Below, piece by piece: positions 1 to 56,652 of a DNA stretch of 56,652 nt; positions within the stretch are counted from its first letter, which is position 1; every line of letters begins with the position of its first letter. The position numbers and the translations under genes were made by a program. This stretch comes from Phycisphaerae bacterium. GTDB lineage: Bacteria > Planctomycetota > Phycisphaerae > Phycisphaerales > SM1A02. Under the pieces are notes generated by a model. It made no database searches. It was not told where the DNA came from and worked only from the letters and a program-made list of their open reading frames with translations. The DNA lies in NCBI GenBank assembly GCA_018701395.1, contig JABIWU010000095.1, positions 1 to 56,652 of the forward strand, given 5' to 3'.

Positions 1-336
1 ATCAAGTGGACCAGCGATAACCGGAAAAGTAAGTCGGCCGCACGATTCTAACTCTCTTGAAGACATAGCCGAAAGTTGGGCTATTGAATATTCTTCAAAA
101 AATTCTGGCGTGATCGCGCCCTGCATATCTGCGACCATCGCCTGCACAGACTTTTTGCAAAATTCAGGATACGAGCCTGATTCATTTACCATGCCCCCTT
201 GTTGCCCACCCATTCCAAGCGCACATGTTTTACAAGCATTTTTCGATCGCATAGCTTTCAGCAATGCAAAAATGCCGCCTGCTTCTTTTGCTTTCTTTAA
301 AACATAAACAATGGAATGAAAACCGCCAAGAGCCAT
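1..336 (-). CDS. FdhF/YdeP-type molybdopterin oxidoreductase, N-terminal fragment
   Basis: This gene runs off the left edge, so only the first 112 residues are visible, starting at the ATG at 336. The N-terminus MALGGFHSIVYVLKKAKEAG is followed by a Cys-rich segment (CKTCALGMGG near residue 35, CKKS near 60). That Cys-rich, Gly-rich head resembles the N-terminal region of FdhF/YdeP-like molybdopterin oxidoreductases, which are formate-dehydrogenase relatives; the resemblance is from memory of the family. The substrate cannot be inferred because the cofactor-binding body lies outside the window. Only 3 nt separate this start from the stop of the upstream M3 peptidase, so the two are probably co-transcribed. 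Confidence 0.6.
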   Translation of the reverse strand, partial: MALGGFHSIVYVLKKAKEAGGIFALLKAMRSKNACKTCALGMGGQQGGMVNESGSYPEFCKKSVQAMVADMQGAITPEFFEEYSIAQLSAMSSRELESCGRLTFPVIAGPLD

Positions 337-339
337 GTT

Positions 340-2043
340 TTACGCGTGCTTATCTAACTCTTCCGCAACCGTTTTCATCAGTGTCGAAACCATGCTTGTC
401 GTAAAGTCAAATTTTAAACCACAAGCTTCGAAAAGTTCGGGAAGCGTTCTGCTAGCTCCAAGCGAAAGGCCATTCTTGTAGTCTTTGATTGCAGCAGTTG
501 GGTTCTCACGATATTTCAACCACATTTGAAGTGCGCCAAGTTGCGCAATCCCATATTCAACATAATAGAAGGGGACTTCAAACGGATGTAATTGCCGATG
601 CCAAACTGCTTCATGCTCAGATTCAAGGCCAGACCAATCTACTCCACCGCCAAATCGTTCACCAAGTTCAAGCCATTGGGCAGTACGTTCTTCGCAAGTA
701 TGTTCTGGGTTTAAATAAATCCAATGTTGGAAAGCATCAATCGTTGCAACCCACGGCAAAACGCTAACAATTCCTTCAAGGTGTTTTCGAATCGCGCGTT
801 TAATTTCTTCAGGCGAATAAAATTCGTCAAGGAATGGGTAACAAAGTGATTCCATGCTCATCGATGCTACTTCGGCAAATTCAAGGGGTGCGCCCCTGTG
901 CCAAACTAAGTCATCGTGACGACACAACATGTAATGAAAAGCATGACCTGCTTCGTGAACCATCGTGTCAAGATCTCTGGGAAGACCTGCTGCGTTCATA
1001 AAGATAAACGGTTTTCGCTGTCGGTCACGACTTGCTTGATAACCACCTGGGGCTTTACCCTTTCGAGAAGCTAGGTCAAGTGAATATCCTCCGTCTCGCA
1101 TACTGTCAAACATTTCGCCTAGACTTTCATCCATTCGATGAAATAACTTCGATGTTTTTTCAATTAAATCATCTGCAGAATCGAATGGTCTCAACCCGGC
1201 ATGCCCATGTGGGTCAACCGCAAGATCCCATGGTCGTAATGTGTCTAAACCAAGGGCCTGTTTTCGTTCTTCAGCAAGTTTGCGAACAATTGGCATACAC
1301 TCCTTTTCAATTGCTTCGTGGAATGCAAGGCAATCTTCTGGCGTGTAATCAAAACGGTGCTTAACCGCAAACATATAACCACGATACTCTTCAAAGCCCG
1401 CATTGATTGCTGTTTGATTTCTATTCACGACCATCTTGTCGAAAATTGCATCAATTTCTCTGCGATCTTCTAGTCGCCTTTCTGCAACTGCACGCCATGA
1501 TGCTTCTCGTACACTTCTATCTTGATCCTGTTGATACATGCCCATCTGTGGCATCGTGCGTTTTTCGCCATCAAAGTCGACCATCATTGCACCGCAAAGT
1601 TCTGAATATTCTTGTCCTAACTTTGTGTCTTCTGTTTGCAGCGGGACGTTTTCTTCACGAAATATTTCAACGTCAGCAAACCAATCTCGTAGTAAAACGG
1701 CATACCGTTCTTTATCTAACTTGCCAACGTGCTCCGAACTAACAACTTTTTTGTTTAATTCGAAACCAACTTTTTTAAGTTCTGGGTCAACATTTTCTAC
1801 AAAAGACAAAAATGCGTTTTTGATTTCTTCGTTTTCTGTATCGCATGTCATAGCAATATACAAATTAGAACCCGCTTCAGCTGCTGCAGCGTCGAGCTCA
1901 CTTCTGTCTAAAAGAAATTGCTCGAGGCATCCTTCGCACTTAAATTTTCTGTCGAGAAGTGTTTGATAGTATGGCTGCAAACTCTCCCAAGTTGTTGCGT
2001 CTATATCTGCGGGTACAAAATTTGTAATCATCATTGTTGTCAT
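340..2043 (-). CDS. M3 family oligoendopeptidase (PepF-like)
   Basis: This is a zinc metallopeptidase that should cleave short peptides in the cytoplasm. The HExxH zinc site is MVHEAGHAFH, with H363, E364 and H367, and further M3-type sequence follows (EVASMSMESL). The length of 567 aa suits the oligoendopeptidase F group, and no signal peptide is visible. The open frame extends 11 codons upstream to 2076 and would then overlap ispE. I chose the ATG at 2043 because GGAG lies 9 nt upstream. It sits 20 nt behind ispE on the same strand. The family call is strong; substrate preference is unknown. Confidence 0.88.
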   Translation of the reverse strand: MTTMMITNFVPADIDATTWESLQPYYQTLLDRKFKCEGCLEQFLLDRSELDAAAAEAGSNLYIAMTCDTENEEIKNAFLSFVENVDPELKKVGFELNKKVVSSEHVGKLDKERYAVLLRDWFADVEIFREENVPLQTEDTKLGQEYSELCGAMMVDFDGEKRTMPQMGMYQQDQDRSVREASWRAVAERRLEDRREIDAIFDKMVVNRNQTAINAGFEEYRGYMFAVKHRFDYTPEDCLAFHEAIEKECMPIVRKLAEERKQALGLDTLRPWDLAVDPHGHAGLRPFDSADDLIEKTSKLFHRMDESLGEMFDSMRDGGYSLDLASRKGKAPGGYQASRDRQRKPFIFMNAAGLPRDLDTMVHEAGHAFHYMLCRHDDLVWHRGAPLEFAEVASMSMESLCYPFLDEFYSPEEIKRAIRKHLEGIVSVLPWVATIDAFQHWIYLNPEHTCEERTAQWLELGERFGGGVDWSGLESEHEAVWHRQLHPFEVPFYYVEYGIAQLGALQMWLKYRENPTAAIKDYKNGLSLGASRTLPELFEACGLKFDFTTSMVSTLMKTVAEELDKHA

Positions 2044-2063
2044 CTGTAGTATCTCCATGCCAA

Positions 2064-2891
2064 TTACGGCGCGCATGTGTGAGTTGCAATCGCAACTAGT
2101 GTTGTTTCTTTCTGAATTAGCTCGGCAAGTTTTTTTGCCTGTTCAGCATTATCGCAGATTGCGAACATTGTTGAGCCGCTTCCTGAAAGGTGTATCGCCA
2201 AGCCCGTCAATTCCTTCATTGCTTCAAAATCAATTGCTAAACGATGTTCTACCGTAAATGCGGCTTGCATCAAATCGTTACCATCATTAGTCTTTTGAGG
2301 TTCTCCAAGTCCGTCAAAAGCCTTAAACACCTCTGCCGTTGAACAGCCGTAACTTGGAATGATCAATAACAAGTGGACAGTTTCAAAAGCCAGTGGAGTG
2401 ACTTGCTCACCCATGCCGCCAACATTAGCAGTACCCCCAGTTATGAGAAATGGAACATCCGAACCTAATTTTGATGCAATTGGAGCAAGTTCCACGTCTA
2501 AATCAAACATTGCAACGACTGCGCGCAACATTGCCGCAGCATCTGCACTCCCGCCTGCAAGCCCACCGCCGACTGGAATTCGTTTCAAAAGTTTCATTTG
2601 GACGGGCAGTTTACGACCAACTGCCTTTTCAAGCTCTAAATGGGCGCGAACTGCAAGATCTGATTTCAATGGCCAATCTATTTCACGCATAAATGGAGCA
2701 TCTTCGTGCCATAGAATGGCATATATAGAGTGCGAGTGGTCATCAAGACGTGTCAGTTCCAACTCATCAGAAAGGGCAATGGTTGCCATTTTTGAGCAAA
2801 TTGGATGCATCCCATCAGCTTGTACTTCGCCAACTGCTAGTGAAAAGTTCACTTTTGCGTACGCAATTTGTTGGGTCGAGGTGCAGGTCAT
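2064..2891 (-). CDS. ispE: 4-diphosphocytidyl-2-C-methyl-D-erythritol kinase
   Basis: IspE is a GHMP kinase that phosphorylates CDP-methylerythritol with ATP in the non-mevalonate isoprenoid pathway. The ATP-binding motif is PVGGGLAGGSADA at residues 106-118. The N-terminal YAKVNFSL includes the conserved Lys (K13), GSDVPF supplies the central motif, and HLSGSGSTMFA is a typical C-terminal GHMP motif. The length of 275 aa is normal. It is divergent from the AsmA-like gene across about 40 nt. No Shine-Dalgarno is visible, but TATCCT (2904-2899, minus strand) ends 7 nt before the ATG, which suggests an almost leaderless mRNA. Confidence 0.92.
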   Translation of the reverse strand: MTCTSTQQIAYAKVNFSLAVGEVQADGMHPICSKMATIALSDELELTRLDDHSHSIYAILWHEDAPFMREIDWPLKSDLAVRAHLELEKAVGRKLPVQMKLLKRIPVGGGLAGGSADAAAMLRAVVAMFDLDVELAPIASKLGSDVPFLITGGTANVGGMGEQVTPLAFETVHLLLIIPSYGCSTAEVFKAFDGLGEPQKTNDGNDLMQAAFTVEHRLAIDFEAMKELTGLAIHLSGSGSTMFAICDNAEQAKKLAELIQKETTLVAIATHTCAP

Positions 2892-2929
2892 TTCAACAAG
2901 GATACCAGACGGGTATCATGGTAGTTCAC

Positions 2930-5671
2930 ATGAAGAAAAAGAAGGTATTTGGTAGCATTTTGGCCGTTGCGGGAATTCTCGTAATTTGTATATATGTAGT
3001 CGTTCCAATGCTTGCTCAAGGGCTCATCGCCAAGGAATTTGCAAACAATCCCGGCACCACTGTTGGTGAGATTAATGTCTCTTGGGGTGGACCACAATTC
3101 ATTACCAACCTTCATGTATCTGATGCAGCAAGTACAGCAGACATCGATGTTGTAGTAAAAAACAGTTTGTTTTCTTTACTCGTAGGAAATGAACCAATTA
3201 ATGTTGTAGTTACTGGCAACGCAAGTATTGCCCTTCAACAAGATGAAGAAGAAATTGAACAGAGTGAAAACGAAACAGCACAAACTAATACTTTAGTTTC
3301 AACACCAGTACAACAACCTCCACTTGCAATTCCCGCTTTACGTGTTGACATATCACTTTCTAGCTTAACTGTTCATGGTGATGAACCAATCGAATTAAAA
3401 AATGTTCACGCAACTGCGAATGTTGATCCAGGCATGCACTTTACTTCGTCCTTGGTTGCTATTACTGAAACCGGCGGAACTATTGATTTAACCTGCAATG
3501 CTCCAGATCTCTTTACAAAAAGTGGTGAAATAAATTTGAACACAAGTGCAACGTGTGCTTTTTCAATTGTTGATGCGCCGATACCTACTATTAATGGGAT
3601 TGGTGGGTGGTCTGTTTTAAAGTTAGACGGCGAACTTTCTTCTCAAAGTTTACTCGAATCAATAAACATTGGAGCAGAAGGAATCCTCGCTGAATACGAC
3701 ACCCCAAGGGGGTCTATTTTTGTTAAAGCACAGGTCTTAAATGCCGATGGCGAAAATACACCGTACTTATACGAATATAAAAACATTGTTGGAACAATTC
3801 AAATTGAAGACGTTCCTACTTCTATGCTCTCGCCATTTCTCAGTTTGACGGACATCAATATTCTACGAGACCTAGGCCCAACTATGAACTTACACGTTCA
3901 ACGCCGAGTCCAAGGCCCTTCAGTTGAAGTCGCATTTAGCACGGACAACTTCACCCTAAAAAGTTTTGTAGACGCCGGTAGCGGGGCAATTACTGATGCT
4001 TCCTTTGATGCAACAATAAACAGTGATTTACTTGTTGAATTAACAGATGGCGAAGTTTCGGGCGAGGCGCAAGTCGCAGTACACCTTGACCGTCTTCTCC
4101 TTGATACGACAAGTGCAGAAGACAAATCCGAATGCAGTGGAACCATTGAAATTAAAGGAAACCTCCTTCATGCTGCTTCAGACACCTCCATCCAACTTGT
4201 CAAAAGTGATTTTTACGCAACTATACGAACTCGAAGCATTGGTGCAAATGGCAGCGCAATTCTAAACAAAGAAAAAGTTGCGTTTGACATTGCGTTGCAC
4301 TCTTTACATAAAAACAAATTAAACGACATCGGTGATCTTTGGAAAGCGACGGCGAAGCAATTACCAAGAGGAACTGGGAAAGCAACAATAAACAATATTC
4401 CCGCTTCAATTATTGAATCTTATGTAGACAAAGACACGTTTAAAACGATTTCGCACTTCGGAAGTCCAATTTCTGCAAGCGCAAATTTAATACCATCTGG
4501 TTTTAAATTAGAAATAACAAGTGAAAGCAGTACTGCCGTTGGGAACATTTTGTTTGACAACAATGAAATATCTACCGTAGAAAATGCGAAAATAAAAATC
4601 AACTTGTCTGCAAAATCTGCTTCAGAATTATTTGGGGTTTCATTCAAATCAAAATCTGTTTTAAATGCAAACATCGAATCAGTGGACTTGGCTGGGAATG
4701 CTAACTTTGATGCAATTTTTGATGTTGGAAAGCAACACACATTTGTTCAGGGTAAAACAACAAGAAGAAAAAATGAAACTCTTGAATTACAAATGGCGTG
4801 CACAGGTATTGACACGCAACTCCTCGATGCGATTTGTAAAAGCGATGGAATACTACATGACACTCTTGGTGCGCCACTGGCTGTAGAAGTTATCGTTTCA
4901 GATATTCTTGGGAAGCCAGTACTGCAAATGGCTGGAACTGCACCAAATGCGCTGTTTGAAACTGCATTGGTACTAGATAACGACACAATTTCTACCGTAA
5001 AAGATGTGCCTACGACTATTGAACTGCAATTGTCTCCAACACTCACGCAACACCTCTTAAAAGATCTTGGACCCGTACTGGCAGATATTCGTTCTGTGCA
5101 ACACCCAATACAAATGCAAATATCGAATGCATCAGCATCGCTCAACAATGATATATCTGCACTAAACGGCACGATTAACATTGATATTGGCGAAGTAGAA
5201 CTCGACAGTGGTTCATTGACTATGAAACTTCTACCCATGTTCAATACAAAACATGTTGAGCATATCCCAGCATCCTTTGAACCAATTCACATTGTTATCA
5301 ATAATGGAATTGCTAGTTATAAAGAGTTCCGGTTAATACTTGCAAACAAATTTTCTATTCCTTATTCAGGCACAATCAACCTTAATAATAGAAAATTGAA
5401 TTTGCGGTCTGCCATTCCGCTTACTGGTCTTGGATATTCCATCAAAGAGTTGCGGGGCTTGACGGAAGATATTGACGTACCAATAATAATTAAGGGGACG
5501 ATTGATTCTCCGATTGCGAAAGTAGACCCAAAATTTGACTTGGGCAAACTATTGCAAGACGCTGCACTATCTGCTTTTGGCGAAGCAATAGGCGGCGCCC
5601 TTGGCGAAAGAGATGGAGAAGAGGCCCCAAACCCACTTGATCTCTTAGACGAACTATTTGGAGGAAAATAA
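2930..5671 (+). CDS. AsmA-like membrane-anchored protein
   Basis: This 913-aa protein begins with a positively charged start (MKKKK) and one hydrophobic segment at about residues 5-27, followed by a long beta-rich, repetitive extracytoplasmic body. The C-terminal 150 residues (IPLTGLGYSI, VPIIIKGTI) look like the AsmA/DUF748/TamB-like C-terminal region found in proteins thought to help move lipids across the periplasm. An acidic Glu/Gln stretch occurs near residue 110. The frame is open back to 2750 inside antisense ispE; I favour 2930 because a TATCAT hexamer (2914-2919) overlaps the earlier ATG at 2918, and MKKKK is a natural anchor start. The stop overlaps the tag start by one base (TAATG). 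The lipid-transport role is inference. Confidence 0.7.
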   Translation: MKKKKVFGSILAVAGILVICIYVVVPMLAQGLIAKEFANNPGTTVGEINVSWGGPQFITNLHVSDAASTADIDVVVKNSLFSLLVGNEPINVVVTGNASIALQQDEEEIEQSENETAQTNTLVSTPVQQPPLAIPALRVDISLSSLTVHGDEPIELKNVHATANVDPGMHFTSSLVAITETGGTIDLTCNAPDLFTKSGEINLNTSATCAFSIVDAPIPTINGIGGWSVLKLDGELSSQSLLESINIGAEGILAEYDTPRGSIFVKAQVLNADGENTPYLYEYKNIVGTIQIEDVPTSMLSPFLSLTDINILRDLGPTMNLHVQRRVQGPSVEVAFSTDNFTLKSFVDAGSGAITDASFDATINSDLLVELTDGEVSGEAQVAVHLDRLLLDTTSAEDKSECSGTIEIKGNLLHAASDTSIQLVKSDFYATIRTRSIGANGSAILNKEKVAFDIALHSLHKNKLNDIGDLWKATAKQLPRGTGKATINNIPASIIESYVDKDTFKTISHFGSPISASANLIPSGFKLEITSESSTAVGNILFDNNEISTVENAKIKINLSAKSASELFGVSFKSKSVLNANIESVDLAGNANFDAIFDVGKQHTFVQGKTTRRKNETLELQMACTGIDTQLLDAICKSDGILHDTLGAPLAVEVIVSDILGKPVLQMAGTAPNALFETALVLDNDTISTVKDVPTTIELQLSPTLTQHLLKDLGPVLADIRSVQHPIQMQISNASASLNNDISALNGTINIDIGEVELDSGSLTMKLLPMFNTKHVEHIPASFEPIHIVINNGIASYKEFRLILANKFSIPYSGTINLNNRKLNLRSAIPLTGLGYSIKELRGLTEDIDVPIIIKGTIDSPIAKVDPKFDLGKLLQDAALSAFGEAIGGALGERDGEEAPNPLDLLDELFGGK

Positions 5672-6234
5672 TGGCAAGATGCTCGTGGTGCGGAGAGGAT
5701 CCGATTTATGTTGCGTACCACGATGAAGAGTGGGGCGTGCCTGAACATGACGATCAAGCACTCTATGAAAAACTTTGCCTTGATGGTTTTCAGGCAGGAC
5801 TATCGTGGATTATTGTTCTGAAAAAACGAGATAATTTCCGAAATGCATTTGATAATTTTGACCCAGAAAAAATTGTGCGTTACGGCAAACGTGAAGTCAA
5901 TCGACTTCTAAAAGATGCAGGAATAATTCGCAGCCAATCAAAAATAAATGGTGCAATCGCAAATGCAAAAGCTTGGCTTGAAATCATGGAAAGTGGCAAG
6001 GGGTCATTCGATGATTTTTTATGGAAACACGTCAACCATACAACAATTGTAAACAAATGGAAGACTAACTCCCAGATTCCTGCTTCTACTCCGATCAGTG
6101 AAGCGATGGCGAAGGATCTTAAAAAACACAACTTTAAGTTTGTGGGACCTACAATTTGCTATGCATTCATGCAAGCGATAGGCATGGTGAACGACCACGT
6201 CATTGATTGTCCACGATACGCTCAGTTAACTTAG
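5671..6234 (+). CDS. tag: DNA-3-methyladenine glycosylase I
   Basis: Tag excises 3-methyladenine from alkylated DNA to start base-excision repair. At 187 aa it aligns from end to end with the E. coli enzyme as I recall it. The zinc ligands are present as C4 and H17 with H176 and C180 near the C-terminus (DHVIDCP), and base-pocket residues Y16, W21 and W46 are visible. At the position of the catalytic-pocket Glu38 this protein has Asp38 (CLDGFQAGLSW), a conservative but noteworthy change. GGAGG at 5660-5664 gives a strong ribosome-binding site, and the ATG overlaps the previous stop by one base, so it is translated with the AsmA-like gene. Its stop overlaps the opposing Nif3 stop. Confidence 0.93.
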   Translation: MARCSWCGEDPIYVAYHDEEWGVPEHDDQALYEKLCLDGFQAGLSWIIVLKKRDNFRNAFDNFDPEKIVRYGKREVNRLLKDAGIIRSQSKINGAIANAKAWLEIMESGKGSFDDFLWKHVNHTTIVNKWKTNSQIPASTPISEAMAKDLKKHNFKFVGPTICYAFMQAIGMVNDHVIDCPRYAQLT

Positions 6235-7355
6235 AAGTAAGTCCACGGCGACGAGTCTGATGTACTGACCGAAATTGTTGCTTCTGGAAGAAGTTGTAAC
6301 AGTTGTTCTTTTAGTTTTGGCAAATATCCACGCTCACTATTCGTATGGCCTGTCAACATAACGGTGCAACCACGAGCAGTTGCTTCAATAACATTATGAT
6401 GCGTCATTTCGCCAGTGATAAAAACTTCACAGCCATCATCTATAGCTAATTTGCAAACAGAGCCACCAGCGCCAGCACATAAACCGATTGTTTGAACTTG
6501 CGCGCGGTCGTCCTTTCCTGCAGCAGGAGCAACACGTACATAACCAACCCCAAGATGTTTTTTAAGTTTTCTAGCGATCTCATCTAGTTGAAGTGATTTG
6601 TCTAAGTGAAGTCGCCTTCCGATGCCTATTTCGCGTCGTGGTCTTTCACCAAGTTCGTGTACTTCAAGCGCCGGCTCTTCGTAAGGGTGAAATTGACGAA
6701 GCGCTTGAATTGCAAGCGAAAGAGATGCTTTGGAAACAACCATTTCAAATTTACATTCAATCACTCGTTGCAATTCGCCTGCTTCACCACACGCTGGATT
6801 TGTGCCTTGGCCACCAATGAACGTTCCGGTTCCGCTTGTTGTAAAAGAACATTGTTCATAGCTCCCAATTCGACCACAACTAACGCTCGACATCGCGAGC
6901 CGTAGCGATTCTATTTTATCTTCAGGGCAAAAAGTAATTAGTTTGCACTCTTCGTCAGGTGGCAGATTTCCAAATGGGCGAAGTGCGCGAATGTCTCCAT
7001 TGCCGAGGCCCTCAACAATCCAATCATTGACACCGCCTGTTGCAACGTCAAGTGAAGTGTGTGGTGAGTAAACTGCAATCTTATTTGCAATTGCTTCTAA
7101 CACAATACGTTCACTTGCCGAAGAATCTGTCACTGATTTAAGCGGGTGGAAAATTGGTGGGTGGTACGAAACAATGAGATTGCAATTCATCGAAATCGCT
7201 TCTTTTAATACCGATTCCGTCAAATCAATCGTAAGCATAATAGTATTTGCAGGCCATTCTTTTGAACCAACGAGCAAACCCACGTTGTCCCAATCGTTTG
7301 CAAGATAGGTAGGAGCAAATGTTTCAAAAGCCGATATGAGTTGTTCTGTTTTCAT
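6231..7355 (-). CDS. Nif3-like dinuclear metal centre protein (YqfO type)
   Basis: This is a member of the Nif3/YbgI/YqfO family, annotated in databases as 'GTP cyclohydrolase 1 type 2 homolog' but of unsettled function. The N-terminal half has DNVGLLVG and the metal-binding SYHPPIFHPLK. The C-terminal half has FITGEMTHHN and GHTNSERGYLP, which supply the remaining metal ligands. The middle part, about residues 130-245, matches the extra PII/CutA-like insert of the long YqfO type, consistent with the 374-aa length. It is divergent from the BI-1 gene and convergent with tag, with stops overlapping by 3 nt. Confidence 0.87.
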   Translation of the reverse strand: MKTEQLISAFETFAPTYLANDWDNVGLLVGSKEWPANTIMLTIDLTESVLKEAISMNCNLIVSYHPPIFHPLKSVTDSSASERIVLEAIANKIAVYSPHTSLDVATGGVNDWIVEGLGNGDIRALRPFGNLPPDEECKLITFCPEDKIESLRLAMSSVSCGRIGSYEQCSFTTSGTGTFIGGQGTNPACGEAGELQRVIECKFEMVVSKASLSLAIQALRQFHPYEEPALEVHELGERPRREIGIGRRLHLDKSLQLDEIARKLKKHLGVGYVRVAPAAGKDDRAQVQTIGLCAGAGGSVCKLAIDDGCEVFITGEMTHHNVIEATARGCTVMLTGHTNSERGYLPKLKEQLLQLLPEATISVSTSDSSPWTYF

Positions 7356-7404
7356 GATTAATTACGAGTAGAATACAGTAGTCCAACAGAAAGAGGTACA
7401 ACTA

Positions 7405-8229
7405 ATGAGACTCGGAAAAAACATGCTTGAATCAACTAATCCCGCGCTTAGAAACCATGAAGCGTGGCGCGATGGTATTCGTTCCTGTGATACGGTTGAC
7501 ACAGCAACCATTGCAGGAGTAGTGAACAAAACGGGGTTGCTTACTTCTGTTGCAGTTGCAGGGGGTATGTTCGGAATTTGGCTTACCCAAAACCAACCGG
7601 GTCTAGCGTGGCCACTTGGAATTGCGGGCTTTGTAGCAACCATAGTTGTTTACTTTATGATTATGCGAAATCCAGCACGGGCAAAATATACGGCTTGGAT
7701 ATATGCTGCGATACAAGGGGCATTTTTAGGTGCACTAACGCACGCGCTTGATACCGCACTGGCAAATATGGGTTACGTTGCGGTGGGCGGACTAGCGATT
7801 CAAGCATTTGTTATCACCATTAGCGTGTTGATCTCCATGTTGGCACTCTATTATTTTCGAATTCTACAACCAACTAAAAAATTCACAGCCGCAGTCAGTG
7901 TTCTTACACTTGGAATTTTCATTACGTATTTAATTTCGTTTGGAATGTCAATGTTCGGTGCAGAGATGCCATTTCTGTCACTCAGTTCTGCGGCGGCGGG
8001 TGGAAACACGGCCCTCATTGGCATAGGAATTAATCTGTTAATCCTCGGCGTCGCATCACTTTGGCTTATCATTGACTTTGGGGTAGTTGAACAACAAGTT
8101 AAATCTGGTGCACCTAAACAAATGGAATGGTTTTGTGCGTTTATTTTGATGGTAACACTCGTTTGGATTTACCTTGAAGCAGTAAAACTTTGCTTCCGTT
8201 TAGCGCTACTCTTTGGTAATCGTGATTAA
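7405..8229 (+). CDS. Bax inhibitor-1/YccA family integral membrane protein
   Basis: This is a 274-aa polytopic inner-membrane protein with about seven hydrophobic segments. The start region MLESTNPALRNHEAW and the loop YTAWIYAAIQGAFLGALTH match the BaxI_1 branch of the BI-1/YccA superfamily, which is common in bacteria and has been linked to ion leak and stress. The physiological role here is unknown. A ribosome-binding site (AGAGG at 7392-7396) lies 8 nt before the ATG. The gene is divergent from Nif3 across 49 nt and its stop overlaps the ribB-like gene's stop on the other strand by 4 nt. Confidence 0.82.
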   Translation: MRLGKNMLESTNPALRNHEAWRDGIRSCDTVDTATIAGVVNKTGLLTSVAVAGGMFGIWLTQNQPGLAWPLGIAGFVATIVVYFMIMRNPARAKYTAWIYAAIQGAFLGALTHALDTALANMGYVAVGGLAIQAFVITISVLISMLALYYFRILQPTKKFTAAVSVLTLGIFITYLISFGMSMFGAEMPFLSLSSAAAGGNTALIGIGINLLILGVASLWLIIDFGVVEQQVKSGAPKQMEWFCAFILMVTLVWIYLEAVKLCFRLALLFGNRD

Positions 8230-9410
8230 CGATCGCCGTTCGTCACAATTGGAATTTCTTCAACAATATCTATTCCAAAACCGTGCAGCGCCGTAAGGTA
8301 TTTAGGGTGATTTGTTAATAACTTTAGATTTTTTAATCCAAGGTCTCTAATAATCTGCACTCCAGTTCCATAATCACGTCGATCCATTGGCTCTTTAGAT
8401 ACAGTTAAGTCTGGAATATTTACATCTAATTCTGGGCGCTGAATTTTTTGCAATCGATCAATAAACTCATCGCCGTATTGCTCTGGGCGTAAATATATTA
8501 ATGCCCCTCTACCCGCTTCTGAAATCATTCGCAAAGAGGCTCGTAGCTCTCTGCCTGAAGAATGATTGTTAGCATCAAAAATATCTCCCAACAAATTACG
8601 GCGATGAACACGAACTAATGTTGGTTCATCTGACGGCTTTGCACTTCCGTATTGGTCTAGTTCGCCAACATTGCCGACGGTTAACGCCAAATGAGGAACC
8701 GCATCTATTGCGCTGTGATACGCAATTAAATTGAACGTTCCATACGGGGTATCAATTGGCGTACCACAGCGTGGCTCAATTCGTTTAACCAAACTTTCAC
8801 GTGCAAGTCTGTACTCAATGATTTGTTCAACAGAACACATTTTAAAATCGTGTTCTTCGCAAATTTTTTCCAAATCTGGGACACGTGCCATTTCGCCGTC
8901 ATCTTTTACTACTTCGATAATGACCGCAGAGGGCTGCAGTCCAGCAAGTTTGCAAAGGTCTACAGAACCCTCGGTTTGACCGGTTCTTGCAAGTACACCT
9001 CCGTCTCTTGCTCGAAGCGGATTAATGTGACCTGGTCTTACAAAATCGTCGGGGCGGGAATTCAAATCTACAAGAAGTTCAAGGGTCTTCACTCTATCGG
9101 CTGCAGAAATGCCCGTTGATATATTGTGCCTTGGGTGCCCATCTACACTAATTGTAAACGGTGTTCCACGAACGCTAGTATTATCTGCGACCTGCGGACC
9201 GAGTTCTAATCGATCACAATCATCACCCGTCATCGCTACACAAAGATACCCACCGCCAATTCTTGTGAAAAAATTGATAAGTTCTACGTTAATGTGTTCC
9301 GTCGCAACAACGAAATCGCCTTCGTTTTCACGGTTTTCATCATCGATTAAAACAATTACTTTGCCTTGACGCAAGTCTTCCATTATCTCTTCTATCTTTG
9401 CTAATGCCAT
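8226..9410 (-). CDS. ribB: 3,4-dihydroxy-2-butanone 4-phosphate synthase with degenerate GTP cyclohydrolase II domain (RibBX-like)
   Basis: The N-terminal half is a RibB domain that makes the four-carbon riboflavin precursor from ribulose 5-phosphate: DDENRENEGD at 23-32 and RPGH at 125-128. The motif that is usually GHTEA reads TGQTEG, so the metal-ligand His (H153 in E. coli) is Gln145. The C-terminal half, residues 210-394, is recognisable as GTP cyclohydrolase II (GTFNLIAYHS, VRVHRRNLLGDIF), but the Cys zinc site (CX10CXC) is absent: the stretch 272-292 contains no Cys. It therefore resembles RibBX proteins without GTP cyclohydrolase activity. The ATG at 9410 is preferred over 9416 because TAAAAT (9422-9417) lies exactly 6 nt upstream. 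Confidence 0.85.
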   Translation of the reverse strand: MALAKIEEIMEDLRQGKVIVLIDDENRENEGDFVVATEHINVELINFFTRIGGGYLCVAMTGDDCDRLELGPQVADNTSVRGTPFTISVDGHPRHNISTGISAADRVKTLELLVDLNSRPDDFVRPGHINPLRARDGGVLARTGQTEGSVDLCKLAGLQPSAVIIEVVKDDGEMARVPDLEKICEEHDFKMCSVEQIIEYRLARESLVKRIEPRCGTPIDTPYGTFNLIAYHSAIDAVPHLALTVGNVGELDQYGSAKPSDEPTLVRVHRRNLLGDIFDANNHSSGRELRASLRMISEAGRGALIYLRPEQYGDEFIDRLQKIQRPELDVNIPDLTVSKEPMDRRDYGTGVQIIRDLGLKNLKLLTNHPKYLTALHGFGIDIVEEIPIVTNGDR

Positions 9411-9416
9411 CCGCAT

Positions 9417-9422
9417 ATTTTA
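9417..9422 (-). promoter_or_regulatory. Candidate -10 element of ribB-like gene
   Basis: TAAAAT on the minus strand with 6 nt to the preferred ATG at 9410 would put the transcription start on the start codon. It abuts the 34-bp palindrome. No good -35 is visible. Confidence 0.4.
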
Positions 9423-9456
9423 CATGGGTCTGACCCCCTAGGGGGTCAGACCCATG
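9423..9456. repeat. Perfect 34-bp palindrome
   Basis: The arm CATGGGTCTGACCCCC is followed by TA and the exact inverse complement, so all 34 bases are self-complementary with no loop. It lies between the divergent ribB-like and M42 genes. A degenerate relative follows at 9461-9480 and another lies at 25013-25040. The GGGTCTGACCCC core resembles dispersed REP-like palindromes; a role as an operator for the two divergent promoters is the alternative. Confidence 0.85.
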
Positions 9457-9460
9457 ATGA

Positions 9461-9480
9461 CCTGACCACAGGGGGCCAGA
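9461..9480. repeat. Degenerate copy of the GGGTCTGACCCC palindrome
   Basis: CTGACCACAGGGGGCCAGAG resembles the core of the neighbouring 34-bp palindrome with scattered mismatches. It overlaps the region where a -35 element for the M42 gene would be expected. Confidence 0.5.
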
Positions 9481-9488
9481 GCGTCATA

Positions 9489-9494
9489 TAGAAT
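9489..9494 (+). promoter_or_regulatory. Candidate -10 element of M42 peptidase gene
   Basis: TAGAAT with 7 nt to the ATG at 9502. It overlaps the alternative upstream ATG at 9493, so if the element is real the start is 9502. Confidence 0.4.
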
Positions 9495-9501
9495 GGTAAG
9501 C

Positions 9502-10605
9502 ATGAAAAAACATTTAAAATGGTTAATGGAACTAACAGCAATCCCGACAGCAGCAGGGGAGGAAACTCGCGTTATTGCCTGGATTGAAAAGTGGGTGCAT
9601 TCACAAAACGGGATTACTCTAAAACGAGACAAATTTGGAAATTTACTCCTGCAACAAACTCGTAAATCCAAAAAAATACCAATTTACATTACGGCCCACC
9701 TCGACCACCCTGCGTTTGTTGTTCGAAAACAAATTGACGACCAGCATCTTGAAATGGAGTTTCGTGGTGGTGTCAATGATGCTTATTTTATCGGTGCAAA
9801 AATTGAAGTCTTCGATAATGAAAATAATAATTACAAGGGAACCATCCAATCGCTTAAGCCAAAAGCAAAGCCATTCAAGCGAGTTATAGTCAAACTCAAT
9901 AAAGGAGTAGCGGGCATTTTGCTCAAAGGCGATATTGCACGGTGGAAATTTCCCGCACCCGTTGTAAAAAATGGTTTGTTGCATGCTCCCGCTTGCGATG
10001 ATCTTGCTGGTGTTGCTGCTGCCATTTGCTCTTTGGAGGCAATTAAAAAACTTCCCGGTCTTGGACATGTCGGAGTACTGTTGACTCGAGCGGAAGAAAT
10101 TGGGTTTGTTGGAGCTATCGCTGCAGCCAAAAATAAAACGGTACCAAAAACATCGCGATTACTCTGTCTTGAAACATCCAGAAGCTTTTCAGAGTCGCCA
10201 ATTGGCGGTGGTCCAATTCTTCGAGTTGGCGATAAGACAAGTGTGTTTGGACCTGAACTTACAAACGCTTCTGCAAACATAATGAACGCGCAGAACAATT
10301 TCCAGTGGCAGCGAAAACTAATGCCAGGTGGCACGTGTGAATCAACCGCTTTCTGTGAATATGGTTACCTTTCAACGTGCTTATGTTTAGCTCTTGGAAA
10401 TTATCACAACATGAAAGATATTGACGGAGTAGTACAAAAAAACAAACCCGCGAAAGTCGCGCCTGAAATAATTTCAGTGAGCGATTTTCACGGGCTTGTA
10501 AAAATGTTAACTATTATTTGCCGTGATTTAGATAAACAAAGAAAAGCGACGCTTCGCAAAGGTTTAGAGACTCGGCTAAAACATTACGCCAGTTTGCTTA
10601 ATTAG
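9502..10605 (+). CDS. M42-type metallopeptidase (aminopeptidase family)
   Basis: This 367-aa cytoplasmic metallopeptidase has the co-catalytic metal motifs of the M42/M28/M20 clan: TAHLDHPAF supplies the first ligand, CDDLAGVAAA the bridging Asp, and TRAEEIGFVGA the general-base Glu pair. The C-terminal GTCESTAFCEYGY fits the region where the last ligand normally lies. M42 enzymes trim N-terminal residues from peptides. An upstream ATG at 9493 overlaps a TAGAAT hexamer, so I chose 9502. The 3' end overlaps the opposing lipoprotein gene by 8 nt. Confidence 0.82.
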   Translation: MKKHLKWLMELTAIPTAAGEETRVIAWIEKWVHSQNGITLKRDKFGNLLLQQTRKSKKIPIYITAHLDHPAFVVRKQIDDQHLEMEFRGGVNDAYFIGAKIEVFDNENNNYKGTIQSLKPKAKPFKRVIVKLNKGVAGILLKGDIARWKFPAPVVKNGLLHAPACDDLAGVAAAICSLEAIKKLPGLGHVGVLLTRAEEIGFVGAIAAAKNKTVPKTSRLLCLETSRSFSESPIGGGPILRVGDKTSVFGPELTNASANIMNAQNNFQWQRKLMPGGTCESTAFCEYGYLSTCLCLALGNYHNMKDIDGVVQKNKPAKVAPEIISVSDFHGLVKMLTIICRDLDKQRKATLRKGLETRLKHYASLLN

Positions 10606-11524
10606 AAAGTACCAAATCAACTAATAAATCTGCTGCGCCTTCATCATCGCCACTGTCTTTTAGTGCTTCAATCAAAACGATTAGAGCAGCATTTCGAACC
10701 GCAGTACCTTCGAGAGATTCACCAATAATTTCTTCAAGTGCTTCTAATTGAATTTCACCTTCGAGTTCATCGCGAATCATGTTAATGCCCATCAGTGCAA
10801 CTGAGTCGCCACCTTCAAGCGCAATTACCACTTCACTAAGGATTTCAATTTCATCTATAAATTGAACTTCTTCTGGAACATCATGATCTCTTTCAAAATG
10901 AAATTCACCCATCATTTGTTGTGGGTTTCCACCCATTCCACCATGTGGACCGCCTTCGACACCCATCATTCGTATCGTGTGTTCGCGCATGTTGCCACCG
11001 CCTTCATGCGGGCCGCCTTCGACACCCATCATTCGTATCTTGTGTTCGCGCATGTTGCCACCGCCTTCATGCGAGCCGCCTTCGACACCAAATATCATAT
11101 TATGCATTGGATTTGCGTCAGTATTTTTTTCACGTGCAATCATCTGCATTACATGCGACACCATGTCTTCAGGCAACCCATCAATCTCTTCGCCATTTAC
11201 AATCATTTTTACATGAACGTTTTCACCATCAATATCAAACGCCTCCATCTCGCTCGCTTCATCATCGCCAAAAGCCATAACGGAAATAGAGATTTCGCCA
11301 TCAATGTTTTTGATAGCATTGTCATCAAGAATCGTGCTTAAATCGATGACTTGTTCGTCACCATTAATCAATACTATAAATTCGCCACCGTCTACATCAA
11401 CATCAATTTCAGAAACTTGACTATCAGTAGTTGAAGCGATTGTATTGTCTGCTTGCTTTGTTTTAGTACATCCTGCCAATATGATTGAGGATGTAATTAC
11501 GAATGTGAATATAATCTGTTTCAT
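10598..11524 (-). CDS. Acidic lipoprotein with 21-aa tandem repeats
   Basis: The protein starts with a lipoprotein signal (MKQIIFTFVITSSIILAGC), so it should be lipid-anchored at the cysteine near residue 19. It is very acidic. The centre holds two full and one partial copies of a 21-residue unit beginning GVEGGPHEGGGNMREH, rich in Gly, His and Met, and the last 90 residues are predicted helical and somewhat HEAT-like. GGAG at 11534-11531 lies 6 nt before the ATG at 11524 and decides this start over the one at 11530. I do not recognise a family. The His/Met-rich repeat could bind metal, but that is only a suggestion from composition. Confidence 0.72.
   Translation of the reverse strand: MKQIIFTFVITSSIILAGCTKTKQADNTIASTTDSQVSEIDVDVDGGEFIVLINGDEQVIDLSTILDDNAIKNIDGEISISVMAFGDDEASEMEAFDIDGENVHVKMIVNGEEIDGLPEDMVSHVMQMIAREKNTDANPMHNMIFGVEGGSHEGGGNMREHKIRMMGVEGGPHEGGGNMREHTIRMMGVEGGPHGGMGGNPQQMMGEFHFERDHDVPEEVQFIDEIEILSEVVIALEGGDSVALMGINMIRDELEGEIQLEALEEIIGESLEGTAVRNAALIVLIEALKDSGDDEGAADLLVDLVLSN
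10944..11085. repeat. 63-bp tandem repeat inside lipoprotein gene
   Basis: The landmark CCGCCTTCGACACC occurs at 10950, 11013 and 11076, exactly 63 bp apart. Copies are nearly identical and in frame, which points to recent slippage or unequal recombination and possible length variation between strains. Confidence 0.9.
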
Positions 11525-11590
11525 GCCCATCTCCTATATTTGTGTGGAAATGTAGGATAACGAGTTATTTAAGCAATAATTGCACCTTCG

Positions 11591-12856
11591 CTATGTGGTT
11601 TCAGAAAAGTCTATAGATACATATTCTATCTGAGTTTCAGTTGCCCTTAACGTCGTAAAAACGACGCCATTGAGTTCTAAGATTTCACCGGATTCTGGAA
11701 CGTGACCGAGATTAGCGAGAATAAATCCTGCAATAGTGTCGTATTCTTCGTCTTCTGGAAGTTGCAAACCCAATTCATCATTGATGTCATCGATGTTATA
11801 CCGCCCATCAATTTCTACAAGCGTATCTTTTACACGAACTAATTCCGGCTCGACTGATTCTGCAGCATCGTGTTCATCACGAATTTCGCCAACAATTTCT
11901 TCTAGCACATCTTCAATTGTAACTAATCCTGATGTTCCGCCATACTCATCTATAACAACTGCCATGTGCACTTCACTTTTTTGGAAATCTGCTAACAGCT
12001 CTTGTACCGGCTTTGTGTCTGGAACAACAATTGGCTTGCGTAAAATATTTTTCAACGCAAAATCATTTGTTTCAGAACCTAAAAAACCAACCAAATCTTT
12101 TACATAGAGAACGCCAATAATTTGATCTAGGTTTTCTTCAAAGACTGGAATTCGTGAACGGCCAGATTCCAAAACAAACTTTCGAATTTCAAATAAATCG
12201 TTTGTTAGCTCAATTCCTTCAATCTCTGTTCGTGGTGTCATTATTTCACCAACGTCCGTGTCGCGCAAATCAACTACGTTCTCTAACATTTCAGCTGCTT
12301 CCGCTGGGATCCCGCCTTCACGTTGAGAGTGTTCAATGGAACGCAACAATTGTTCTTCTACTGGGTTTGTACCATTTGCCTCTTTTAAATTTGCGCCCGT
12401 TAATCTTCGGGCAATTTCGGAAACCCCGTCTATCCACCACTTTATAAGCGGATGAATTAACGATGCAATTCGAATTAAAAACCAACTTCTAGTTATTGTG
12501 CCAACTGGAACAGCTTTTGCAATTGAACCGGCAATCACTGACGCAAAAAACCAAATAGCCGCCCAGCCAATTGCCGAACCAATTATAAATGCTGAAAGTG
12601 AAATTGGTCCTTCGTCAAACAGCAAAACAAATCCGGCAACCGTACACATAAAACACAGCATTTTTGTGAATGTAACTGATTGAATTATTGATTCATATTG
12701 TTTTTCAATCCAAAGTCCACGCTTGGGCGTGCCTCTAATTTCCAATTCATGGCGAACGACCAAAGGTGTTGACATTATCAATGCACGCTCAATCGCTGCG
12801 AGCCATGTACCAAAAAACAAAGCAAAAACTAATATAAACAACATTGCTAAAATCAT
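11591..12856 (-). CDS. CorC/HlyC-family CNNM + CBS domain membrane protein
   Basis: This 421-aa protein has an N-terminal DUF21/CNNM transmembrane region (about residues 1-135), then a CBS-domain pair beginning near MTPRTEIEGI with a second motif VVIDEYGGTSGLVTIED, and a C-terminal CorC_HlyC domain with the signature DEYDTIAGFIL. Relatives are linked to magnesium or cobalt efflux, but the exact ion is not settled here. The start overlaps the ybeY stop by 4 nt (ATGA), reproducing the known ybeY-corC neighbourhood, so the two are one operon. Confidence 0.9.
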   Translation of the reverse strand: MILAMLFILVFALFFGTWLAAIERALIMSTPLVVRHELEIRGTPKRGLWIEKQYESIIQSVTFTKMLCFMCTVAGFVLLFDEGPISLSAFIIGSAIGWAAIWFFASVIAGSIAKAVPVGTITRSWFLIRIASLIHPLIKWWIDGVSEIARRLTGANLKEANGTNPVEEQLLRSIEHSQREGGIPAEAAEMLENVVDLRDTDVGEIMTPRTEIEGIELTNDLFEIRKFVLESGRSRIPVFEENLDQIIGVLYVKDLVGFLGSETNDFALKNILRKPIVVPDTKPVQELLADFQKSEVHMAVVIDEYGGTSGLVTIEDVLEEIVGEIRDEHDAAESVEPELVRVKDTLVEIDGRYNIDDINDELGLQLPEDEEYDTIAGFILANLGHVPESGEILELNGVVFTTLRATETQIEYVSIDFSETT

Positions 12857-13326
12857 GTATCGCTACTCCAAACTGTTCCAACGCCAATCGCGTTTAAAAT
12901 TCTATCTTCTTCTGCATGCATTTTTTGATGTGACTCTTCGTCATGGTCATTAAATCCACAGCAATGCAATATGCCATGCACAATATAAAGTAACAATTCG
13001 TTTTTAAGACTGTGCCCACGATATTTCGCTTCTCTCGTTGCAACATCTACACAAATTGCAATGTCCGCACGTATCGAAGATGCCTCGCTACCGTGGTCAA
13101 AGGTTAATACATCCGTTGTTCCATTTACGCCTGAGTGCTGTTTATGCAACCTTGACATTTCAATATCATCGACGACTAAAACCGAAACGTCCGATTCATC
13201 CATTTGTAAAAAACGTAACACTTCGCTTGCCCGTTCTTCCAACCATATTAAATGTTCAGTTGCATCACCTTGAACGGTGATGTTTGCCGGTGGAGGCTGG
13301 TCTAATTGTTCTTTTGACTCTTCCAT
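12853..13326 (-). CDS. ybeY: Endoribonuclease YbeY (rRNA maturation factor)
   Basis: YbeY is a zinc-dependent single-strand RNase involved in 16S rRNA 3'-end maturation and ribosome quality control. The H3xH5xH zinc motif is present as HGILHCCGFNDHD near the C-terminus, and GTTDVLTFDHG is the usual central motif. At 157 aa it has normal size. The frame can start 12 nt earlier at a TTG (13338), but a TATATT hexamer (13342-13337) overlaps that codon, so the ATG at 13326 is preferred. It is followed directly by corC with a 4-nt overlap. Confidence 0.9.
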   Translation of the reverse strand: MEESKEQLDQPPPANITVQGDATEHLIWLEERASEVLRFLQMDESDVSVLVVDDIEMSRLHKQHSGVNGTTDVLTFDHGSEASSIRADIAICVDVATREAKYRGHSLKNELLLYIVHGILHCCGFNDHDEESHQKMHAEEDRILNAIGVGTVWSSDT

Positions 13327-13365
13327 TTCTATACGCAATATACAGGCAAAACAAATAAATACAAA

Positions 13366-14694
13366 TCAGGAACTTGCAATTGGAGTTATTGGAACCATAT
13401 GTGGCTTGCAGCGTGCTTCAAACTCACTTCTATACTTGTTAATAATTGTCCTCATTGCCCAACTGTTGCCATCTGACAACCCGCAGATAGTTGTTCCGGG
13501 CATGATGCCCATCGAATTAGACACTTCAATTACTTGATCTAAATCTTTCATTGAACCTTGACCAGATTCAATTCTGCAAAGTAATTGATAAATCCAATCA
13601 GCGCCTTCGCGGCACGGTGTGCACTGACCACAAGATTCATTTTTAAAAAAACGTGCAATGTTACGAGCAACTGCAACCATATCCGTATCTTCATCAAAGA
13701 TGGTTGGACACGCAGTGCCTAAACCCATAACACTGTATTTACGGCCAATGTCGAAATCCATTTCCGCGTCATATTGATCTGGCCCAAGAATTCCCATGCT
13801 TACACCGCCTGCAATTGCACCTTTAAATTCGCGGCCATTTTTCATTCCACCTGCGTAATCTTCAACAAGTGAGCGAAGTGTGATGCCCAGTTCTGCTTCA
13901 AAAACATCTGGGTTATTTACATGACCTGCAACACCCATAAGTTTTACGCCGTAACTTGCGGGTCCACCAATTGACGATTCACAACCAAGTGATTTCCACC
14001 ATTCCGTTCCGCGATCAATAATAAGCGGAATCGCTGCAAGTGTTTCTACATTATTAATAATTGTTGGTCGGCCAAACAAACCACTAACTGCAGGAAACGG
14101 TGGTTTAATTCTTGGCCAACCACGCTTGCCTTCAACTGCTTCGAGCAACGCAGTTTCTTCGCCACATATATACGCTCCAGCCCCGCGCTGAAGTGTGCAT
14201 TCGACTGCAAAACTAGTTGCGCCACTCATCAATCCTTGCGAACCTAAAATGCCATTTTCATACGCTTCATCAATGGCGCGTTGCATAATTTTTGCTTGCT
14301 CTGCCCATTCACCACGAATAAAGAAATATGAAATATCAAGTTTGCATGCGTAACACGCAATTGCCATTCCTTCGATTACTGAATGAGGATCAAAATCAAC
14401 TAAAAGCCGGTCTTTAAATGTACCGGGTTCTGCCTCGTCGCAGTTAACGCATAAATATCTTGGTTTGCCGTCTGCTTCTGGTAGGAATGTCCACTTAACA
14501 CCACAAGGAAAACCCGCTCCACCTCGACCACGAAGTTCTGCATCTTTAACAATGCTCACTACTTCTTCGGGTGGCAAGAGGAGCGCTTTTTTCAATGCGC
14601 CGTAACCGCCTGCTGCAACATATTCATCGTACGAAAGCGTATGTCTTTTGGAACGGTCTGTCGAAATATTTCTATTTAGAAATCGTTCAGTCAC
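13366..14694 (-). CDS. nuoF: NADH-quinone oxidoreductase subunit F
   Basis: NuoF carries the NADH and FMN sites and one [4Fe-4S] cluster of the complex I NADH-dehydrogenase module. The glycine-rich segment GRGGAGFPCGVKW, the NCDEAEPGTFKDR nucleotide motif and the cluster motif SCGQCTPCREG near residue 350 are all visible. At 442 aa it is full length. It overlaps the preceding small ORF by 8 nt and is the last gene of the visible nuoD-nuoE-ORF-nuoF run on the minus strand. No terminator is seen before ybeY 39 nt downstream, which has its own candidate promoter. Confidence 0.95.
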   Translation of the reverse strand: MTERFLNRNISTDRSKRHTLSYDEYVAAGGYGALKKALLLPPEEVVSIVKDAELRGRGGAGFPCGVKWTFLPEADGKPRYLCVNCDEAEPGTFKDRLLVDFDPHSVIEGMAIACYACKLDISYFFIRGEWAEQAKIMQRAIDEAYENGILGSQGLMSGATSFAVECTLQRGAGAYICGEETALLEAVEGKRGWPRIKPPFPAVSGLFGRPTIINNVETLAAIPLIIDRGTEWWKSLGCESSIGGPASYGVKLMGVAGHVNNPDVFEAELGITLRSLVEDYAGGMKNGREFKGAIAGGVSMGILGPDQYDAEMDFDIGRKYSVMGLGTACPTIFDEDTDMVAVARNIARFFKNESCGQCTPCREGADWIYQLLCRIESGQGSMKDLDQVIEVSNSMGIMPGTTICGLSDGNSWAMRTIINKYRSEFEARCKPHMVPITPIASS

Positions 14695-14887
14695 TTTTTG
14701 CGTCCTCGTGTTTGATTTCTATTTCGTCAATAGTCGTTCGACGAAGTGTCACATTGCCTTCTATTGTTTCTTCAACAGTTTTATTCACTTCGCGAGTATT
14801 AGTATTTCTTTTTACTGCGTGAACAATGTGGCCGACAAATTCTCCTAGACAGCGCATCAAATGTTTTTTGTTTTCAGTTGCCATCAT
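14687..14887 (-). CDS. Small charged protein encoded between nuoE and nuoF
   Basis: This 66-aa frame starts MMATENKKHLMRCLGEFVGH. It overlaps the nuoE stop by 4 nt (ATGA) and the nuoF start by 8 nt, the spacing expected of a translationally coupled gene rather than a chance frame. It has an amphipathic N-terminal half (GEFVGHIVHAVKRN) and an acidic C-terminal tail (DEIEIKHEDAK), with no membrane segment and one Cys. I do not recognise it. The position suggests a small accessory or assembly protein for the NADH-dehydrogenase module of complex I, but that is inference. Confidence 0.7.
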   Translation of the reverse strand: MMATENKKHLMRCLGEFVGHIVHAVKRNTNTREVNKTVEETIEGNVTLRRTTIDEIEIKHEDAKSD

Positions 14888-15417
14888 GCTTCTTCACTCA
14901 ATCGATCTACTAAATCATCAACCATTGAAATGGATAAATTGTTGTATTGTTTTCCATTTACAAGTGCGCAGGGTGCGTTGTCACATGCGCCAATGCACTC
15001 CATGCCCAGTAAAGTAAACTTGCCGTCGGCTGTAGTTTCGTGAACATCGACTCCTAGCCGGTTTTTAAGATGGTCAATGAGCGCTTGATGTCCACAAACT
15101 TCACAAGCAATCGACTGACAAATGCCAACAACATATTTTCCGAGCGGTTCACTTGAGTAATCTTCGTAAAACGAAACTACATCAGCAACTTGCGCTGGCG
15201 TGATGCCGAGAACTTTTGCAATTTCGACCATTGCCTCCCAAGGGATATAACCGTATTCATGTTGCACTTCATGCAAAGTTGTCATTAAAGCACCTTGCCC
15301 AGTTGCATACCGAGGCATAATATCTTTGGTAATTTTATCCATCAATACTGGTGTTAAGTATGGAACATCACGCTTCTGTAGTTTTGTATTCGCTGATTGT
15401 TTTGCTATCCAAGCCAT
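14884..15417 (-). CDS. nuoE: NADH-quinone oxidoreductase subunit E
   Basis: NuoE is the thioredoxin-like [2Fe-2S] subunit of complex I. The four cluster cysteines are in CQSIAC and CIGACDNAPC, and the N-terminal helical part includes GYIPWEAMVEIAKVLGI, typical of the family. At 177 aa it is of normal size. It lies 9 nt behind nuoD and is coupled by ATGA overlap to the small ORF that precedes nuoF. Confidence 0.94.
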   Translation of the reverse strand: MAWIAKQSANTKLQKRDVPYLTPVLMDKITKDIMPRYATGQGALMTTLHEVQHEYGYIPWEAMVEIAKVLGITPAQVADVVSFYEDYSSEPLGKYVVGICQSIACEVCGHQALIDHLKNRLGVDVHETTADGKFTLLGMECIGACDNAPCALVNGKQYNNLSISMVDDLVDRLSEEA

Positions 15418-15426
15418 TGTTGTTCC

Positions 15427-16719
15427 TTAACGATCTAACTCTGCAGCAATAATATTTAATGAACCCAAAATAGCAACGAGGTCCGCTAATTGGTGGCCTT
15501 CAAACATTTTTGCAAAGGTTTGAAAGTTAATAAACGAACAAGGTCTAGGCGCAACTCTCCAAGAGTTTGGGCCGCCATCTGAAACGAGGAAAAATCCGTA
15601 CTCGCCATTTGGACCTTCTATAGCTGCATAACATTCACCAACTGGTGATTCCCAACCTCTATTTGGCATAACCAGTTCGAACTGTTGAATCGTGCCTTCA
15701 ATAGAGTTGTACACACTATCTTTAGGAGGCAAATTCACACCGCCGCCTGGATGCACGTCCAGTGGTCCGCTAGGAATGTTGTCGATTAGTTGCCTAATAA
15801 TGTGACAAGACTGTTTAATTTCTTCCAATCGAACGTGGTACCGCGCAAGACAATCGCCTGTTGTTGCAATCGGTACATCAAACTCCACTGCTTTTGCACC
15901 CTGACCATCCCAGTTATCTGCAAAACAAAGAAATGGTTCGTCCTTACGAAGGTCGCGCGTTACACCGCACGCTCGAGCAAGGGGACCAGTTAAAGACCAT
16001 GCGGTTGCTTCTTCCTTGGTAATTGTTCCAACACCTTCAACACGATCGATGAAAATTCTATTCGTATTTAATAGAGTTTCAATATCGCCAATGGCTTTTG
16101 GCATTCGCACATCAATAAAATTGTGCACCATTTTTTGGAAGGTAACTTCGCACGGCAAATCGTTTTTCATACCACCTACTCGTGTAAAATCGGGGTGAAA
16201 TCGTTGCCCAGAAATATAATCCATAATGTCATATACATGTTCGCGTTCATTAAAACCGTATAAGAATCCCGTAAACGCACCAAGGTCAAGCGCAGCTGCG
16301 CCAACACAGAGCAAGTGGTTTTGAATTCTGCCTAATTCACATAGGATTGTTCGTATCACTTTACATCGTGGCGTTAAATCAATGTCAAGCAATTTTTCAA
16401 CTGCATGGTGCCATGCGATGTCATTTACAATTGGGCTAATATAGTCCATTCGGCTTACAGTGCAAACGTACTGGTCGAAGTTATGGTGTTCACCTAATTT
16501 TTCGAAACCGCTATGTAAATAACCGATATGTGGTGTTACATTCACAACACGTTCGCCATCAAGTTCAAGAACTAATCGAAGCGTAGTGTGGGTTGCGGGG
16601 TGTTGCGGACCGAAGTTTAAAATCCATCGGTCATCGCATTCTGCGCGACCTTGTAATTCATCAAGTGTCTCAATGTCGAGATCGTACGCTTCTGTCATTG
16701 GTGAGAGTGAGTAAGGCAT
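15427..16719 (-). CDS. nuoD: NADH-quinone oxidoreductase subunit D
   Basis: NuoD is the 49-kDa quinone-site subunit of complex I. Clear motifs are FGPQHPATHTTLRL, IGYLHSGFEKL, YDIMDYISGQRF and the C-terminal AILGSLNIIAAELDR. At 430 aa it is full length. The subunits expected before it (nuoA, B, C) are not in this window: upstream lies an unrelated permease, so nuoD begins this transcription unit. A perfect TATAAT (16736-16731) lies 11 nt upstream of the ATG and overlaps the permease stop, consistent with its own promoter and a very short leader. Confidence 0.95.
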   Translation of the reverse strand: MPYSLSPMTEAYDLDIETLDELQGRAECDDRWILNFGPQHPATHTTLRLVLELDGERVVNVTPHIGYLHSGFEKLGEHHNFDQYVCTVSRMDYISPIVNDIAWHHAVEKLLDIDLTPRCKVIRTILCELGRIQNHLLCVGAAALDLGAFTGFLYGFNEREHVYDIMDYISGQRFHPDFTRVGGMKNDLPCEVTFQKMVHNFIDVRMPKAIGDIETLLNTNRIFIDRVEGVGTITKEEATAWSLTGPLARACGVTRDLRKDEPFLCFADNWDGQGAKAVEFDVPIATTGDCLARYHVRLEEIKQSCHIIRQLIDNIPSGPLDVHPGGGVNLPPKDSVYNSIEGTIQQFELVMPNRGWESPVGECYAAIEGPNGEYGFFLVSDGGPNSWRVAPRPCSFINFQTFAKMFEGHQLADLVAILGSLNIIAAELDR

Positions 16720-16730
16720 TTGAACGTTGC

Positions 16731-16736
16731 ATTATA
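16731..16736 (-). promoter_or_regulatory. Candidate -10 element of the nuoDEF unit
   Basis: Perfect TATAAT on the minus strand, 11 nt before the nuoD ATG, overlapping the stop codon of the permease gene. The -35 region is not consensus. Confidence 0.45.
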
Positions 16737-18459
16737 CGCGGAAAATAGCACCCATTTTCTTGCCCATCAAGACACTTGCGCCAATTAAAGTAACCGCCAA
16801 CAGTGCCATTCCCCAAACACCCATCGCACTTGCAATATATGGACCATCTCCGAGTCTTTCAAAGAGAATATAAATCGCTTTTGTTATTGGATAGTGCGAC
16901 TCTCTTTGAGCCAGAATGAGGGAATCTGACACTTCTAGCATGGCAAAACTGAATGCTAATAGGCCCCCTGCGATGAGATTCGCCATAATCAGTGGAATAA
17001 TGATAGTTCGAACTGCCCGAACACGGCCAGCCCCTAAATTCATCGCTGCTTCTTCCAGTTCACCGCTGGTTTGCTCTAAACCAGCAACGACTGACCGTAC
17101 AACATACGGAAGACGGCGCACCCCATATGCAATGACAAGCAAGAGCATCGGATTTGGGTTTGCTCCCAAGACATCAATCATCCCTTCAAATGGATCGCCC
17201 TCACCAAATGGCCATCGTAATGTCATCGCAACGTAACCAAATGCCATGACCAAACCTGGCACCGCCAAGGGTAACATTGATAAAGCATCAAGTAAAGAAC
17301 GGCCTTTGATTTTCGTGCGAACGATTATGTAACCAATCAAAATTCCGATAAACAAATCTAATACAACAGCAAGTGAAGAGTACAACAAACTATTTCGAAT
17401 TGACCCAACTGCAAGTTGATGGCTTAACGCACCATCGAAATGTTCCAGCGTCCAACTTTGTGGAACAACAGATTTGTACCATGAGCCCTCAACTGCGAGC
17501 GATGTAAATAGCACAGATATGTGTGGCAAAACTGCAAGGCCAATAACTGTTGTAAATGCAACCATTGCAAGCCAGCCCTTTAGTGGTGATAGTTTTTGCA
17601 ACGTAGATTGCACGGATGCTTTGGAATACATCGCATACGCTTTACCGCCGAATACCATTTTCCCAAGAAGATAAAACATAATTGCAGCAAACAACATTAC
17701 AGCTGTTAAGGCGTACGGTTCCTGTGATGTGTTCATCTCCTTGATGCCGTTAAAAATTTGCACTGGAGTAACCGTTTGGTAATCAAACATGAGCGGTGTT
17801 CCCAGTTCAGTAAACGACCAAATGAACACAATTGTTGCGCCAGCGAAAAGTCCTGGGCGGATAAGTGGAAGTACAATTTGTTTAAATCGTTGCCACTGCG
17901 AAGCGCCCATGTTTTCGGCTGCTTCTTCTAAAGCGGGGTCGAGATTTGCAAGTGCAGCGGTAGCGTTCAGATATAGAATTGGATACAGGTGCAACGCTTC
18001 GATAAATACAATCGCCCAAAATCCACCGTTACCAATAAAATCATACCCTTCTGAAAAAACGCCCATATCAACGAGAAATGTATTGATTGCACCATATTTT
18101 CCAAGAAGGTGGTGCAATCCGATCGCCCCAACAAACGGAGGTAAGATCAGCGGAACAAGTACTAATGCTGAAAAAACGCCTTTGAATGGGAATGTGTAAC
18201 GAGCTGCTAATGTTGCAAGGGGAAGGGCGATTATCAAACAAGCGAGCGTTGTGCCAATTGCAATTCCAATTGCATTAAGGAATCCGTCAAGCAAGACTGG
18301 GTCCTTGAAAACCATAAGGATATGATGAATGGTAAAACCACCGTCGCGACTTTCGAAACCACCTTGCACTGTAAGCCATATTGGATAAAGAAGAAATGCT
18401 GCGAAGAACGCAAACAGACCAATCATAATAATTTGAGGGGTAAAATTCCTCCTTCGCAT
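16732..18459 (-). CDS. Two-module ABC transporter permease (iron(III)/thiamine-type)
   Basis: This 575-aa permease contains two fused MetI-type modules with about twelve membrane segments. Each half has its EAA coupling loop: EEAAENMGASQWQRFKQIV in the first and LEEAAMNLGAGRVRAVRTI in the second. This architecture is typical of FbpB/ThiP-like permeases importing ferric iron or thiamine. No substrate-binding protein or ATPase gene adjoins it, so the substrate is uncertain. The ATG at 18459 is exactly 6 nt after a TACACT hexamer; a GTG at 18465 is the alternative. An AGGAGG-like string lies inside the first codons and does not serve a nearby start. Confidence 0.85.
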   Translation of the reverse strand: MRRRNFTPQIIMIGLFAFFAAFLLYPIWLTVQGGFESRDGGFTIHHILMVFKDPVLLDGFLNAIGIAIGTTLACLIIALPLATLAARYTFPFKGVFSALVLVPLILPPFVGAIGLHHLLGKYGAINTFLVDMGVFSEGYDFIGNGGFWAIVFIEALHLYPILYLNATAALANLDPALEEAAENMGASQWQRFKQIVLPLIRPGLFAGATIVFIWSFTELGTPLMFDYQTVTPVQIFNGIKEMNTSQEPYALTAVMLFAAIMFYLLGKMVFGGKAYAMYSKASVQSTLQKLSPLKGWLAMVAFTTVIGLAVLPHISVLFTSLAVEGSWYKSVVPQSWTLEHFDGALSHQLAVGSIRNSLLYSSLAVVLDLFIGILIGYIIVRTKIKGRSLLDALSMLPLAVPGLVMAFGYVAMTLRWPFGEGDPFEGMIDVLGANPNPMLLLVIAYGVRRLPYVVRSVVAGLEQTSGELEEAAMNLGAGRVRAVRTIIIPLIMANLIAGGLLAFSFAMLEVSDSLILAQRESHYPITKAIYILFERLGDGPYIASAMGVWGMALLAVTLIGASVLMGKKMGAIFRV

Positions 18460-18528
18460 CCACACAGTGTACCTACGTGGACTACCTCTGTGACTGTTGA
18501 CCAGTCCTGTTTTAGAGCTACTCCAAAA

Positions 18529-20079
18529 CTACCAGTAGGAGATAAGTTGAATTAAATCGTTTACATTTACCGAGCCGTCGCCATTTAAATCTTCGGGGCA
18601 ACCATTGCATGGGCCCCAGACAACAATAAGTGCCAGAATATCGTTCACATCAACAATACCATCACCATTAACATCGCCTGGTACCGCAGTTTGTTCTGGG
18701 AATAACCATCCAACGCTAAATACGCGTGCTCCGCCAACTGAATCTACACGTCGTACTTCCAACACATATTCGCCAATAGCCAAATCTTTTATAAATAGAT
18801 GCTCGACATTATCAACAGCGCTTTCACTAATCACGTTCCCGCTTCCAAAGATGCCAACGCCCGAGTCGCCTGCCAAACTAATCAATTTACCGCCTACTTG
18901 TTTCCATAACAGCAAATCTAAATTGGCAAGGGAATAACTTCCAAAACCACTGTTCGCTATTTGGTGCCAAGTCATTGCAATTGAAACTTCACTCGCTACC
19001 GAAGGGACATCAAATTTTATATATCGGCTTTGACTATTTGAAAGTGTCCATGTTTCCCAACCAGCGCTTGGAGCGATTGAAAGGCCAGAAGGCGATGTAC
19101 TTGATGTGTGTTGACCGCCGGTTAACACTCTGTGCGATCGATCTATCGACGCTGTTCCAACACCGTACACTGCATCAATTGGTTGAGAAGTTCTTCCGCG
19201 ACTTGCGCCACTTGTTGGTGTATTGTTTGACCAACCAGCAAGGTGTTGACCGCCTGTCAATAAACATGCTTTTGTTGTCTCGGTCAAACTTGCAAAAAAG
19301 TTCCCTGAGGTATTCGGATGTGTTTTGCGTGTTTCAATAAGCAATGCAGTAATCGCTGAAACGACTCCTGTTGCATTACTTGTTGTACCTTGCGAAGCGA
19401 CAATGAGTGGAATTTGCCTACCTGGCAAATCATATCCCGTTGGTACAACGTCCGAGACGTGTGAGCCATTTTGCAACCCAACACTTATACAATTAAAACC
19501 AAAGGACAATAATGGGCCATGTGCCCCTGAGTTTGCAACACCATTTAGCATCATGACATTATGTTGGTCTATTGACCAATCCGCTCTTCGTAATGCTTGC
19601 GTATCGGTTGCAACAGAACCAAATGTTGCTATCCAACTGTTATTAATAAGTTCCGTATCACCAGGGGGGGCAGAAGGATTACTACTTGTACCAACGTGTA
19701 AAAATTCGTTCGTTGCCCATCCCTCTGCTGAATACACATAAATCAAATTGATGCCTTGTGCAATACCTGAGACGCCAGTTCCATACAACCGTTTTCCGAC
19801 TTGCGTTGCGTGATTCGAAATGACGGAAGCTCCACTTTGTAAAATAAATGTTTTTCCAAGTAAGTCTGGATCCGTTTCATCGGGAGCATACCCACCAGAA
19901 GAAGCCGTTGCTTCTACTTGCGCTACTTCGATTCCAGCTCCGGTAGGAACATTTCCTATTCCAATACGGGCAATTAAATCGTCGTAACCATGTTCAGACG
20001 GAACATCGGCGTTGGCAATTGCACAAACACATAGTGATGCAAAAATTGAATTACAAATTTGTAAACGCATGTATAGCAT
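18529..20079 (-). CDS. Secreted subtilisin-like (S8) protein with dockerin-type C-terminus
   Basis: A signal peptide (about residues 4-23) is followed by an S8-like fold: SNHATQVGKRLYG supplies a His (H90), INNSW the oxyanion Asn region, and GTTSNATG the Ser (S234). The strand that normally holds the catalytic Asp reads EVAQVEA, so Asp is apparently replaced by Glu56. The last 60 residues have two calcium-loop repeats (DVNGDGIVDVNDI and DLNGDGSVNVNDL) in the dockerin style used by Phycisphaerae as a sorting or anchoring tail. The ATG at 20079 has GAGAG-type purines upstream; 20070 is an alternative, and the longer frame to 20121 is not needed. Substrate and activity are unknown. Confidence 0.75.
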   Translation of the reverse strand: MLYMRLQICNSIFASLCVCAIANADVPSEHGYDDLIARIGIGNVPTGAGIEVAQVEATASSGGYAPDETDPDLLGKTFILQSGASVISNHATQVGKRLYGTGVSGIAQGINLIYVYSAEGWATNEFLHVGTSSNPSAPPGDTELINNSWIATFGSVATDTQALRRADWSIDQHNVMMLNGVANSGAHGPLLSFGFNCISVGLQNGSHVSDVVPTGYDLPGRQIPLIVASQGTTSNATGVVSAITALLIETRKTHPNTSGNFFASLTETTKACLLTGGQHLAGWSNNTPTSGASRGRTSQPIDAVYGVGTASIDRSHRVLTGGQHTSSTSPSGLSIAPSAGWETWTLSNSQSRYIKFDVPSVASEVSIAMTWHQIANSGFGSYSLANLDLLLWKQVGGKLISLAGDSGVGIFGSGNVISESAVDNVEHLFIKDLAIGEYVLEVRRVDSVGGARVFSVGWLFPEQTAVPGDVNGDGIVDVNDILALIVVWGPCNGCPEDLNGDGSVNVNDLIQLISYW

Positions 20080-20163
20080 TCTTCTCTCTGACAAGAGTAG
20101 CAATAATCGAACTCTTTTCAACGTCCAATATGGAAATATACATAAGTAGACGGAATAACCGGA

Positions 20164-20799
20164 CTATTGTGCATTTTTTCGCATTTCAACGGATGCTAGC
20201 AAATCGCGTTCACGCGCAACATCGCGACTAATCGGCGCCCAAAACGAGCTAACAACCTGTTCCCAGGGTTCTTCTGTGGGCAACACCGTTGTTCTTGTTT
20301 CTTGCCGAAGCGACCAGGTGTTTCTGCGAATTCCCTGCGTGTAGTTGCGGTCGACATACACCCAAACGCGCAACTCCATCGGTCCTTCGTAGGTTGTTAA
20401 ATCTAAACCGGTTGAAGATAAATAATCTGGTCCAACAAGTTCTTCGCTGCCGTCTTCATGCACAACCACTTCACGCAATACGGGAACAAATTCAAAGCGA
20501 GCAGTTCTTCTTTGTTGCGCGAGTGTATTTTCAAGACCTTGCCTTGCTGTAGAGGGCCTTGGTTTCCACGGTTCTAAAAAACTTCCTGCAACTGCAGGGT
20601 TTGTAGTAATTATCCCGCCGCGGCGATCAAGCAACACGGGCGTCATTCCGTCAGCGTTTGCCACTGCAACTGCTGTATCAAACACCTCTGCGTAATCTCT
20701 TGAATCAAGCAAGACAACATCTGGTCCAACAACACTCGTTGAACATCCTACCTGTAACGAGATAGCCATGAACAAGGCGGTAACTAAATGGAACTTCAA
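20164..20799 (-). CDS. Uncharacterised lipoprotein
   Basis: This 211-aa protein has an N-terminal signal ending in a lipobox (SLQVGC), so it is probably lipid-anchored. The mature part alternates strand and helix and contains VYVDRNYTQGIRRN and a C-terminal Arg/Glu-rich helix. I do not recognise a family, though it recalls small planctomycete outer-membrane lipoproteins. The start is decided by a strong GGAGGTG (20812-20806) 6 nt before a TTG at 20799; a GTG at 20808 lies within the ribosome-binding site itself and is unlikely. A hairpin terminator separates it from the small ORF upstream. Confidence 0.7.
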   Translation of the reverse strand: MKFHLVTALFMAISLQVGCSTSVVGPDVVLLDSRDYAEVFDTAVAVANADGMTPVLLDRRGGIITTNPAVAGSFLEPWKPRPSTARQGLENTLAQQRRTARFEFVPVLREVVVHEDGSEELVGPDYLSSTGLDLTTYEGPMELRVWVYVDRNYTQGIRRNTWSLRQETRTTVLPTEEPWEQVVSSFWAPISRDVARERDLLASVEMRKNAQ

Positions 20800-20823
20800 A
20801 ATCTTCACCTCCGCATTCTACAC

Positions 20824-20858
20824 AAAAAAACACCCCAACTTTTGGAAGGGGGTTTTTT
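20824..20858. terminator. Bidirectional hairpin terminator
   Basis: A-run, CCCC, a short loop containing CCAA/TTGG, GGGG and a T-run: the element has U-runs on both strands. On the minus strand it follows the small ORF at 20867. Confidence 0.6.
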
Positions 20859-20866
20859 ACTTAGCG

Positions 20867-21112
20867 TCAAATAGAATTAGTTTGACCATTCGATGACGCA
20901 ATAGCTTCGAACATCTGATAATGGCGAGTATTTCCAGGCTCCCGTTCCATGCAAATCCCAATATCTAACAACTGAAGGGCAACATTGATCCGGACTATTG
21001 GAATGCAAATTATCAAAAGAAAACGTAGAACTATATAGCTAAAGCTAGCAAGTCCCGTCGTTATAAAGCCCAAAACAAAGATTGGGTTTCGGTCATCTAA
21101 ATAAAGGTACAA
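20867..21112 (-). CDS. Possible small membrane protein
   Basis: This 81-aa frame starts at a TTG (21112) with AGGA 6 nt upstream. It has two hydrophobic stretches (IFVLGFITTGLASFSYIVL and LLIICIPIVRINVAL) and ends just before a hairpin terminator on its own strand. Against it, the start is only 10 nt from the divergent pyrB start, leaving no room for separate promoters unless they lie inside each other's gene. I do not recognise it; it may be a chance frame. Confidence 0.35.
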   Translation of the reverse strand: MYLYLDDRNPIFVLGFITTGLASFSYIVLRFLLIICIPIVRINVALQLLDIGICMEREPGNTRHYQMFEAIASSNGQTNSI

Positions 21113-21113
21113 T
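21108..21113 (+). promoter_or_regulatory. Candidate -10 element of pyrB
   Basis: TACAAT, with 9 nt to the pyrB ATG at 21123. A TTGGGT lies 20 nt further upstream (21082-21087). The leader would be about 3 nt. Confidence 0.45.
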
Positions 21114-21122
21114 GCTCATCCT

Positions 21123-22022
21123 ATGGCGTGGAATGGGCGACATTTTTTAAGCTTGGCTGATTTGAATTGCGAGGACATGATTAAACTCATGAAACGCGCA
21201 ACACATTTTTTAGATGCGGGTGATCGGTATGAACCCGACTCGCCTCTAGCTGGAAAAATTATCGCAAACCTCTTTATGGAAAATTCAACGCGAACACGAT
21301 GTAGTTTTGCGATTGCAACAAAACGCCTCGGCGGAGATTCCATCGATTTGCTCGGCTCAACTTCAAGCGCATCCAAGGGTGAAACTCTTGTGGATACTGC
21401 ATTGAATCTTGAGGCAATGGGAGTCGCAGGAATTGTAGTGAGATGTTCAGAAGAATCCGGACCACAAGAAATTGCAGAACAAGTTGGCGTACCTGTTATT
21501 AATGCCGGCTCTGGTGCTAGTGCACATCCAACACAAGCAATGCTAGATGCTGTCACGTTGACTCGTTACTTCGGAAAAGACGACCTTTCGGGAGAACACA
21601 TCGCAATCGTTGGTGACATTAAACATAGCAGGGTTGCAATGTCTAACATCGAAGGCCTTGCGAAACTTGGCGCAAAAGTGACCGTTGTTGGGCCAGAAGA
21701 ATTAATGCCTGACAACATAACTTGTGAATCGTCATCTGATTTCGACTCTGTTCTTTCTGAAGTGTCTGCAACGATGATGTTGCGAGTACAGTTTGAGAGA
21801 GACGCAAAAGTCGGCGAAGACTATCGTGACAGGTTTGGTCTTACGCAAGAGCGTGCACAAAAGTTCTCCGGTGCAATATTACACCCTGGACCTATAAATC
21901 GCGGATTAGAAATTGATGAAAGCGTTGCCGACATTTGCAGTTCGCCACACAATTTAATACTTTCTCAAGTCACAAATGGAGTTGCCACGCGTATGGCAAT
22001 TCTTGAACATTTAATTGGATAA
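21123..22022 (+). CDS. pyrB: Aspartate carbamoyltransferase catalytic chain
   Basis: This enzyme joins carbamoyl phosphate and aspartate in pyrimidine synthesis. The carbamoyl-phosphate motif is ENSTRTRCSF (S55-T-R-T-R59), HPTQAMLDA lies near residue 135, and HPGPINRGLEI is the C-terminal signature. At 299 aa it has normal catalytic-chain length. No pyrI or dihydroorotase gene adjoins it. It has no Shine-Dalgarno but has TACAAT 9 nt before the ATG. tnaA follows 12 nt downstream on the same strand. Confidence 0.93.
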   Translation: MAWNGRHFLSLADLNCEDMIKLMKRATHFLDAGDRYEPDSPLAGKIIANLFMENSTRTRCSFAIATKRLGGDSIDLLGSTSSASKGETLVDTALNLEAMGVAGIVVRCSEESGPQEIAEQVGVPVINAGSGASAHPTQAMLDAVTLTRYFGKDDLSGEHIAIVGDIKHSRVAMSNIEGLAKLGAKVTVVGPEELMPDNITCESSSDFDSVLSEVSATMMLRVQFERDAKVGEDYRDRFGLTQERAQKFSGAILHPGPINRGLEIDESVADICSSPHNLILSQVTNGVATRMAILEHLIG

Positions 22023-22034
22023 ATAATAAATCAC

Positions 22035-23408
22035 ATGGAATTCAAAACTATTATTGAACCCTTTCGTATTCGTCAGGTGCAAGCAATTCGCTCTACAACT
22101 CGTGATGAACGAGTAAGCGCATTAGAAACTGCTGGCAACAATGTATTTTTATTACGAGCTGAAGATGTTTTGATTGACTTGCTTACTGATTCGGGTACCG
22201 GCGCAATGTCGAATGAACAGTGGGCTGGGATGATGCGAAGTGACGAAAGTTACGCCGGAGCAGATTCGTATTACCGTTTTGAAAAAACAGTAAAAGATAT
22301 TACTGGATTTAAACATATTATTCCAACACACCAGGGACGTGCAGCGGAACGTATTTTGTTTGGTGCGGCGGTGGAAGAAGGACAAGTTGTTCCAAATAAC
22401 ACGCACTTTGATACAACGCGGGCAAACATTGAAGTCAGGGGTGCAACCGCAGTTGACATCCCAAACAAAGATGCGTCTGACACGCAAACCCTTTTGCCAT
22501 TCAAAGGCAATATGGATATTGATGAACTAAAATCAATCCTTGATCAGTGGCCTGACAAAGTGCCGATGGTCATGATGACCATTACAAACAACTCGAACGG
22601 AGGGCAACCAGTAAGCTTAGACAACATTCGCGCTGCAAGCGCTCTTTGTAAAGAGCGCGATGTACCGTTTTTTATTGACGCTTGTCGATTTGCTGAAAAC
22701 TCTTGGTTCATAAAATTAAGAGAAGAGGGAAACGAAAACCGCACACCAATTGACATCGCACGAGAAATTTTCTCGCTTGCTGATGGTGCAACCATGAGTG
22801 CTAAAAAAGACGGCATGGCGAACATGGGTGGTTTTCTTGCACTTAACGATGATTCGCTTGCTGAAAAATGTAGGGCGATGTTGATTCTGACTGAGGGGTT
22901 CCCAACATACGGTGGACTGGCTGGCTACGACTTGGAATCCGTTGCCGTTGGACTGTACGAAGCGTTGCGTGAAGATTATTTGGCGTACCGCGTGCGGACA
23001 GTTGCGTATGTTGGAGAACGACTTACTAAATTGGGAATTCCAATTTTACAACCGCCAGGTGGACATGCGATCTACCTTGATGCGAAAGCTTGGATGTCGC
23101 ACATTCCACAAGAACAATACCCTGGATGGTCGCTTGCAAATGTTTTATACAAAGAGGGTGGAATTCGCGCCAGCGAAATTGGAAGTGTCATGTTCGGTCA
23201 ACAGCCAGATGGCACCGAAAAATTCAGTGACAAAGAGCTAGTCCGCCTCGCGTTCCCGCGCAGAGTGTATACACAAAGTCATATTGATTACGTCGTTGAG
23301 GTTTTGGAATATATCAACACAATCAAGGATGACATTAAAGGCGTTCGAATAACAAAACAACCAAGCGCCCTTCGGCACTTTACTGCCAAGTTCGAAACAA
23401 TTAAATAA
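22035..23408 (+). CDS. tnaA: Tryptophanase
   Basis: This is a PLP-dependent beta-eliminating lyase of the tryptophanase/tyrosine phenol-lyase family. The PLP lysine is K258 in MSAKKDGMANMGG. LIDLLTDSGTGAMS, THQGRAAE and EGFPTYGGLAGYD are further family motifs. The C-terminal ALRHFTAKF carries His where tyrosine phenol-lyases have Phe, which favours tryptophanase, so the likely reaction is tryptophan to indole, pyruvate and ammonia. At 457 aa it is full length. No tnaC-like leader or permease is adjacent; it follows pyrB by 12 nt and may be read through from it. Its end faces nuoG. Confidence 0.85.
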   Translation: MEFKTIIEPFRIRQVQAIRSTTRDERVSALETAGNNVFLLRAEDVLIDLLTDSGTGAMSNEQWAGMMRSDESYAGADSYYRFEKTVKDITGFKHIIPTHQGRAAERILFGAAVEEGQVVPNNTHFDTTRANIEVRGATAVDIPNKDASDTQTLLPFKGNMDIDELKSILDQWPDKVPMVMMTITNNSNGGQPVSLDNIRAASALCKERDVPFFIDACRFAENSWFIKLREEGNENRTPIDIAREIFSLADGATMSAKKDGMANMGGFLALNDDSLAEKCRAMLILTEGFPTYGGLAGYDLESVAVGLYEALREDYLAYRVRTVAYVGERLTKLGIPILQPPGGHAIYLDAKAWMSHIPQEQYPGWSLANVLYKEGGIRASEIGSVMFGQQPDGTEKFSDKELVRLAFPRRVYTQSHIDYVVEVLEYINTIKDDIKGVRITKQPSALRHFTAKFETIK

Positions 23409-23428
23409 TTGAACTTCTTGCTAGTTTT

Positions 23429-24988
23429 CTATACTTCGGACAGGGGCATGTCGGTCACGACACGATTTGTGTTTTTTGGCAACTCGACTTCTAGCATGCC
23501 AGCTATACCAGCATCAGCCATTCTTCGACGAACAGTCGCTGGGTTAAACGTTGTTGATAAACAATCATCGACAAGCGCTTGCAGGTTCATTGCGTATTGA
23601 CCTTCTGGAAGAGATTCGCCAATTGGTTGAATTGCCTGTTCAAACAATTGAAGTTTGTTCTGGAAGTTTTCAAACGTTCCTGACTTTTCTGCCCAAGTTG
23701 CCGCTGGCAAAAACACATCGGCTCGCTCGATTAAGGCATTAGCCAACGTATCAATAAGAATTAGCGTTTGATTTTCTGTAATTTCTGGTGTATCCCATGC
23801 TTCTGGATAATTCCCAGTAATAACAACCGTGTCTGCATTGCCAACCTGTTTTTTCCATGCGTCATAGTCCAGAGCATCTCCAAGTGCACGTTGAACACCG
23901 CGTGCGTTTGGTGCTTTTTCGCTTCGCATAGTAAAGCCGCTTTTGAACGTTTTATCTTCACCGACAATTGGCACTGGCCCAATGCCAATGATTGCGTTGC
24001 TGTCAAGCCCTCTAACTAAATTGCCAAGTAACCAAGCGTCTTCGCAACTTAACATCGGACTTACTAAAAGTGCAACACTTTTGGCTTGTTGCAACATGTC
24101 TGCTGCGACTATCTCTGCATCGTCGTTTATCTCTGTTATACGACTTTCGTCGTGTACAAATTTCCAACCATAACGTACTTCGTCAGTGATCCAATATTGA
24201 TTTATTTCGAGGTTTGTTCTTGGTTTAACACGATATATTGCGTTGTCATTCTGTTCGATAATGATGTTGTCGCCACTGCTTGTCAGTGGATCTATCGATG
24301 GAGTTGTTTTCAAAAACCAAACTCGTTGCTGAAACATGAAATCCTTATCAAGCATCGCGCCAACAGGGCAAATGTCAATCACGTTTCCGCTTAGTTCGTT
24401 GTTAATTCCGATTCCTGGGAATACGTCAATGTATTCTTTTGCGCCACGGCCATCAATAAATAATTCTGATGTTCCTGAAATTTCATCAGCAAACCGAACG
24501 CAACGTGTGCACATTATGCAACGGTCGCCGTACAGCATGATCTTGTCGCCAATGTCTTTTTTACTTTGTGTAATTTTTTCTGTATCGCAACGTCTTTTTC
24601 CACGCCCATATTCATACGCATAATCTTGAAGATCGCACTCGCCAGCCTGATCGCAAGTTGGACAGTCAATTGGATGATGATTGAGTAACATTTCCATCAC
24701 GGCTTTTTGATTGGCTGTTGCTTTTGGCGAAGTTGTATAAACAACGTTACCATCGCCTGCTGGCGTTTGGCAAGTCGGAAGCAGTTTTGGAATAGGTTCA
24801 AGTTTGTTGTCGTTGCGTGGGTTAGGCGCCCAAACTTCAGCAAGGCAAATACGGCAATTTGCAACGACGCTCAATGATGGGTGATAACAATAGTGTGGAA
24901 TTTTGATTCCGTTATCGTGTGCAACATCGAGAATCAACTGACCTGGTTCAAAATCTAACTTTTTTCCATCAATCGTAATCGTAGGCAT
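23429..24988 (-). CDS. nuoG: NADH-quinone oxidoreductase subunit G (short form)
   Basis: NuoG is the iron-sulfur-rich subunit of the complex I NADH module. The N-terminal [2Fe-2S] domain has CYHPSLSVVANCRIC, the His-ligated cluster has HHPIDCPTCDQAGECDLQ, and the 4Fe-4S pair has CIMCTRCV and DICPVGAM. The molybdopterin-like C-terminal region is short, giving 519 aa against the 700-900 aa common elsewhere. The gene lies about 8.7 kb from nuoDEF on the same strand. TACAAT (25003-24998) is 9 nt before the ATG, and no Shine-Dalgarno is visible. Confidence 0.93.
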   Translation of the reverse strand: MPTITIDGKKLDFEPGQLILDVAHDNGIKIPHYCYHPSLSVVANCRICLAEVWAPNPRNDNKLEPIPKLLPTCQTPAGDGNVVYTTSPKATANQKAVMEMLLNHHPIDCPTCDQAGECDLQDYAYEYGRGKRRCDTEKITQSKKDIGDKIMLYGDRCIMCTRCVRFADEISGTSELFIDGRGAKEYIDVFPGIGINNELSGNVIDICPVGAMLDKDFMFQQRVWFLKTTPSIDPLTSSGDNIIIEQNDNAIYRVKPRTNLEINQYWITDEVRYGWKFVHDESRITEINDDAEIVAADMLQQAKSVALLVSPMLSCEDAWLLGNLVRGLDSNAIIGIGPVPIVGEDKTFKSGFTMRSEKAPNARGVQRALGDALDYDAWKKQVGNADTVVITGNYPEAWDTPEITENQTLILIDTLANALIERADVFLPAATWAEKSGTFENFQNKLQLFEQAIQPIGESLPEGQYAMNLQALVDDCLSTTFNPATVRRRMADAGIAGMLEVELPKNTNRVVTDMPLSEV

Positions 24989-24997
24989 AAGACGCGT

Positions 24998-25003
24998 ATT
25001 GTA
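24998..25003 (-). promoter_or_regulatory. Candidate -10 element of nuoG
   Basis: TACAAT on the minus strand, 9 nt before the nuoG ATG. The degenerate palindrome copy at 25013-25040 occupies the position of the -35 region. Confidence 0.4.
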
Positions 25004-25012
25004 CCAAACCTA

Positions 25013-25040
25013 AGGGTCCGACCATAGTGGGGTCTAACCA
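25013..25040. repeat. Degenerate GGGTCTGACCCC-type palindrome
   Basis: GGGTCCGACC followed by GGGGTCTAACC resembles a decayed copy of the 34-bp palindrome at 9423. As there, it lies upstream of a gene start, here nuoG. Confidence 0.5.
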
Positions 25041-25042
25041 CA

Positions 25043-25675
25043 TTAACGTTGCGGGAGTAGAGTCTTGCAAGTTAGAATCAGTGAGCCCTCTTCATATTCT
25101 ATGGAGATAATTTCTACTTCTCGGTCATCCATAAGCGGGACGAATGGTTCAATGCCCGTCGCCTTGAGTTGCATTTCTTCGGCAATACTCTTGAATAGTA
25201 CTACCGGAATTGGTACTTTCCCAATTCGAATAGCAACGGGTTCAACCTCTACGCTGCCCTTTTCAACTGTAATCCAAAGTTGAATCGCAATCGGTCGCAC
25301 ATCTGCGCCATCTATTTCGACCATCGCAGCAAACCAAATTCCATCTTGGGCCACATGGACTTGGGGGTTGTTAATCTCTGGGGGAAGTTCCATTTCTTGA
25401 TCGTGTGTTAGCCACCCTTCAAGGCGACCCGATAGCCAAGCATTCATTGCTTCATCCGAAATCCGCAATCGCCACGTATCAGTTTCGGGTCTTATTTTAT
25501 GAAATTCTTCATTCAGTCGATATTCCGCTCGGTCTGCAAGTGTTTTAATCTTGTCAAGCGAATAATTTGGCGGGACGTACCAACCTTGTGGTTGCATACT
25601 TAACCAGGCGAGAATAGCGAGCATTCCCACAAGGAAGAGTGTTCCGCTAGCTAAAATGATGAGTAGTTTTTTCAC
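25043..25675 (-). CDS. Membrane-anchored protein of unknown function
   Basis: This 210-aa protein starts at a GTG and has one N-terminal membrane anchor (LLIILASGTLFLVGMLAIL); the rest should face the periplasm. A helical part containing DEAMNAWLSGRLEGWL is followed by beta-rich sequence. The layout recalls YpmS-like single-anchor proteins, but I cannot assign it firmly. It begins 12 nt after the MFS transporter stop and is probably translated from the same mRNA. Confidence 0.65.
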   Translation of the reverse strand: MKKLLIILASGTLFLVGMLAILAWLSMQPQGWYVPPNYSLDKIKTLADRAEYRLNEEFHKIRPETDTWRLRISDEAMNAWLSGRLEGWLTHDQEMELPPEINNPQVHVAQDGIWFAAMVEIDGADVRPIAIQLWITVEKGSVEVEPVAIRIGKVPIPVVLFKSIAEEMQLKATGIEPFVPLMDDREVEIISIEYEEGSLILTCKTLLPQR

Positions 25676-25687
25676 GACTTAAGAATC

Positions 25688-26890
25688 TTATCGTTTTGCC
25701 ATGTTTCGCAGTGCATATAACAACAAGCAATTTAAGACGATAAAAGAAACTCCCGCAATTGGAAACATGCGAGAAAGCATTAGATCCGCTGGTAAGGTAA
25801 TTGTGTAAATAAGCAAGCCGCCACCTAATACGCCAATTGTGTACCCCGCCTGACCGGCAGTTTGCAAGGAACTAAAAACCAAGTTGGATGCATCTTGGCG
25901 AACAGAAACTGAAAACGCAGAGGGCATGAGGCCCGAGGCGCCAACGCCGTACATTAATAAACTTGGTAACAGAATTATTTCGGGGGGTAGCCATGCCATT
26001 AACCCCAGCCCAGCAAGCGAAACTCCGCACATAATGGAGGACACAAGCCGTACCCTGCCACCGCCATATCTGTCTGCAAGTATGCCGACAGGTGCTGAAA
26101 ATGCCGCTAACGACAAAAACATACCCACCAACGCAACCGCAAGGGTTACTTTTGGAATATTAAAGCCAGAAGCCAACAAAATCGGCAAAGAAGTAGATAC
26201 AAGCGCTGCTAATCCACGATCCAGAGCATAAAAGCCAGCGCCGACCCATTCGCGAGGAATAAGCGGGCAATGACGCGCTACCGGAAAAGGAGAGGGTGGA
26301 GTTGTGTCAACAACTTGGCGAACGTTCACTGCAATGAGCGTAAGTACAACCATAATACCCGCCCCAGCCCACAGAACTGCCTCCGCAGATTCTTTACCAA
26401 TTGCACCACCTGTTCCAACGCCTATAGCGAGCGAAACCATCATTGCGGTAAAACCGCCACCTATCCTGCCCGCATATCTATCTTGATTGCCCGCACCGGC
26501 AATTAGTCGAAACGGGATTGATAGAAGCAGTATGTCGGCACCCCCTTCAAGGCATCTAATTGCCAAAAACAGCCCCCATGAGTCCGCAACAGCCATACTA
26601 GCCATAAGAATCGCAGAAATAATTGCAGCAGAAATGAAAAGTGTCGACGAAGAAAACCGCCTTTTAAGGAGAGCTAACACGCCAATTGCAAGCAAAGCGC
26701 CAAGAAGGTTAACAGCCATGAAATAATGCGCGACGCCCTCAGAAACGCCAAATCTGTCAACGGTTAAATCGTGTAACACAGGCACAACCATTGCATCTGG
26801 GATTGCAGCAAGCCCCAACAGCAAACACCCGACAACTAGCGGGTGTTTGCTTCGATTGTGCTTCGTTTGTACGTTAATTGTCGCGAACAT
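25688..26890 (-). CDS. Major facilitator superfamily transporter
   Basis: This 400-aa protein has about twelve hydrophobic segments. The loop motifs LADRYGGGRVRLVS (MFS loop 8-9 type) and LLKRRFSSSTLFI, and the internal symmetry, fit MFS efflux or uptake carriers. The substrate cannot be inferred. It starts 3 nt after the stop of the M3-FKBP fusion gene and is followed 12 nt later by the anchored protein, so the three form an operon. Confidence 0.82.
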   Translation of the reverse strand: MFATINVQTKHNRSKHPLVVGCLLLGLAAIPDAMVVPVLHDLTVDRFGVSEGVAHYFMAVNLLGALLAIGVLALLKRRFSSSTLFISAAIISAILMASMAVADSWGLFLAIRCLEGGADILLLSIPFRLIAGAGNQDRYAGRIGGGFTAMMVSLAIGVGTGGAIGKESAEAVLWAGAGIMVVLTLIAVNVRQVVDTTPPSPFPVARHCPLIPREWVGAGFYALDRGLAALVSTSLPILLASGFNIPKVTLAVALVGMFLSLAAFSAPVGILADRYGGGRVRLVSSIMCGVSLAGLGLMAWLPPEIILLPSLLMYGVGASGLMPSAFSVSVRQDASNLVFSSLQTAGQAGYTIGVLGGGLLIYTITLPADLMLSRMFPIAGVSFIVLNCLLLYALRNMAKR

Positions 26891-26893
26891 GCA

Positions 26894-29689
26894 TCATTTT
26901 GTGGAGATAAGTTCAACATCGAAAATGAGGGTAGCACCACCTGGGATAACACCGCCAGCGCCTGCTGCGCCATAACCAAGGTCTGCTGGAATGATAAGTT
27001 TGCGCTTTCCTCCTACTTTCATCGAGCCAACTCCTTCTGTCCACCCAGCGATAACGCCGTTTAAAGGAAATTCGATTGTTTCTTCGCGGTCAACGCTGGA
27101 ATCGAATTTTGTTCCATCTGTCAACCAACCTGTGTAGTGCACTTCAACCGTACTCGATGCACTTTCTGGCATTGCGCCATTGCCTTCTACAATGTCGTAC
27201 CACTGTAATCCACTATCGCTTGTTGAAATTTCGCCTGTTACTGTATCGCCTGGTAATTGTTCCATTGGGGGTACCTTTGCATAGTCAATGATGTCGAGTA
27301 ATTCGACATCGAAAATAAGAATTGAGTCCGCGGGAATACTTGGTCTTCCTCGCGAACCATACGCTAAATTTGCTGGAATTCTGAATTTGCATTTTTCGCC
27401 GACCTTCATATTGGCTACGCCTTCAGTCCAACCGCGAATAACTCTATTTAATGGGAATGAAGAAGGCTGACCGCGATCAACGCTTGAATCGAATTTCGTG
27501 CCATCTTCAAGCCAGCCGGTGTAATGTACTTTGACCATGCTAGTCGGGGTTGGAGAGTCGCCACCAACATCTCCCTCGTTAATTACCCACCATTCCAAAC
27601 CACTATCAGATTGTTCTGGGTTTCCCTCAACTTCATCGCCGGGCAAAGATGTAGAGCTACCATCAACTTCTAATCCAAGTGATTCTAAAAATGCATCCAT
27701 AGATGGTTCTCTGCCAAGATAATCGCGGACTAAATCAAGACTATCCTGGGTGCCACCTTTTGATAAAATTTTATCTCGATAGTAAGCGCCCGCATCTGGA
27801 TTGAGCATGCCGAGTTCTTGGAAACGCTGGAACATATCCTGAGCATAGACAAGCGACCATAAATATCCGTAATATCCGGCTTGATACCCAGTCAAATGCC
27901 CGAAGCTGCTTTGAAAATGCGTCCCAGGAGTATGCGGGTACATGCGTGTCATATCGTGCACGTCATACGCAACCTGTGTTGTATCGACAACGCCATCTTG
28001 GTCTGTGTGATACGCCTGATCGACCATGCCCAAGAAAATTTGGCCTTCGGTTTTTATGCCGCTTTGTAAATTCTTAGCCGCAATCATGCCATTGATAAGT
28101 TCATCTGGCATTGGTTCATTTGTTTCGTAATGACGGGCAAAAAGTTTTAATGTGTCTGGTGTCCAGACCCACTCTTCGAACATTTGCGACGGTGCTTCAA
28201 CAAAGTCGCGCTCAACACTTGTACCTGCAAAACCAGCAATTTCTGCTTCACTCAAAATAGTGTGTAAACAATGTCCAAACTCGTGGAAAAATGTTTCCGC
28301 TTCGCCGTGCGTCATAAGCGATGGCTTGTCAGCAGTTGGTTTTGTAAAGTTGCAAACAAGCGCTGCTACTGGAAGTTGGACAGTTCCGTCTTCCCAAACC
28401 TTATGTTGCACTAATCCCCACTGCGCCGCGTGCGAGTATTTATTGTCTCTTGGGTGCAAGTCAATATAGAACTCGCCAAGTTGTTTGCCTGAGTTTGTGT
28501 CCCAAACCTCAAACAAACGAACATCATCGTGCCAAAGTGGGGTTCCCCTTTCTTCTGCAATCATCGTAACTTCGCGATACTCAATACCGTACAACAACTG
28601 TGTTATTTCAAACAAGCCGTCCATAACATTTTGTAGTGGTAAGTACTCTTGCACCTTTTGTGAATCAACTGCGTACTTTTCGTTCTTAATTTTTTCATAG
28701 TAATAACTAAAGTCATAAGGGAAAAATTCTGCAGTCGGGTCATTCAAATCTTTGCGTTTAGCTTCTACTAATTCCGCCCAATCTTTTTCTGCCTTTTTAC
28801 GAACAACTGGGCGTAATTTGTTGTAAAAATCTGCAACCGTTGCTGCATTTTTGGACATTTTTAATTCTGTTTCATAGTCTGCCGATGTTGCATACCCAAG
28901 AAGGTCTGATGCTTCGTCGCGCAGTTTTATGATGCGCTCGAGCAGTACTACGTTTTCTTGTCCAGCCCGTTTTGAATAGGCAAACCGAACTTTTCTGCGA
29001 GTTTCTGAAACGGAACAGTAATCAAGGACAGGACCGAAGGTTGGATAATCCAGTGTGACTTGATAGTTACCATCTACTACATCTAATCCGTCGATTATAT
29101 CTTGCGGAACGCCAGTAAGTTCGCCAACCGGAATCGGTACAACCGTTTTGTCTTCTCGTATATTTGTGTCAAACTCAATCGTTAACGTACCGAGTTCTTT
29201 TTGAATTGTTTTTAACTTTTCACGGTCTTCTGAAGAGAGCGACATTCCACTTCGGCGATAGTCGCGCATGGTATGTTCAAGCATACGTGCTTGCTCGCCG
29301 GTTAATTCTGGGTTTGTATCCGCGTATGCTTTAACCGCGTTAAATAATTCAACATTTGTTCCAAAGTCGATAGACCAGTCAGACCAAAGTTGTTCTGCGC
29401 CTTGTGCTGCTTCACGAATGTTTGCATCGGAATGCACGTATGCCATAAACGCCATCATGTTTGCGGCGCCATCGAGGCGAACCATCATGTCGTCCAGTGC
29501 GCCGATAGTGTTGTTAAACGTTCGCTGTCCCTTTGGAACTGCAATGATTTCTGCAATTTCAACATCGGCATTTGCAAATGCTAATTCAACTCGTGCTGTA
29601 AGTTCTGTGGGCGTTTCTGGAATGGTGCGATCAGCAAACAGGGTTGCTGTTGTTACCAAAACTGTACTTAAAATTATTTGCCTGAACAT
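26894..29689 (-). CDS. M3 metallopeptidase fused to two FKBP-type prolyl isomerase domains
   Basis: This 931-aa protein begins with a signal peptide (about residues 1-20), so it is probably exported. Residues ~25-690 form an M3 oligopeptidase of the oligopeptidase A/Dcp type, with the zinc motif [10 protein letters not shown] (H469, E470, H473). Two FKBP domains follow. The first is at about 715-805 ([37 protein letters not shown]) and the second at about 843-931 ([28 protein letters not shown]). Isomerisation of X-Pro bonds near a peptidase could help it cut Pro-rich peptides. GGAG lies 7 nt before the ATG at 29689; a TTG at 29692 is the alternative. MFS and anchored-protein genes follow closely. 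Confidence 0.9.
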
Positions 29690-29731
29690 CAATAAACTCC
29701 TTTATTTGAGCCACGTAGTGTATAACGAAAT

Positions 29732-29757
29732 AGGGCCCACACCATTGTGTGGGCCCT
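29732..29757. terminator. Hairpin terminator downstream of atpD
   Basis: AGGGCCCACAC, a 4-nt loop, then the perfect complement GTGTGGGCCCT: an 11-bp GC-rich stem, U-rich on the minus strand only weakly. It lies 22 nt beyond the atpD stop. Confidence 0.75.
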
Positions 29758-29778
29758 GTGTTTTGTAGTGTTTTTAGT

Positions 29779-31239
<1,461 letters not shown>

Positions 31240-31388
31240 TTAGAGATCAAAAACAGTGTAAAAGCCCATTAATACGTGGACTACAGAACGCCACAGGATA
31301 CCTAAATATCACCCATTTGCCAAGCCCTCAAAGGCTCACCAACCTCACATATTCTCGATTACTTGGGGTCTAGCTCTAATGCAGCGAG

Positions 31389-31394
31389 TATAAT
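31389..31394 (+). promoter_or_regulatory. Candidate -10 element of the fabZ-ACP unit
   Basis: Perfect TATAAT with 9 nt to the fabZ ATG at 31404. TTGGGG lies 20 nt further upstream (31363-31368). The predicted leader is about 3 nt. Confidence 0.5.
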
Positions 31395-31403
31395 TCTCAA
31401 ACT

Positions 31404-31799
31404 ATGAAGTTTGACCTTGTAGACCAAATTCTCGAACAAAGCGAGAAGCATATTGTGACCATAAAGCAAGTAACGCAAGCAGAAGAATACCTTGGAGACC
31501 ATTTTCCAAGTTTTCCAATTCTGCCAGGCGTATTAATGCTTGAATCTATGGTGCAAGCTGCATCGCGATTATGCTCCAAAGGCGATGATCGGCTTGTGCT
31601 AGGCGAAGTAAAAGCCGTCAAATACGGCGCCATGGTCAAGCCGGGCGACCGACTAAAAATCGAGGTTTCCATCATTAAAGAAAATCCAGAGGGTTCTTTT
31701 GCTTGTAAGGGGACCGGAACAGTTCTTAAAAATGACACCGAAAAAACACAGACAGCAGTGACCGGACGGTTTACCATACGCCCCGTTCGCATGTCTTAA
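31404..31799 (+). CDS. FabZ-like 3-hydroxyacyl-ACP dehydratase
   Basis: This 131-aa hotdog-fold protein removes water from 3-hydroxyacyl chains carried on ACP. The signature GDHFPSFPILPGVLMLESM carries the catalytic His (H33) and Glu (E47). It begins a unit with an ACP, a second hotdog protein and a CxxC protein, all on the plus strand. There is no Shine-Dalgarno, but a perfect TATAAT lies 9 nt upstream. The genome must also have fatty acid synthesis genes elsewhere, so whether this is the general fabZ or a dedicated one is open. Confidence 0.85.
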   Translation: MKFDLVDQILEQSEKHIVTIKQVTQAEEYLGDHFPSFPILPGVLMLESMVQAASRLCSKGDDRLVLGEVKAVKYGAMVKPGDRLKIEVSIIKENPEGSFACKGTGTVLKNDTEKTQTAVTGRFTIRPVRMS

Positions 31800-31821
31800 T
31801 ATTTACTAACAGGAGAAGGTC

Positions 31822-32208
31822 ATGAGCCACGATGAAATCTTTCAAAAAATTCAAGAAGTACTAGATGATGCTCTTGGAGTAGATGAGGATGAAGTAACGC
31901 CAGATGCCAGTTTGACTGCTGACCTTGGCGCAGAATCCATCGATTTCCTTGATATTGTCTTTCGAATTGAAAAAACATTCGACTTCAAAATTTCGCAAGG
32001 TGAATTATTTCCTGAAAATCTCACCGAAAATCCAGACTGGGTCACTGATGGCAATTTGACAGATGCAGGTCTTACAATGCTCAAAGAGCGTATGACGCAT
32101 GTAGATTTTACAGCAATAGAAAATGGCAACAGAAATGTTTCCAAAATTGGCGATTTAATCACCGTTAATTCACTCGTGAATTTCGTTGAAATTAAACTCG
32201 GTGGCTAA
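31822..32208 (+). CDS. Acyl carrier protein with internal extension
   Basis: The phosphopantetheine serine is S39 in ADLGAESIDFLDIV. Ordinary ACPs have about 80 residues; this one has 128 because about 45 residues (ELFPENLTENPDWVTDGNLT and following) lie between the central helices and the last helix (ITVNSLVNFVE). This long type is known from some planctomycete and deltaproteobacterial clusters (from memory). AGGAG at 31811-31815 gives a good ribosome-binding site. It lies 22 nt after fabZ. Confidence 0.85.
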   Translation: MSHDEIFQKIQEVLDDALGVDEDEVTPDASLTADLGAESIDFLDIVFRIEKTFDFKISQGELFPENLTENPDWVTDGNLTDAGLTMLKERMTHVDFTAIENGNRNVSKIGDLITVNSLVNFVEIKLGG

Positions 32209-32213
32209 ATGTG

Positions 32214-32714
32214 ATGCGTTGGCTTTGGATTGATTGCATAACTGAGCACGAAGCCAACAAACGGCTAGTTGCGATTAAAAATGTCTCGCTTGCGGAAGAC
32301 TACCTGCACGATCACATGGTGCATGGCAAAACGATAATGCCATTCTCACTCATGATTGAGGGAATGGCACAAACCGCAGGCATCCTTGTTGGAACCACTT
32401 CGCGATTTAAAGAAAAAGTAATCCTTGCCAAAATTTCAAAAGCATCGCTAAGTTGCGATGTTACGGCGGGGGATACCATCAGATACGACGCTGCCATTGA
32501 AAATATTGATGCTGCAGGAGCTTCAACATCGGGCACAATCGACCGAAGAGTTGCCGGCGGAGAAGCGTGGGAGCGAATCGGGCGGGTTGAGCTGCTTTTT
32601 AGCCATATAGATAAAAACATGGCTGGAACTGAGTTTCCAGAGCATAACTTTGTATTTTCAGACAATTTCAAAATGATTTTAGAAACCGCGGGTCTTGCTG
32701 ACCTCGCAGATTAA
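32214..32714 (+). CDS. FabZ/FabA-like hotdog protein
   Basis: This 166-aa protein is a second dehydratase-like hotdog protein. The signature region YLHDHMVHGKTIMPFSLMIE retains His (H34) and Glu (E49), but the usual PG after the His motif is changed to PF. It may act on chains held by the neighbouring ACP, with different selectivity from the first FabZ. A GTG at 32211 precedes the ATG at 32214; GGTGG upstream supports the latter. It follows the ACP by 5 nt. Confidence 0.75.
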   Translation: MRWLWIDCITEHEANKRLVAIKNVSLAEDYLHDHMVHGKTIMPFSLMIEGMAQTAGILVGTTSRFKEKVILAKISKASLSCDVTAGDTIRYDAAIENIDAAGASTSGTIDRRVAGGEAWERIGRVELLFSHIDKNMAGTEFPEHNFVFSDNFKMILETAGLADLAD

Positions 32715-32748
32715 CCGGCAACAAGTAATTCGAAGAAGGAGAATACAA

Positions 32749-33279
32749 ATGCCACGACTGACAACCATTGACCCAACAACCGACACTGGCCCGGGTGCTG
32801 ATTTGCTGAACGGACCATTAAAGGAAAAGCAAAAAAATATTTTTAAAGGACTTGCAGCGCACGCTCCCGTATTAGAGGCTTTCATGGGTTGGTCCCAAGG
32901 CTCAAAGGCTGGGGCACTCACCGCAGCTGAAGGCGAGGTTGTTCAATTACTCGCAGCGGAAAAGATGCATTGCGATTACTGCCTTGCAGCGCACACGATG
33001 ATTGCACAAGGCGCGGGAATAAGCGAAGAGGATTGCATACAAATCCGCAAACGCCACAGCGACAATCCAAAGACGCAAGCTCTGATCAACTTCACCGCAG
33101 AAACCCTTGATACCTACGGCAGTGTGAGCGATGAAACGCTCGCTGCGTTTATGGATGCTGGATTCAACACCGAAGCTGCAATTGAAGTCGTTGCTGGTAT
33201 TTCAGTCCTAACATTCACGAGTTTATATAACCACGTTAACAATACCGTTGTTGATTTTCCAGAAGTAGCAGCAGTGTAA
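32749..33279 (+). CDS. Carboxymuconolactone decarboxylase/AhpD-like CxxC protein
   Basis: This 176-aa helical protein has the AhpD-type site HCDYCLAAHT, with C75, C78 and H82. Related proteins reduce peroxides via the cysteine pair or act as decarboxylases; the CxxC and upstream Glu favour the redox type. AAGGAG lies 7 nt before the ATG at 32749 and rules out the longer frame from 32695. It is the last gene before a strong terminator and follows the hotdog gene by 34 nt. Confidence 0.85.
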   Translation: MPRLTTIDPTTDTGPGADLLNGPLKEKQKNIFKGLAAHAPVLEAFMGWSQGSKAGALTAAEGEVVQLLAAEKMHCDYCLAAHTMIAQGAGISEEDCIQIRKRHSDNPKTQALINFTAETLDTYGSVSDETLAAFMDAGFNTEAAIEVVAGISVLTFTSLYNHVNNTVVDFPEVAAV

Positions 33280-33309
33280 TAAACCCAAAAAGTGATCTTC
33301 TAAAAAACA

Positions 33310-33343
33310 GACCCCCGCCAACAAAAGGCGGGGGTCTTTTTTT
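33310..33343 (+). terminator. Rho-independent terminator of the fabZ-ACP unit
   Basis: GACCCCCGCC, a 7-nt loop AACAAAA, then GGCGGGGGTC and a run of seven T: a 10-bp GC-rich stem with a classic U-tract, 31 nt after the CxxC gene. Confidence 0.93.
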
Positions 33344-33418
33344 GGTCGATTGGAGGATCGACCGATGGGAGAAGTTTGGCCTACAGCGTGTTGTGGGCCA
33401 TTACAATGGAGGAGATAG
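33344..33418 (+). other. Hairpin with SD in the loop and a possible 17-aa ORF
   Basis: GGTCGAT and ATCGACC (33344-33350, 33357-33363) form a 7-bp stem whose loop is TGGAGG, a Shine-Dalgarno sequence. Eight nt later ATG at 33365 opens a frame MGEVWPTACCGPLQWRR ending in TAG at 33416-33418. No known family is recognised and the hairpin follows a terminator, so it may be unrelated to coding. The rest of 33280-33534 holds the terminator and the coaD promoter region. Confidence 0.3.
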
Positions 33419-33519
33419 AGAAGAATAAAACCACCACTACTTTCGAATATAAATATCCGCTAAGCAAATGCCTGCGCCATTTTTCGAGTCCAATTGTGAC
33501 GATTATTCCTATTTCAACG

Positions 33520-33525
33520 TATAAT
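33520..33525 (+). promoter_or_regulatory. Candidate -10 element of coaD
   Basis: Perfect TATAAT with 9 nt to the coaD ATG at 33535. TTGTGA lies 20 nt further upstream (33494-33499), the same layout as fabZ and pyrB. Confidence 0.5.
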
Positions 33526-33534
33526 TGCGTACGC

Positions 33535-34092
33535 ATGAAAGAACATATCGCCATCTATGCTGGTTCATTTGATCCAATCACAAGTGGTCATCTTGATGTC
33601 GTTGCACGAGCCAGGGGCATGTTTGATCGCATAATCGTTGGCATTGGGCACAACCCAGATAAGGTCTCTCTCTTTCCCTTTGATGAACGCGTTGAGATTG
33701 CTACGGCGCTTATCGATGAGCTCGTCGCTAAAAATACGAACCTAGCCCCAGTGAGCGTCGAGCAATATGGTGGACTCACTGTCGATTTTGCTAAAAATTC
33801 TGGCGGATCGGCGCTCCTTCGAGGGATTCGTAATGTCACCGATCTCGCAGTCGAAACGCAACTTGCAATAACAAATCGACAGGTTGCGGATATGGAAACA
33901 GTGTTCATCGTGACGGGCGAAGCGTACGCATTTACATCATCGAGTTTGATTCGGCAAATTGCCGCCCTTGGCGGAAATGTTGAACGCCTTGACAGCATCA
34001 TCCCGCAGCTTGTTATTTCTCGAATAAAAAAATTACAAGAAGATCCAACTAGTTCGCTGCACTCGCTCGGGCGAGATGCACACATGGAGTAA
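33535..34092 (+). CDS. coaD: Phosphopantetheine adenylyltransferase
   Basis: CoaD transfers AMP from ATP to 4'-phosphopantetheine, the penultimate step of coenzyme A synthesis. The nucleotidyltransferase motif AGSFDPITSGHLD (H19) and the C-terminal FTSSSLIRQIA are characteristic. The ATG at 33535 gives 185 aa, slightly longer than the common 160. The open frame extends upstream to 33376 but lacks a Shine-Dalgarno and any PPAT-like sequence. A perfect TATAAT 9 nt upstream argues for a leaderless start here. It heads an apparent operon with the MBL-like gene, the large secreted protein and gpmI. Confidence 0.93.
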   Translation: MKEHIAIYAGSFDPITSGHLDVVARARGMFDRIIVGIGHNPDKVSLFPFDERVEIATALIDELVAKNTNLAPVSVEQYGGLTVDFAKNSGGSALLRGIRNVTDLAVETQLAITNRQVADMETVFIVTGEAYAFTSSSLIRQIAALGGNVERLDSIIPQLVISRIKKLQEDPTSSLHSLGRDAHME

Positions 34093-34094
34093 AC

Positions 34095-34763
34095 ATGGAT
34101 TGGCGAATTGTCTCCATCGGAACACTGGCATCCAACCCTCTTTGGAATGAAAGTGGAACACCAAGAACTGGTCACGCAACAACAACCATTGTCAAAAGTG
34201 GCGATGCGTTCATGCTTATCGACCCATCACTGCCCGCACAAATGCTACATGCCAAATTGTCCGAGCGATGGGGAATTGGTTTAGATTCTATTACACATGT
34301 TTTTTTAACAAGTTTTGATCCAGACCGAAGAAGAACACTAAATGAATTAGGGCATGCAACTTGGTTTATGCACGAACCTGAAATTGATTCCGCTTTACAC
34401 GCAATTAGTGACGAGTTATACCGCGCAGAAGGTGATACATCTTTATCAGCACTATTAGAACAACACAGAGATTTGCTGTCAACATTTGACGTTCCAGACG
34501 ACAATGTAATTCCAGGAGTTGATTTATTCCCCTTGCCTGGCTACACGCCTGGCAGTTGTGGGTTGTTGTTGCCAACACCAAAACGAACCGTTTTAATTTG
34601 TGGTGATACCGTTGCAACAAGCGAACATTTAGTACAAGCAAGTGTTCTGTCAAACTGCGCCAATATCGAAATGGCACAAGAGTCTTTTAAAGAATGTGTT
34701 GAAATTGCAGACGTACTTGTTCCGGGAAGAGATAACGTGGTACTCAATCCACTGCGATCCTAA
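34095..34763 (+). CDS. Metallo-beta-lactamase-fold protein with degenerate metal site
   Basis: This 222-aa protein shows the MBL fold (LIDPSLPAQML, LPGYTPGSCGLLLP, VLICGDTV). However, the HxHxDH motif that binds zinc is missing: THVFLTSFDPDRRR (SFDPDRR at 73-79) has no His-x-His, and the later His of the GHTPG motif is Tyr in GYTPG. The Asp of ICGD remains. It may thus have lost hydrolase activity or use another metal arrangement. It starts 2 nt after coaD and overlaps the next gene by 1 nt (TAATG). Confidence 0.78.
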   Translation: MDWRIVSIGTLASNPLWNESGTPRTGHATTTIVKSGDAFMLIDPSLPAQMLHAKLSERWGIGLDSITHVFLTSFDPDRRRTLNELGHATWFMHEPEIDSALHAISDELYRAEGDTSLSALLEQHRDLLSTFDVPDDNVIPGVDLFPLPGYTPGSCGLLLPTPKRTVLICGDTVATSEHLVQASVLSNCANIEMAQESFKECVEIADVLVPGRDNVVLNPLRS

Positions 34764-36625
34764 TGTTCACTTTTATTCTTACCCTTGCGCTCATACAAAA
34801 TGCTCCTCCATTAAACCCAGAGCTTAAAGCGGCGATGCTACTTGGTACTAAAACCGCAATGGTGCAAAAAAAACTTCCAGTTTTAAACCAGGTTGTATTA
34901 GTCCCTGACGAGGCAACCTACCTTGATGAAATTGCGCGTTGGACTCCTAAAAAACGATGGCCGGTTTTATTTAATCAAGAACCCTTTGCTTCTCAATTTA
35001 TTAGAACGTTTTCACCAGAAAAAATTTGGCTAAGAGAGTCTGTTGGAAAAATAAAAAATATAGCGACTGCAATGCAACACACCGTTGCAAATGCGTGGGG
35101 TGGAGAAACCTCCATTGAAGATGCGCTTAAAAAACTGCAATTTCCACCCCTTGGCGTGGTGCTAACCTCTCCTTCTGACCCCGCGAGAACTGCGGCTGTT
35201 GCTCTTGCGGCAGGTCGTGGGCAACTTCTTTTATATATGTCAAACGATTGGGGTGAGACAACAACGTCTATGCCGGAATCGAAGACAAGTGAACTAATAA
35301 CAGCAATTAATTCCACTCTTAACAAAACTGGTTTGTCATACAACTCTATTGGTGATGAAGTAGATGTTCTCACTGTCTGCATGTCGCTGCCCGCACGGGT
35401 TGATTGCTCGTACGCAAGAGAAAATCCTGTTGCAGTTAGCGATGTGATTGGTCGCGATGAAGATGGAAAACGCTTTGCCTGGACGGGTTGGATTTTTGGG
35501 AGCAGAGCAAACTCGGCTTATACGGCAATGTGTAGTTTGTTTTTGGAACGCGACAACTATTGGCTTTGTAATACCTACCCAAACAATGGGGGGTGGGCTG
35601 CTTACTCCACAGAGGGCATAGTTGGTGTTCTGCAACAGTACGGTATTCAGTGCACAACCGTTGGTGGAACTCTTGCTGCATTGCAGGCAGCCGAAGTTGA
35701 TGGAGTCACAGCCGATGTACTGTACTTTACAACAAAGGGTAATCAAGATTTCTTTGACATGTCAGATTCACGCACAGCTCCAACCTGGTTGCCCATTCTT
35801 AATTCTCCTGCAACACTGTACTTTGTACATAGTTGGTCTCTAAAAAACCCTACTGTCCAAGATACGGTTGGAGGCACTTGGCTGTCGCGGGGCGTGTACG
35901 CTTATGTAGGTTCATCCCACGAACCGATGCTTCAAGCGTTCGTTCCACCCATTGAAGTAATGCGCAGAACGGTGAGCTATATTCCGTTTCTTCTAGCATC
36001 AAGATGGAGTAGTAACGAAGGCCAACGAAGTAAGGTATGGCGGGTAAATACTATTGGTGACCCTCTTATGCTTTGCCCACCAAAGTCTACGATGTCTCGA
36101 ACAATATTGCCACCTTTGCATGCAGACTTATACACTGACGCAGCCCTTGTTGCGAAATCGAACATGAAACTTGCTGCCGAAATTAAAACCGATTCTACTT
36201 TTGCTAATGCCATTCGTTCTGCGATTCTGCTTGGGAATGATGAGATAGCGGTTTCACTTTGGATTGTTGCAATAAATGAAAACGTGCGTGGTGAAATTGT
36301 GGCAAGGGCAGCATTGCCTGCACTGTTTAGGCAAGGGGCGCTCAGCGACTTTATTGTTGCTTTCACAATGTTAAAAACCCCAAAGCGTTTAGAAAAAGAC
36401 ATGCTCTGGCAATTAAGCTCAAAATCAAACGAGACGCCGTTACCGTTACTTATGGATAATTTTCGTAGCCCGTATAAAGCGGACGATTTACTGGTTATTG
36501 CCGATAGAATTGTTTCACAAAGAGGTACCGGTACACTGCTGAGGTGCATAGACAGTCTCTTGAGTAAAGCAAGGGGCCGCACCGAGCGTGAGTTAAAACG
36601 CATGAGAAAAAAATATGGCAACTAA
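34763..36625 (+). CDS. Large secreted protein, possibly caspase/C25-like
   Basis: A short hydrophobic N-terminus (MFTFILTLALIQ) suggests export of this 620-aa protein. The region 360-440 has GVYAYVGSSHEPMLQAF and WRVNTIGDPLML, a pattern I associate with uncharacterised planctomycete proteins distantly like C25/gingipain caspase folds. A clear His/Cys dyad is not obvious. The last 120 residues are Lys/Arg-rich and helical. It lies between the MBL-like gene and gpmI, overlapping gpmI by 11 nt, and may be anchored by its N-terminal segment. Function unknown. Confidence 0.6.
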   Translation: MFTFILTLALIQNAPPLNPELKAAMLLGTKTAMVQKKLPVLNQVVLVPDEATYLDEIARWTPKKRWPVLFNQEPFASQFIRTFSPEKIWLRESVGKIKNIATAMQHTVANAWGGETSIEDALKKLQFPPLGVVLTSPSDPARTAAVALAAGRGQLLLYMSNDWGETTTSMPESKTSELITAINSTLNKTGLSYNSIGDEVDVLTVCMSLPARVDCSYARENPVAVSDVIGRDEDGKRFAWTGWIFGSRANSAYTAMCSLFLERDNYWLCNTYPNNGGWAAYSTEGIVGVLQQYGIQCTTVGGTLAALQAAEVDGVTADVLYFTTKGNQDFFDMSDSRTAPTWLPILNSPATLYFVHSWSLKNPTVQDTVGGTWLSRGVYAYVGSSHEPMLQAFVPPIEVMRRTVSYIPFLLASRWSSNEGQRSKVWRVNTIGDPLMLCPPKSTMSRTILPPLHADLYTDAALVAKSNMKLAAEIKTDSTFANAIRSAILLGNDEIAVSLWIVAINENVRGEIVARAALPALFRQGALSDFIVAFTMLKTPKRLEKDMLWQLSSKSNETPLPLLMDNFRSPYKADDLLVIADRIVSQRGTGTLLRCIDSLLSKARGRTERELKRMRKKYGN

Positions 36626-38231
36626 TCAAGCGCCAGTCGTACTCATCATTCGTGACGGATGGGGGTTGCACCCAGACAGTTCAATGGATGCACACAATGC
36701 GATTGTGCAAGCAAACACGCCTGTAGCCGATTCTTTATTTGAGAAATACCCTACAACATTGTTAGGAACTTGTGGTGAAAATGTTGGTTTACCAAGTAAC
36801 GTTATGGGAAACAGTGAAGTTGGACACCAAAATATTGGCGCAGGAAGAATTGTTCCGCAAGAATTAATGCGACTTACTATCGCCGCTGAAAGCGGTGAGT
36901 TTAAAAGTAACCCAGTAATTTCAAAAGCGTTTGCAATTGGCTGTGGTGAACACGCGACACATATCGTTGGCTTAGTAAGTGACGGTCGTGTGCACAGCGA
37001 CATCGCGCATCTTTTTGCGTTGCTCGACGCTGCACCAAAAGAAGCAAATATATATATTCATGTCATCACCGACGGGAGAGATTGCTCCCCAAGCGCTGGC
37101 CTTGGTTTTGTTGAACAACTCGAAGACCGCATCAGGGGATCAAACGCTCAAATTGCGACGGTAATCGGCAGATATTGGGCGATGGATCGCGACAACCGTT
37201 GGGAGCGAATTGCTCCGGCGTACGAGGCAATGACGGGAATTAAAACGACACACCCTCTAAGCGCAAACGTACCAAGCGTACAAACAAGTTTCCACGCAAC
37301 TGATGCAATTACAAACTACTATAAAAATCCGACTGAAGAAAACAGAACTGGTGATGAATTTATTGTTCCTACACAAGTTTGTACTAAAGATAACCAGCCA
37401 ATTGGATTGGTAAAAGATGGCGACGCTATTTTGTTTTTCAATTATCGTGGAGATAGACCTCGCGAGCTAAGTAAGGCCTTTGTTTTTGACAATGAAGAGT
37501 GGTCGGGCGTTCCGCGAGGTCCGTTTAATCGTGGAGAACAAATTAAATCTCTCTACTTTGCAACAATGACAAATTACGAGTCTGGTCTACCTGTTTCTGC
37601 TGTTGCTTTTAAAAAACCAGAACCAATGATAAACATCCTCGGTGCTGTTCTTGCCAAAAACAATTTGCAGCAATTTAGATGCGCCGAAACAGAGAAATTT
37701 CCCCATGTAACCTTTTTCTTTAATGATTACAAAGAAGAGCCATTTGATGGAGAAGAGCGACTGCTTATCCAAAGCCCAACCGATGTCGCAACCTACGACC
37801 AAAAGCCGCAGATGTCTGCTCATGCTGTTTGTCGGGGTGTATTAGACCAACTCGACTGCGAAAATTGCCCTAGTGTACTTATTGTTAATTTTGCGAATGC
37901 AGACATGGTGGGGCACACAGGAAATCTACAGGCGATCATAAAAGCGGTGGAGGTGGTTGATGCTTGTTGTGGAAAAATAATTGAAGCAACCCTTAAGGTT
38001 TCTGGTTCTGTTTTAATTACTGCAGACCACGGAAATGCTGAACGTACTTGGAATTCAGAAACCAATAGCCCAGACACGGCACATACTACTTTTGATGTGC
38101 CGCTTCATTTAGTTGGAGGTAGTTTCGCTTTGCGAGATGGGGGAATCCTCGCTGACATAGCTCCTACTATGTTGCAACTTTTGGGTATATCGAAACCAGA
38201 AGAAATGACTGGCACTTCGTTGCTTTGCTAA
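36615..38231 (+). CDS. gpmI: 2,3-bisphosphoglycerate-independent phosphoglycerate mutase
   Basis: GpmI interconverts 2- and 3-phosphoglycerate in glycolysis using two metal ions. IIRDGWGLHP holds D14, MGNSEVGHQNIGAG carries the phosphoserine (S67), and ITADHGNAE and the Asp/His metal motifs follow. At 538 aa it is a full-length alkaline-phosphatase-superfamily enzyme. The ATG at 36615 overlaps the previous gene by 11 nt, so it is coupled to the coaD operon. The stop adjoins the opposing holA stop. Confidence 0.95.
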   Translation: MATNQAPVVLIIRDGWGLHPDSSMDAHNAIVQANTPVADSLFEKYPTTLLGTCGENVGLPSNVMGNSEVGHQNIGAGRIVPQELMRLTIAAESGEFKSNPVISKAFAIGCGEHATHIVGLVSDGRVHSDIAHLFALLDAAPKEANIYIHVITDGRDCSPSAGLGFVEQLEDRIRGSNAQIATVIGRYWAMDRDNRWERIAPAYEAMTGIKTTHPLSANVPSVQTSFHATDAITNYYKNPTEENRTGDEFIVPTQVCTKDNQPIGLVKDGDAILFFNYRGDRPRELSKAFVFDNEEWSGVPRGPFNRGEQIKSLYFATMTNYESGLPVSAVAFKKPEPMINILGAVLAKNNLQQFRCAETEKFPHVTFFFNDYKEEPFDGEERLLIQSPTDVATYDQKPQMSAHAVCRGVLDQLDCENCPSVLIVNFANADMVGHTGNLQAIIKAVEVVDACCGKIIEATLKVSGSVLITADHGNAERTWNSETNSPDTAHTTFDVPLHLVGGSFALRDGGILADIAPTMLQLLGISKPEEMTGTSLLC

Positions 38232-39236
38232 TTACTTTATTTCGCGACAAACACGAAGCGTAATTAATTCAAGGCCTCGTCGGCCATCTAGCAGGCCGCT
38301 TCTTGTTCTTGCGTCAACTGCAACCGCTTCGGTAAATAAATTAGCAAGTTGCGATGGTGTTCTTTGCTTTGCAAGTTGCAATATTCGGTTCCCGCCGTCT
38401 CCAAAAAGTTTTAAATTTTTTCGAATCTCTCCTGCCGATAAACCATTTTGCATCATCGTCGACGCAGCGCTAAGTCTTCGTGTTAAGTCGACTACCGACC
38501 ACATAAGTAACTCCTTCGGCTGACGAGATACATCTAACAACTCTCCTAACTTTGTCATTGCGGCTCCGCTGTTTCCAGAAAGAATGATGGATTGAATCTC
38601 CCACGCCTGTTCCTCTCGGCTTAGCCCAACCACTTCTGCAACATCGGCTTTAGTGATTCTTGTTTCTGGAGCAACTTTTGCGGAGAGTTTTCCAAGCTCG
38701 GAATCGAGACGGGTTAATGACACGCCAATGCGTTGCACTAAAAATTGAGCGGCTTGTGCTTCGAGTGTACAGCCATGTTCTTTGCCACAACGGCCAACGC
38801 ACCATCGAATAGAGTCGAGTTCATTAAGGTTTTGCAGTTTCACGACAATGCCCACTTTTGCCACCGCCTTGTCGAGTTTCCCCGGGCGCCAAGTAGAGGC
38901 CCGAAGCAAGAGTGTTGCTGTTTGCACGGGTGACTCAGCGTACCGTTCCAACGCTTGTCTATTTGATGTTTTTACGGAATCTTTTGTAACTAAAAAAACA
39001 TCCGCATTATCGACAACAACCAACTTATGTCGCATCATCAAATCAAACGTTCGTACTTCATCCAAAATGGTTGCCAAATCTGTGGTTGCTCCATCGAATA
39101 CAACTCTGTCGACATCACCAAACTCTTCCACAATCGCTGATTCGAAATCACTTGTGTATCGAGACATTAGAAACGACTCTTTGCCGTGGATAATCGCCAT
39201 TCGCATAGAAGACTTAAATGTCGGTTGCTTTGCCAT
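38232..39236 (-). CDS. holA: DNA polymerase III subunit delta
   Basis: HolA loads the sliding clamp as part of the gamma complex. The protein has the layout of the family: an N-terminal nucleotide-fold without P-loop ATPase activity (HKLVVVDNADVFL), a middle helical domain containing LDSELGKLS, and a C-terminal helical collar. At 334 aa it fits. TAAGAT (39249-39244) lies 7 nt before the ATG, with no Shine-Dalgarno. It is divergent from the FHA kinase, the two starts being about 100 nt apart. Confidence 0.85.
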   Translation of the reverse strand: MAKQPTFKSSMRMAIIHGKESFLMSRYTSDFESAIVEEFGDVDRVVFDGATTDLATILDEVRTFDLMMRHKLVVVDNADVFLVTKDSVKTSNRQALERYAESPVQTATLLLRASTWRPGKLDKAVAKVGIVVKLQNLNELDSIRWCVGRCGKEHGCTLEAQAAQFLVQRIGVSLTRLDSELGKLSAKVAPETRITKADVAEVVGLSREEQAWEIQSIILSGNSGAAMTKLGELLDVSRQPKELLMWSVVDLTRRLSAASTMMQNGLSAGEIRKNLKLFGDGGNRILQLAKQRTPSQLANLFTEAVAVDARTRSGLLDGRRGLELITLRVCREIK

Positions 39237-39335
39237 TTTCTACATCTTACGTTCACGCAACACACGTTGCACGGGCTTGGGATCGTTTTTATGAAGAGAC
39301 ACCATATTGTGCAACCCGCGTGCTACGATGATGAC

Positions 39336-40952
39336 ATGTTGGTGTTAGAAGTTGTTGAGGGTCCAGACCTAGGTAGTGTATTTTCATTGCCGACAAATGA
39401 ACCTCAATTAATTGGCAGATCATCCGAGGCCCTGCCGCTTTCAGACCCAACCATTAGTCGTCGCCACGCAGAACTAACACCCGATACTGGTAAATGGTTT
39501 CTACAAGACCTTGCATCCGCTAACGGTACATTTTTAAACGGTAGGCTTTTAACAGACCGAGTTGCGTTGCGAATCGGAGATGAAGTTGGTTGTGGTGCAA
39601 CTTTATTTAGATTTAATGAGAATGCTTCGATTATTTCAAACCCTCAAATTGAAGATGCCGGTTTCGATACAAGCGCAGAATCCATTGTTATAACTTCACC
39701 GCACTCATTGGAAGCGACAAGAAATCACTTACGAATGGTGCATCGACTTACTGCGTCTATCGCAGGAACATTTAATTCTACTACTATTTTAGAGCACCTC
39801 GCCTCAATTCTTGTGGATGAATTTAAACCAGACCGATGCGTTGGTGTGCTTATGGATGAAAATAAAAACTTCATAAATACAATCGAGGTTCGCAAAGACA
39901 AACGTTCTAGCGCTGCAGATGTATTTTCAAAAGCCATTGTTATGCACGCGTGTAATGAAAACTGTGGGATTAGAATCCCAAACCTAAAGCACGATGTTCG
40001 ATTTGTACATGACGAAGAAGCTGTTGAAAGTGGAATTACCTCTGTCTTGTGTGCACCACTTATTGCCCACGGAAAAATACTTGGCGCAGTTTTGTTAGAA
40101 ATTCATTCTGCAAATAGGCAGTGGGGCGAGGAGCAACTTGAACTATTATCCACGGCATGTGGCCACGCCGCACTTGCTTTACTTACTGCCACACTTGCGA
40201 AAACAAGAATGCATCACGAAAGACTTGCCGCAATGGGAGAAACCGTTGCATCAATTAGTCACAGTGTAAAAAATATGCTGCAGGGGTTACGAAGCGGTGC
40301 GGGGGCAATTAACCTCGCCCTTGGACGAGGTGACCTTGAACTAGCTCGAGAGGGCTGGCCAATTCTTGCTCGAAACCTTGACAGGGTGTACGCGCTGACA
40401 TTCAATATGCTCGCTTGGTCTCGGACTAATGCTCCTGAAATTTCATTCGTACAAATAAAACCAATCGTTGAAGATGCAATTGCACTTGTAAGGGGTGCAA
40501 GCGAACGGCGTTCCATTTCAATAAAATTACATGTTGAGCAAGACATGCCTCCAATCCCAATTGACCAAACTGCAATTTTACAGGTCTTGCTAAATGTGCT
40601 CCATAATGCCATTGATGCTTGCGAGTCAAAAACTGGACTTGTTGAACTTTCGGTTTCCATCCCAAAATCAGGTGAATATGTCAATATATCCATCGCGGAT
40701 AATGGTTGCGGGATAGACTCGCAGAGCAAAGAAAGGGCGTTTTTGGCTTTCCACACTACAAAGGGACAACGCGGGACTGGGTTAGGGCTCGCTGTTGCCA
40801 GAAAAGTAATTCTTGAACACCAGGGCGAGATAGAATTACTCGATGTTGAAGGCGGTGGAACCATTTGCAGAATCACATTGCCACTCAATAGAGAAAATGA
40901 TCCAGGCGATACTCATGGACCGACATCAATTGCGCCGAGTAATCGCTTTTAG
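39336..40952 (+). CDS. FHA-GAF sensor histidine kinase
   Basis: This 538-aa protein has no membrane segment. An FHA domain, residues ~1-90 (GRS at 27-29, SRRHAEL at 41-47, NGTFLNG), should bind phosphothreonine. A GAF domain is at ~125-285. A dimerisation helix with the phosphoacceptor His (SISHSVKNMLQG, H309) and a HATPase_c domain (NAIDAC, DNGCGI, GTGLGLAVARK) follow. FHA as the input couples it to Ser/Thr phosphorylation, which fits two Ser/Thr kinases 4-6 kb away. The start at 39336 is favoured by the FHA beginning there and by TACGAT exactly 6 nt upstream; longer frames start at 39291 and 39186. No response regulator adjoins. Confidence 0.85.
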   Translation: MLVLEVVEGPDLGSVFSLPTNEPQLIGRSSEALPLSDPTISRRHAELTPDTGKWFLQDLASANGTFLNGRLLTDRVALRIGDEVGCGATLFRFNENASIISNPQIEDAGFDTSAESIVITSPHSLEATRNHLRMVHRLTASIAGTFNSTTILEHLASILVDEFKPDRCVGVLMDENKNFINTIEVRKDKRSSAADVFSKAIVMHACNENCGIRIPNLKHDVRFVHDEEAVESGITSVLCAPLIAHGKILGAVLLEIHSANRQWGEEQLELLSTACGHAALALLTATLAKTRMHHERLAAMGETVASISHSVKNMLQGLRSGAGAINLALGRGDLELAREGWPILARNLDRVYALTFNMLAWSRTNAPEISFVQIKPIVEDAIALVRGASERRSISIKLHVEQDMPPIPIDQTAILQVLLNVLHNAIDACESKTGLVELSVSIPKSGEYVNISIADNGCGIDSQSKERAFLAFHTTKGQRGTGLGLAVARKVILEHQGEIELLDVEGGGTICRITLPLNRENDPGDTHGPTSIAPSNRF

Positions 40953-41022
40953 TTTGAAGTCCGCCGCCCATGGAACCGCGTGTGCTATGATGTCGCAACT
41001 TCGGAAGGATCCGACTAATTTT

Positions 41023-41703
41023 ATGACAGAACAAACAATTATTACCAATACAAACAACCCAATGAGTGGTCTCGACCTTGTGCGAACTGTTGACGGACAA
41101 ATCCCGGGACAAGCACCTGCAATTATGGCATCTGGTACCCAACGAACCCGCGAGATGACTCTTGATGAGCTGATGCTCGAAAACCGAATCATCTTTATGG
41201 TTGGCGAGATAAATCAAGCATCCGCTGCTCGAGTCATGATGCAAATGCTTTATCTTGAAGACCAAAAACGCGGTCAGCAAATCAACTTGTATATCAACAG
41301 CCCAGGCGGTGCTGTTGATGACACGCTTGCAATGTATGACACTATGCAAATGATTTCGTCTGACGTTGCTACCTACTGTATCGGCCGCGCATACAGCGGA
41401 GCAGCGGTTTTATTGTGTGCAGGCAATGCTGGTAAACGGCACATTTTGCCTCACGCAAAAGTGATGATTCACCAACCATACGGTGGAATTACAGGTCAAA
41501 CGACAGATATTCAGATTCAAGCTGAACAAATCATTAATTCAAAAACTACGTTAAATACAATTATTTCAAATCACACTGGGCAATCGTTTGATACTGTTGC
41601 TACAGATGGTGAGCGTGATAAGTACTTCTCTGCAGAAGAAGCAAAAGCCTACGGTCTTGTCGATGAAGTGCTCGAACATAACGAAGAAAAGAAGAAAGAT
41701 TAA
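41023..41703 (+). CDS. clpP: ATP-dependent Clp protease proteolytic subunit 1
   Basis: This 226-aa ClpP has the catalytic triad positions Ser125 (GRAYSGAAVLLC), His150 (MIHQP) and an Asp near residue 199. The motif around the serine deviates from the usual GQAASMG. An N-terminal extension of about 35 residues precedes the protease fold (LDELMLENRIIFMVGEI) and may be a propeptide. AAGGAT 14-19 nt upstream is the likely ribosome-binding site of the ATG at 41023; the longer frame to 40843 overlaps the kinase gene. It is followed 5 nt later by a second clpP. Confidence 0.9.
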   Translation: MTEQTIITNTNNPMSGLDLVRTVDGQIPGQAPAIMASGTQRTREMTLDELMLENRIIFMVGEINQASAARVMMQMLYLEDQKRGQQINLYINSPGGAVDDTLAMYDTMQMISSDVATYCIGRAYSGAAVLLCAGNAGKRHILPHAKVMIHQPYGGITGQTTDIQIQAEQIINSKTTLNTIISNHTGQSFDTVATDGERDKYFSAEEAKAYGLVDEVLEHNEEKKKD

Positions 41704-41708
41704 ACACG

Positions 41709-42311
41709 ATGTCTACACTTGTACCTATCGTTATTGAAAAAACCGGCCGAGGCGAACGTGCTTACGATATTTTTTCGAGACTACTTAATGATCGAATTGT
41801 CTTCTTGGGTGGTCCAGTCATGGATGAGTCTGCAAACCTAATTGTTGCACAGTTACTGTACCTTGCAAACGAAGATCCAAAAGCAGACATTAGTCTTTAC
41901 GTGAATTCGCCAGGTGGTTCTGTCACTGCGGGACTTGGAATCGTTGACACAATGAATTTTGTTCCTTGCGACATTTCAACCTTCATTATTGGTCAAGCGG
42001 CTTCAATGGGTTCTGTCATTGCATGCAGTGGTACAAAAGGTAAACGATTCTCGCTTCCGCACTCCAAGAACCTCATGCACCAACCACTTCTCAGTGGTGT
42101 TCTTGAAGGTCAAGCGACTGATTTGGAAATTGAAGCGCGTGAAATGCTACGGCTTCGAGATATTCTCTTTGCAATTTATGCAACTGCAACCGGTAAAGAA
42201 CCGTCCGTCATCCACGCAGATTGTGAACGAAACAAGTGGCTCGATCCTAAAGAAATGTTGGAATATGGACTTGTTGACGAAATCAAGTCTCGTCTTCCAA
42301 AAGCCGAATAA
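41709..42311 (+). CDS. clpP: ATP-dependent Clp protease proteolytic subunit 2
   Basis: This 200-aa ClpP has the classical motif GQAASMGSVIAC with Ser99, LMHQPL with His124, and DCERNKWLDPKEMLEYG near the Asp position. Together with the preceding paralogue it probably forms a mixed ClpP1P2 barrel, as described in Actinobacteria and Chlamydia. clpX or clpA partners are not in this window. A small lipoprotein gene follows 6 nt later. Confidence 0.95.
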   Translation: MSTLVPIVIEKTGRGERAYDIFSRLLNDRIVFLGGPVMDESANLIVAQLLYLANEDPKADISLYVNSPGGSVTAGLGIVDTMNFVPCDISTFIIGQAASMGSVIACSGTKGKRFSLPHSKNLMHQPLLSGVLEGQATDLEIEAREMLRLRDILFAIYATATGKEPSVIHADCERNKWLDPKEMLEYGLVDEIKSRLPKAE

Positions 42312-42317
42312 CACGCC

Positions 42318-42533
42318 ATGAAGTATGCGAATCGCAGAACTTTTTCCCTCGTGCTTCTTATAGTTATCGTTGGAGTCTGTGGTTGCCGACGTTCATTGTT
42401 CCCTAAAAATCAACAGCGAACGCAATTCGAAGCATATAACACTATGCGATTTGGTCCTCAAATCACTGAACAGCCAGACCTTTTTGGCCTTCCAGAGCCA
42501 GCCCTTCGTGAACGACTCGGCAAAAAAGAATAA
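42318..42533 (+). CDS. Small lipoprotein
   Basis: This 71-aa protein has a lipobox-like signal (SLVLLIVIVGVCGC) and a short Arg-rich mature part ending RERLGKKE. It resembles small planctomycete lipoproteins of the CRRSLFP type as I remember them. It begins 6 nt after clpP2 and is likely co-transcribed. Function unknown. Confidence 0.65.
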   Translation: MKYANRRTFSLVLLIVIVGVCGCRRSLFPKNQQRTQFEAYNTMRFGPQITEQPDLFGLPEPALRERLGKKE

Positions 42534-42660
42534 TAAAGTTCCCTGCTAAAAATTTAATTGCGTCCGATATGTACGATTTTAAAGTTACAGGGGGGTATTT
42601 GCCCGATAGAATAAACACGGGTGACGACATCATGTCACACAACAAAGGAAACGCTCAAGG

Positions 42661-43308
42661 ATGAAGCCAATTTCAGCAAGGATGCTATCAAAACGTACCC
42701 AACTCGTATGGGTTGCTTTTTTCTTTGCCATTCCATGTGCATTATTTGTTCTTCGGGCAGGAAGTACCACCATTCAAAGCAGTGTTCTTTTGACATCGCT
42801 TGCATCTGTTGATGAGCGACCTGAATCTGACCCGATTTTTGAAACAATTACATCGTCCTCTCCGTGGAACTCAATTGTGATTCACCACCTAGGGCAACCC
42901 GCTGGTGACATTGAAACCGTTGACCGCGACCACCGTGACGCGGGATTGAATGGTTTTGGGTATCACTTCCTTATTGGCAATGGCAACGGGCTAGCTGACG
43001 GTGCTGTTCAAATCGGTTATCGGTGGATCAACCAAACCGAAGGCGCAAAACCAGCAAATGTACCTCATCAGGAGTGGAAGAGCGGCATTATTAGTATTTG
43101 TCTAATCGGAAACGGAAATCGCCGGCCATTTACTGACACGCAATTGCTACACCTTTCCCACCTTGTGCAACGGCTTCAACAAGAACTAGCAATTCCTGCA
43201 AGTAACATTTCACTTGCAAGTGCAATTGGTGATGTTTCATCGCCAGGCAAATATTTTGCGGAAGCCCAATTCCGAAGTCAATTACTTGATATTCCAAGCA
43301 AAAACTGA
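42661..43308 (+). CDS. Amidase_2/peptidoglycan-recognition-like protein, degenerate
   Basis: This 215-aa protein has one N-terminal membrane segment (residues ~17-33) and a domain like N-acetylmuramoyl-L-alanine amidase type 2: WNSIVIHHLG (H75, H76) and FGYHFLIGNGNGLADGAVQIG. The segment that normally reads HRDV...CPGKYF is SAIGDVSSPGKYF, and the GAHT-type motif is GAKPANVP, so the second and third zinc ligands appear lost. It may bind cell-wall peptide without cutting it. The candidate promoter TAGAAT at 42607 lies upstream, with AAGG 3 nt before the ATG. Confidence 0.75.
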   Translation: MKPISARMLSKRTQLVWVAFFFAIPCALFVLRAGSTTIQSSVLLTSLASVDERPESDPIFETITSSSPWNSIVIHHLGQPAGDIETVDRDHRDAGLNGFGYHFLIGNGNGLADGAVQIGYRWINQTEGAKPANVPHQEWKSGIISICLIGNGNRRPFTDTQLLHLSHLVQRLQQELAIPASNISLASAIGDVSSPGKYFAEAQFRSQLLDIPSKN

Positions 43309-43433
43309 CTTTTATCCACAAATCACTGCGTATTTTATTTAAAAGAGGGGTTGCCCAAGGGCAGGTTTAGAGGGTACCCTACAAATCATTTTATGTTGAA
43401 TGGAATGCCGTTCATCCCCTTTTTTATATTTTT

Positions 43434-44336
43434 ATGCCATCATCCCAATCACAACCAAGAAAAATTGGTACTTACACCGTGCTTGCAAAACTCGGCGAAG
43501 GCGCAGCATCCATTTTATACGCAGTTCAACACCCAAAAACTAAACAGGTGTCTGCACTCAAATTTGTTGAAAAAACGGGCGAAAAATCGCAACGATTTCT
43601 CGACCAAGTAGAACAAGAATATGCGATTGGTTCAAAATTAGATCACAAGTCTATTCGTAAAATCCGTAAACTCGTTAAACAACGAAAACTATTAAAAATC
43701 GTTTCTGTTTCCATGATTATGGAACTCATAGACGCGAGCACGCTCGACCAACAACTTCCGAAAAATCATGCGCATGCAGTTGACATTTTCTTACAAGTTG
43801 CACAGGGGCTTGCCCACATGCATTCACGCGGGTTTGTTCACGCTGATATAAAACCAAATAACGTTCTTGTTGACGAAGGCGGAAATGTTAAAATTATTGA
43901 CCTTGGCCAAGCATGTGCTATCGGCACGGTAAAGAAACGAATTCAAGGCACACCCGGCTACATGGCACCCGAACAAGCACACAGATGTGAAATTGTTCCA
44001 AAAACAGATATCTATAACCTTGGTGCGATGATGTATTGGGTTCTTCTAGGCGATGTAATCCCAACTGCTATGCCACCCAAAGGAACAAGCGAAAGTCTGG
44101 TTAGTGGCGCAGTCGATGCGGATAAAGTTAATCTGCCAATTCCGCCACATGATCAAAATCCTAGGATTAATTCGCTTCTTTCAAAACAAATTATGGATTG
44201 TATTCAACCAAAACTTGAAAACCGACCAGATTCAATGGTTGTTGTAGTAAACAAGCTTGAATTAATTCGCGATGTTCTTAATGAACCAATCTCTTCCACG
44301 CAAATTGTCGATGGTTCGACAACTTATGGCGACTAA
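43434..44336 (+). CDS. Soluble Ser/Thr protein kinase
   Basis: This 300-aa eukaryotic-like kinase has no membrane segment. Visible are the glycine loop GEGAAS (21-26), the ATP lysine K43, the catalytic HADIKPNN (D138), DLG in place of DFG (D156-G158) and APE at 178-180. The HRD arginine is Ala, so it is a non-RD kinase, whose activation loop may not need phosphorylation. An ATG upstream of poly-T sequence is the start, with weak context. It faces a larger kinase on the opposite strand with adjoining stops. Confidence 0.88.
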   Translation: MPSSQSQPRKIGTYTVLAKLGEGAASILYAVQHPKTKQVSALKFVEKTGEKSQRFLDQVEQEYAIGSKLDHKSIRKIRKLVKQRKLLKIVSVSMIMELIDASTLDQQLPKNHAHAVDIFLQVAQGLAHMHSRGFVHADIKPNNVLVDEGGNVKIIDLGQACAIGTVKKRIQGTPGYMAPEQAHRCEIVPKTDIYNLGAMMYWVLLGDVIPTAMPPKGTSESLVSGAVDADKVNLPIPPHDQNPRINSLLSKQIMDCIQPKLENRPDSMVVVVNKLELIRDVLNEPISSTQIVDGSTTYGD

Positions 44337-46292
44337 CTACCTTTCAGATTTATAAAACTCGCCTTCTGCTGTCCATAGAACAAGCCGACTGTTTGCGCTA
44401 TACGCAACACCAATTGGAATGTTTGGCATCCATGTAACTTCTTCGCTTTCACCTGTTTCTACATTGCAAACAAATGCCTTTTCGCCAGAAACATAGGCAA
44501 ACTCTGTTGCGTCTCTATTTAGAGCACACTGCAAAATGGTTGTCTCAAGTTGAATCGTTGTTGTTAATTTGCTTGTTGAATGCGGGCTGTGCGCTGCATA
44601 CACGAGTAATGTACCGTTTTGATCTGCCACAACAATTTTTTGTTGCGAACTTCCAATGAATATAGGGTCGACGACACAATTCAGTTTAGAGCCATTTTTT
44701 GGAAAATCCTCAACATTCCACATATATAACCAATTATCCGTCGCAGCGTATATTTGCTCGCCTCGACTATCAACTATTACTACATTAAAATCGCCTGTAG
44801 TTGAAGTTGCGGGTTTTAGTTTATTTCCATCCGATAAAATTTCGAGCGCCCCGTTCGGAGAAATCAAAGCAAGAACATTATCTTCAATTGAAACCATTCT
44901 TGGAGTTTCAGAAATCTCAACAATTTCTTTTGTTGGCGGAGTAAAGCCAAGTTGTACAACGTATGCATTTTTGGAAACAAATACAGCTTGCGTACCAGAA
45001 GTCGAAAGTGCAAATGCTGCTTCCATTGGTTCGATGTTCATCGAGGGCAAGGCAACTTCCATTCCATTCAATTTGTATGCTACAAATTCGTCATCAATAA
45101 CTGCAATCAAAACACTGCCGCCAGAAGAAACTTGCAATTTCTCGGGAGTGTTTTGAAGAGCAAATATGGGTTCGGCTGGCAATGCCTCCTCTTGAACACT
45201 TGGCGCCTGGACTGTTGCCAATTCTTCGTTCTGCTTCGACAACTCTTCAATAGTTGTTTGTAATTCTTCTTGACGACCATCAGACATTTTTTTGAATAGC
45301 AATCCACCAGTTGCCGCTACAGCGCCTACGCAAAAAACAATTCCCCAAACGAGTAACTGTTTATTGTGCCTTCTGCAAAATAATCTTGTTCGATCAAGTG
45401 CCGTTACTTTACGCGCCTTGATTGGCATATCTCCCAAATAACGCAGCATGTCTCGTCCAAACGCACCAGCGGTTTGATACCGTTTGCCGCGATCTTTTTC
45501 AATCGCTTTCATTATGATTGCTTCTAAATCCTGGTCGATGGTATCGTCGTAAATAGTAGGTAAAACTGGATCTTCTTTGCAAATTTGGCGAACTGCCTCG
45601 TAGATTGGAAGCCCTTCAAGCGTTCTGGGTAACCGAGTAGTCAACATTTGATACAGCACCGCGCCCAGCGCATACACATCGCATCTTGCATCGATATCTG
45701 CAATTTTTGCATCCACCTGCTCCGGTGCCATGAACTGCACCGTGCCAACAAGCCTGCCCGCTTCAGTCATTGCCTGTTCGTTTACTTTGTCGCTGCTAAG
45801 CGACCGCGCGACACCAAAGTCAATTAACTTTGGTTCGCCCTTGCTATCAATCAGAATATTTCCGGGTTTAATATCACGGTGCACAATGCCTCGATGATGT
45901 CCATGCTCAACAGCAGATGTAATCATCGTAAAGAGTTTTAAAAGTTCTCTGCGGTTTAGTTTTTCGTCTTCAAGGTATTGCGTGAGTTCCCTCGCATTTT
46001 CAACATGCTCCATAACATAATATGGGGTTGCGCCATTACCATCGTCGTGTGTTCCCGCTTCAAATATTTTTGCAATCCAAGGGTGATCTAACTTGCCGAG
46101 AATTTCTACTTCAAGATGAAATCGTTTTGATGCTATTGGGCTGTACAAACCGTTGCGTAAAACTTTTATAGCGACAGTTCTTTCTGGGTGTTTTTGTGTT
46201 GCGGTATACACAATAGACATCCCGCCTTCACCAAGAATCCCAGTGATTTTGTAACCCCCAATTTCATTAGGAATTACTGCTGCATCATCCAT
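44337..46292 (-). CDS. Transmembrane Ser/Thr protein kinase with C-terminal sensor-like domain
   Basis: This is a 651-aa PknB-like kinase: GEGGMS (21-26), K43, VHRDIKPGN (HRD 138-140), DFG (158-160) and MAPEQ. A single membrane segment lies at ~313-333 and a short coiled coil at ~338-362. The remaining 290 residues are beta-rich with repeated blades (e.g. SGTQAVFVSKNAYVV), likely a WD40/propeller-like extracytoplasmic sensor. It overlaps the BFD-like gene by 8 nt, so the two are coupled, and faces the soluble kinase at 43434. Confidence 0.9.
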   Translation of the reverse strand: MDDAAVIPNEIGGYKITGILGEGGMSIVYTATQKHPERTVAIKVLRNGLYSPIASKRFHLEVEILGKLDHPWIAKIFEAGTHDDGNGATPYYVMEHVENARELTQYLEDEKLNRRELLKLFTMITSAVEHGHHRGIVHRDIKPGNILIDSKGEPKLIDFGVARSLSSDKVNEQAMTEAGRLVGTVQFMAPEQVDAKIADIDARCDVYALGAVLYQMLTTRLPRTLEGLPIYEAVRQICKEDPVLPTIYDDTIDQDLEAIIMKAIEKDRGKRYQTAGAFGRDMLRYLGDMPIKARKVTALDRTRLFCRRHNKQLLVWGIVFCVGAVAATGGLLFKKMSDGRQEELQTTIEELSKQNEELATVQAPSVQEEALPAEPIFALQNTPEKLQVSSGGSVLIAVIDDEFVAYKLNGMEVALPSMNIEPMEAAFALSTSGTQAVFVSKNAYVVQLGFTPPTKEIVEISETPRMVSIEDNVLALISPNGALEILSDGNKLKPATSTTGDFNVVIVDSRGEQIYAATDNWLYMWNVEDFPKNGSKLNCVVDPIFIGSSQQKIVVADQNGTLLVYAAHSPHSTSKLTTTIQLETTILQCALNRDATEFAYVSGEKAFVCNVETGESEEVTWMPNIPIGVAYSANSRLVLWTAEGEFYKSER

Positions 46293-46560
46293 CTTGTTGC
46301 TTTTTTGTCTTCTTTTGCTTGATGTATTCTTTTCGTTGTGTCAAATACGCATCTGAATCTAATCCCAACTCAAAATAAGTGCCTTGCGTGTGTTGCTCGT
46401 GCATTTGTTTTAAAAACGGAATGCACCATCCACACGAAGTGCCGGCTTCTACACAATCTGAAAGTTGGGATGCCACTGTTGGGTTCTCGCGTTTTAAAAA
46501 AGACTGAAGTTTTCCAAGTGAAACCTTGTGGCAAACGCAAACGTTATCATCTTTATTCAT
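46285..46560 (-). CDS. BFD-like [2Fe-2S] protein
   Basis: This 91-aa protein has the two cysteine pairs of the bacterioferritin-associated ferredoxin (Fer2_BFD) fold: VCVCHKVS and GTSCGWCIPF. It should bind one [2Fe-2S] cluster. A Lys/Gln-rich tail follows the domain. Its position between the two-domain unknown and a Ser/Thr kinase, overlapping the kinase by 8 nt, is unusual for a BFD protein, which normally sits near bacterioferritin or nitrite reductase genes. The partner here is unknown. Confidence 0.83.
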   Translation of the reverse strand: MNKDDNVCVCHKVSLGKLQSFLKRENPTVASQLSDCVEAGTSCGWCIPFLKQMHEQHTQGTYFELGLDSDAYLTQRKEYIKQKKTKKQQDG

Positions 46561-46566
46561 TTTTCT

Positions 46567-47316
46567 TTATACCCAAACTTGACAAATTAAATGTGGTTCT
46601 TTCACCTTGCCTGTGAATGTACCAATTGTAGTTGTAACAAGTTTGACTTCGAATTCTGGGTTTTGGTCCAGCCATTCATTTAGTTGTTGATCAACATACC
46701 GAAGCGCATCGTCAGTTAATTTGCTGTGAAACGTTTTTACATGTGTCGCGCCTGCACCAGTTGCGTTTGGCTGACGAAGCCATGCGCTTTCTTGTTTTGT
46801 GCCTGAACCAAAAGCAGTGATTTTCTTTGGCAAACCAATTGATTCGTTCCTGGTATCGATAGGCACATCGCCGACTATTTTTGGTTTTGGTAATGGTGGC
46901 GGTGGCTCTTGAGATTTGTTTTCAAAAATTCTACGAAACGCCATGACGCCATCATTAGAAATTATTTCATATTCTGTCAGAAGTCCTGTTCCCCAGTCAA
47001 TCATCATGTTCCAACCGTTTGTAATTTCGCGCCAGATAAAAATATTACCCTTTGCATGTCGAGTTACAGTTCCCCTGTCGCCTTCAAGTTCGCCTTCAAG
47101 GTGTAAGTACTCCGGCCTGTGGTCAGGGCGCGAATCAAGAACGACCCAGCGGTTTTCTTTGAGTAAATCCGGGCGTTCCTCCACCCTGAAACTGATAAGT
47201 GGGCCAGATCCTTTAGCGTCAACGGAGAGCAACCAGTCAAAATGGGAGGTTCCATCGGGCAGATCGTGCTGCAAAATGACTGTTTGGAAAGGATTCTCTT
47301 TTGTGGGGGATGCCAT
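46567..47316 (-). CDS. Two-domain protein of unknown function
   Basis: This 249-aa protein has no membrane segment. Residues 1-130 (LQHDLPDG, HFDWLLSVDA, LHLEGELEGDRGTVTRH) resemble a module that recalls LigD-like phosphoesterase sequences in planctomycetes, without a clear active site. The linker is Pro-rich (PPPPLPKPK). Residues ~175-249 (THVKTFHSKLTDDAL, TTTIGTFTGKVKEP) resemble a separate small planctomycete protein. I cannot name the function. It is 6 nt ahead of the BFD-like gene and divergent from the TPR lipoprotein. Confidence 0.65.
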   Translation of the reverse strand: MASPTKENPFQTVILQHDLPDGTSHFDWLLSVDAKGSGPLISFRVEERPDLLKENRWVVLDSRPDHRPEYLHLEGELEGDRGTVTRHAKGNIFIWREITNGWNMMIDWGTGLLTEYEIISNDGVMAFRRIFENKSQEPPPPLPKPKIVGDVPIDTRNESIGLPKKITAFGSGTKQESAWLRQPNATGAGATHVKTFHSKLTDDALRYVDQQLNEWLDQNPEFEVKLVTTTIGTFTGKVKEPHLICQVWV

Positions 47317-47380
47317 AGTTGTATGTCTACCGTATCATGCTGAATAATATCTGTGTGAACTTAAACGAGAAAGATTTACT

Positions 47381-48037
47381 ATGAAAAAACTCACAACAAT
47401 ACTGTTTGGAACTTTCCTTCTTTTTGCCCAAGGGTGTGGCCAGCCAAGCAATGAAACTATGCTTGAACGGGGCAATTACGCAATGTGGCAAAGCAGGTGG
47501 TCCGACGCAGCCGAAGATTTCGACAAAGCCGTGAAATTGCACCCTGGTGACTGGGAAGCACAATTCCATCTTGGAAAGTGTTACATGGAATTAGGAAACC
47601 CAGAGGCTGCTGCGCAATCTCTAGCAATTGCAGAATCTTTAAAACCTTACAACACTGAAATTGCTGATTTGTATGCAGAGGCACTTTTAAAATCGGGTAA
47701 ACAAGACAAACTGTATTCATACCTGTTTGGCCGTGCACAATCACAACAAACTGTTCGAGCATGGATTAAATTTGCAGAATATGCAATGGAACTTGACGAC
47801 CCAGATTCAGCAACGAATGCTATCAACACAGCAATAGCGCTTAGTGACGGAACTGACATCGCTCCATTGGTTATTGCAGCAACATTTGCAGAACGACTTG
47901 GGGACGACACACTTGCAATTGCCTATTGGAAACGAGCGTGGATTCTCGAACCAACAAATAGTGAAATTACTAATGCAATTCGTTCGTACGGTGAAGTACC
48001 GGGCCCAACAATGACCGTCGTTGACGATACTGAATGA
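47381..48037 (+). CDS. TPR-repeat lipoprotein
   Basis: This 218-aa protein starts with a lipoprotein signal (ILFGTFLLFAQGC) and then has helix-turn-helix repeats typical of TPRs (AAEDFDKAVKLHPGDWEAQF, LGKCYMELGNPEAA). It probably scaffolds a periplasmic or outer-membrane complex. GAGAAAG upstream gives a modest ribosome-binding site. It overlaps the next gene by 4 nt (ATGA). Confidence 0.82.
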   Translation: MKKLTTILFGTFLLFAQGCGQPSNETMLERGNYAMWQSRWSDAAEDFDKAVKLHPGDWEAQFHLGKCYMELGNPEAAAQSLAIAESLKPYNTEIADLYAEALLKSGKQDKLYSYLFGRAQSQQTVRAWIKFAEYAMELDDPDSATNAINTAIALSDGTDIAPLVIAATFAERLGDDTLAIAYWKRAWILEPTNSEITNAIRSYGEVPGPTMTVVDDTE

Positions 48038-48975
48038 CTGTAGCAAATAGCCCATCGGCATTACTTGATTCACTTTCGGCTTTAAACGACTGCGCTCGCT
48101 TGCGAATGCTCCGACTTCTGTCCAATACCGAACTTGGCGTGGGTGAACTTTCGGATGTGTTACAACTTCCGCAGTCAACCGCTTCAAGGCACTTGAAATT
48201 ATTATTAGAAACTGGTTTTATTTCTAGAAGAACGCTTGGCACAACTGGTTTGTACCGCATTTCAGAAAGTATGCCAACGGAAACCGCCGAGTTGTGGTCG
48301 ATTGCGGCACGTAATTCAAATGCGTTGCCCAGAACAAACGAAGATGATTCGCGTTTAATTTCTATTCTTGCTCAACGGCATACTGACAGTAAGAGTTTCT
48401 TTAAAAACGCAAGTGGTGCATGGGAATCATTGCGAAGTGACCTGTATGGATACCAATTTACTTCCATTGCCTTGCTTTCATTACTTGATCCATCTCTCGT
48501 CGTCGTCGATGTTGGTTGCGGGATTGGTAATGTCGCTTCAATAATTGCACCATTTGTAAAACAAGTCATTGGAATTGATAGAGAATCCGCAATGTTAGCC
48601 GAAGCGAGAGTGCGTCCTGACCTTGCTTCTAACATTGAATTCATAGAAGGCGATGCCCTTAAACTTCCAATTAAAGATGGCACTTCAGACATCGCCATGT
48701 TTTGTTTGGTTCTTCACCACATCGAAGATGCCACATCGGCAGTTGCAGAAGCTGGAAGAGTAATAAAAAAGGGCGGTCGTATTTTAATTATTGACATGCA
48801 AAAACATATTCGCGACGAATACCGACACACTATGGGGCATGTACACCTAGGATTTTCAGAGGAAGACCTACAAGCCATCGCGGCAACTGTTGGTTTAAAG
48901 GTAGACCGTTACCAAAAACTAAATCCTGACACGAATGCTTCTGGTCCATCCTTGTTCGTAGCACTTCTTAGTTAA
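48034..48975 (+). CDS. ArsR-type regulator fused to SAM methyltransferase
   Basis: This 313-aa protein joins an ArsR-like winged helix (residues ~10-85, ELSDVLQLPQSTASRHLKLL) to a Rossmann methyltransferase (~150-300) with motif I VVDVGCGIGN, an acidic loop EFIEGDALKLP and VLHHIEDA. The methyltransferase could let the regulator sense SAM or its products. Known relatives with this fusion are reported near methionine-cycle genes; here metG lies directly beyond, on the opposite strand. It is coupled to the TPR lipoprotein by an ATGA overlap. The target promoters are not visible. Confidence 0.85.
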   Translation: MTVANSPSALLDSLSALNDCARLRMLRLLSNTELGVGELSDVLQLPQSTASRHLKLLLETGFISRRTLGTTGLYRISESMPTETAELWSIAARNSNALPRTNEDDSRLISILAQRHTDSKSFFKNASGAWESLRSDLYGYQFTSIALLSLLDPSLVVVDVGCGIGNVASIIAPFVKQVIGIDRESAMLAEARVRPDLASNIEFIEGDALKLPIKDGTSDIAMFCLVLHHIEDATSAVAEAGRVIKKGGRILIIDMQKHIRDEYRHTMGHVHLGFSEEDLQAIAATVGLKVDRYQKLNPDTNASGPSLFVALLS

Positions 48976-48982
48976 ATACTAT

Positions 48983-50545
48983 TCACACTCGCGGGAAGAG
49001 CGCCACTTTGGCAACTGTTGTTCCTGGTTTTAATAAACCCCAGCCAGCTGCTTCAATCAGGTTTTCGCTACATAAACCTGTACCGATTGCGTCCTGAAAC
49101 TCTTTCATTTTCATTGGCAAGGCTGGCGAAAGAAGAAGCGTTGCTATTCTTAATGTTTCTAAACATTGATACAAAATTGCGCCCAACTCTGCCTGTTTGG
49201 TGTCGTCTTTTGCCAGTTTGAATGGTGCTGTATCATTGATAAACAAATCAACATCCCGAATTAACTGCATCCCTTGCTCGATTGCTTTTGCAATTGAAAA
49301 AGATTCCATCGCCGTCTCCCACTGAGTCACTGCTTCTTTGCATTTTGCTGGCCAATCAAACTCTGCTGTTTCAATTCTTGTGTCGCCATCAAATTCGGTG
49401 GGGACTACGCCGTCATAATATTTGCAAATCATTGCAGTAACTCGACTTGTGCTGTTTCCAACTGTATTCACAAGATGCGCGTTATAGATTTCTTTAAATT
49501 TTTCGGTTGCAAAATCTGCATCGGTTGCACCAAGTGGCCCTTGGGTCGTCAGATAATATCTCCATGCATCCATGCCATACTCTGCAACATAGGACTCTAT
49601 TGCTTCAAGGTCAATAAAGTTGCCAAGTGATTTCGACATCTTTCGTCCTTCACTTATCCAAAAACTGTGCGCATACACACAGCCCGGTAATGGATACTCA
49701 AGTGCCATGAGAACAGCCGGCCAAATTACAGAATGGAACCACAAAATTTCTTTGCCAATAACGTGGAATGAAGCTGGCCAATAGTCACTTCTATTTTTAT
49801 ACCACTCACTTGTTGGATCACCAAGACCAAGTGCTGTAATGTAATTGAACAAAGCGTCAATCCAAACATAAATCACATGCTCGTCATCTCCTGGCATTGG
49901 AATGCCCCAAGAAAAATTAGTTCGGCTAATTGGCACGTCTTGCAAGCCCTCGCGGAGTCGACCTAGTACTTCATTACGACGACTGCTTGGTTGTACAAAG
50001 TCTGGGTTGGTCTTAAATAGTTCTTCTAAGCGTTCTTGATAAGCGCTTAATTTGAAGTAATAGTTTTTCTCTGTCGCTCGAACAAGTGGCTTGCCACTGA
50101 TTGGAGATGTATACTCCAGGTCTCTTGCGCTTGTCTCTGTGTGGTATTCCTCTTGCCCTTCGTCGTACCAGCCCTCGAACGTACCCAAATAGACATCCCC
50201 TCGTTCGAGAAGCTTCGATACGAATGCCTGCACCTGTCTCATGTGCTCCGGATCGGTGGTACGAATAAATGCATCGTTCGTAAGGTCGAACATCCCCATA
50301 ATTGATTTAAATTCTGCGGAATTTTGATCTGCTAGATCTTGAGGTGACATACCCTTATCTATGGCCGATTGTTCCACTTTTACGCCATGTTCGTCGGTTC
50401 CAGTGAGGAAAAACACAGCGTGGCCAAGATCTCGCATTGCTCTTGCATAGACATCGCACAATGTTGTGGTGTACACATGGCCGATATGGGGTCTATCATT
50501 AACATAGTAGATAGGCGTTGTAACGTAGCGCGTCTGTTTTGACAT
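48983..50545 (-). CDS. metG: Methionyl-tRNA synthetase
   Basis: This class I synthetase charges tRNA-Met. It has the HIGH-type motif YYVNDRPHIGH near the start, the KMSKS-type motif EGRKMSKSLGN and SWGIPMPGDDEHVIYVWID. From the ATG at 50545 it is 520 aa, without the C-terminal tRNA-binding extension of some forms. Longer frames reach back to 50596. TACACT (50558-50553) lies 7 nt upstream and no Shine-Dalgarno is seen. It is divergent from the secreted protein gene across about 40 nt. Confidence 0.95.
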   Translation of the reverse strand: MSKQTRYVTTPIYYVNDRPHIGHVYTTTLCDVYARAMRDLGHAVFFLTGTDEHGVKVEQSAIDKGMSPQDLADQNSAEFKSIMGMFDLTNDAFIRTTDPEHMRQVQAFVSKLLERGDVYLGTFEGWYDEGQEEYHTETSARDLEYTSPISGKPLVRATEKNYYFKLSAYQERLEELFKTNPDFVQPSSRRNEVLGRLREGLQDVPISRTNFSWGIPMPGDDEHVIYVWIDALFNYITALGLGDPTSEWYKNRSDYWPASFHVIGKEILWFHSVIWPAVLMALEYPLPGCVYAHSFWISEGRKMSKSLGNFIDLEAIESYVAEYGMDAWRYYLTTQGPLGATDADFATEKFKEIYNAHLVNTVGNSTSRVTAMICKYYDGVVPTEFDGDTRIETAEFDWPAKCKEAVTQWETAMESFSIAKAIEQGMQLIRDVDLFINDTAPFKLAKDDTKQAELGAILYQCLETLRIATLLLSPALPMKMKEFQDAIGTGLCSENLIEAAGWGLLKPGTTVAKVALFPRV

Positions 50546-50587
50546 GTTGCACAGTGTAAGTAGGATGTGCAAGTAAGGAACCATTTC

Positions 50588-52192
50588 ATGTGCCATAAAT
50601 TCATTCTTGTTCCCATTATTTTGATTTGTAGCAGCACGAGCGTCGCACAGACATCGCTTGGAAGCGGCAACGCGCTCGACAGCAGCACTTCTTCTTTGGG
50701 TAAGAACAATATTTCAGCAACACTGCCAAGTGGTGTTCGCAATAGTGAGTTGAGAAGTAATAACCTCTTATTCGGTCGCAATTTCAATCAAGGGCTCGGC
50801 AGAAGTAACGATGTCCACTTGCAATTATTAAAAGAGGCTTCGAGCAATAGCGACGAAAGTTACGAAGAAGCATTAAACAATAGCCCTTGGTATTGGAACA
50901 ATTGGAGTAAACAGTCAACGCAGTTTTTAAAAAAAGGAATGGGCAATTTTATCAATACAGATAATTGGTCAACCGCACCTCAAGCCATGTCCGATGGTCG
51001 AAACATCCGAACCTATGCGCATGAGTGGAATGCAGCAGAGGCTAAAAAATATGGTGGAGATGTTGAAATATCGAATGACAACAGTTGGTCATCCATTCAA
51101 AAAAAGCAACACCACGTTGGTCAGGTCCTTGGGTCGGGATACCAAACTCCATCACTTGACACCTCGCCATTACCCGTTGGAAACTTCAAAAACGAAACTA
51201 CCAATGGTTATCTTGCTGCGTCGCCCATGACTGGTATTTCTCTTGAAACTGCCGACCGGCCGTTTACGGCACTTGGTTTTACAGCGTGGGATGAGGCTCG
51301 AGCAACAGAAGATTATGAAGCCGGCTTCGGCTCAACAAACCTAGTTCAAGCATGGAGAAGTAAAGAAGGGCGATTAAAGTATGACGCACTAGAAAACCGC
51401 GTTGCCGTACCTGATCAATACATCAATCTACTGGATGAAATTGCACTTAAGGCACAAAATGCCGTTGAAAATGATGGTCTAGAGTCTACCACTATGGATT
51501 GGCTTGATAAACAATATTCAGACTTTCAAGATGATTTGACGGGAATGGGTGATGCAGACTTTCTTACCGAAGAAGAGCGTAACGCAGTCGAAGGTGAAGA
51601 TCTTTCGACAGCTGTCGAAGAAGAACTCGACGCAGAAGAGGGTGAAGATCTTTCGATAGTTGCCGAAGAAGAAATAATCGGTGCGCTTCGGCATGGCGAA
51701 CAAATTGATACATTTTCGGGAGTACAAAAAACTCGCTTCAACGAATTAGTAAAACTCGCAGAAACTGCTTTAGCAAAAGGCGAATACTTCGCAGCACAAA
51801 AACGGTTTACGCAAGCATTGCAATTTATTCCAGGACATCCAATGGCAACGGCTGGTCTTGCACACGCAAACATTGGAGCGGGTTTATATTTATCTGCAAG
51901 TCATATTTTGCAATCACTACTTACATTTCAACCTGAAATGATTGATGTGTTGTATGCCCGGCAATTATTACCGCCACGACTTGAACTCGTTCGAGCTGGG
52001 ATAATAGCTGAAAACCGACTTGAAAATGAACGGGATGGAAGCATGTACGCATTTTTACTTGCCTACATCGGACATCAAATTCAGGATGATGAAATGTTAA
52101 CGTTGGGTCTTAAAGAATTAGAAAAATACTCTGACAAAGACGATCGGTTTGTTCCACTTCTTCGCTCCATTTGGGGACCAAATAAAGAATGA
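50588..52192 (+). CDS. Secreted protein with TPR-like C-terminal part
   Basis: This 534-aa protein has a signal peptide (MCHKFILVPIILICSSTSVA) and a Ser/Asn-rich, low-complexity N-terminal third. Two near-identical acidic stretches (EGEDLSTAVEEE and EGEDLSIVAEEE) flank a linker, and the C-terminal third is helical and TPR-like (ALAKGEYFAAQKRFTQALQ). AGGA 8 nt upstream supports the ATG at 50588 over the track-extended frame. I do not recognise the family; it may be an outer-membrane or envelope scaffold. Confidence 0.68.
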   Translation: MCHKFILVPIILICSSTSVAQTSLGSGNALDSSTSSLGKNNISATLPSGVRNSELRSNNLLFGRNFNQGLGRSNDVHLQLLKEASSNSDESYEEALNNSPWYWNNWSKQSTQFLKKGMGNFINTDNWSTAPQAMSDGRNIRTYAHEWNAAEAKKYGGDVEISNDNSWSSIQKKQHHVGQVLGSGYQTPSLDTSPLPVGNFKNETTNGYLAASPMTGISLETADRPFTALGFTAWDEARATEDYEAGFGSTNLVQAWRSKEGRLKYDALENRVAVPDQYINLLDEIALKAQNAVENDGLESTTMDWLDKQYSDFQDDLTGMGDADFLTEEERNAVEGEDLSTAVEEELDAEEGEDLSIVAEEEIIGALRHGEQIDTFSGVQKTRFNELVKLAETALAKGEYFAAQKRFTQALQFIPGHPMATAGLAHANIGAGLYLSASHILQSLLTFQPEMIDVLYARQLLPPRLELVRAGIIAENRLENERDGSMYAFLLAYIGHQIQDDEMLTLGLKELEKYSDKDDRFVPLLRSIWGPNKE

Positions 52193-52193
52193 T

Positions 52194-52874
52194 TTAGTGT
52201 TGAGTTTGCGGTGATAGAGTAGCAAGGCTGGTTAATCCACCTCGCACCGAATCGCCTTTTGCGATATGAATTTCGACCTGCTCGGGACGAGGAAGAATAA
52301 GTTCGGCGGTCGATCCAAACTTAATCATGCCAAATTGTTGTCCCTGCCTGAATCTATCACCATCATGAATTGGGCAAACAATGTTCCGTGCAATTTTCCC
52401 AGATACTTGGCGCATCCCGATGCGTTCTCCGTTTGTGAATAAAAAGAGCGTATTCGATTCGTTTATTTTTGCGGATTCTTCAGAACGAGCGTCGAGGAAC
52501 TTTCCTTTTCGATACAACATTTTGTCCAATTCGCAATCGCAAGGCATTCTGTTGATGTGAACATTTAACACGCTTAAAAAAATTCGAATACAAACAGCAG
52601 GACCGTCAACCGTTTCGTGTTCGTCGAGAAATTCAATTGCAGAAACAACGCCATCTGCTGGACTAAGCATCATGCCTTCTGGTAAATCTTTTGGAATGAT
52701 CCGCCATGGATTTCTAAAAAATGAAACAAGTGCAAGCCAAAGGAACACGCAACCACCGGCTGAAATCAACCATAGCGACGAATAAAACACGCCGTACACA
52801 GACAGCGCAAAGAGGGGGGAAAATATGGAGGTTATCGTAAGCCACTGCTTCCAGCCGTACCGTGTTAGTGTCAA
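52194..52874 (-). CDS. psd: Phosphatidylserine decarboxylase-like protein
   Basis: This 226-aa protein is a short-form phosphatidylserine decarboxylase with two N-terminal membrane segments, LSPADGVVSAI, an RMPCDC motif and a C-terminal FGST site that resembles the LGST/FGSR self-cleavage motif giving the pyruvoyl group. It should make phosphatidylethanolamine. No pss gene adjoins it. The start is uncertain: a TTG at 52874, just after the upstream gene's stop, gives a normal N-terminus (LTRYGWKQW), whereas a TTG at 52916 would overlap that gene by 35 nt. Confidence 0.8.
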   Translation of the reverse strand: MTLTRYGWKQWLTITSIFSPLFALSVYGVFYSSLWLISAGGCVFLWLALVSFFRNPWRIIPKDLPEGMMLSPADGVVSAIEFLDEHETVDGPAVCIRIFLSVLNVHINRMPCDCELDKMLYRKGKFLDARSEESAKINESNTLFLFTNGERIGMRQVSGKIARNIVCPIHDGDRFRQGQQFGMIKFGSTAELILPRPEQVEIHIAKGDSVRGGLTSLATLSPQTQH

Positions 52875-52881
52875 AAGGTAG

Positions 52882-53841
52882 TTACTCGCTTGCTTTACCG
52901 ATAAACATACCGACAAGTCCGGCTACGATTGCAAAACCAAGAAAACCACCACCCCAAATCATCGCATCGCCTGTGACCATTGTTGCGAGTTTTGGTGATA
53001 CGCCCATTATGCTTGTAACCAACATTACTGCAACGGCAAGAAGTGCAATAAGCGAGCCCAAGAGAAGCCCTACGCCCGTGCCCGACCATTTACCGTCGTA
53101 TACTTCTGCCAATGCTACGGGCAGACCCATTGGTGAGTCTGCTGTAACTGTTGCTGCTTGCTCATGCTCTGAAGTTTCAAACAAACCTGAAGCGTTTGCG
53201 TCAAAGTTTCCGCTGTCTCCGTCTTCCCAGACTTCATCGAGTAGTTCTGCACCGAGCGATGTGTCGTCTGATTCATTTGTAAGGTCGAGCAAGCCACTGC
53301 CACTTCCGACAGCTTCTAGACTTAATTCTTCATCAAGTGCATCTGCTACTCGAGTCTCTGCTGAGTCGTCATCTTCCCCGCCTTCAAATGCTGCACCAAT
53401 TCCGCTTGCCGCACCTGAGCCACCCAAATCTAAACCGGCAGCACTGCCGCTGTCGCCAAGATCAAAACCAAACCCACTGCCGCCCAAGTCTAAACCAGCG
53501 CCTGAACCACCGAGACCTAAGCCCGTGCCACTATCGCTCATACTGTAGCCACTACCACCAGAGGGAATATCTTCCGTGATGTCGCCGCCTGTACCAGAGC
53601 CGGATGCGTCAGACAGCCCCATCCCCACTGATGAGCCAGTGCTTGAAAGGTCTATGTCTAAATCTAGATCTGTAGCAGGAGCGTCGCCTACGAGTAAGTC
53701 CACTTGCTGTCGCTTGAACATAATGGAATCGCCATCGCGCATTTCTTCAAGCTTGCCAGACTTTGCCATCTCGCGTACTTCGTCTTCAGATTTTCCGAGG
53801 AGGTCGCTTGTTTCAGTTAAGGTGTAGAACAGTTTTGCCAT
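52882..53841 (-). CDS. HTH domain protein with Gly/Ser-rich linker and two membrane segments
   Basis: This 319-aa protein has a MerR/excisionase-like helix-turn-helix at its N-terminus (YTLTETSDLLGKSEDEVREM), then about 150 residues of Gly/Ser/Asp-rich repeats (GLDLGGSG type), an acidic linker and two C-terminal membrane helices (~250-310). The mixture suggests a membrane-tethered DNA- or protein-binding domain on a flexible arm. GGAG lies 9 nt before the ATG at 53841. It precedes psd closely on the same strand, so they may be co-transcribed. Confidence 0.75.
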   Translation of the reverse strand: MAKLFYTLTETSDLLGKSEDEVREMAKSGKLEEMRDGDSIMFKRQQVDLLVGDAPATDLDLDIDLSSTGSSVGMGLSDASGSGTGGDITEDIPSGGSGYSMSDSGTGLGLGGSGAGLDLGGSGFGFDLGDSGSAAGLDLGGSGAASGIGAAFEGGEDDDSAETRVADALDEELSLEAVGSGSGLLDLTNESDDTSLGAELLDEVWEDGDSGNFDANASGLFETSEHEQAATVTADSPMGLPVALAEVYDGKWSGTGVGLLLGSLIALLAVAVMLVTSIMGVSPKLATMVTGDAMIWGGGFLGFAIVAGLVGMFIGKASE

Positions 53842-54084
53842 ATTATTACTCTCCAATTGGAACCCGTAATTCTACGCCAATAAGGTGCTAAAGGCAATGG
53901 GAACGCCGATGCAATTTTTTAGCTCTCGGCTAATTAAATGGTCATATTCTCTTTTTAACCTGCATGGATTAATTAAATGATTGGAAAAGTTGGGGTTTTG
54001 TGAAGGATGTTGACGAATGGAGTATGTTGGGCAGCACATGTCGCTAAGCCCTTAAATTGCAACACGTTTCAGGGAAGAAACCTA

Positions 54085-54918
54085 ATGGTCGGTCATTTTT
54101 CAAATAATGGCGGCGATTTTTTGTCGCCACAATACACTAACAACACTTCTAAAACCGCCGCGTGGGCAGTTATAGCCATGCGTCACTATAAGCAAACGGG
54201 TTGTAGATTGACAAAAGACGCTCTTCTCAATTATTACATGACGGCGTTTGTGAAACCATGCGCAAGGCGTATTTCGTCCGGAATACCAAGTTGTGTTGAT
54301 GTGGAAGACCTTCAACAAACTGCTTTTTTTGCTCTAAACGATTACATCGATAAATTTGACCTTTCTTTAAACTTTAAATTCGAGAGTTTTGCTCGGCGGA
54401 GAGTTGAGGGTGCAATGCTGGACTTTCTTCGCAGAGAAGATCCCGCATCACGACTAGCTCGTTCTCGAGCCAAGATGATTTCAAAAGGCATATCTGCGTT
54501 TTATGCAGAAAATGGGCGAAAACCCGAAGATGATGAACTTCGTTCACTACTTCAACTTAACGAGAGCGAATTTATCGCGGTCATGAAAGATGTACACGTT
54601 CCTGGAACAATTTCGTACCACCCAAGTGAAAATGACAATGAACAAGAAAATTCCATGGCGATTCACATTGAAGTAAAAAATGAAGGGTTCGCATCTGTCG
54701 ACAGGTCTGATTTGAACGCATGGCTATTTAAACAACTTTGTCATTATGATTTACTCATTGTCACGCTTACCTATTCTGAAGGATTGACGATGCTCGAAAC
54801 TGGTCATGTCTTGGGTTTCAGTGAATCACGAGTCAGCCAACGGCTAAAACAAGTTCATAATGTTTTAAAGGCCCGGCTTCTCGATCATCCAGAAGAAATG
54901 TTTCTTATGGTTGGTTAA
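54085..54918 (+). CDS. Sigma-70 family RNA polymerase sigma factor (FliA/WhiG-like)
   Basis: This 277-aa sigma factor has region 2 with VDVEDLQQTAFFALNDYI, SFARRRVEGAMLDFLRRED and a region 4 helix-turn-helix near the C-terminus (GHVLGFSESRVSQRLKQV). The GAMLDFLR motif is typical of the FliA/WhiG group, but no flagellar genes are in the window. GGGAAG upstream supports the ATG at 54085; a longer frame starts at 54007. A GGATTAATTAAATG-type direct repeat (53930, 53969) lies upstream and could be regulatory. It overlaps the next gene's 3' end by 14 nt. Confidence 0.85.
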   Translation: MVGHFSNNGGDFLSPQYTNNTSKTAAWAVIAMRHYKQTGCRLTKDALLNYYMTAFVKPCARRISSGIPSCVDVEDLQQTAFFALNDYIDKFDLSLNFKFESFARRRVEGAMLDFLRREDPASRLARSRAKMISKGISAFYAENGRKPEDDELRSLLQLNESEFIAVMKDVHVPGTISYHPSENDNEQENSMAIHIEVKNEGFASVDRSDLNAWLFKQLCHYDLLIVTLTYSEGLTMLETGHVLGFSESRVSQRLKQVHNVLKARLLDHPEEMFLMVG

Positions 54919-55147
54919 GAAGTGGAATGACTATCTGAACAAAAAGGCCAAGTGCCGCTGCAATGCCAACAATGCCAATAACAACTTGGCCGGTCATGAT
55001 GGCAACGGAGCGCCAGTAGTTTGCATATTGCTTTTCTCTTAAAGCTCGATACACAATTGAAATCCCAAATACCATTGGAAGTAAGAGAAGATACCAAACC
55101 GATTGCATGGCGTTCATCGGTTCAAGAAATGGTGTCCAAGCAAGCAT
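54905..55147 (-). CDS. Small two-TM membrane protein
   Basis: This 80-aa protein has two hydrophobic segments (SVWYLLLLPMVFGISIVY and GIVGIAAALGLFVQIVIPL) separated by a charged loop. It resembles small planctomycete membrane proteins, but I cannot name it. Its start overlaps the preceding membrane protein's stop by 1 nt, so the two are coupled. Confidence 0.68.
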   Translation of the reverse strand: MLAWTPFLEPMNAMQSVWYLLLLPMVFGISIVYRALREKQYANYWRSVAIMTGQVVIGIVGIAAALGLFVQIVIPLLNQP

Positions 55148-55602
55148 TAGGATGCTCGCCTATCTTGTGCATGGGAACGCAATTCAAAATCTTCACCCCG
55201 TTTTGCGTGTATCACATCGAGTAAAACAACAAAGTTCATTAAACCCGCCATCGCTATAAAAAGCGTGCCCATTTCATTTGCATGGCTTAACCCAACAAGC
55301 GTAACTTTATCTGCAATGGGAAGGGGTGCGATGAACGTTTGATTAAGCAAGTCTATGCCAACGACAACTGGTCCACACCAAACTTGAGCAATGAACCACA
55401 AGCCATCTTTGTTGTGGTCAACGGCATCTATTCCCCCAACCAGCGTGCCGCAAAAAACCAAGAAGAGCGCGCCGCCCATAATGAGAAACCCACGGCGTTT
55501 TTGACCAACGCTCACGTGCCCAAGACCTGGCAAGAGCCAACCAAGCACTATTGCAGTGAAGTTAATTGGAATTGAGTCATCGTTTGAATAAGTATTAGAC
55601 AT
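55147..55602 (-). CDS. TM2/DUF6677-like membrane protein
   Basis: This 151-aa protein has several membrane segments and the TM2-like motif GWLLPGLGHVSVGQKRRG. TM2-type proteins often occur near the ends of bacterial genomes of this group, function unknown. A Lys/Arg-rich tail ends the protein. It is coupled to the small two-TM protein, and divergent from the basic protein gene at 55645. Confidence 0.7.
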   Translation of the reverse strand: MSNTYSNDDSIPINFTAIVLGWLLPGLGHVSVGQKRRGFLIMGGALFLVFCGTLVGGIDAVDHNKDGLWFIAQVWCGPVVVGIDLLNQTFIAPLPIADKVTLVGLSHANEMGTLFIAMAGLMNFVVLLDVIHAKRGEDFELRSHAQDRRAS

Positions 55603-55609
55603 GATTGCT

Positions 55610-55638
55610 TTGGTTTCTTAAGACTTGTGGGGTATGCT
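55610..55638 (+). promoter_or_regulatory. Candidate promoter of the basic protein gene
   Basis: TTGGTT (55610-55615), 17-nt spacer, TATGCT (55633-55638), then 6 nt to a GTG at 55645: the spacing is optimal and the transcription start would coincide with the GTG. Confidence 0.5.
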
Positions 55639-55644
55639 ACCAAC

Positions 55645-56031
55645 GTGACAGCAAAGCAGGGACATAATGGTGACGATTCTGGAATGCCTAAATCTACGGG
55701 TGAAATTGTTGATCGTCGAAGCGGTATTGACCGCCGCAACTTGAGTACACCTTCTCAAAGTGATCTTGACCGGAGGCGTGGGCCTGGGCGAAGGAGAACC
55801 GATTTTTTGCGTGCAGCTGAAGAAGGTGAAATGAACCGAGAACAATTTATGTTTCTTGTTGCAATCAATGCTTTTAAAGAAGCCAATGGTCGAACGTTTC
55901 CAACGTGGACCGACGTTCTTGAGGTTGTTCGAAAACTCGGTTATCGAAAGACTCTCCCAAGCGAATTGAATCTGAATAACAAAGCTGAAGATTGGACCGA
56001 GGCTGCAGATAGCGACAGCGGTGTAAATTAA
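55645..56031 (+). CDS. Basic protein of unknown function
   Basis: The 128-aa protein is Arg-rich in its first half (VDRRSGIDRR, SDLDRRRGPGRRRTDF), which could bind nucleic acid, and has an acidic, Trp-containing C-terminus. The middle (REQFMFLVAINAFKEANG) is helical. I do not recognise it. The GTG at 55645 is favoured by the promoter spacing; a GTG at 55627 is also in frame. Confidence 0.6.
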   Translation: MTAKQGHNGDDSGMPKSTGEIVDRRSGIDRRNLSTPSQSDLDRRRGPGRRRTDFLRAAEEGEMNREQFMFLVAINAFKEANGRTFPTWTDVLEVVRKLGYRKTLPSELNLNNKAEDWTEAADSDSGVN

Positions 56032-56034
56032 CCG

Positions 56035-56292
56035 TTACGCAAAGAAGTCTAAATTGATTTGAATGTACTTATGCCATTCCTCAGGCAAGTCTTCTTCGGG
56101 GAAAATTGCTTGCACAGGACACTCATCAACACATAAACCGCAATCGATACAGGTGTCAGGGTCAATGTATAGCATTTCCACTTCGGAGAATTTGTCTTCA
56201 TCGCTCAAGGGGAGAATGCAATCCACTGGACAAACTTCTACGCACGAGGTGTCTTTGGTTCCGATACAGGGTTCTGCAATGATGTGTGTCAT
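56035..56292 (-). CDS. Ferredoxin, seven-iron (FdxA) type
   Basis: This 85-aa protein has the first cluster motif CIGTKDTSCVEVCPVDCI and the second CIDCGLCVDECPVQAI, the layout of bacterial 3Fe-4S/4Fe-4S ferredoxins. It may serve as an electron donor to reductases. A 3-nt gap separates its stop from the basic protein's stop; the ATG at 56292 has AGAAGAA upstream. Confidence 0.92.
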   Translation of the reverse strand: MTHIIAEPCIGTKDTSCVEVCPVDCILPLSDEDKFSEVEMLYIDPDTCIDCGLCVDECPVQAIFPEEDLPEEWHKYIQINLDFFA

Positions 56293-56393
56293 GGATTCTT
56301 CTTCGTTCTAGTTAGAGACAAAAGTTTAATAATTAATAGCAATACGCATTATTGCAGGAATTTGGCAAGATGCCAACTGTTTCTTAAAAAGAA

Positions 56394-56420
56394 GAAACGA
56401 CCTCGATATGAGGTCGTTTC
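56394..56420 (-). terminator. Terminator of the histone-like gene
   Basis: GAAACGACCTC, loop GATAT, then the perfect complement GAGGTCGTTTC; on the minus strand it is followed by TTCTTCTTTTT. It lies about 33 nt beyond the stop of the Lys/Ala-rich gene. The stretch 56293-56452 holds this hairpin and a small AATAAC/GTTATT dyad. Confidence 0.8.
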
Positions 56421-56452
56421 CGCTTGTGATCCGTAGTGTAATAACGCTTGGG

Positions 56453-56652
56453 TTATTTTTTGCGTCGGCGAGTCGTCTTCTTAGCAGCTTTCTTACGAGT
56501 TGCTTTCTTACGAGTTGCTTTCTTTTTAGTAGCCTTCTTGCGAGTAGCTTTCTTTTTAGTAGCTTTCTTGCGAGTAGTCTTCTTCTTAGCAGCTTTCTTG
56601 CGAGTAGCTTTCTTTTTAGTAGCCTTCTTGCGAGTAGCTTTCTTTTTAGTAG
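56453..56652 (-). CDS. Lys/Ala-rich histone H1-like protein, C-terminal fragment
   Basis: A frame without a start inside the window, since the 5' end lies beyond the right edge, reads about 65 residues of KKATR/KKATK repeats ending TTRRRKK. The sequence is built from Lys, Ala, Thr and Arg in a five-residue period, and the DNA repeats with a 30-bp period. This is the composition of bacterial histone H1-like tails (Hc1/Hc2 type), which bind DNA and compact the nucleoid. The N-terminal part is needed to confirm the family. It is followed by a good terminator. Confidence 0.75.
   Translation of the reverse strand, partial: TKKKATRKKATKKKATRKKAAKKKTTRKKATKKKATRKKATKKKATRKKATRKKAAKKTTRRRKK
56456..56652. 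repeat. 30-bp-period repeats encoding KKATR units
   Basis: The coding strand alternates AAGAAAGCTACTCGC and AAGAAAGCTACTAAA-type units, giving several near-identical 30-bp copies inside the histone-like gene. Confidence 0.8.

Follow-up and report, generated by a model that had tools for sequence, protein, structure and literature searches.

M3 oligopeptidases are usually viewed as lone peptide scavengers and FKBPs as general folding helpers; one of the latter, FkpA, has an N-terminal dimerisation part. The gene discussed here joins the two kinds of protein in one reading frame. It lies in a window of 56,652 nucleotides (the whole stretch of DNA that was analysed), a contig of a Phycisphaerae bacterium assembly, and encodes an M3 metallopeptidase followed by two FKBP domains. 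On the peptidase side, the closest solved structures among the matches listed are those of the M3A enzymes thimet oligopeptidase and neurolysin. The fusion shares sequence with them (E 4e-147 to 1s4b), has the whole fold of its M3 part in common with neurolysin (5lv0) and carries the same HEFGH motif and downstream Glu and Tyr motifs. It differs from them in its export-like start and in the pair of FKBP domains at its C-terminus; of the 60 matches listed, the M3 chains measure 667–721 residues and align with the M3 part of the fusion only.

On the isomerase side, FKBPs of the FkpA/Mip kind share with the fusion the FKBP domain sequence (1q6u), the full pocket and a probable envelope location. 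In the fusion, however, the FKBP domains are attached to a peptidase, and the dimerisation part of FkpA is missing. Dual-family prolyl isomerases (CFBP, cyclophilin-linker-FKBP) are chimaeras with an FKBP behind a linker and in this respect resemble the fusion, the partner here being a metallopeptidase instead of a cyclophilin (PMC6316441). The bacterial hosts given in a review of such chimaeras are Flavobacteria, spirochetes and proteobacteria, and its main text does not contain "planctomyc" (PMC6316441). The original prediction held that no protein with this domain order had been described; in agreement with it, no account of the architecture or of the gene pair discussed below was found among the papers listed in searches of an open-licence library.

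The fusion gene and its locus

The features of the fusion gene are as follows.

26894–29689, minus strand: M3–FKBP–FKBP fusion gene with an export-like start (open frame, Pfam, 13 of 13 genus genomes)
29633–29689, minus strand: signal-peptide-like N-terminus, residues 1–19 (by eye; relatives have similar hydrophobic leaders)
27674–29026, minus strand: Peptidase_M3 catalytic part, residues 222–672 (Pfam, predicted structure)
28271–28285, minus strand: HEFGH zinc-binding motif, residues 469–473 (aligned to thimet oligopeptidase)
27587–27661, minus strand: linker between M3 and the first FKBP, residues 677–701 (weakly conserved)
27296–27556, minus strand: FKBP domain 1, residues 712–798 (pocket intact)
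26906–27160, minus strand: FKBP domain 2 (pocket intact)

Read on the minus strand, which the original prediction did not mention, the frame extends from an ATG at 29689, preceded by GGAG, to a TGA at 26894 and encodes 931 amino acids with no internal stop. Pfam matches Peptidase_M3 at residues 222–672 (E 1.1e-130, 437.5 bits against a curated cut-off of 27) and FKBP_C in two stretches (E 6e-62, 206.4 bits against 21.1). These are the sole Pfam families matched at E 0.001, and a cyclophilin domain was not found at that threshold. All 13 genomes of the genus that were examined, the source included, have exactly two FKBP_C matches, both in one open frame. In G008, G009, G010 and G011 the end of a contig leaves the gene partial on one contig or divides it between two. 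The predicted combination of an M3 peptidase and two complete FKBP domains in a single frame is thus borne out. That a frameshift or a wrong assembly join produced the fusion is scarcely conceivable, and this explanation was rejected: it is contradicted by the recurrence in 13 of 13 genomes, the named records being MAGs titled Phycisphaerae, Phycisphaerales or Planctomycetota bacterium with isolate names from several projects.

The M3A signature is present as an HExxH motif (HEFGH) with a downstream Glu region from residue 493, and a Tyr-rich loop follows from residue 598. An AlphaFold2 model, computed in its first run from 58 aligned sequences out of 111 possible, has a mean pLDDT of 92.4, falling below 50 at residues 677–679 in the linker, and a pTM of 0.73, a value that says nothing firm on contacts between the domains. 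Residues 16–675 of the model, i.e., the M3 part alone, superimpose on human neurolysin (5lv0) with Z 47.1 and an rmsd of 1.6 Å over 652 residues; the proposed structure prediction therefore returned the neurolysin fold for this part. The fusion carries a complete neurolysin-type M3 peptidase, with predicted zinc-dependent cleavage of short peptides. In both FKBP domains, 10 of the 10 pocket positions checked are kept (positions chosen and numbered after FKBP12). The rotamase-site residues, whose loss would have spoken against the prediction, are therefore present, and both domains are predicted isomerases. From its N-terminus the protein is probably exported.

The FKBP part also scores above the curated cut-offs of two NCBI models, BamJ (NF053689; 166.3 against 100) and PRK11570 (NF008602; 221.2 against 198 bits). 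The BamJ label was set aside: the best stretch covers model positions 84–184 of 184, which is the FKBP part, and the score sums two domains.

Across the genus, the median dN/dS is 0.034 for the M3 catalytic part, 0.117 for FKBP1, 0.085 for FKBP2 and 0.281 for the first linker, rough ratios taken from unsaturated-dS pairs only (27, 54, 62 and 41 of 78, respectively). As judged from these values, purifying selection acts on the M3 catalytic part and on both FKBP domains. The weakly conserved linker also fits with loose, uncoupled domains. At E 0.001 no other FKBP_C was found in the source assembly (1.94 Mb, 97.7% complete), and in none of the 13 genomes was an FKBP found beyond the two fused domains. 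Cyclophilin matches number two or three per genome in all 13, the three of the source genome being other cyclophilin kinds with no FKBP part; parvulin matches occur in 6 of the 13, the source genome not among them.

The neighbouring features are the following.

29779–31224, minus strand: atpD, upstream syntenic marker (TIGR01039; cluster c2 in 19 loci)
29732–29757, strand not assigned: GC-rich terminator-like hairpin in the atpD/fusion gap (hairpin scan)
25688–26890, minus strand: MFS transporter gene directly downstream of the fusion (Pfam MFS_1)
25043–25675, minus strand: small protein, by eye with a single membrane segment near its N-terminus (frame list)
23429–24988, minus strand: NADH-quinone oxidoreductase subunit G-like (nuoG-like) gene (syntenic marker, cluster c5 in 15 loci)

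The MFS frame begins 3 bases past the fusion stop, and the next frame, which encodes the small anchored protein, begins 12 bases past the MFS stop (mechanical starts of the frame list). These gaps support an operon-like run, as had been suggested for the fusion, the MFS carrier and the anchored protein. Nine genus loci were tried, and in all 8 that could be read the atpD/fusion gap holds a strong hairpin with differing stem letters, followed by a stretch common to the genus loci, TATACACTA, and then by an AGGA motif ahead of the start. Because the hairpin recurs in all eight, the fusion probably begins its own transcription unit, and we infer that this unit probably includes the MFS and anchored-protein genes. 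Terminator-like sites are not enriched in the region (5 versus 5.6 in shuffles), and the promoter scan gave 4 sites against 8.1 in shuffles, with no promoter-like site in the atpD/fusion gap. Two further observations concern the surroundings. The atpD gene is separate from the ATP synthase epsilon gene, which sits on another contig (G000:C93:21415-21786), and a second, distant M3 family member is found at the start of the source contig (window 382–1536; open frame of 600 aa; 155 bits).

The FKBP–M3 gene pair in related genomes

The family survey covered 181 genomes. M3 was matched at E ≤ 1e-80 in 53 of them, 13 from the fusion genus and 40 from other genera. From the 40, two distant M3s (G160 and G145; 31% identity, no FKBP adjoining) were dropped, and G076 and G079 were not scored, their contigs stopping short of the upstream gene. 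The score of G137 relies on a second contig bearing the M3 N-terminus (L118) and that of G100 on about 500 to 640 upstream bases; G067 and G123 are below the M3 threshold, and G067 is outside the counts. Of the 36 scorable genomes, 25 (10 of 17 genera) have a same-strand FKBP gene upstream of M3, and the two frames overlap or are at most 90 bases apart in 23 of these 25, the other distances being 158 (G159) and 605 bases (G097). The pair is also found in G038, a member of another family. Pfam confirmed FKBP_C in the 10 of the 25 M3-side proteins that were scanned (L104, L091, L113, L050, L052, L053, L054, L063, L087 and L095), as well as in G038 (L051) and G067 (L086), the confirmed set including proteins without a pocket; the remaining 15 rest on BLAST with the FKBP part of the window and on a custom profile.

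The separate M3-side FKBP proteins have one to three FKBP domains and are often lipoprotein-like, with a lipobox seen by eye in 7 of the 15 inspected; both partners show export-like N-termini, again by eye. The order atpD, FKBP, M3, small anchored protein and nuoG-like gene is complete in g52 and g58, and partial versions occur in g51, g53, g4 and g9. In the fusion genus there is no FKBP gene between atpD and the M3 gene, the gap in eight loci being 66 to 102 bases and leaving no room for one, and two FKBP domains are found on the M3 C-terminus. The MFS gene (cluster c6) is present at 12 of the loci compared, all within the fusion genus. The small anchored protein matched nothing in Pfam or NCBIfam at E 0.001; its cluster (c3) is present at 18 of the M3 loci that were compared, and it is possibly a third member of the cassette.

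The pairing is not universal. Eleven of the 36 family genomes, from 7 of the 17 genera, have no upstream FKBP gene beside M3, and the 10 genomes with this M3 type that were checked in families f2 and f4 all lack an FKBP in the stretch read; hence, this M3 can work without pairing. On the M3 tree, the linked state (adjacent or fused) needs five changes, which indicates that pairing was gained or lost several times.

Origins and distribution of the fused forms

A second fusion is found in G020, a genome of another genus, in which a two-FKBP gene is followed by an M3 gene fused to one FKBP (Pfam-confirmed). In the M3 tree (66 rows with an M3 stretch of at least 450 residues), the fusion genus groups with g8, g51, g52 and g53 (SH-aLRT 85), all 17 rows of which have an upstream FKBP, and G020 falls in a different group. 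Placing all fused M3s in one clade is rejected (p-AU 0.0295), and the fused state has to be reached by two changes on the tree. The test used a quick LG+G4 tree with a long G020 branch and a group named post hoc, so its result is fair and not final. The G020 fusion thus probably arose separately from that of the genus, giving two origins. Since FKBP is upstream when separate and C-terminal when fused, losing a stop codon would not by itself have produced the fusion. G067, a single contig 79% complete, has a two-FKBP gene and an N-terminal piece of M3 at 1.82 Mb and, at 1.56 Mb, a C-terminal piece of M3 fused to FKBP; the two stretches that were read do not contain the middle part of M3. This looks like a broken arrangement of the G020 type.

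The proposed domain search over planctomycete genomes placed the fusion, among the matches listed, in this genus and in G020. Among the matches listed for the phylum (294 genomes, source included), no M3 outside the genus extends past query residue 707; among those listed for the order (221 genomes), only the fusion genus and G020 do so. In the family (181 genomes, E 1e-80), for which the match list is complete, only these two carry the fusion.

Exported-looking cyclophilin-FKBP (Cyp-FKBP) proteins were noticed in g5, g8, g51, g52 and g53 (L066, L141–L150, L152 and L153; e.g., L141:3233-4456). L149 has two FKBP domains, and Pfam confirms L141 only, the other cyclophilin parts having been assigned by eye, as was the Cyp label in the domain trees.

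FKBP domain 2 of the fusion is nearest to the FKBP domain of the Cyp-FKBP proteins that sister genera encode, a placement with weak support (93/82 with G019; 92/57 in the larger domain tree, from which two long-branch domains of G109 and G033 were left out). The smaller tree, with 7 of the 13 genus genomes, leaves the placement of domain 2 beside Cyp-FKBP without resolution. One clade of all fused FKBP domains is not rejected (p-AU 0.318 in the larger tree and 0.156 in the smaller), and neither is domain 2 with Cyp-FKBP (p-AU 0.22; smaller tree without the g5 row). It is tempting to speculate that the fused domains may have taken over the Cyp-FKBP role in the fusion genus.

These data bear on a reading in which two exported enzymes made together were joined in a small genome with no working link between them, the FKBP domains doing general envelope folding. 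It can be argued from the 1.94-Mb genome in which the fused FKBPs are the sole ones found, from the Cyp-FKBP proteins of the sister genera, which have no FKBP-bearing counterpart among the FKBP matches of the fusion genus, and from the weakly conserved first linker. However, pairing is found in 10 other genera and in genomes of up to 5.2 Mb, fusion probably happened twice, and partners without a pocket (see below) are retained beside M3. We therefore regard such loose accretion as rather unlikely.

Pocket residues, PepSY domains and the role of the pairing

Every one of the 26 fused FKBP domains in the genus retains all ten pocket residues, as does the fused domain of G020. In contrast, 28 of 28 M3-side FKBP domains from the 17 loci of g51, g52 and g53 retain 0–2 of the 10, a scoring that rests on the alignment of domains about 30% identical. 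Pfam continues to detect the fold in the three of these proteins that were scanned (L104, L091 and L113), and an alignment of the pocketless M3-side FKBPs gives a middling model (pLDDT 71.6) that nevertheless matches FKBP structures. Elsewhere the state of the pocket varies. One of the two G109 domains in the sister genus g8 keeps 8 of the 10 residues, two of the three M3-side domains in g58 keep 9 or 10, and several two- and three-domain FKBP proteins combine one intact with one degenerate domain. As a separate observation, several of the pocketless FKBPs encoded beside M3 in g51–g53 (L104, L091, L113 and others) show a lipobox by eye.

That g51–g53 lost the pocket and kept the fold speaks for a pairing built on binding or docking rather than on the isomerisation of proline. 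As far as the aligned pocket residues tell, isomerase activity is not what holds the FKBP–M3 pair together everywhere. The original prediction took proline to be a limit for M3 enzymes and, on this premise, proposed that tethered isomerases could feed them Pro-containing peptides, i.e., that FKBPs speed the cis/trans flipping of X-Pro bonds so that M3 accepts or cuts such peptides. The premise is weak. A review counts neurolysin among the enzymes that cleave after proline, its cut in neurotensin falling between Pro and Tyr, and gives it a table entry of 68/128 (53%) (PMC9147577). As for the feeding itself, it is possible in the fusion genus, where 26 of 26 pockets are intact (as is that of the G020 fused domain), and the intact genus pockets together with the g8 domain at 8 of 10 would also fit a reading in which isomerase activity is primary. 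Feeding cannot be the general reason for pairing, since the pocket is gone from the M3-side FKBPs in g51, g52 and g53. With the listing of neurolysin as a post-proline cleaver also against it, we consider isomerase feeding improbable as an explanation of the fusion.

A different role is suggested by PepSY, a domain of peptidase propeptides and inhibitors. Against a Pfam cut-off of 24, N-terminal PepSY domains score 27.7 (G038), 24.4 (G015) and 35.5 bits (G035) in M3-side FKBPs, and an FKBP protein of G067 scores 24.7. These hits would suit an FKBP part that regulates or inhibits the peptidase, or serves as its private folding chaperone, and does not handle substrate. However, no PepSY match was found in any of the 13 fusion-genus genomes, the PepSY-FKBP proteins occurring in the other half of the family, and none is among the Pfam matches of the M3-side FKBPs in G032, G103, G133, G070 and G099. 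The scores of G020, G031 and G091 are below the cut-off. Moreover, 11 of the 36 M3 genes have no adjoining FKBP, and G127 has a PepSY-FKBP-like protein (23.4 bits, below the cut-off) with no M3 of the fusion type found there. A regulatory or chaperone role for the FKBP part thus seems very doubtful. By locus, the PepSY-FKBP proteins beside M3 or an M3 piece are L051, L054, L063 and L086 over the cut-off and L050, L052 and L087 below it.

The occurrence of FKBP beside M3 in relatives and its probable fusion to M3 at least twice make this look like a Rosetta-stone case. The reading that we favour, with confidence evenly balanced, is that the fusion is the fused form of an older exported FKBP–M3 partnership that works by docking or substrate capture. 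The ancestral partners would have been an exported FKBP and an exported neurolysin-type M3 oligopeptidase from neighbouring genes. In the envelope space, the FKBP domains would bind peptides or unfolded proteins at flexible stretches, proline-containing or hydrophobic ones, and the bound stretches would be held near, or handed to, the narrow M3 channel that cuts short peptides. One molecule might thereby aid folding and clear failures. Docking would be the core role and isomerase activity an extra, kept in the fusion genus because the fused domains are its only FKBPs. Both substrate capture and the fold-or-clear role are inferred from the pattern of genes and domains.

In a broader and more tentative reading, one we hold at somewhat below even confidence, this planctomycete family may have an undescribed two-part FKBP–M3 envelope system in which the FKBP acts as an isomerase-independent peptide receptor or regulator, with pocketless variants, PepSY-FKBP variants and at least two fused variants. 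A conserved FKBP–M3 pair, probably fused twice and with pocketless members in some genera, offers a natural test of whether catalysis or binding underlies FKBP action, and the fused and split forms, like the intact and pocketless ones, allow direct comparison at the bench. One further FKBP protein came to light in the search: L154:2385-4850 is an 821-aa frame with one FKBP domain and, by eye, a long ankyrin-repeat-like tail.
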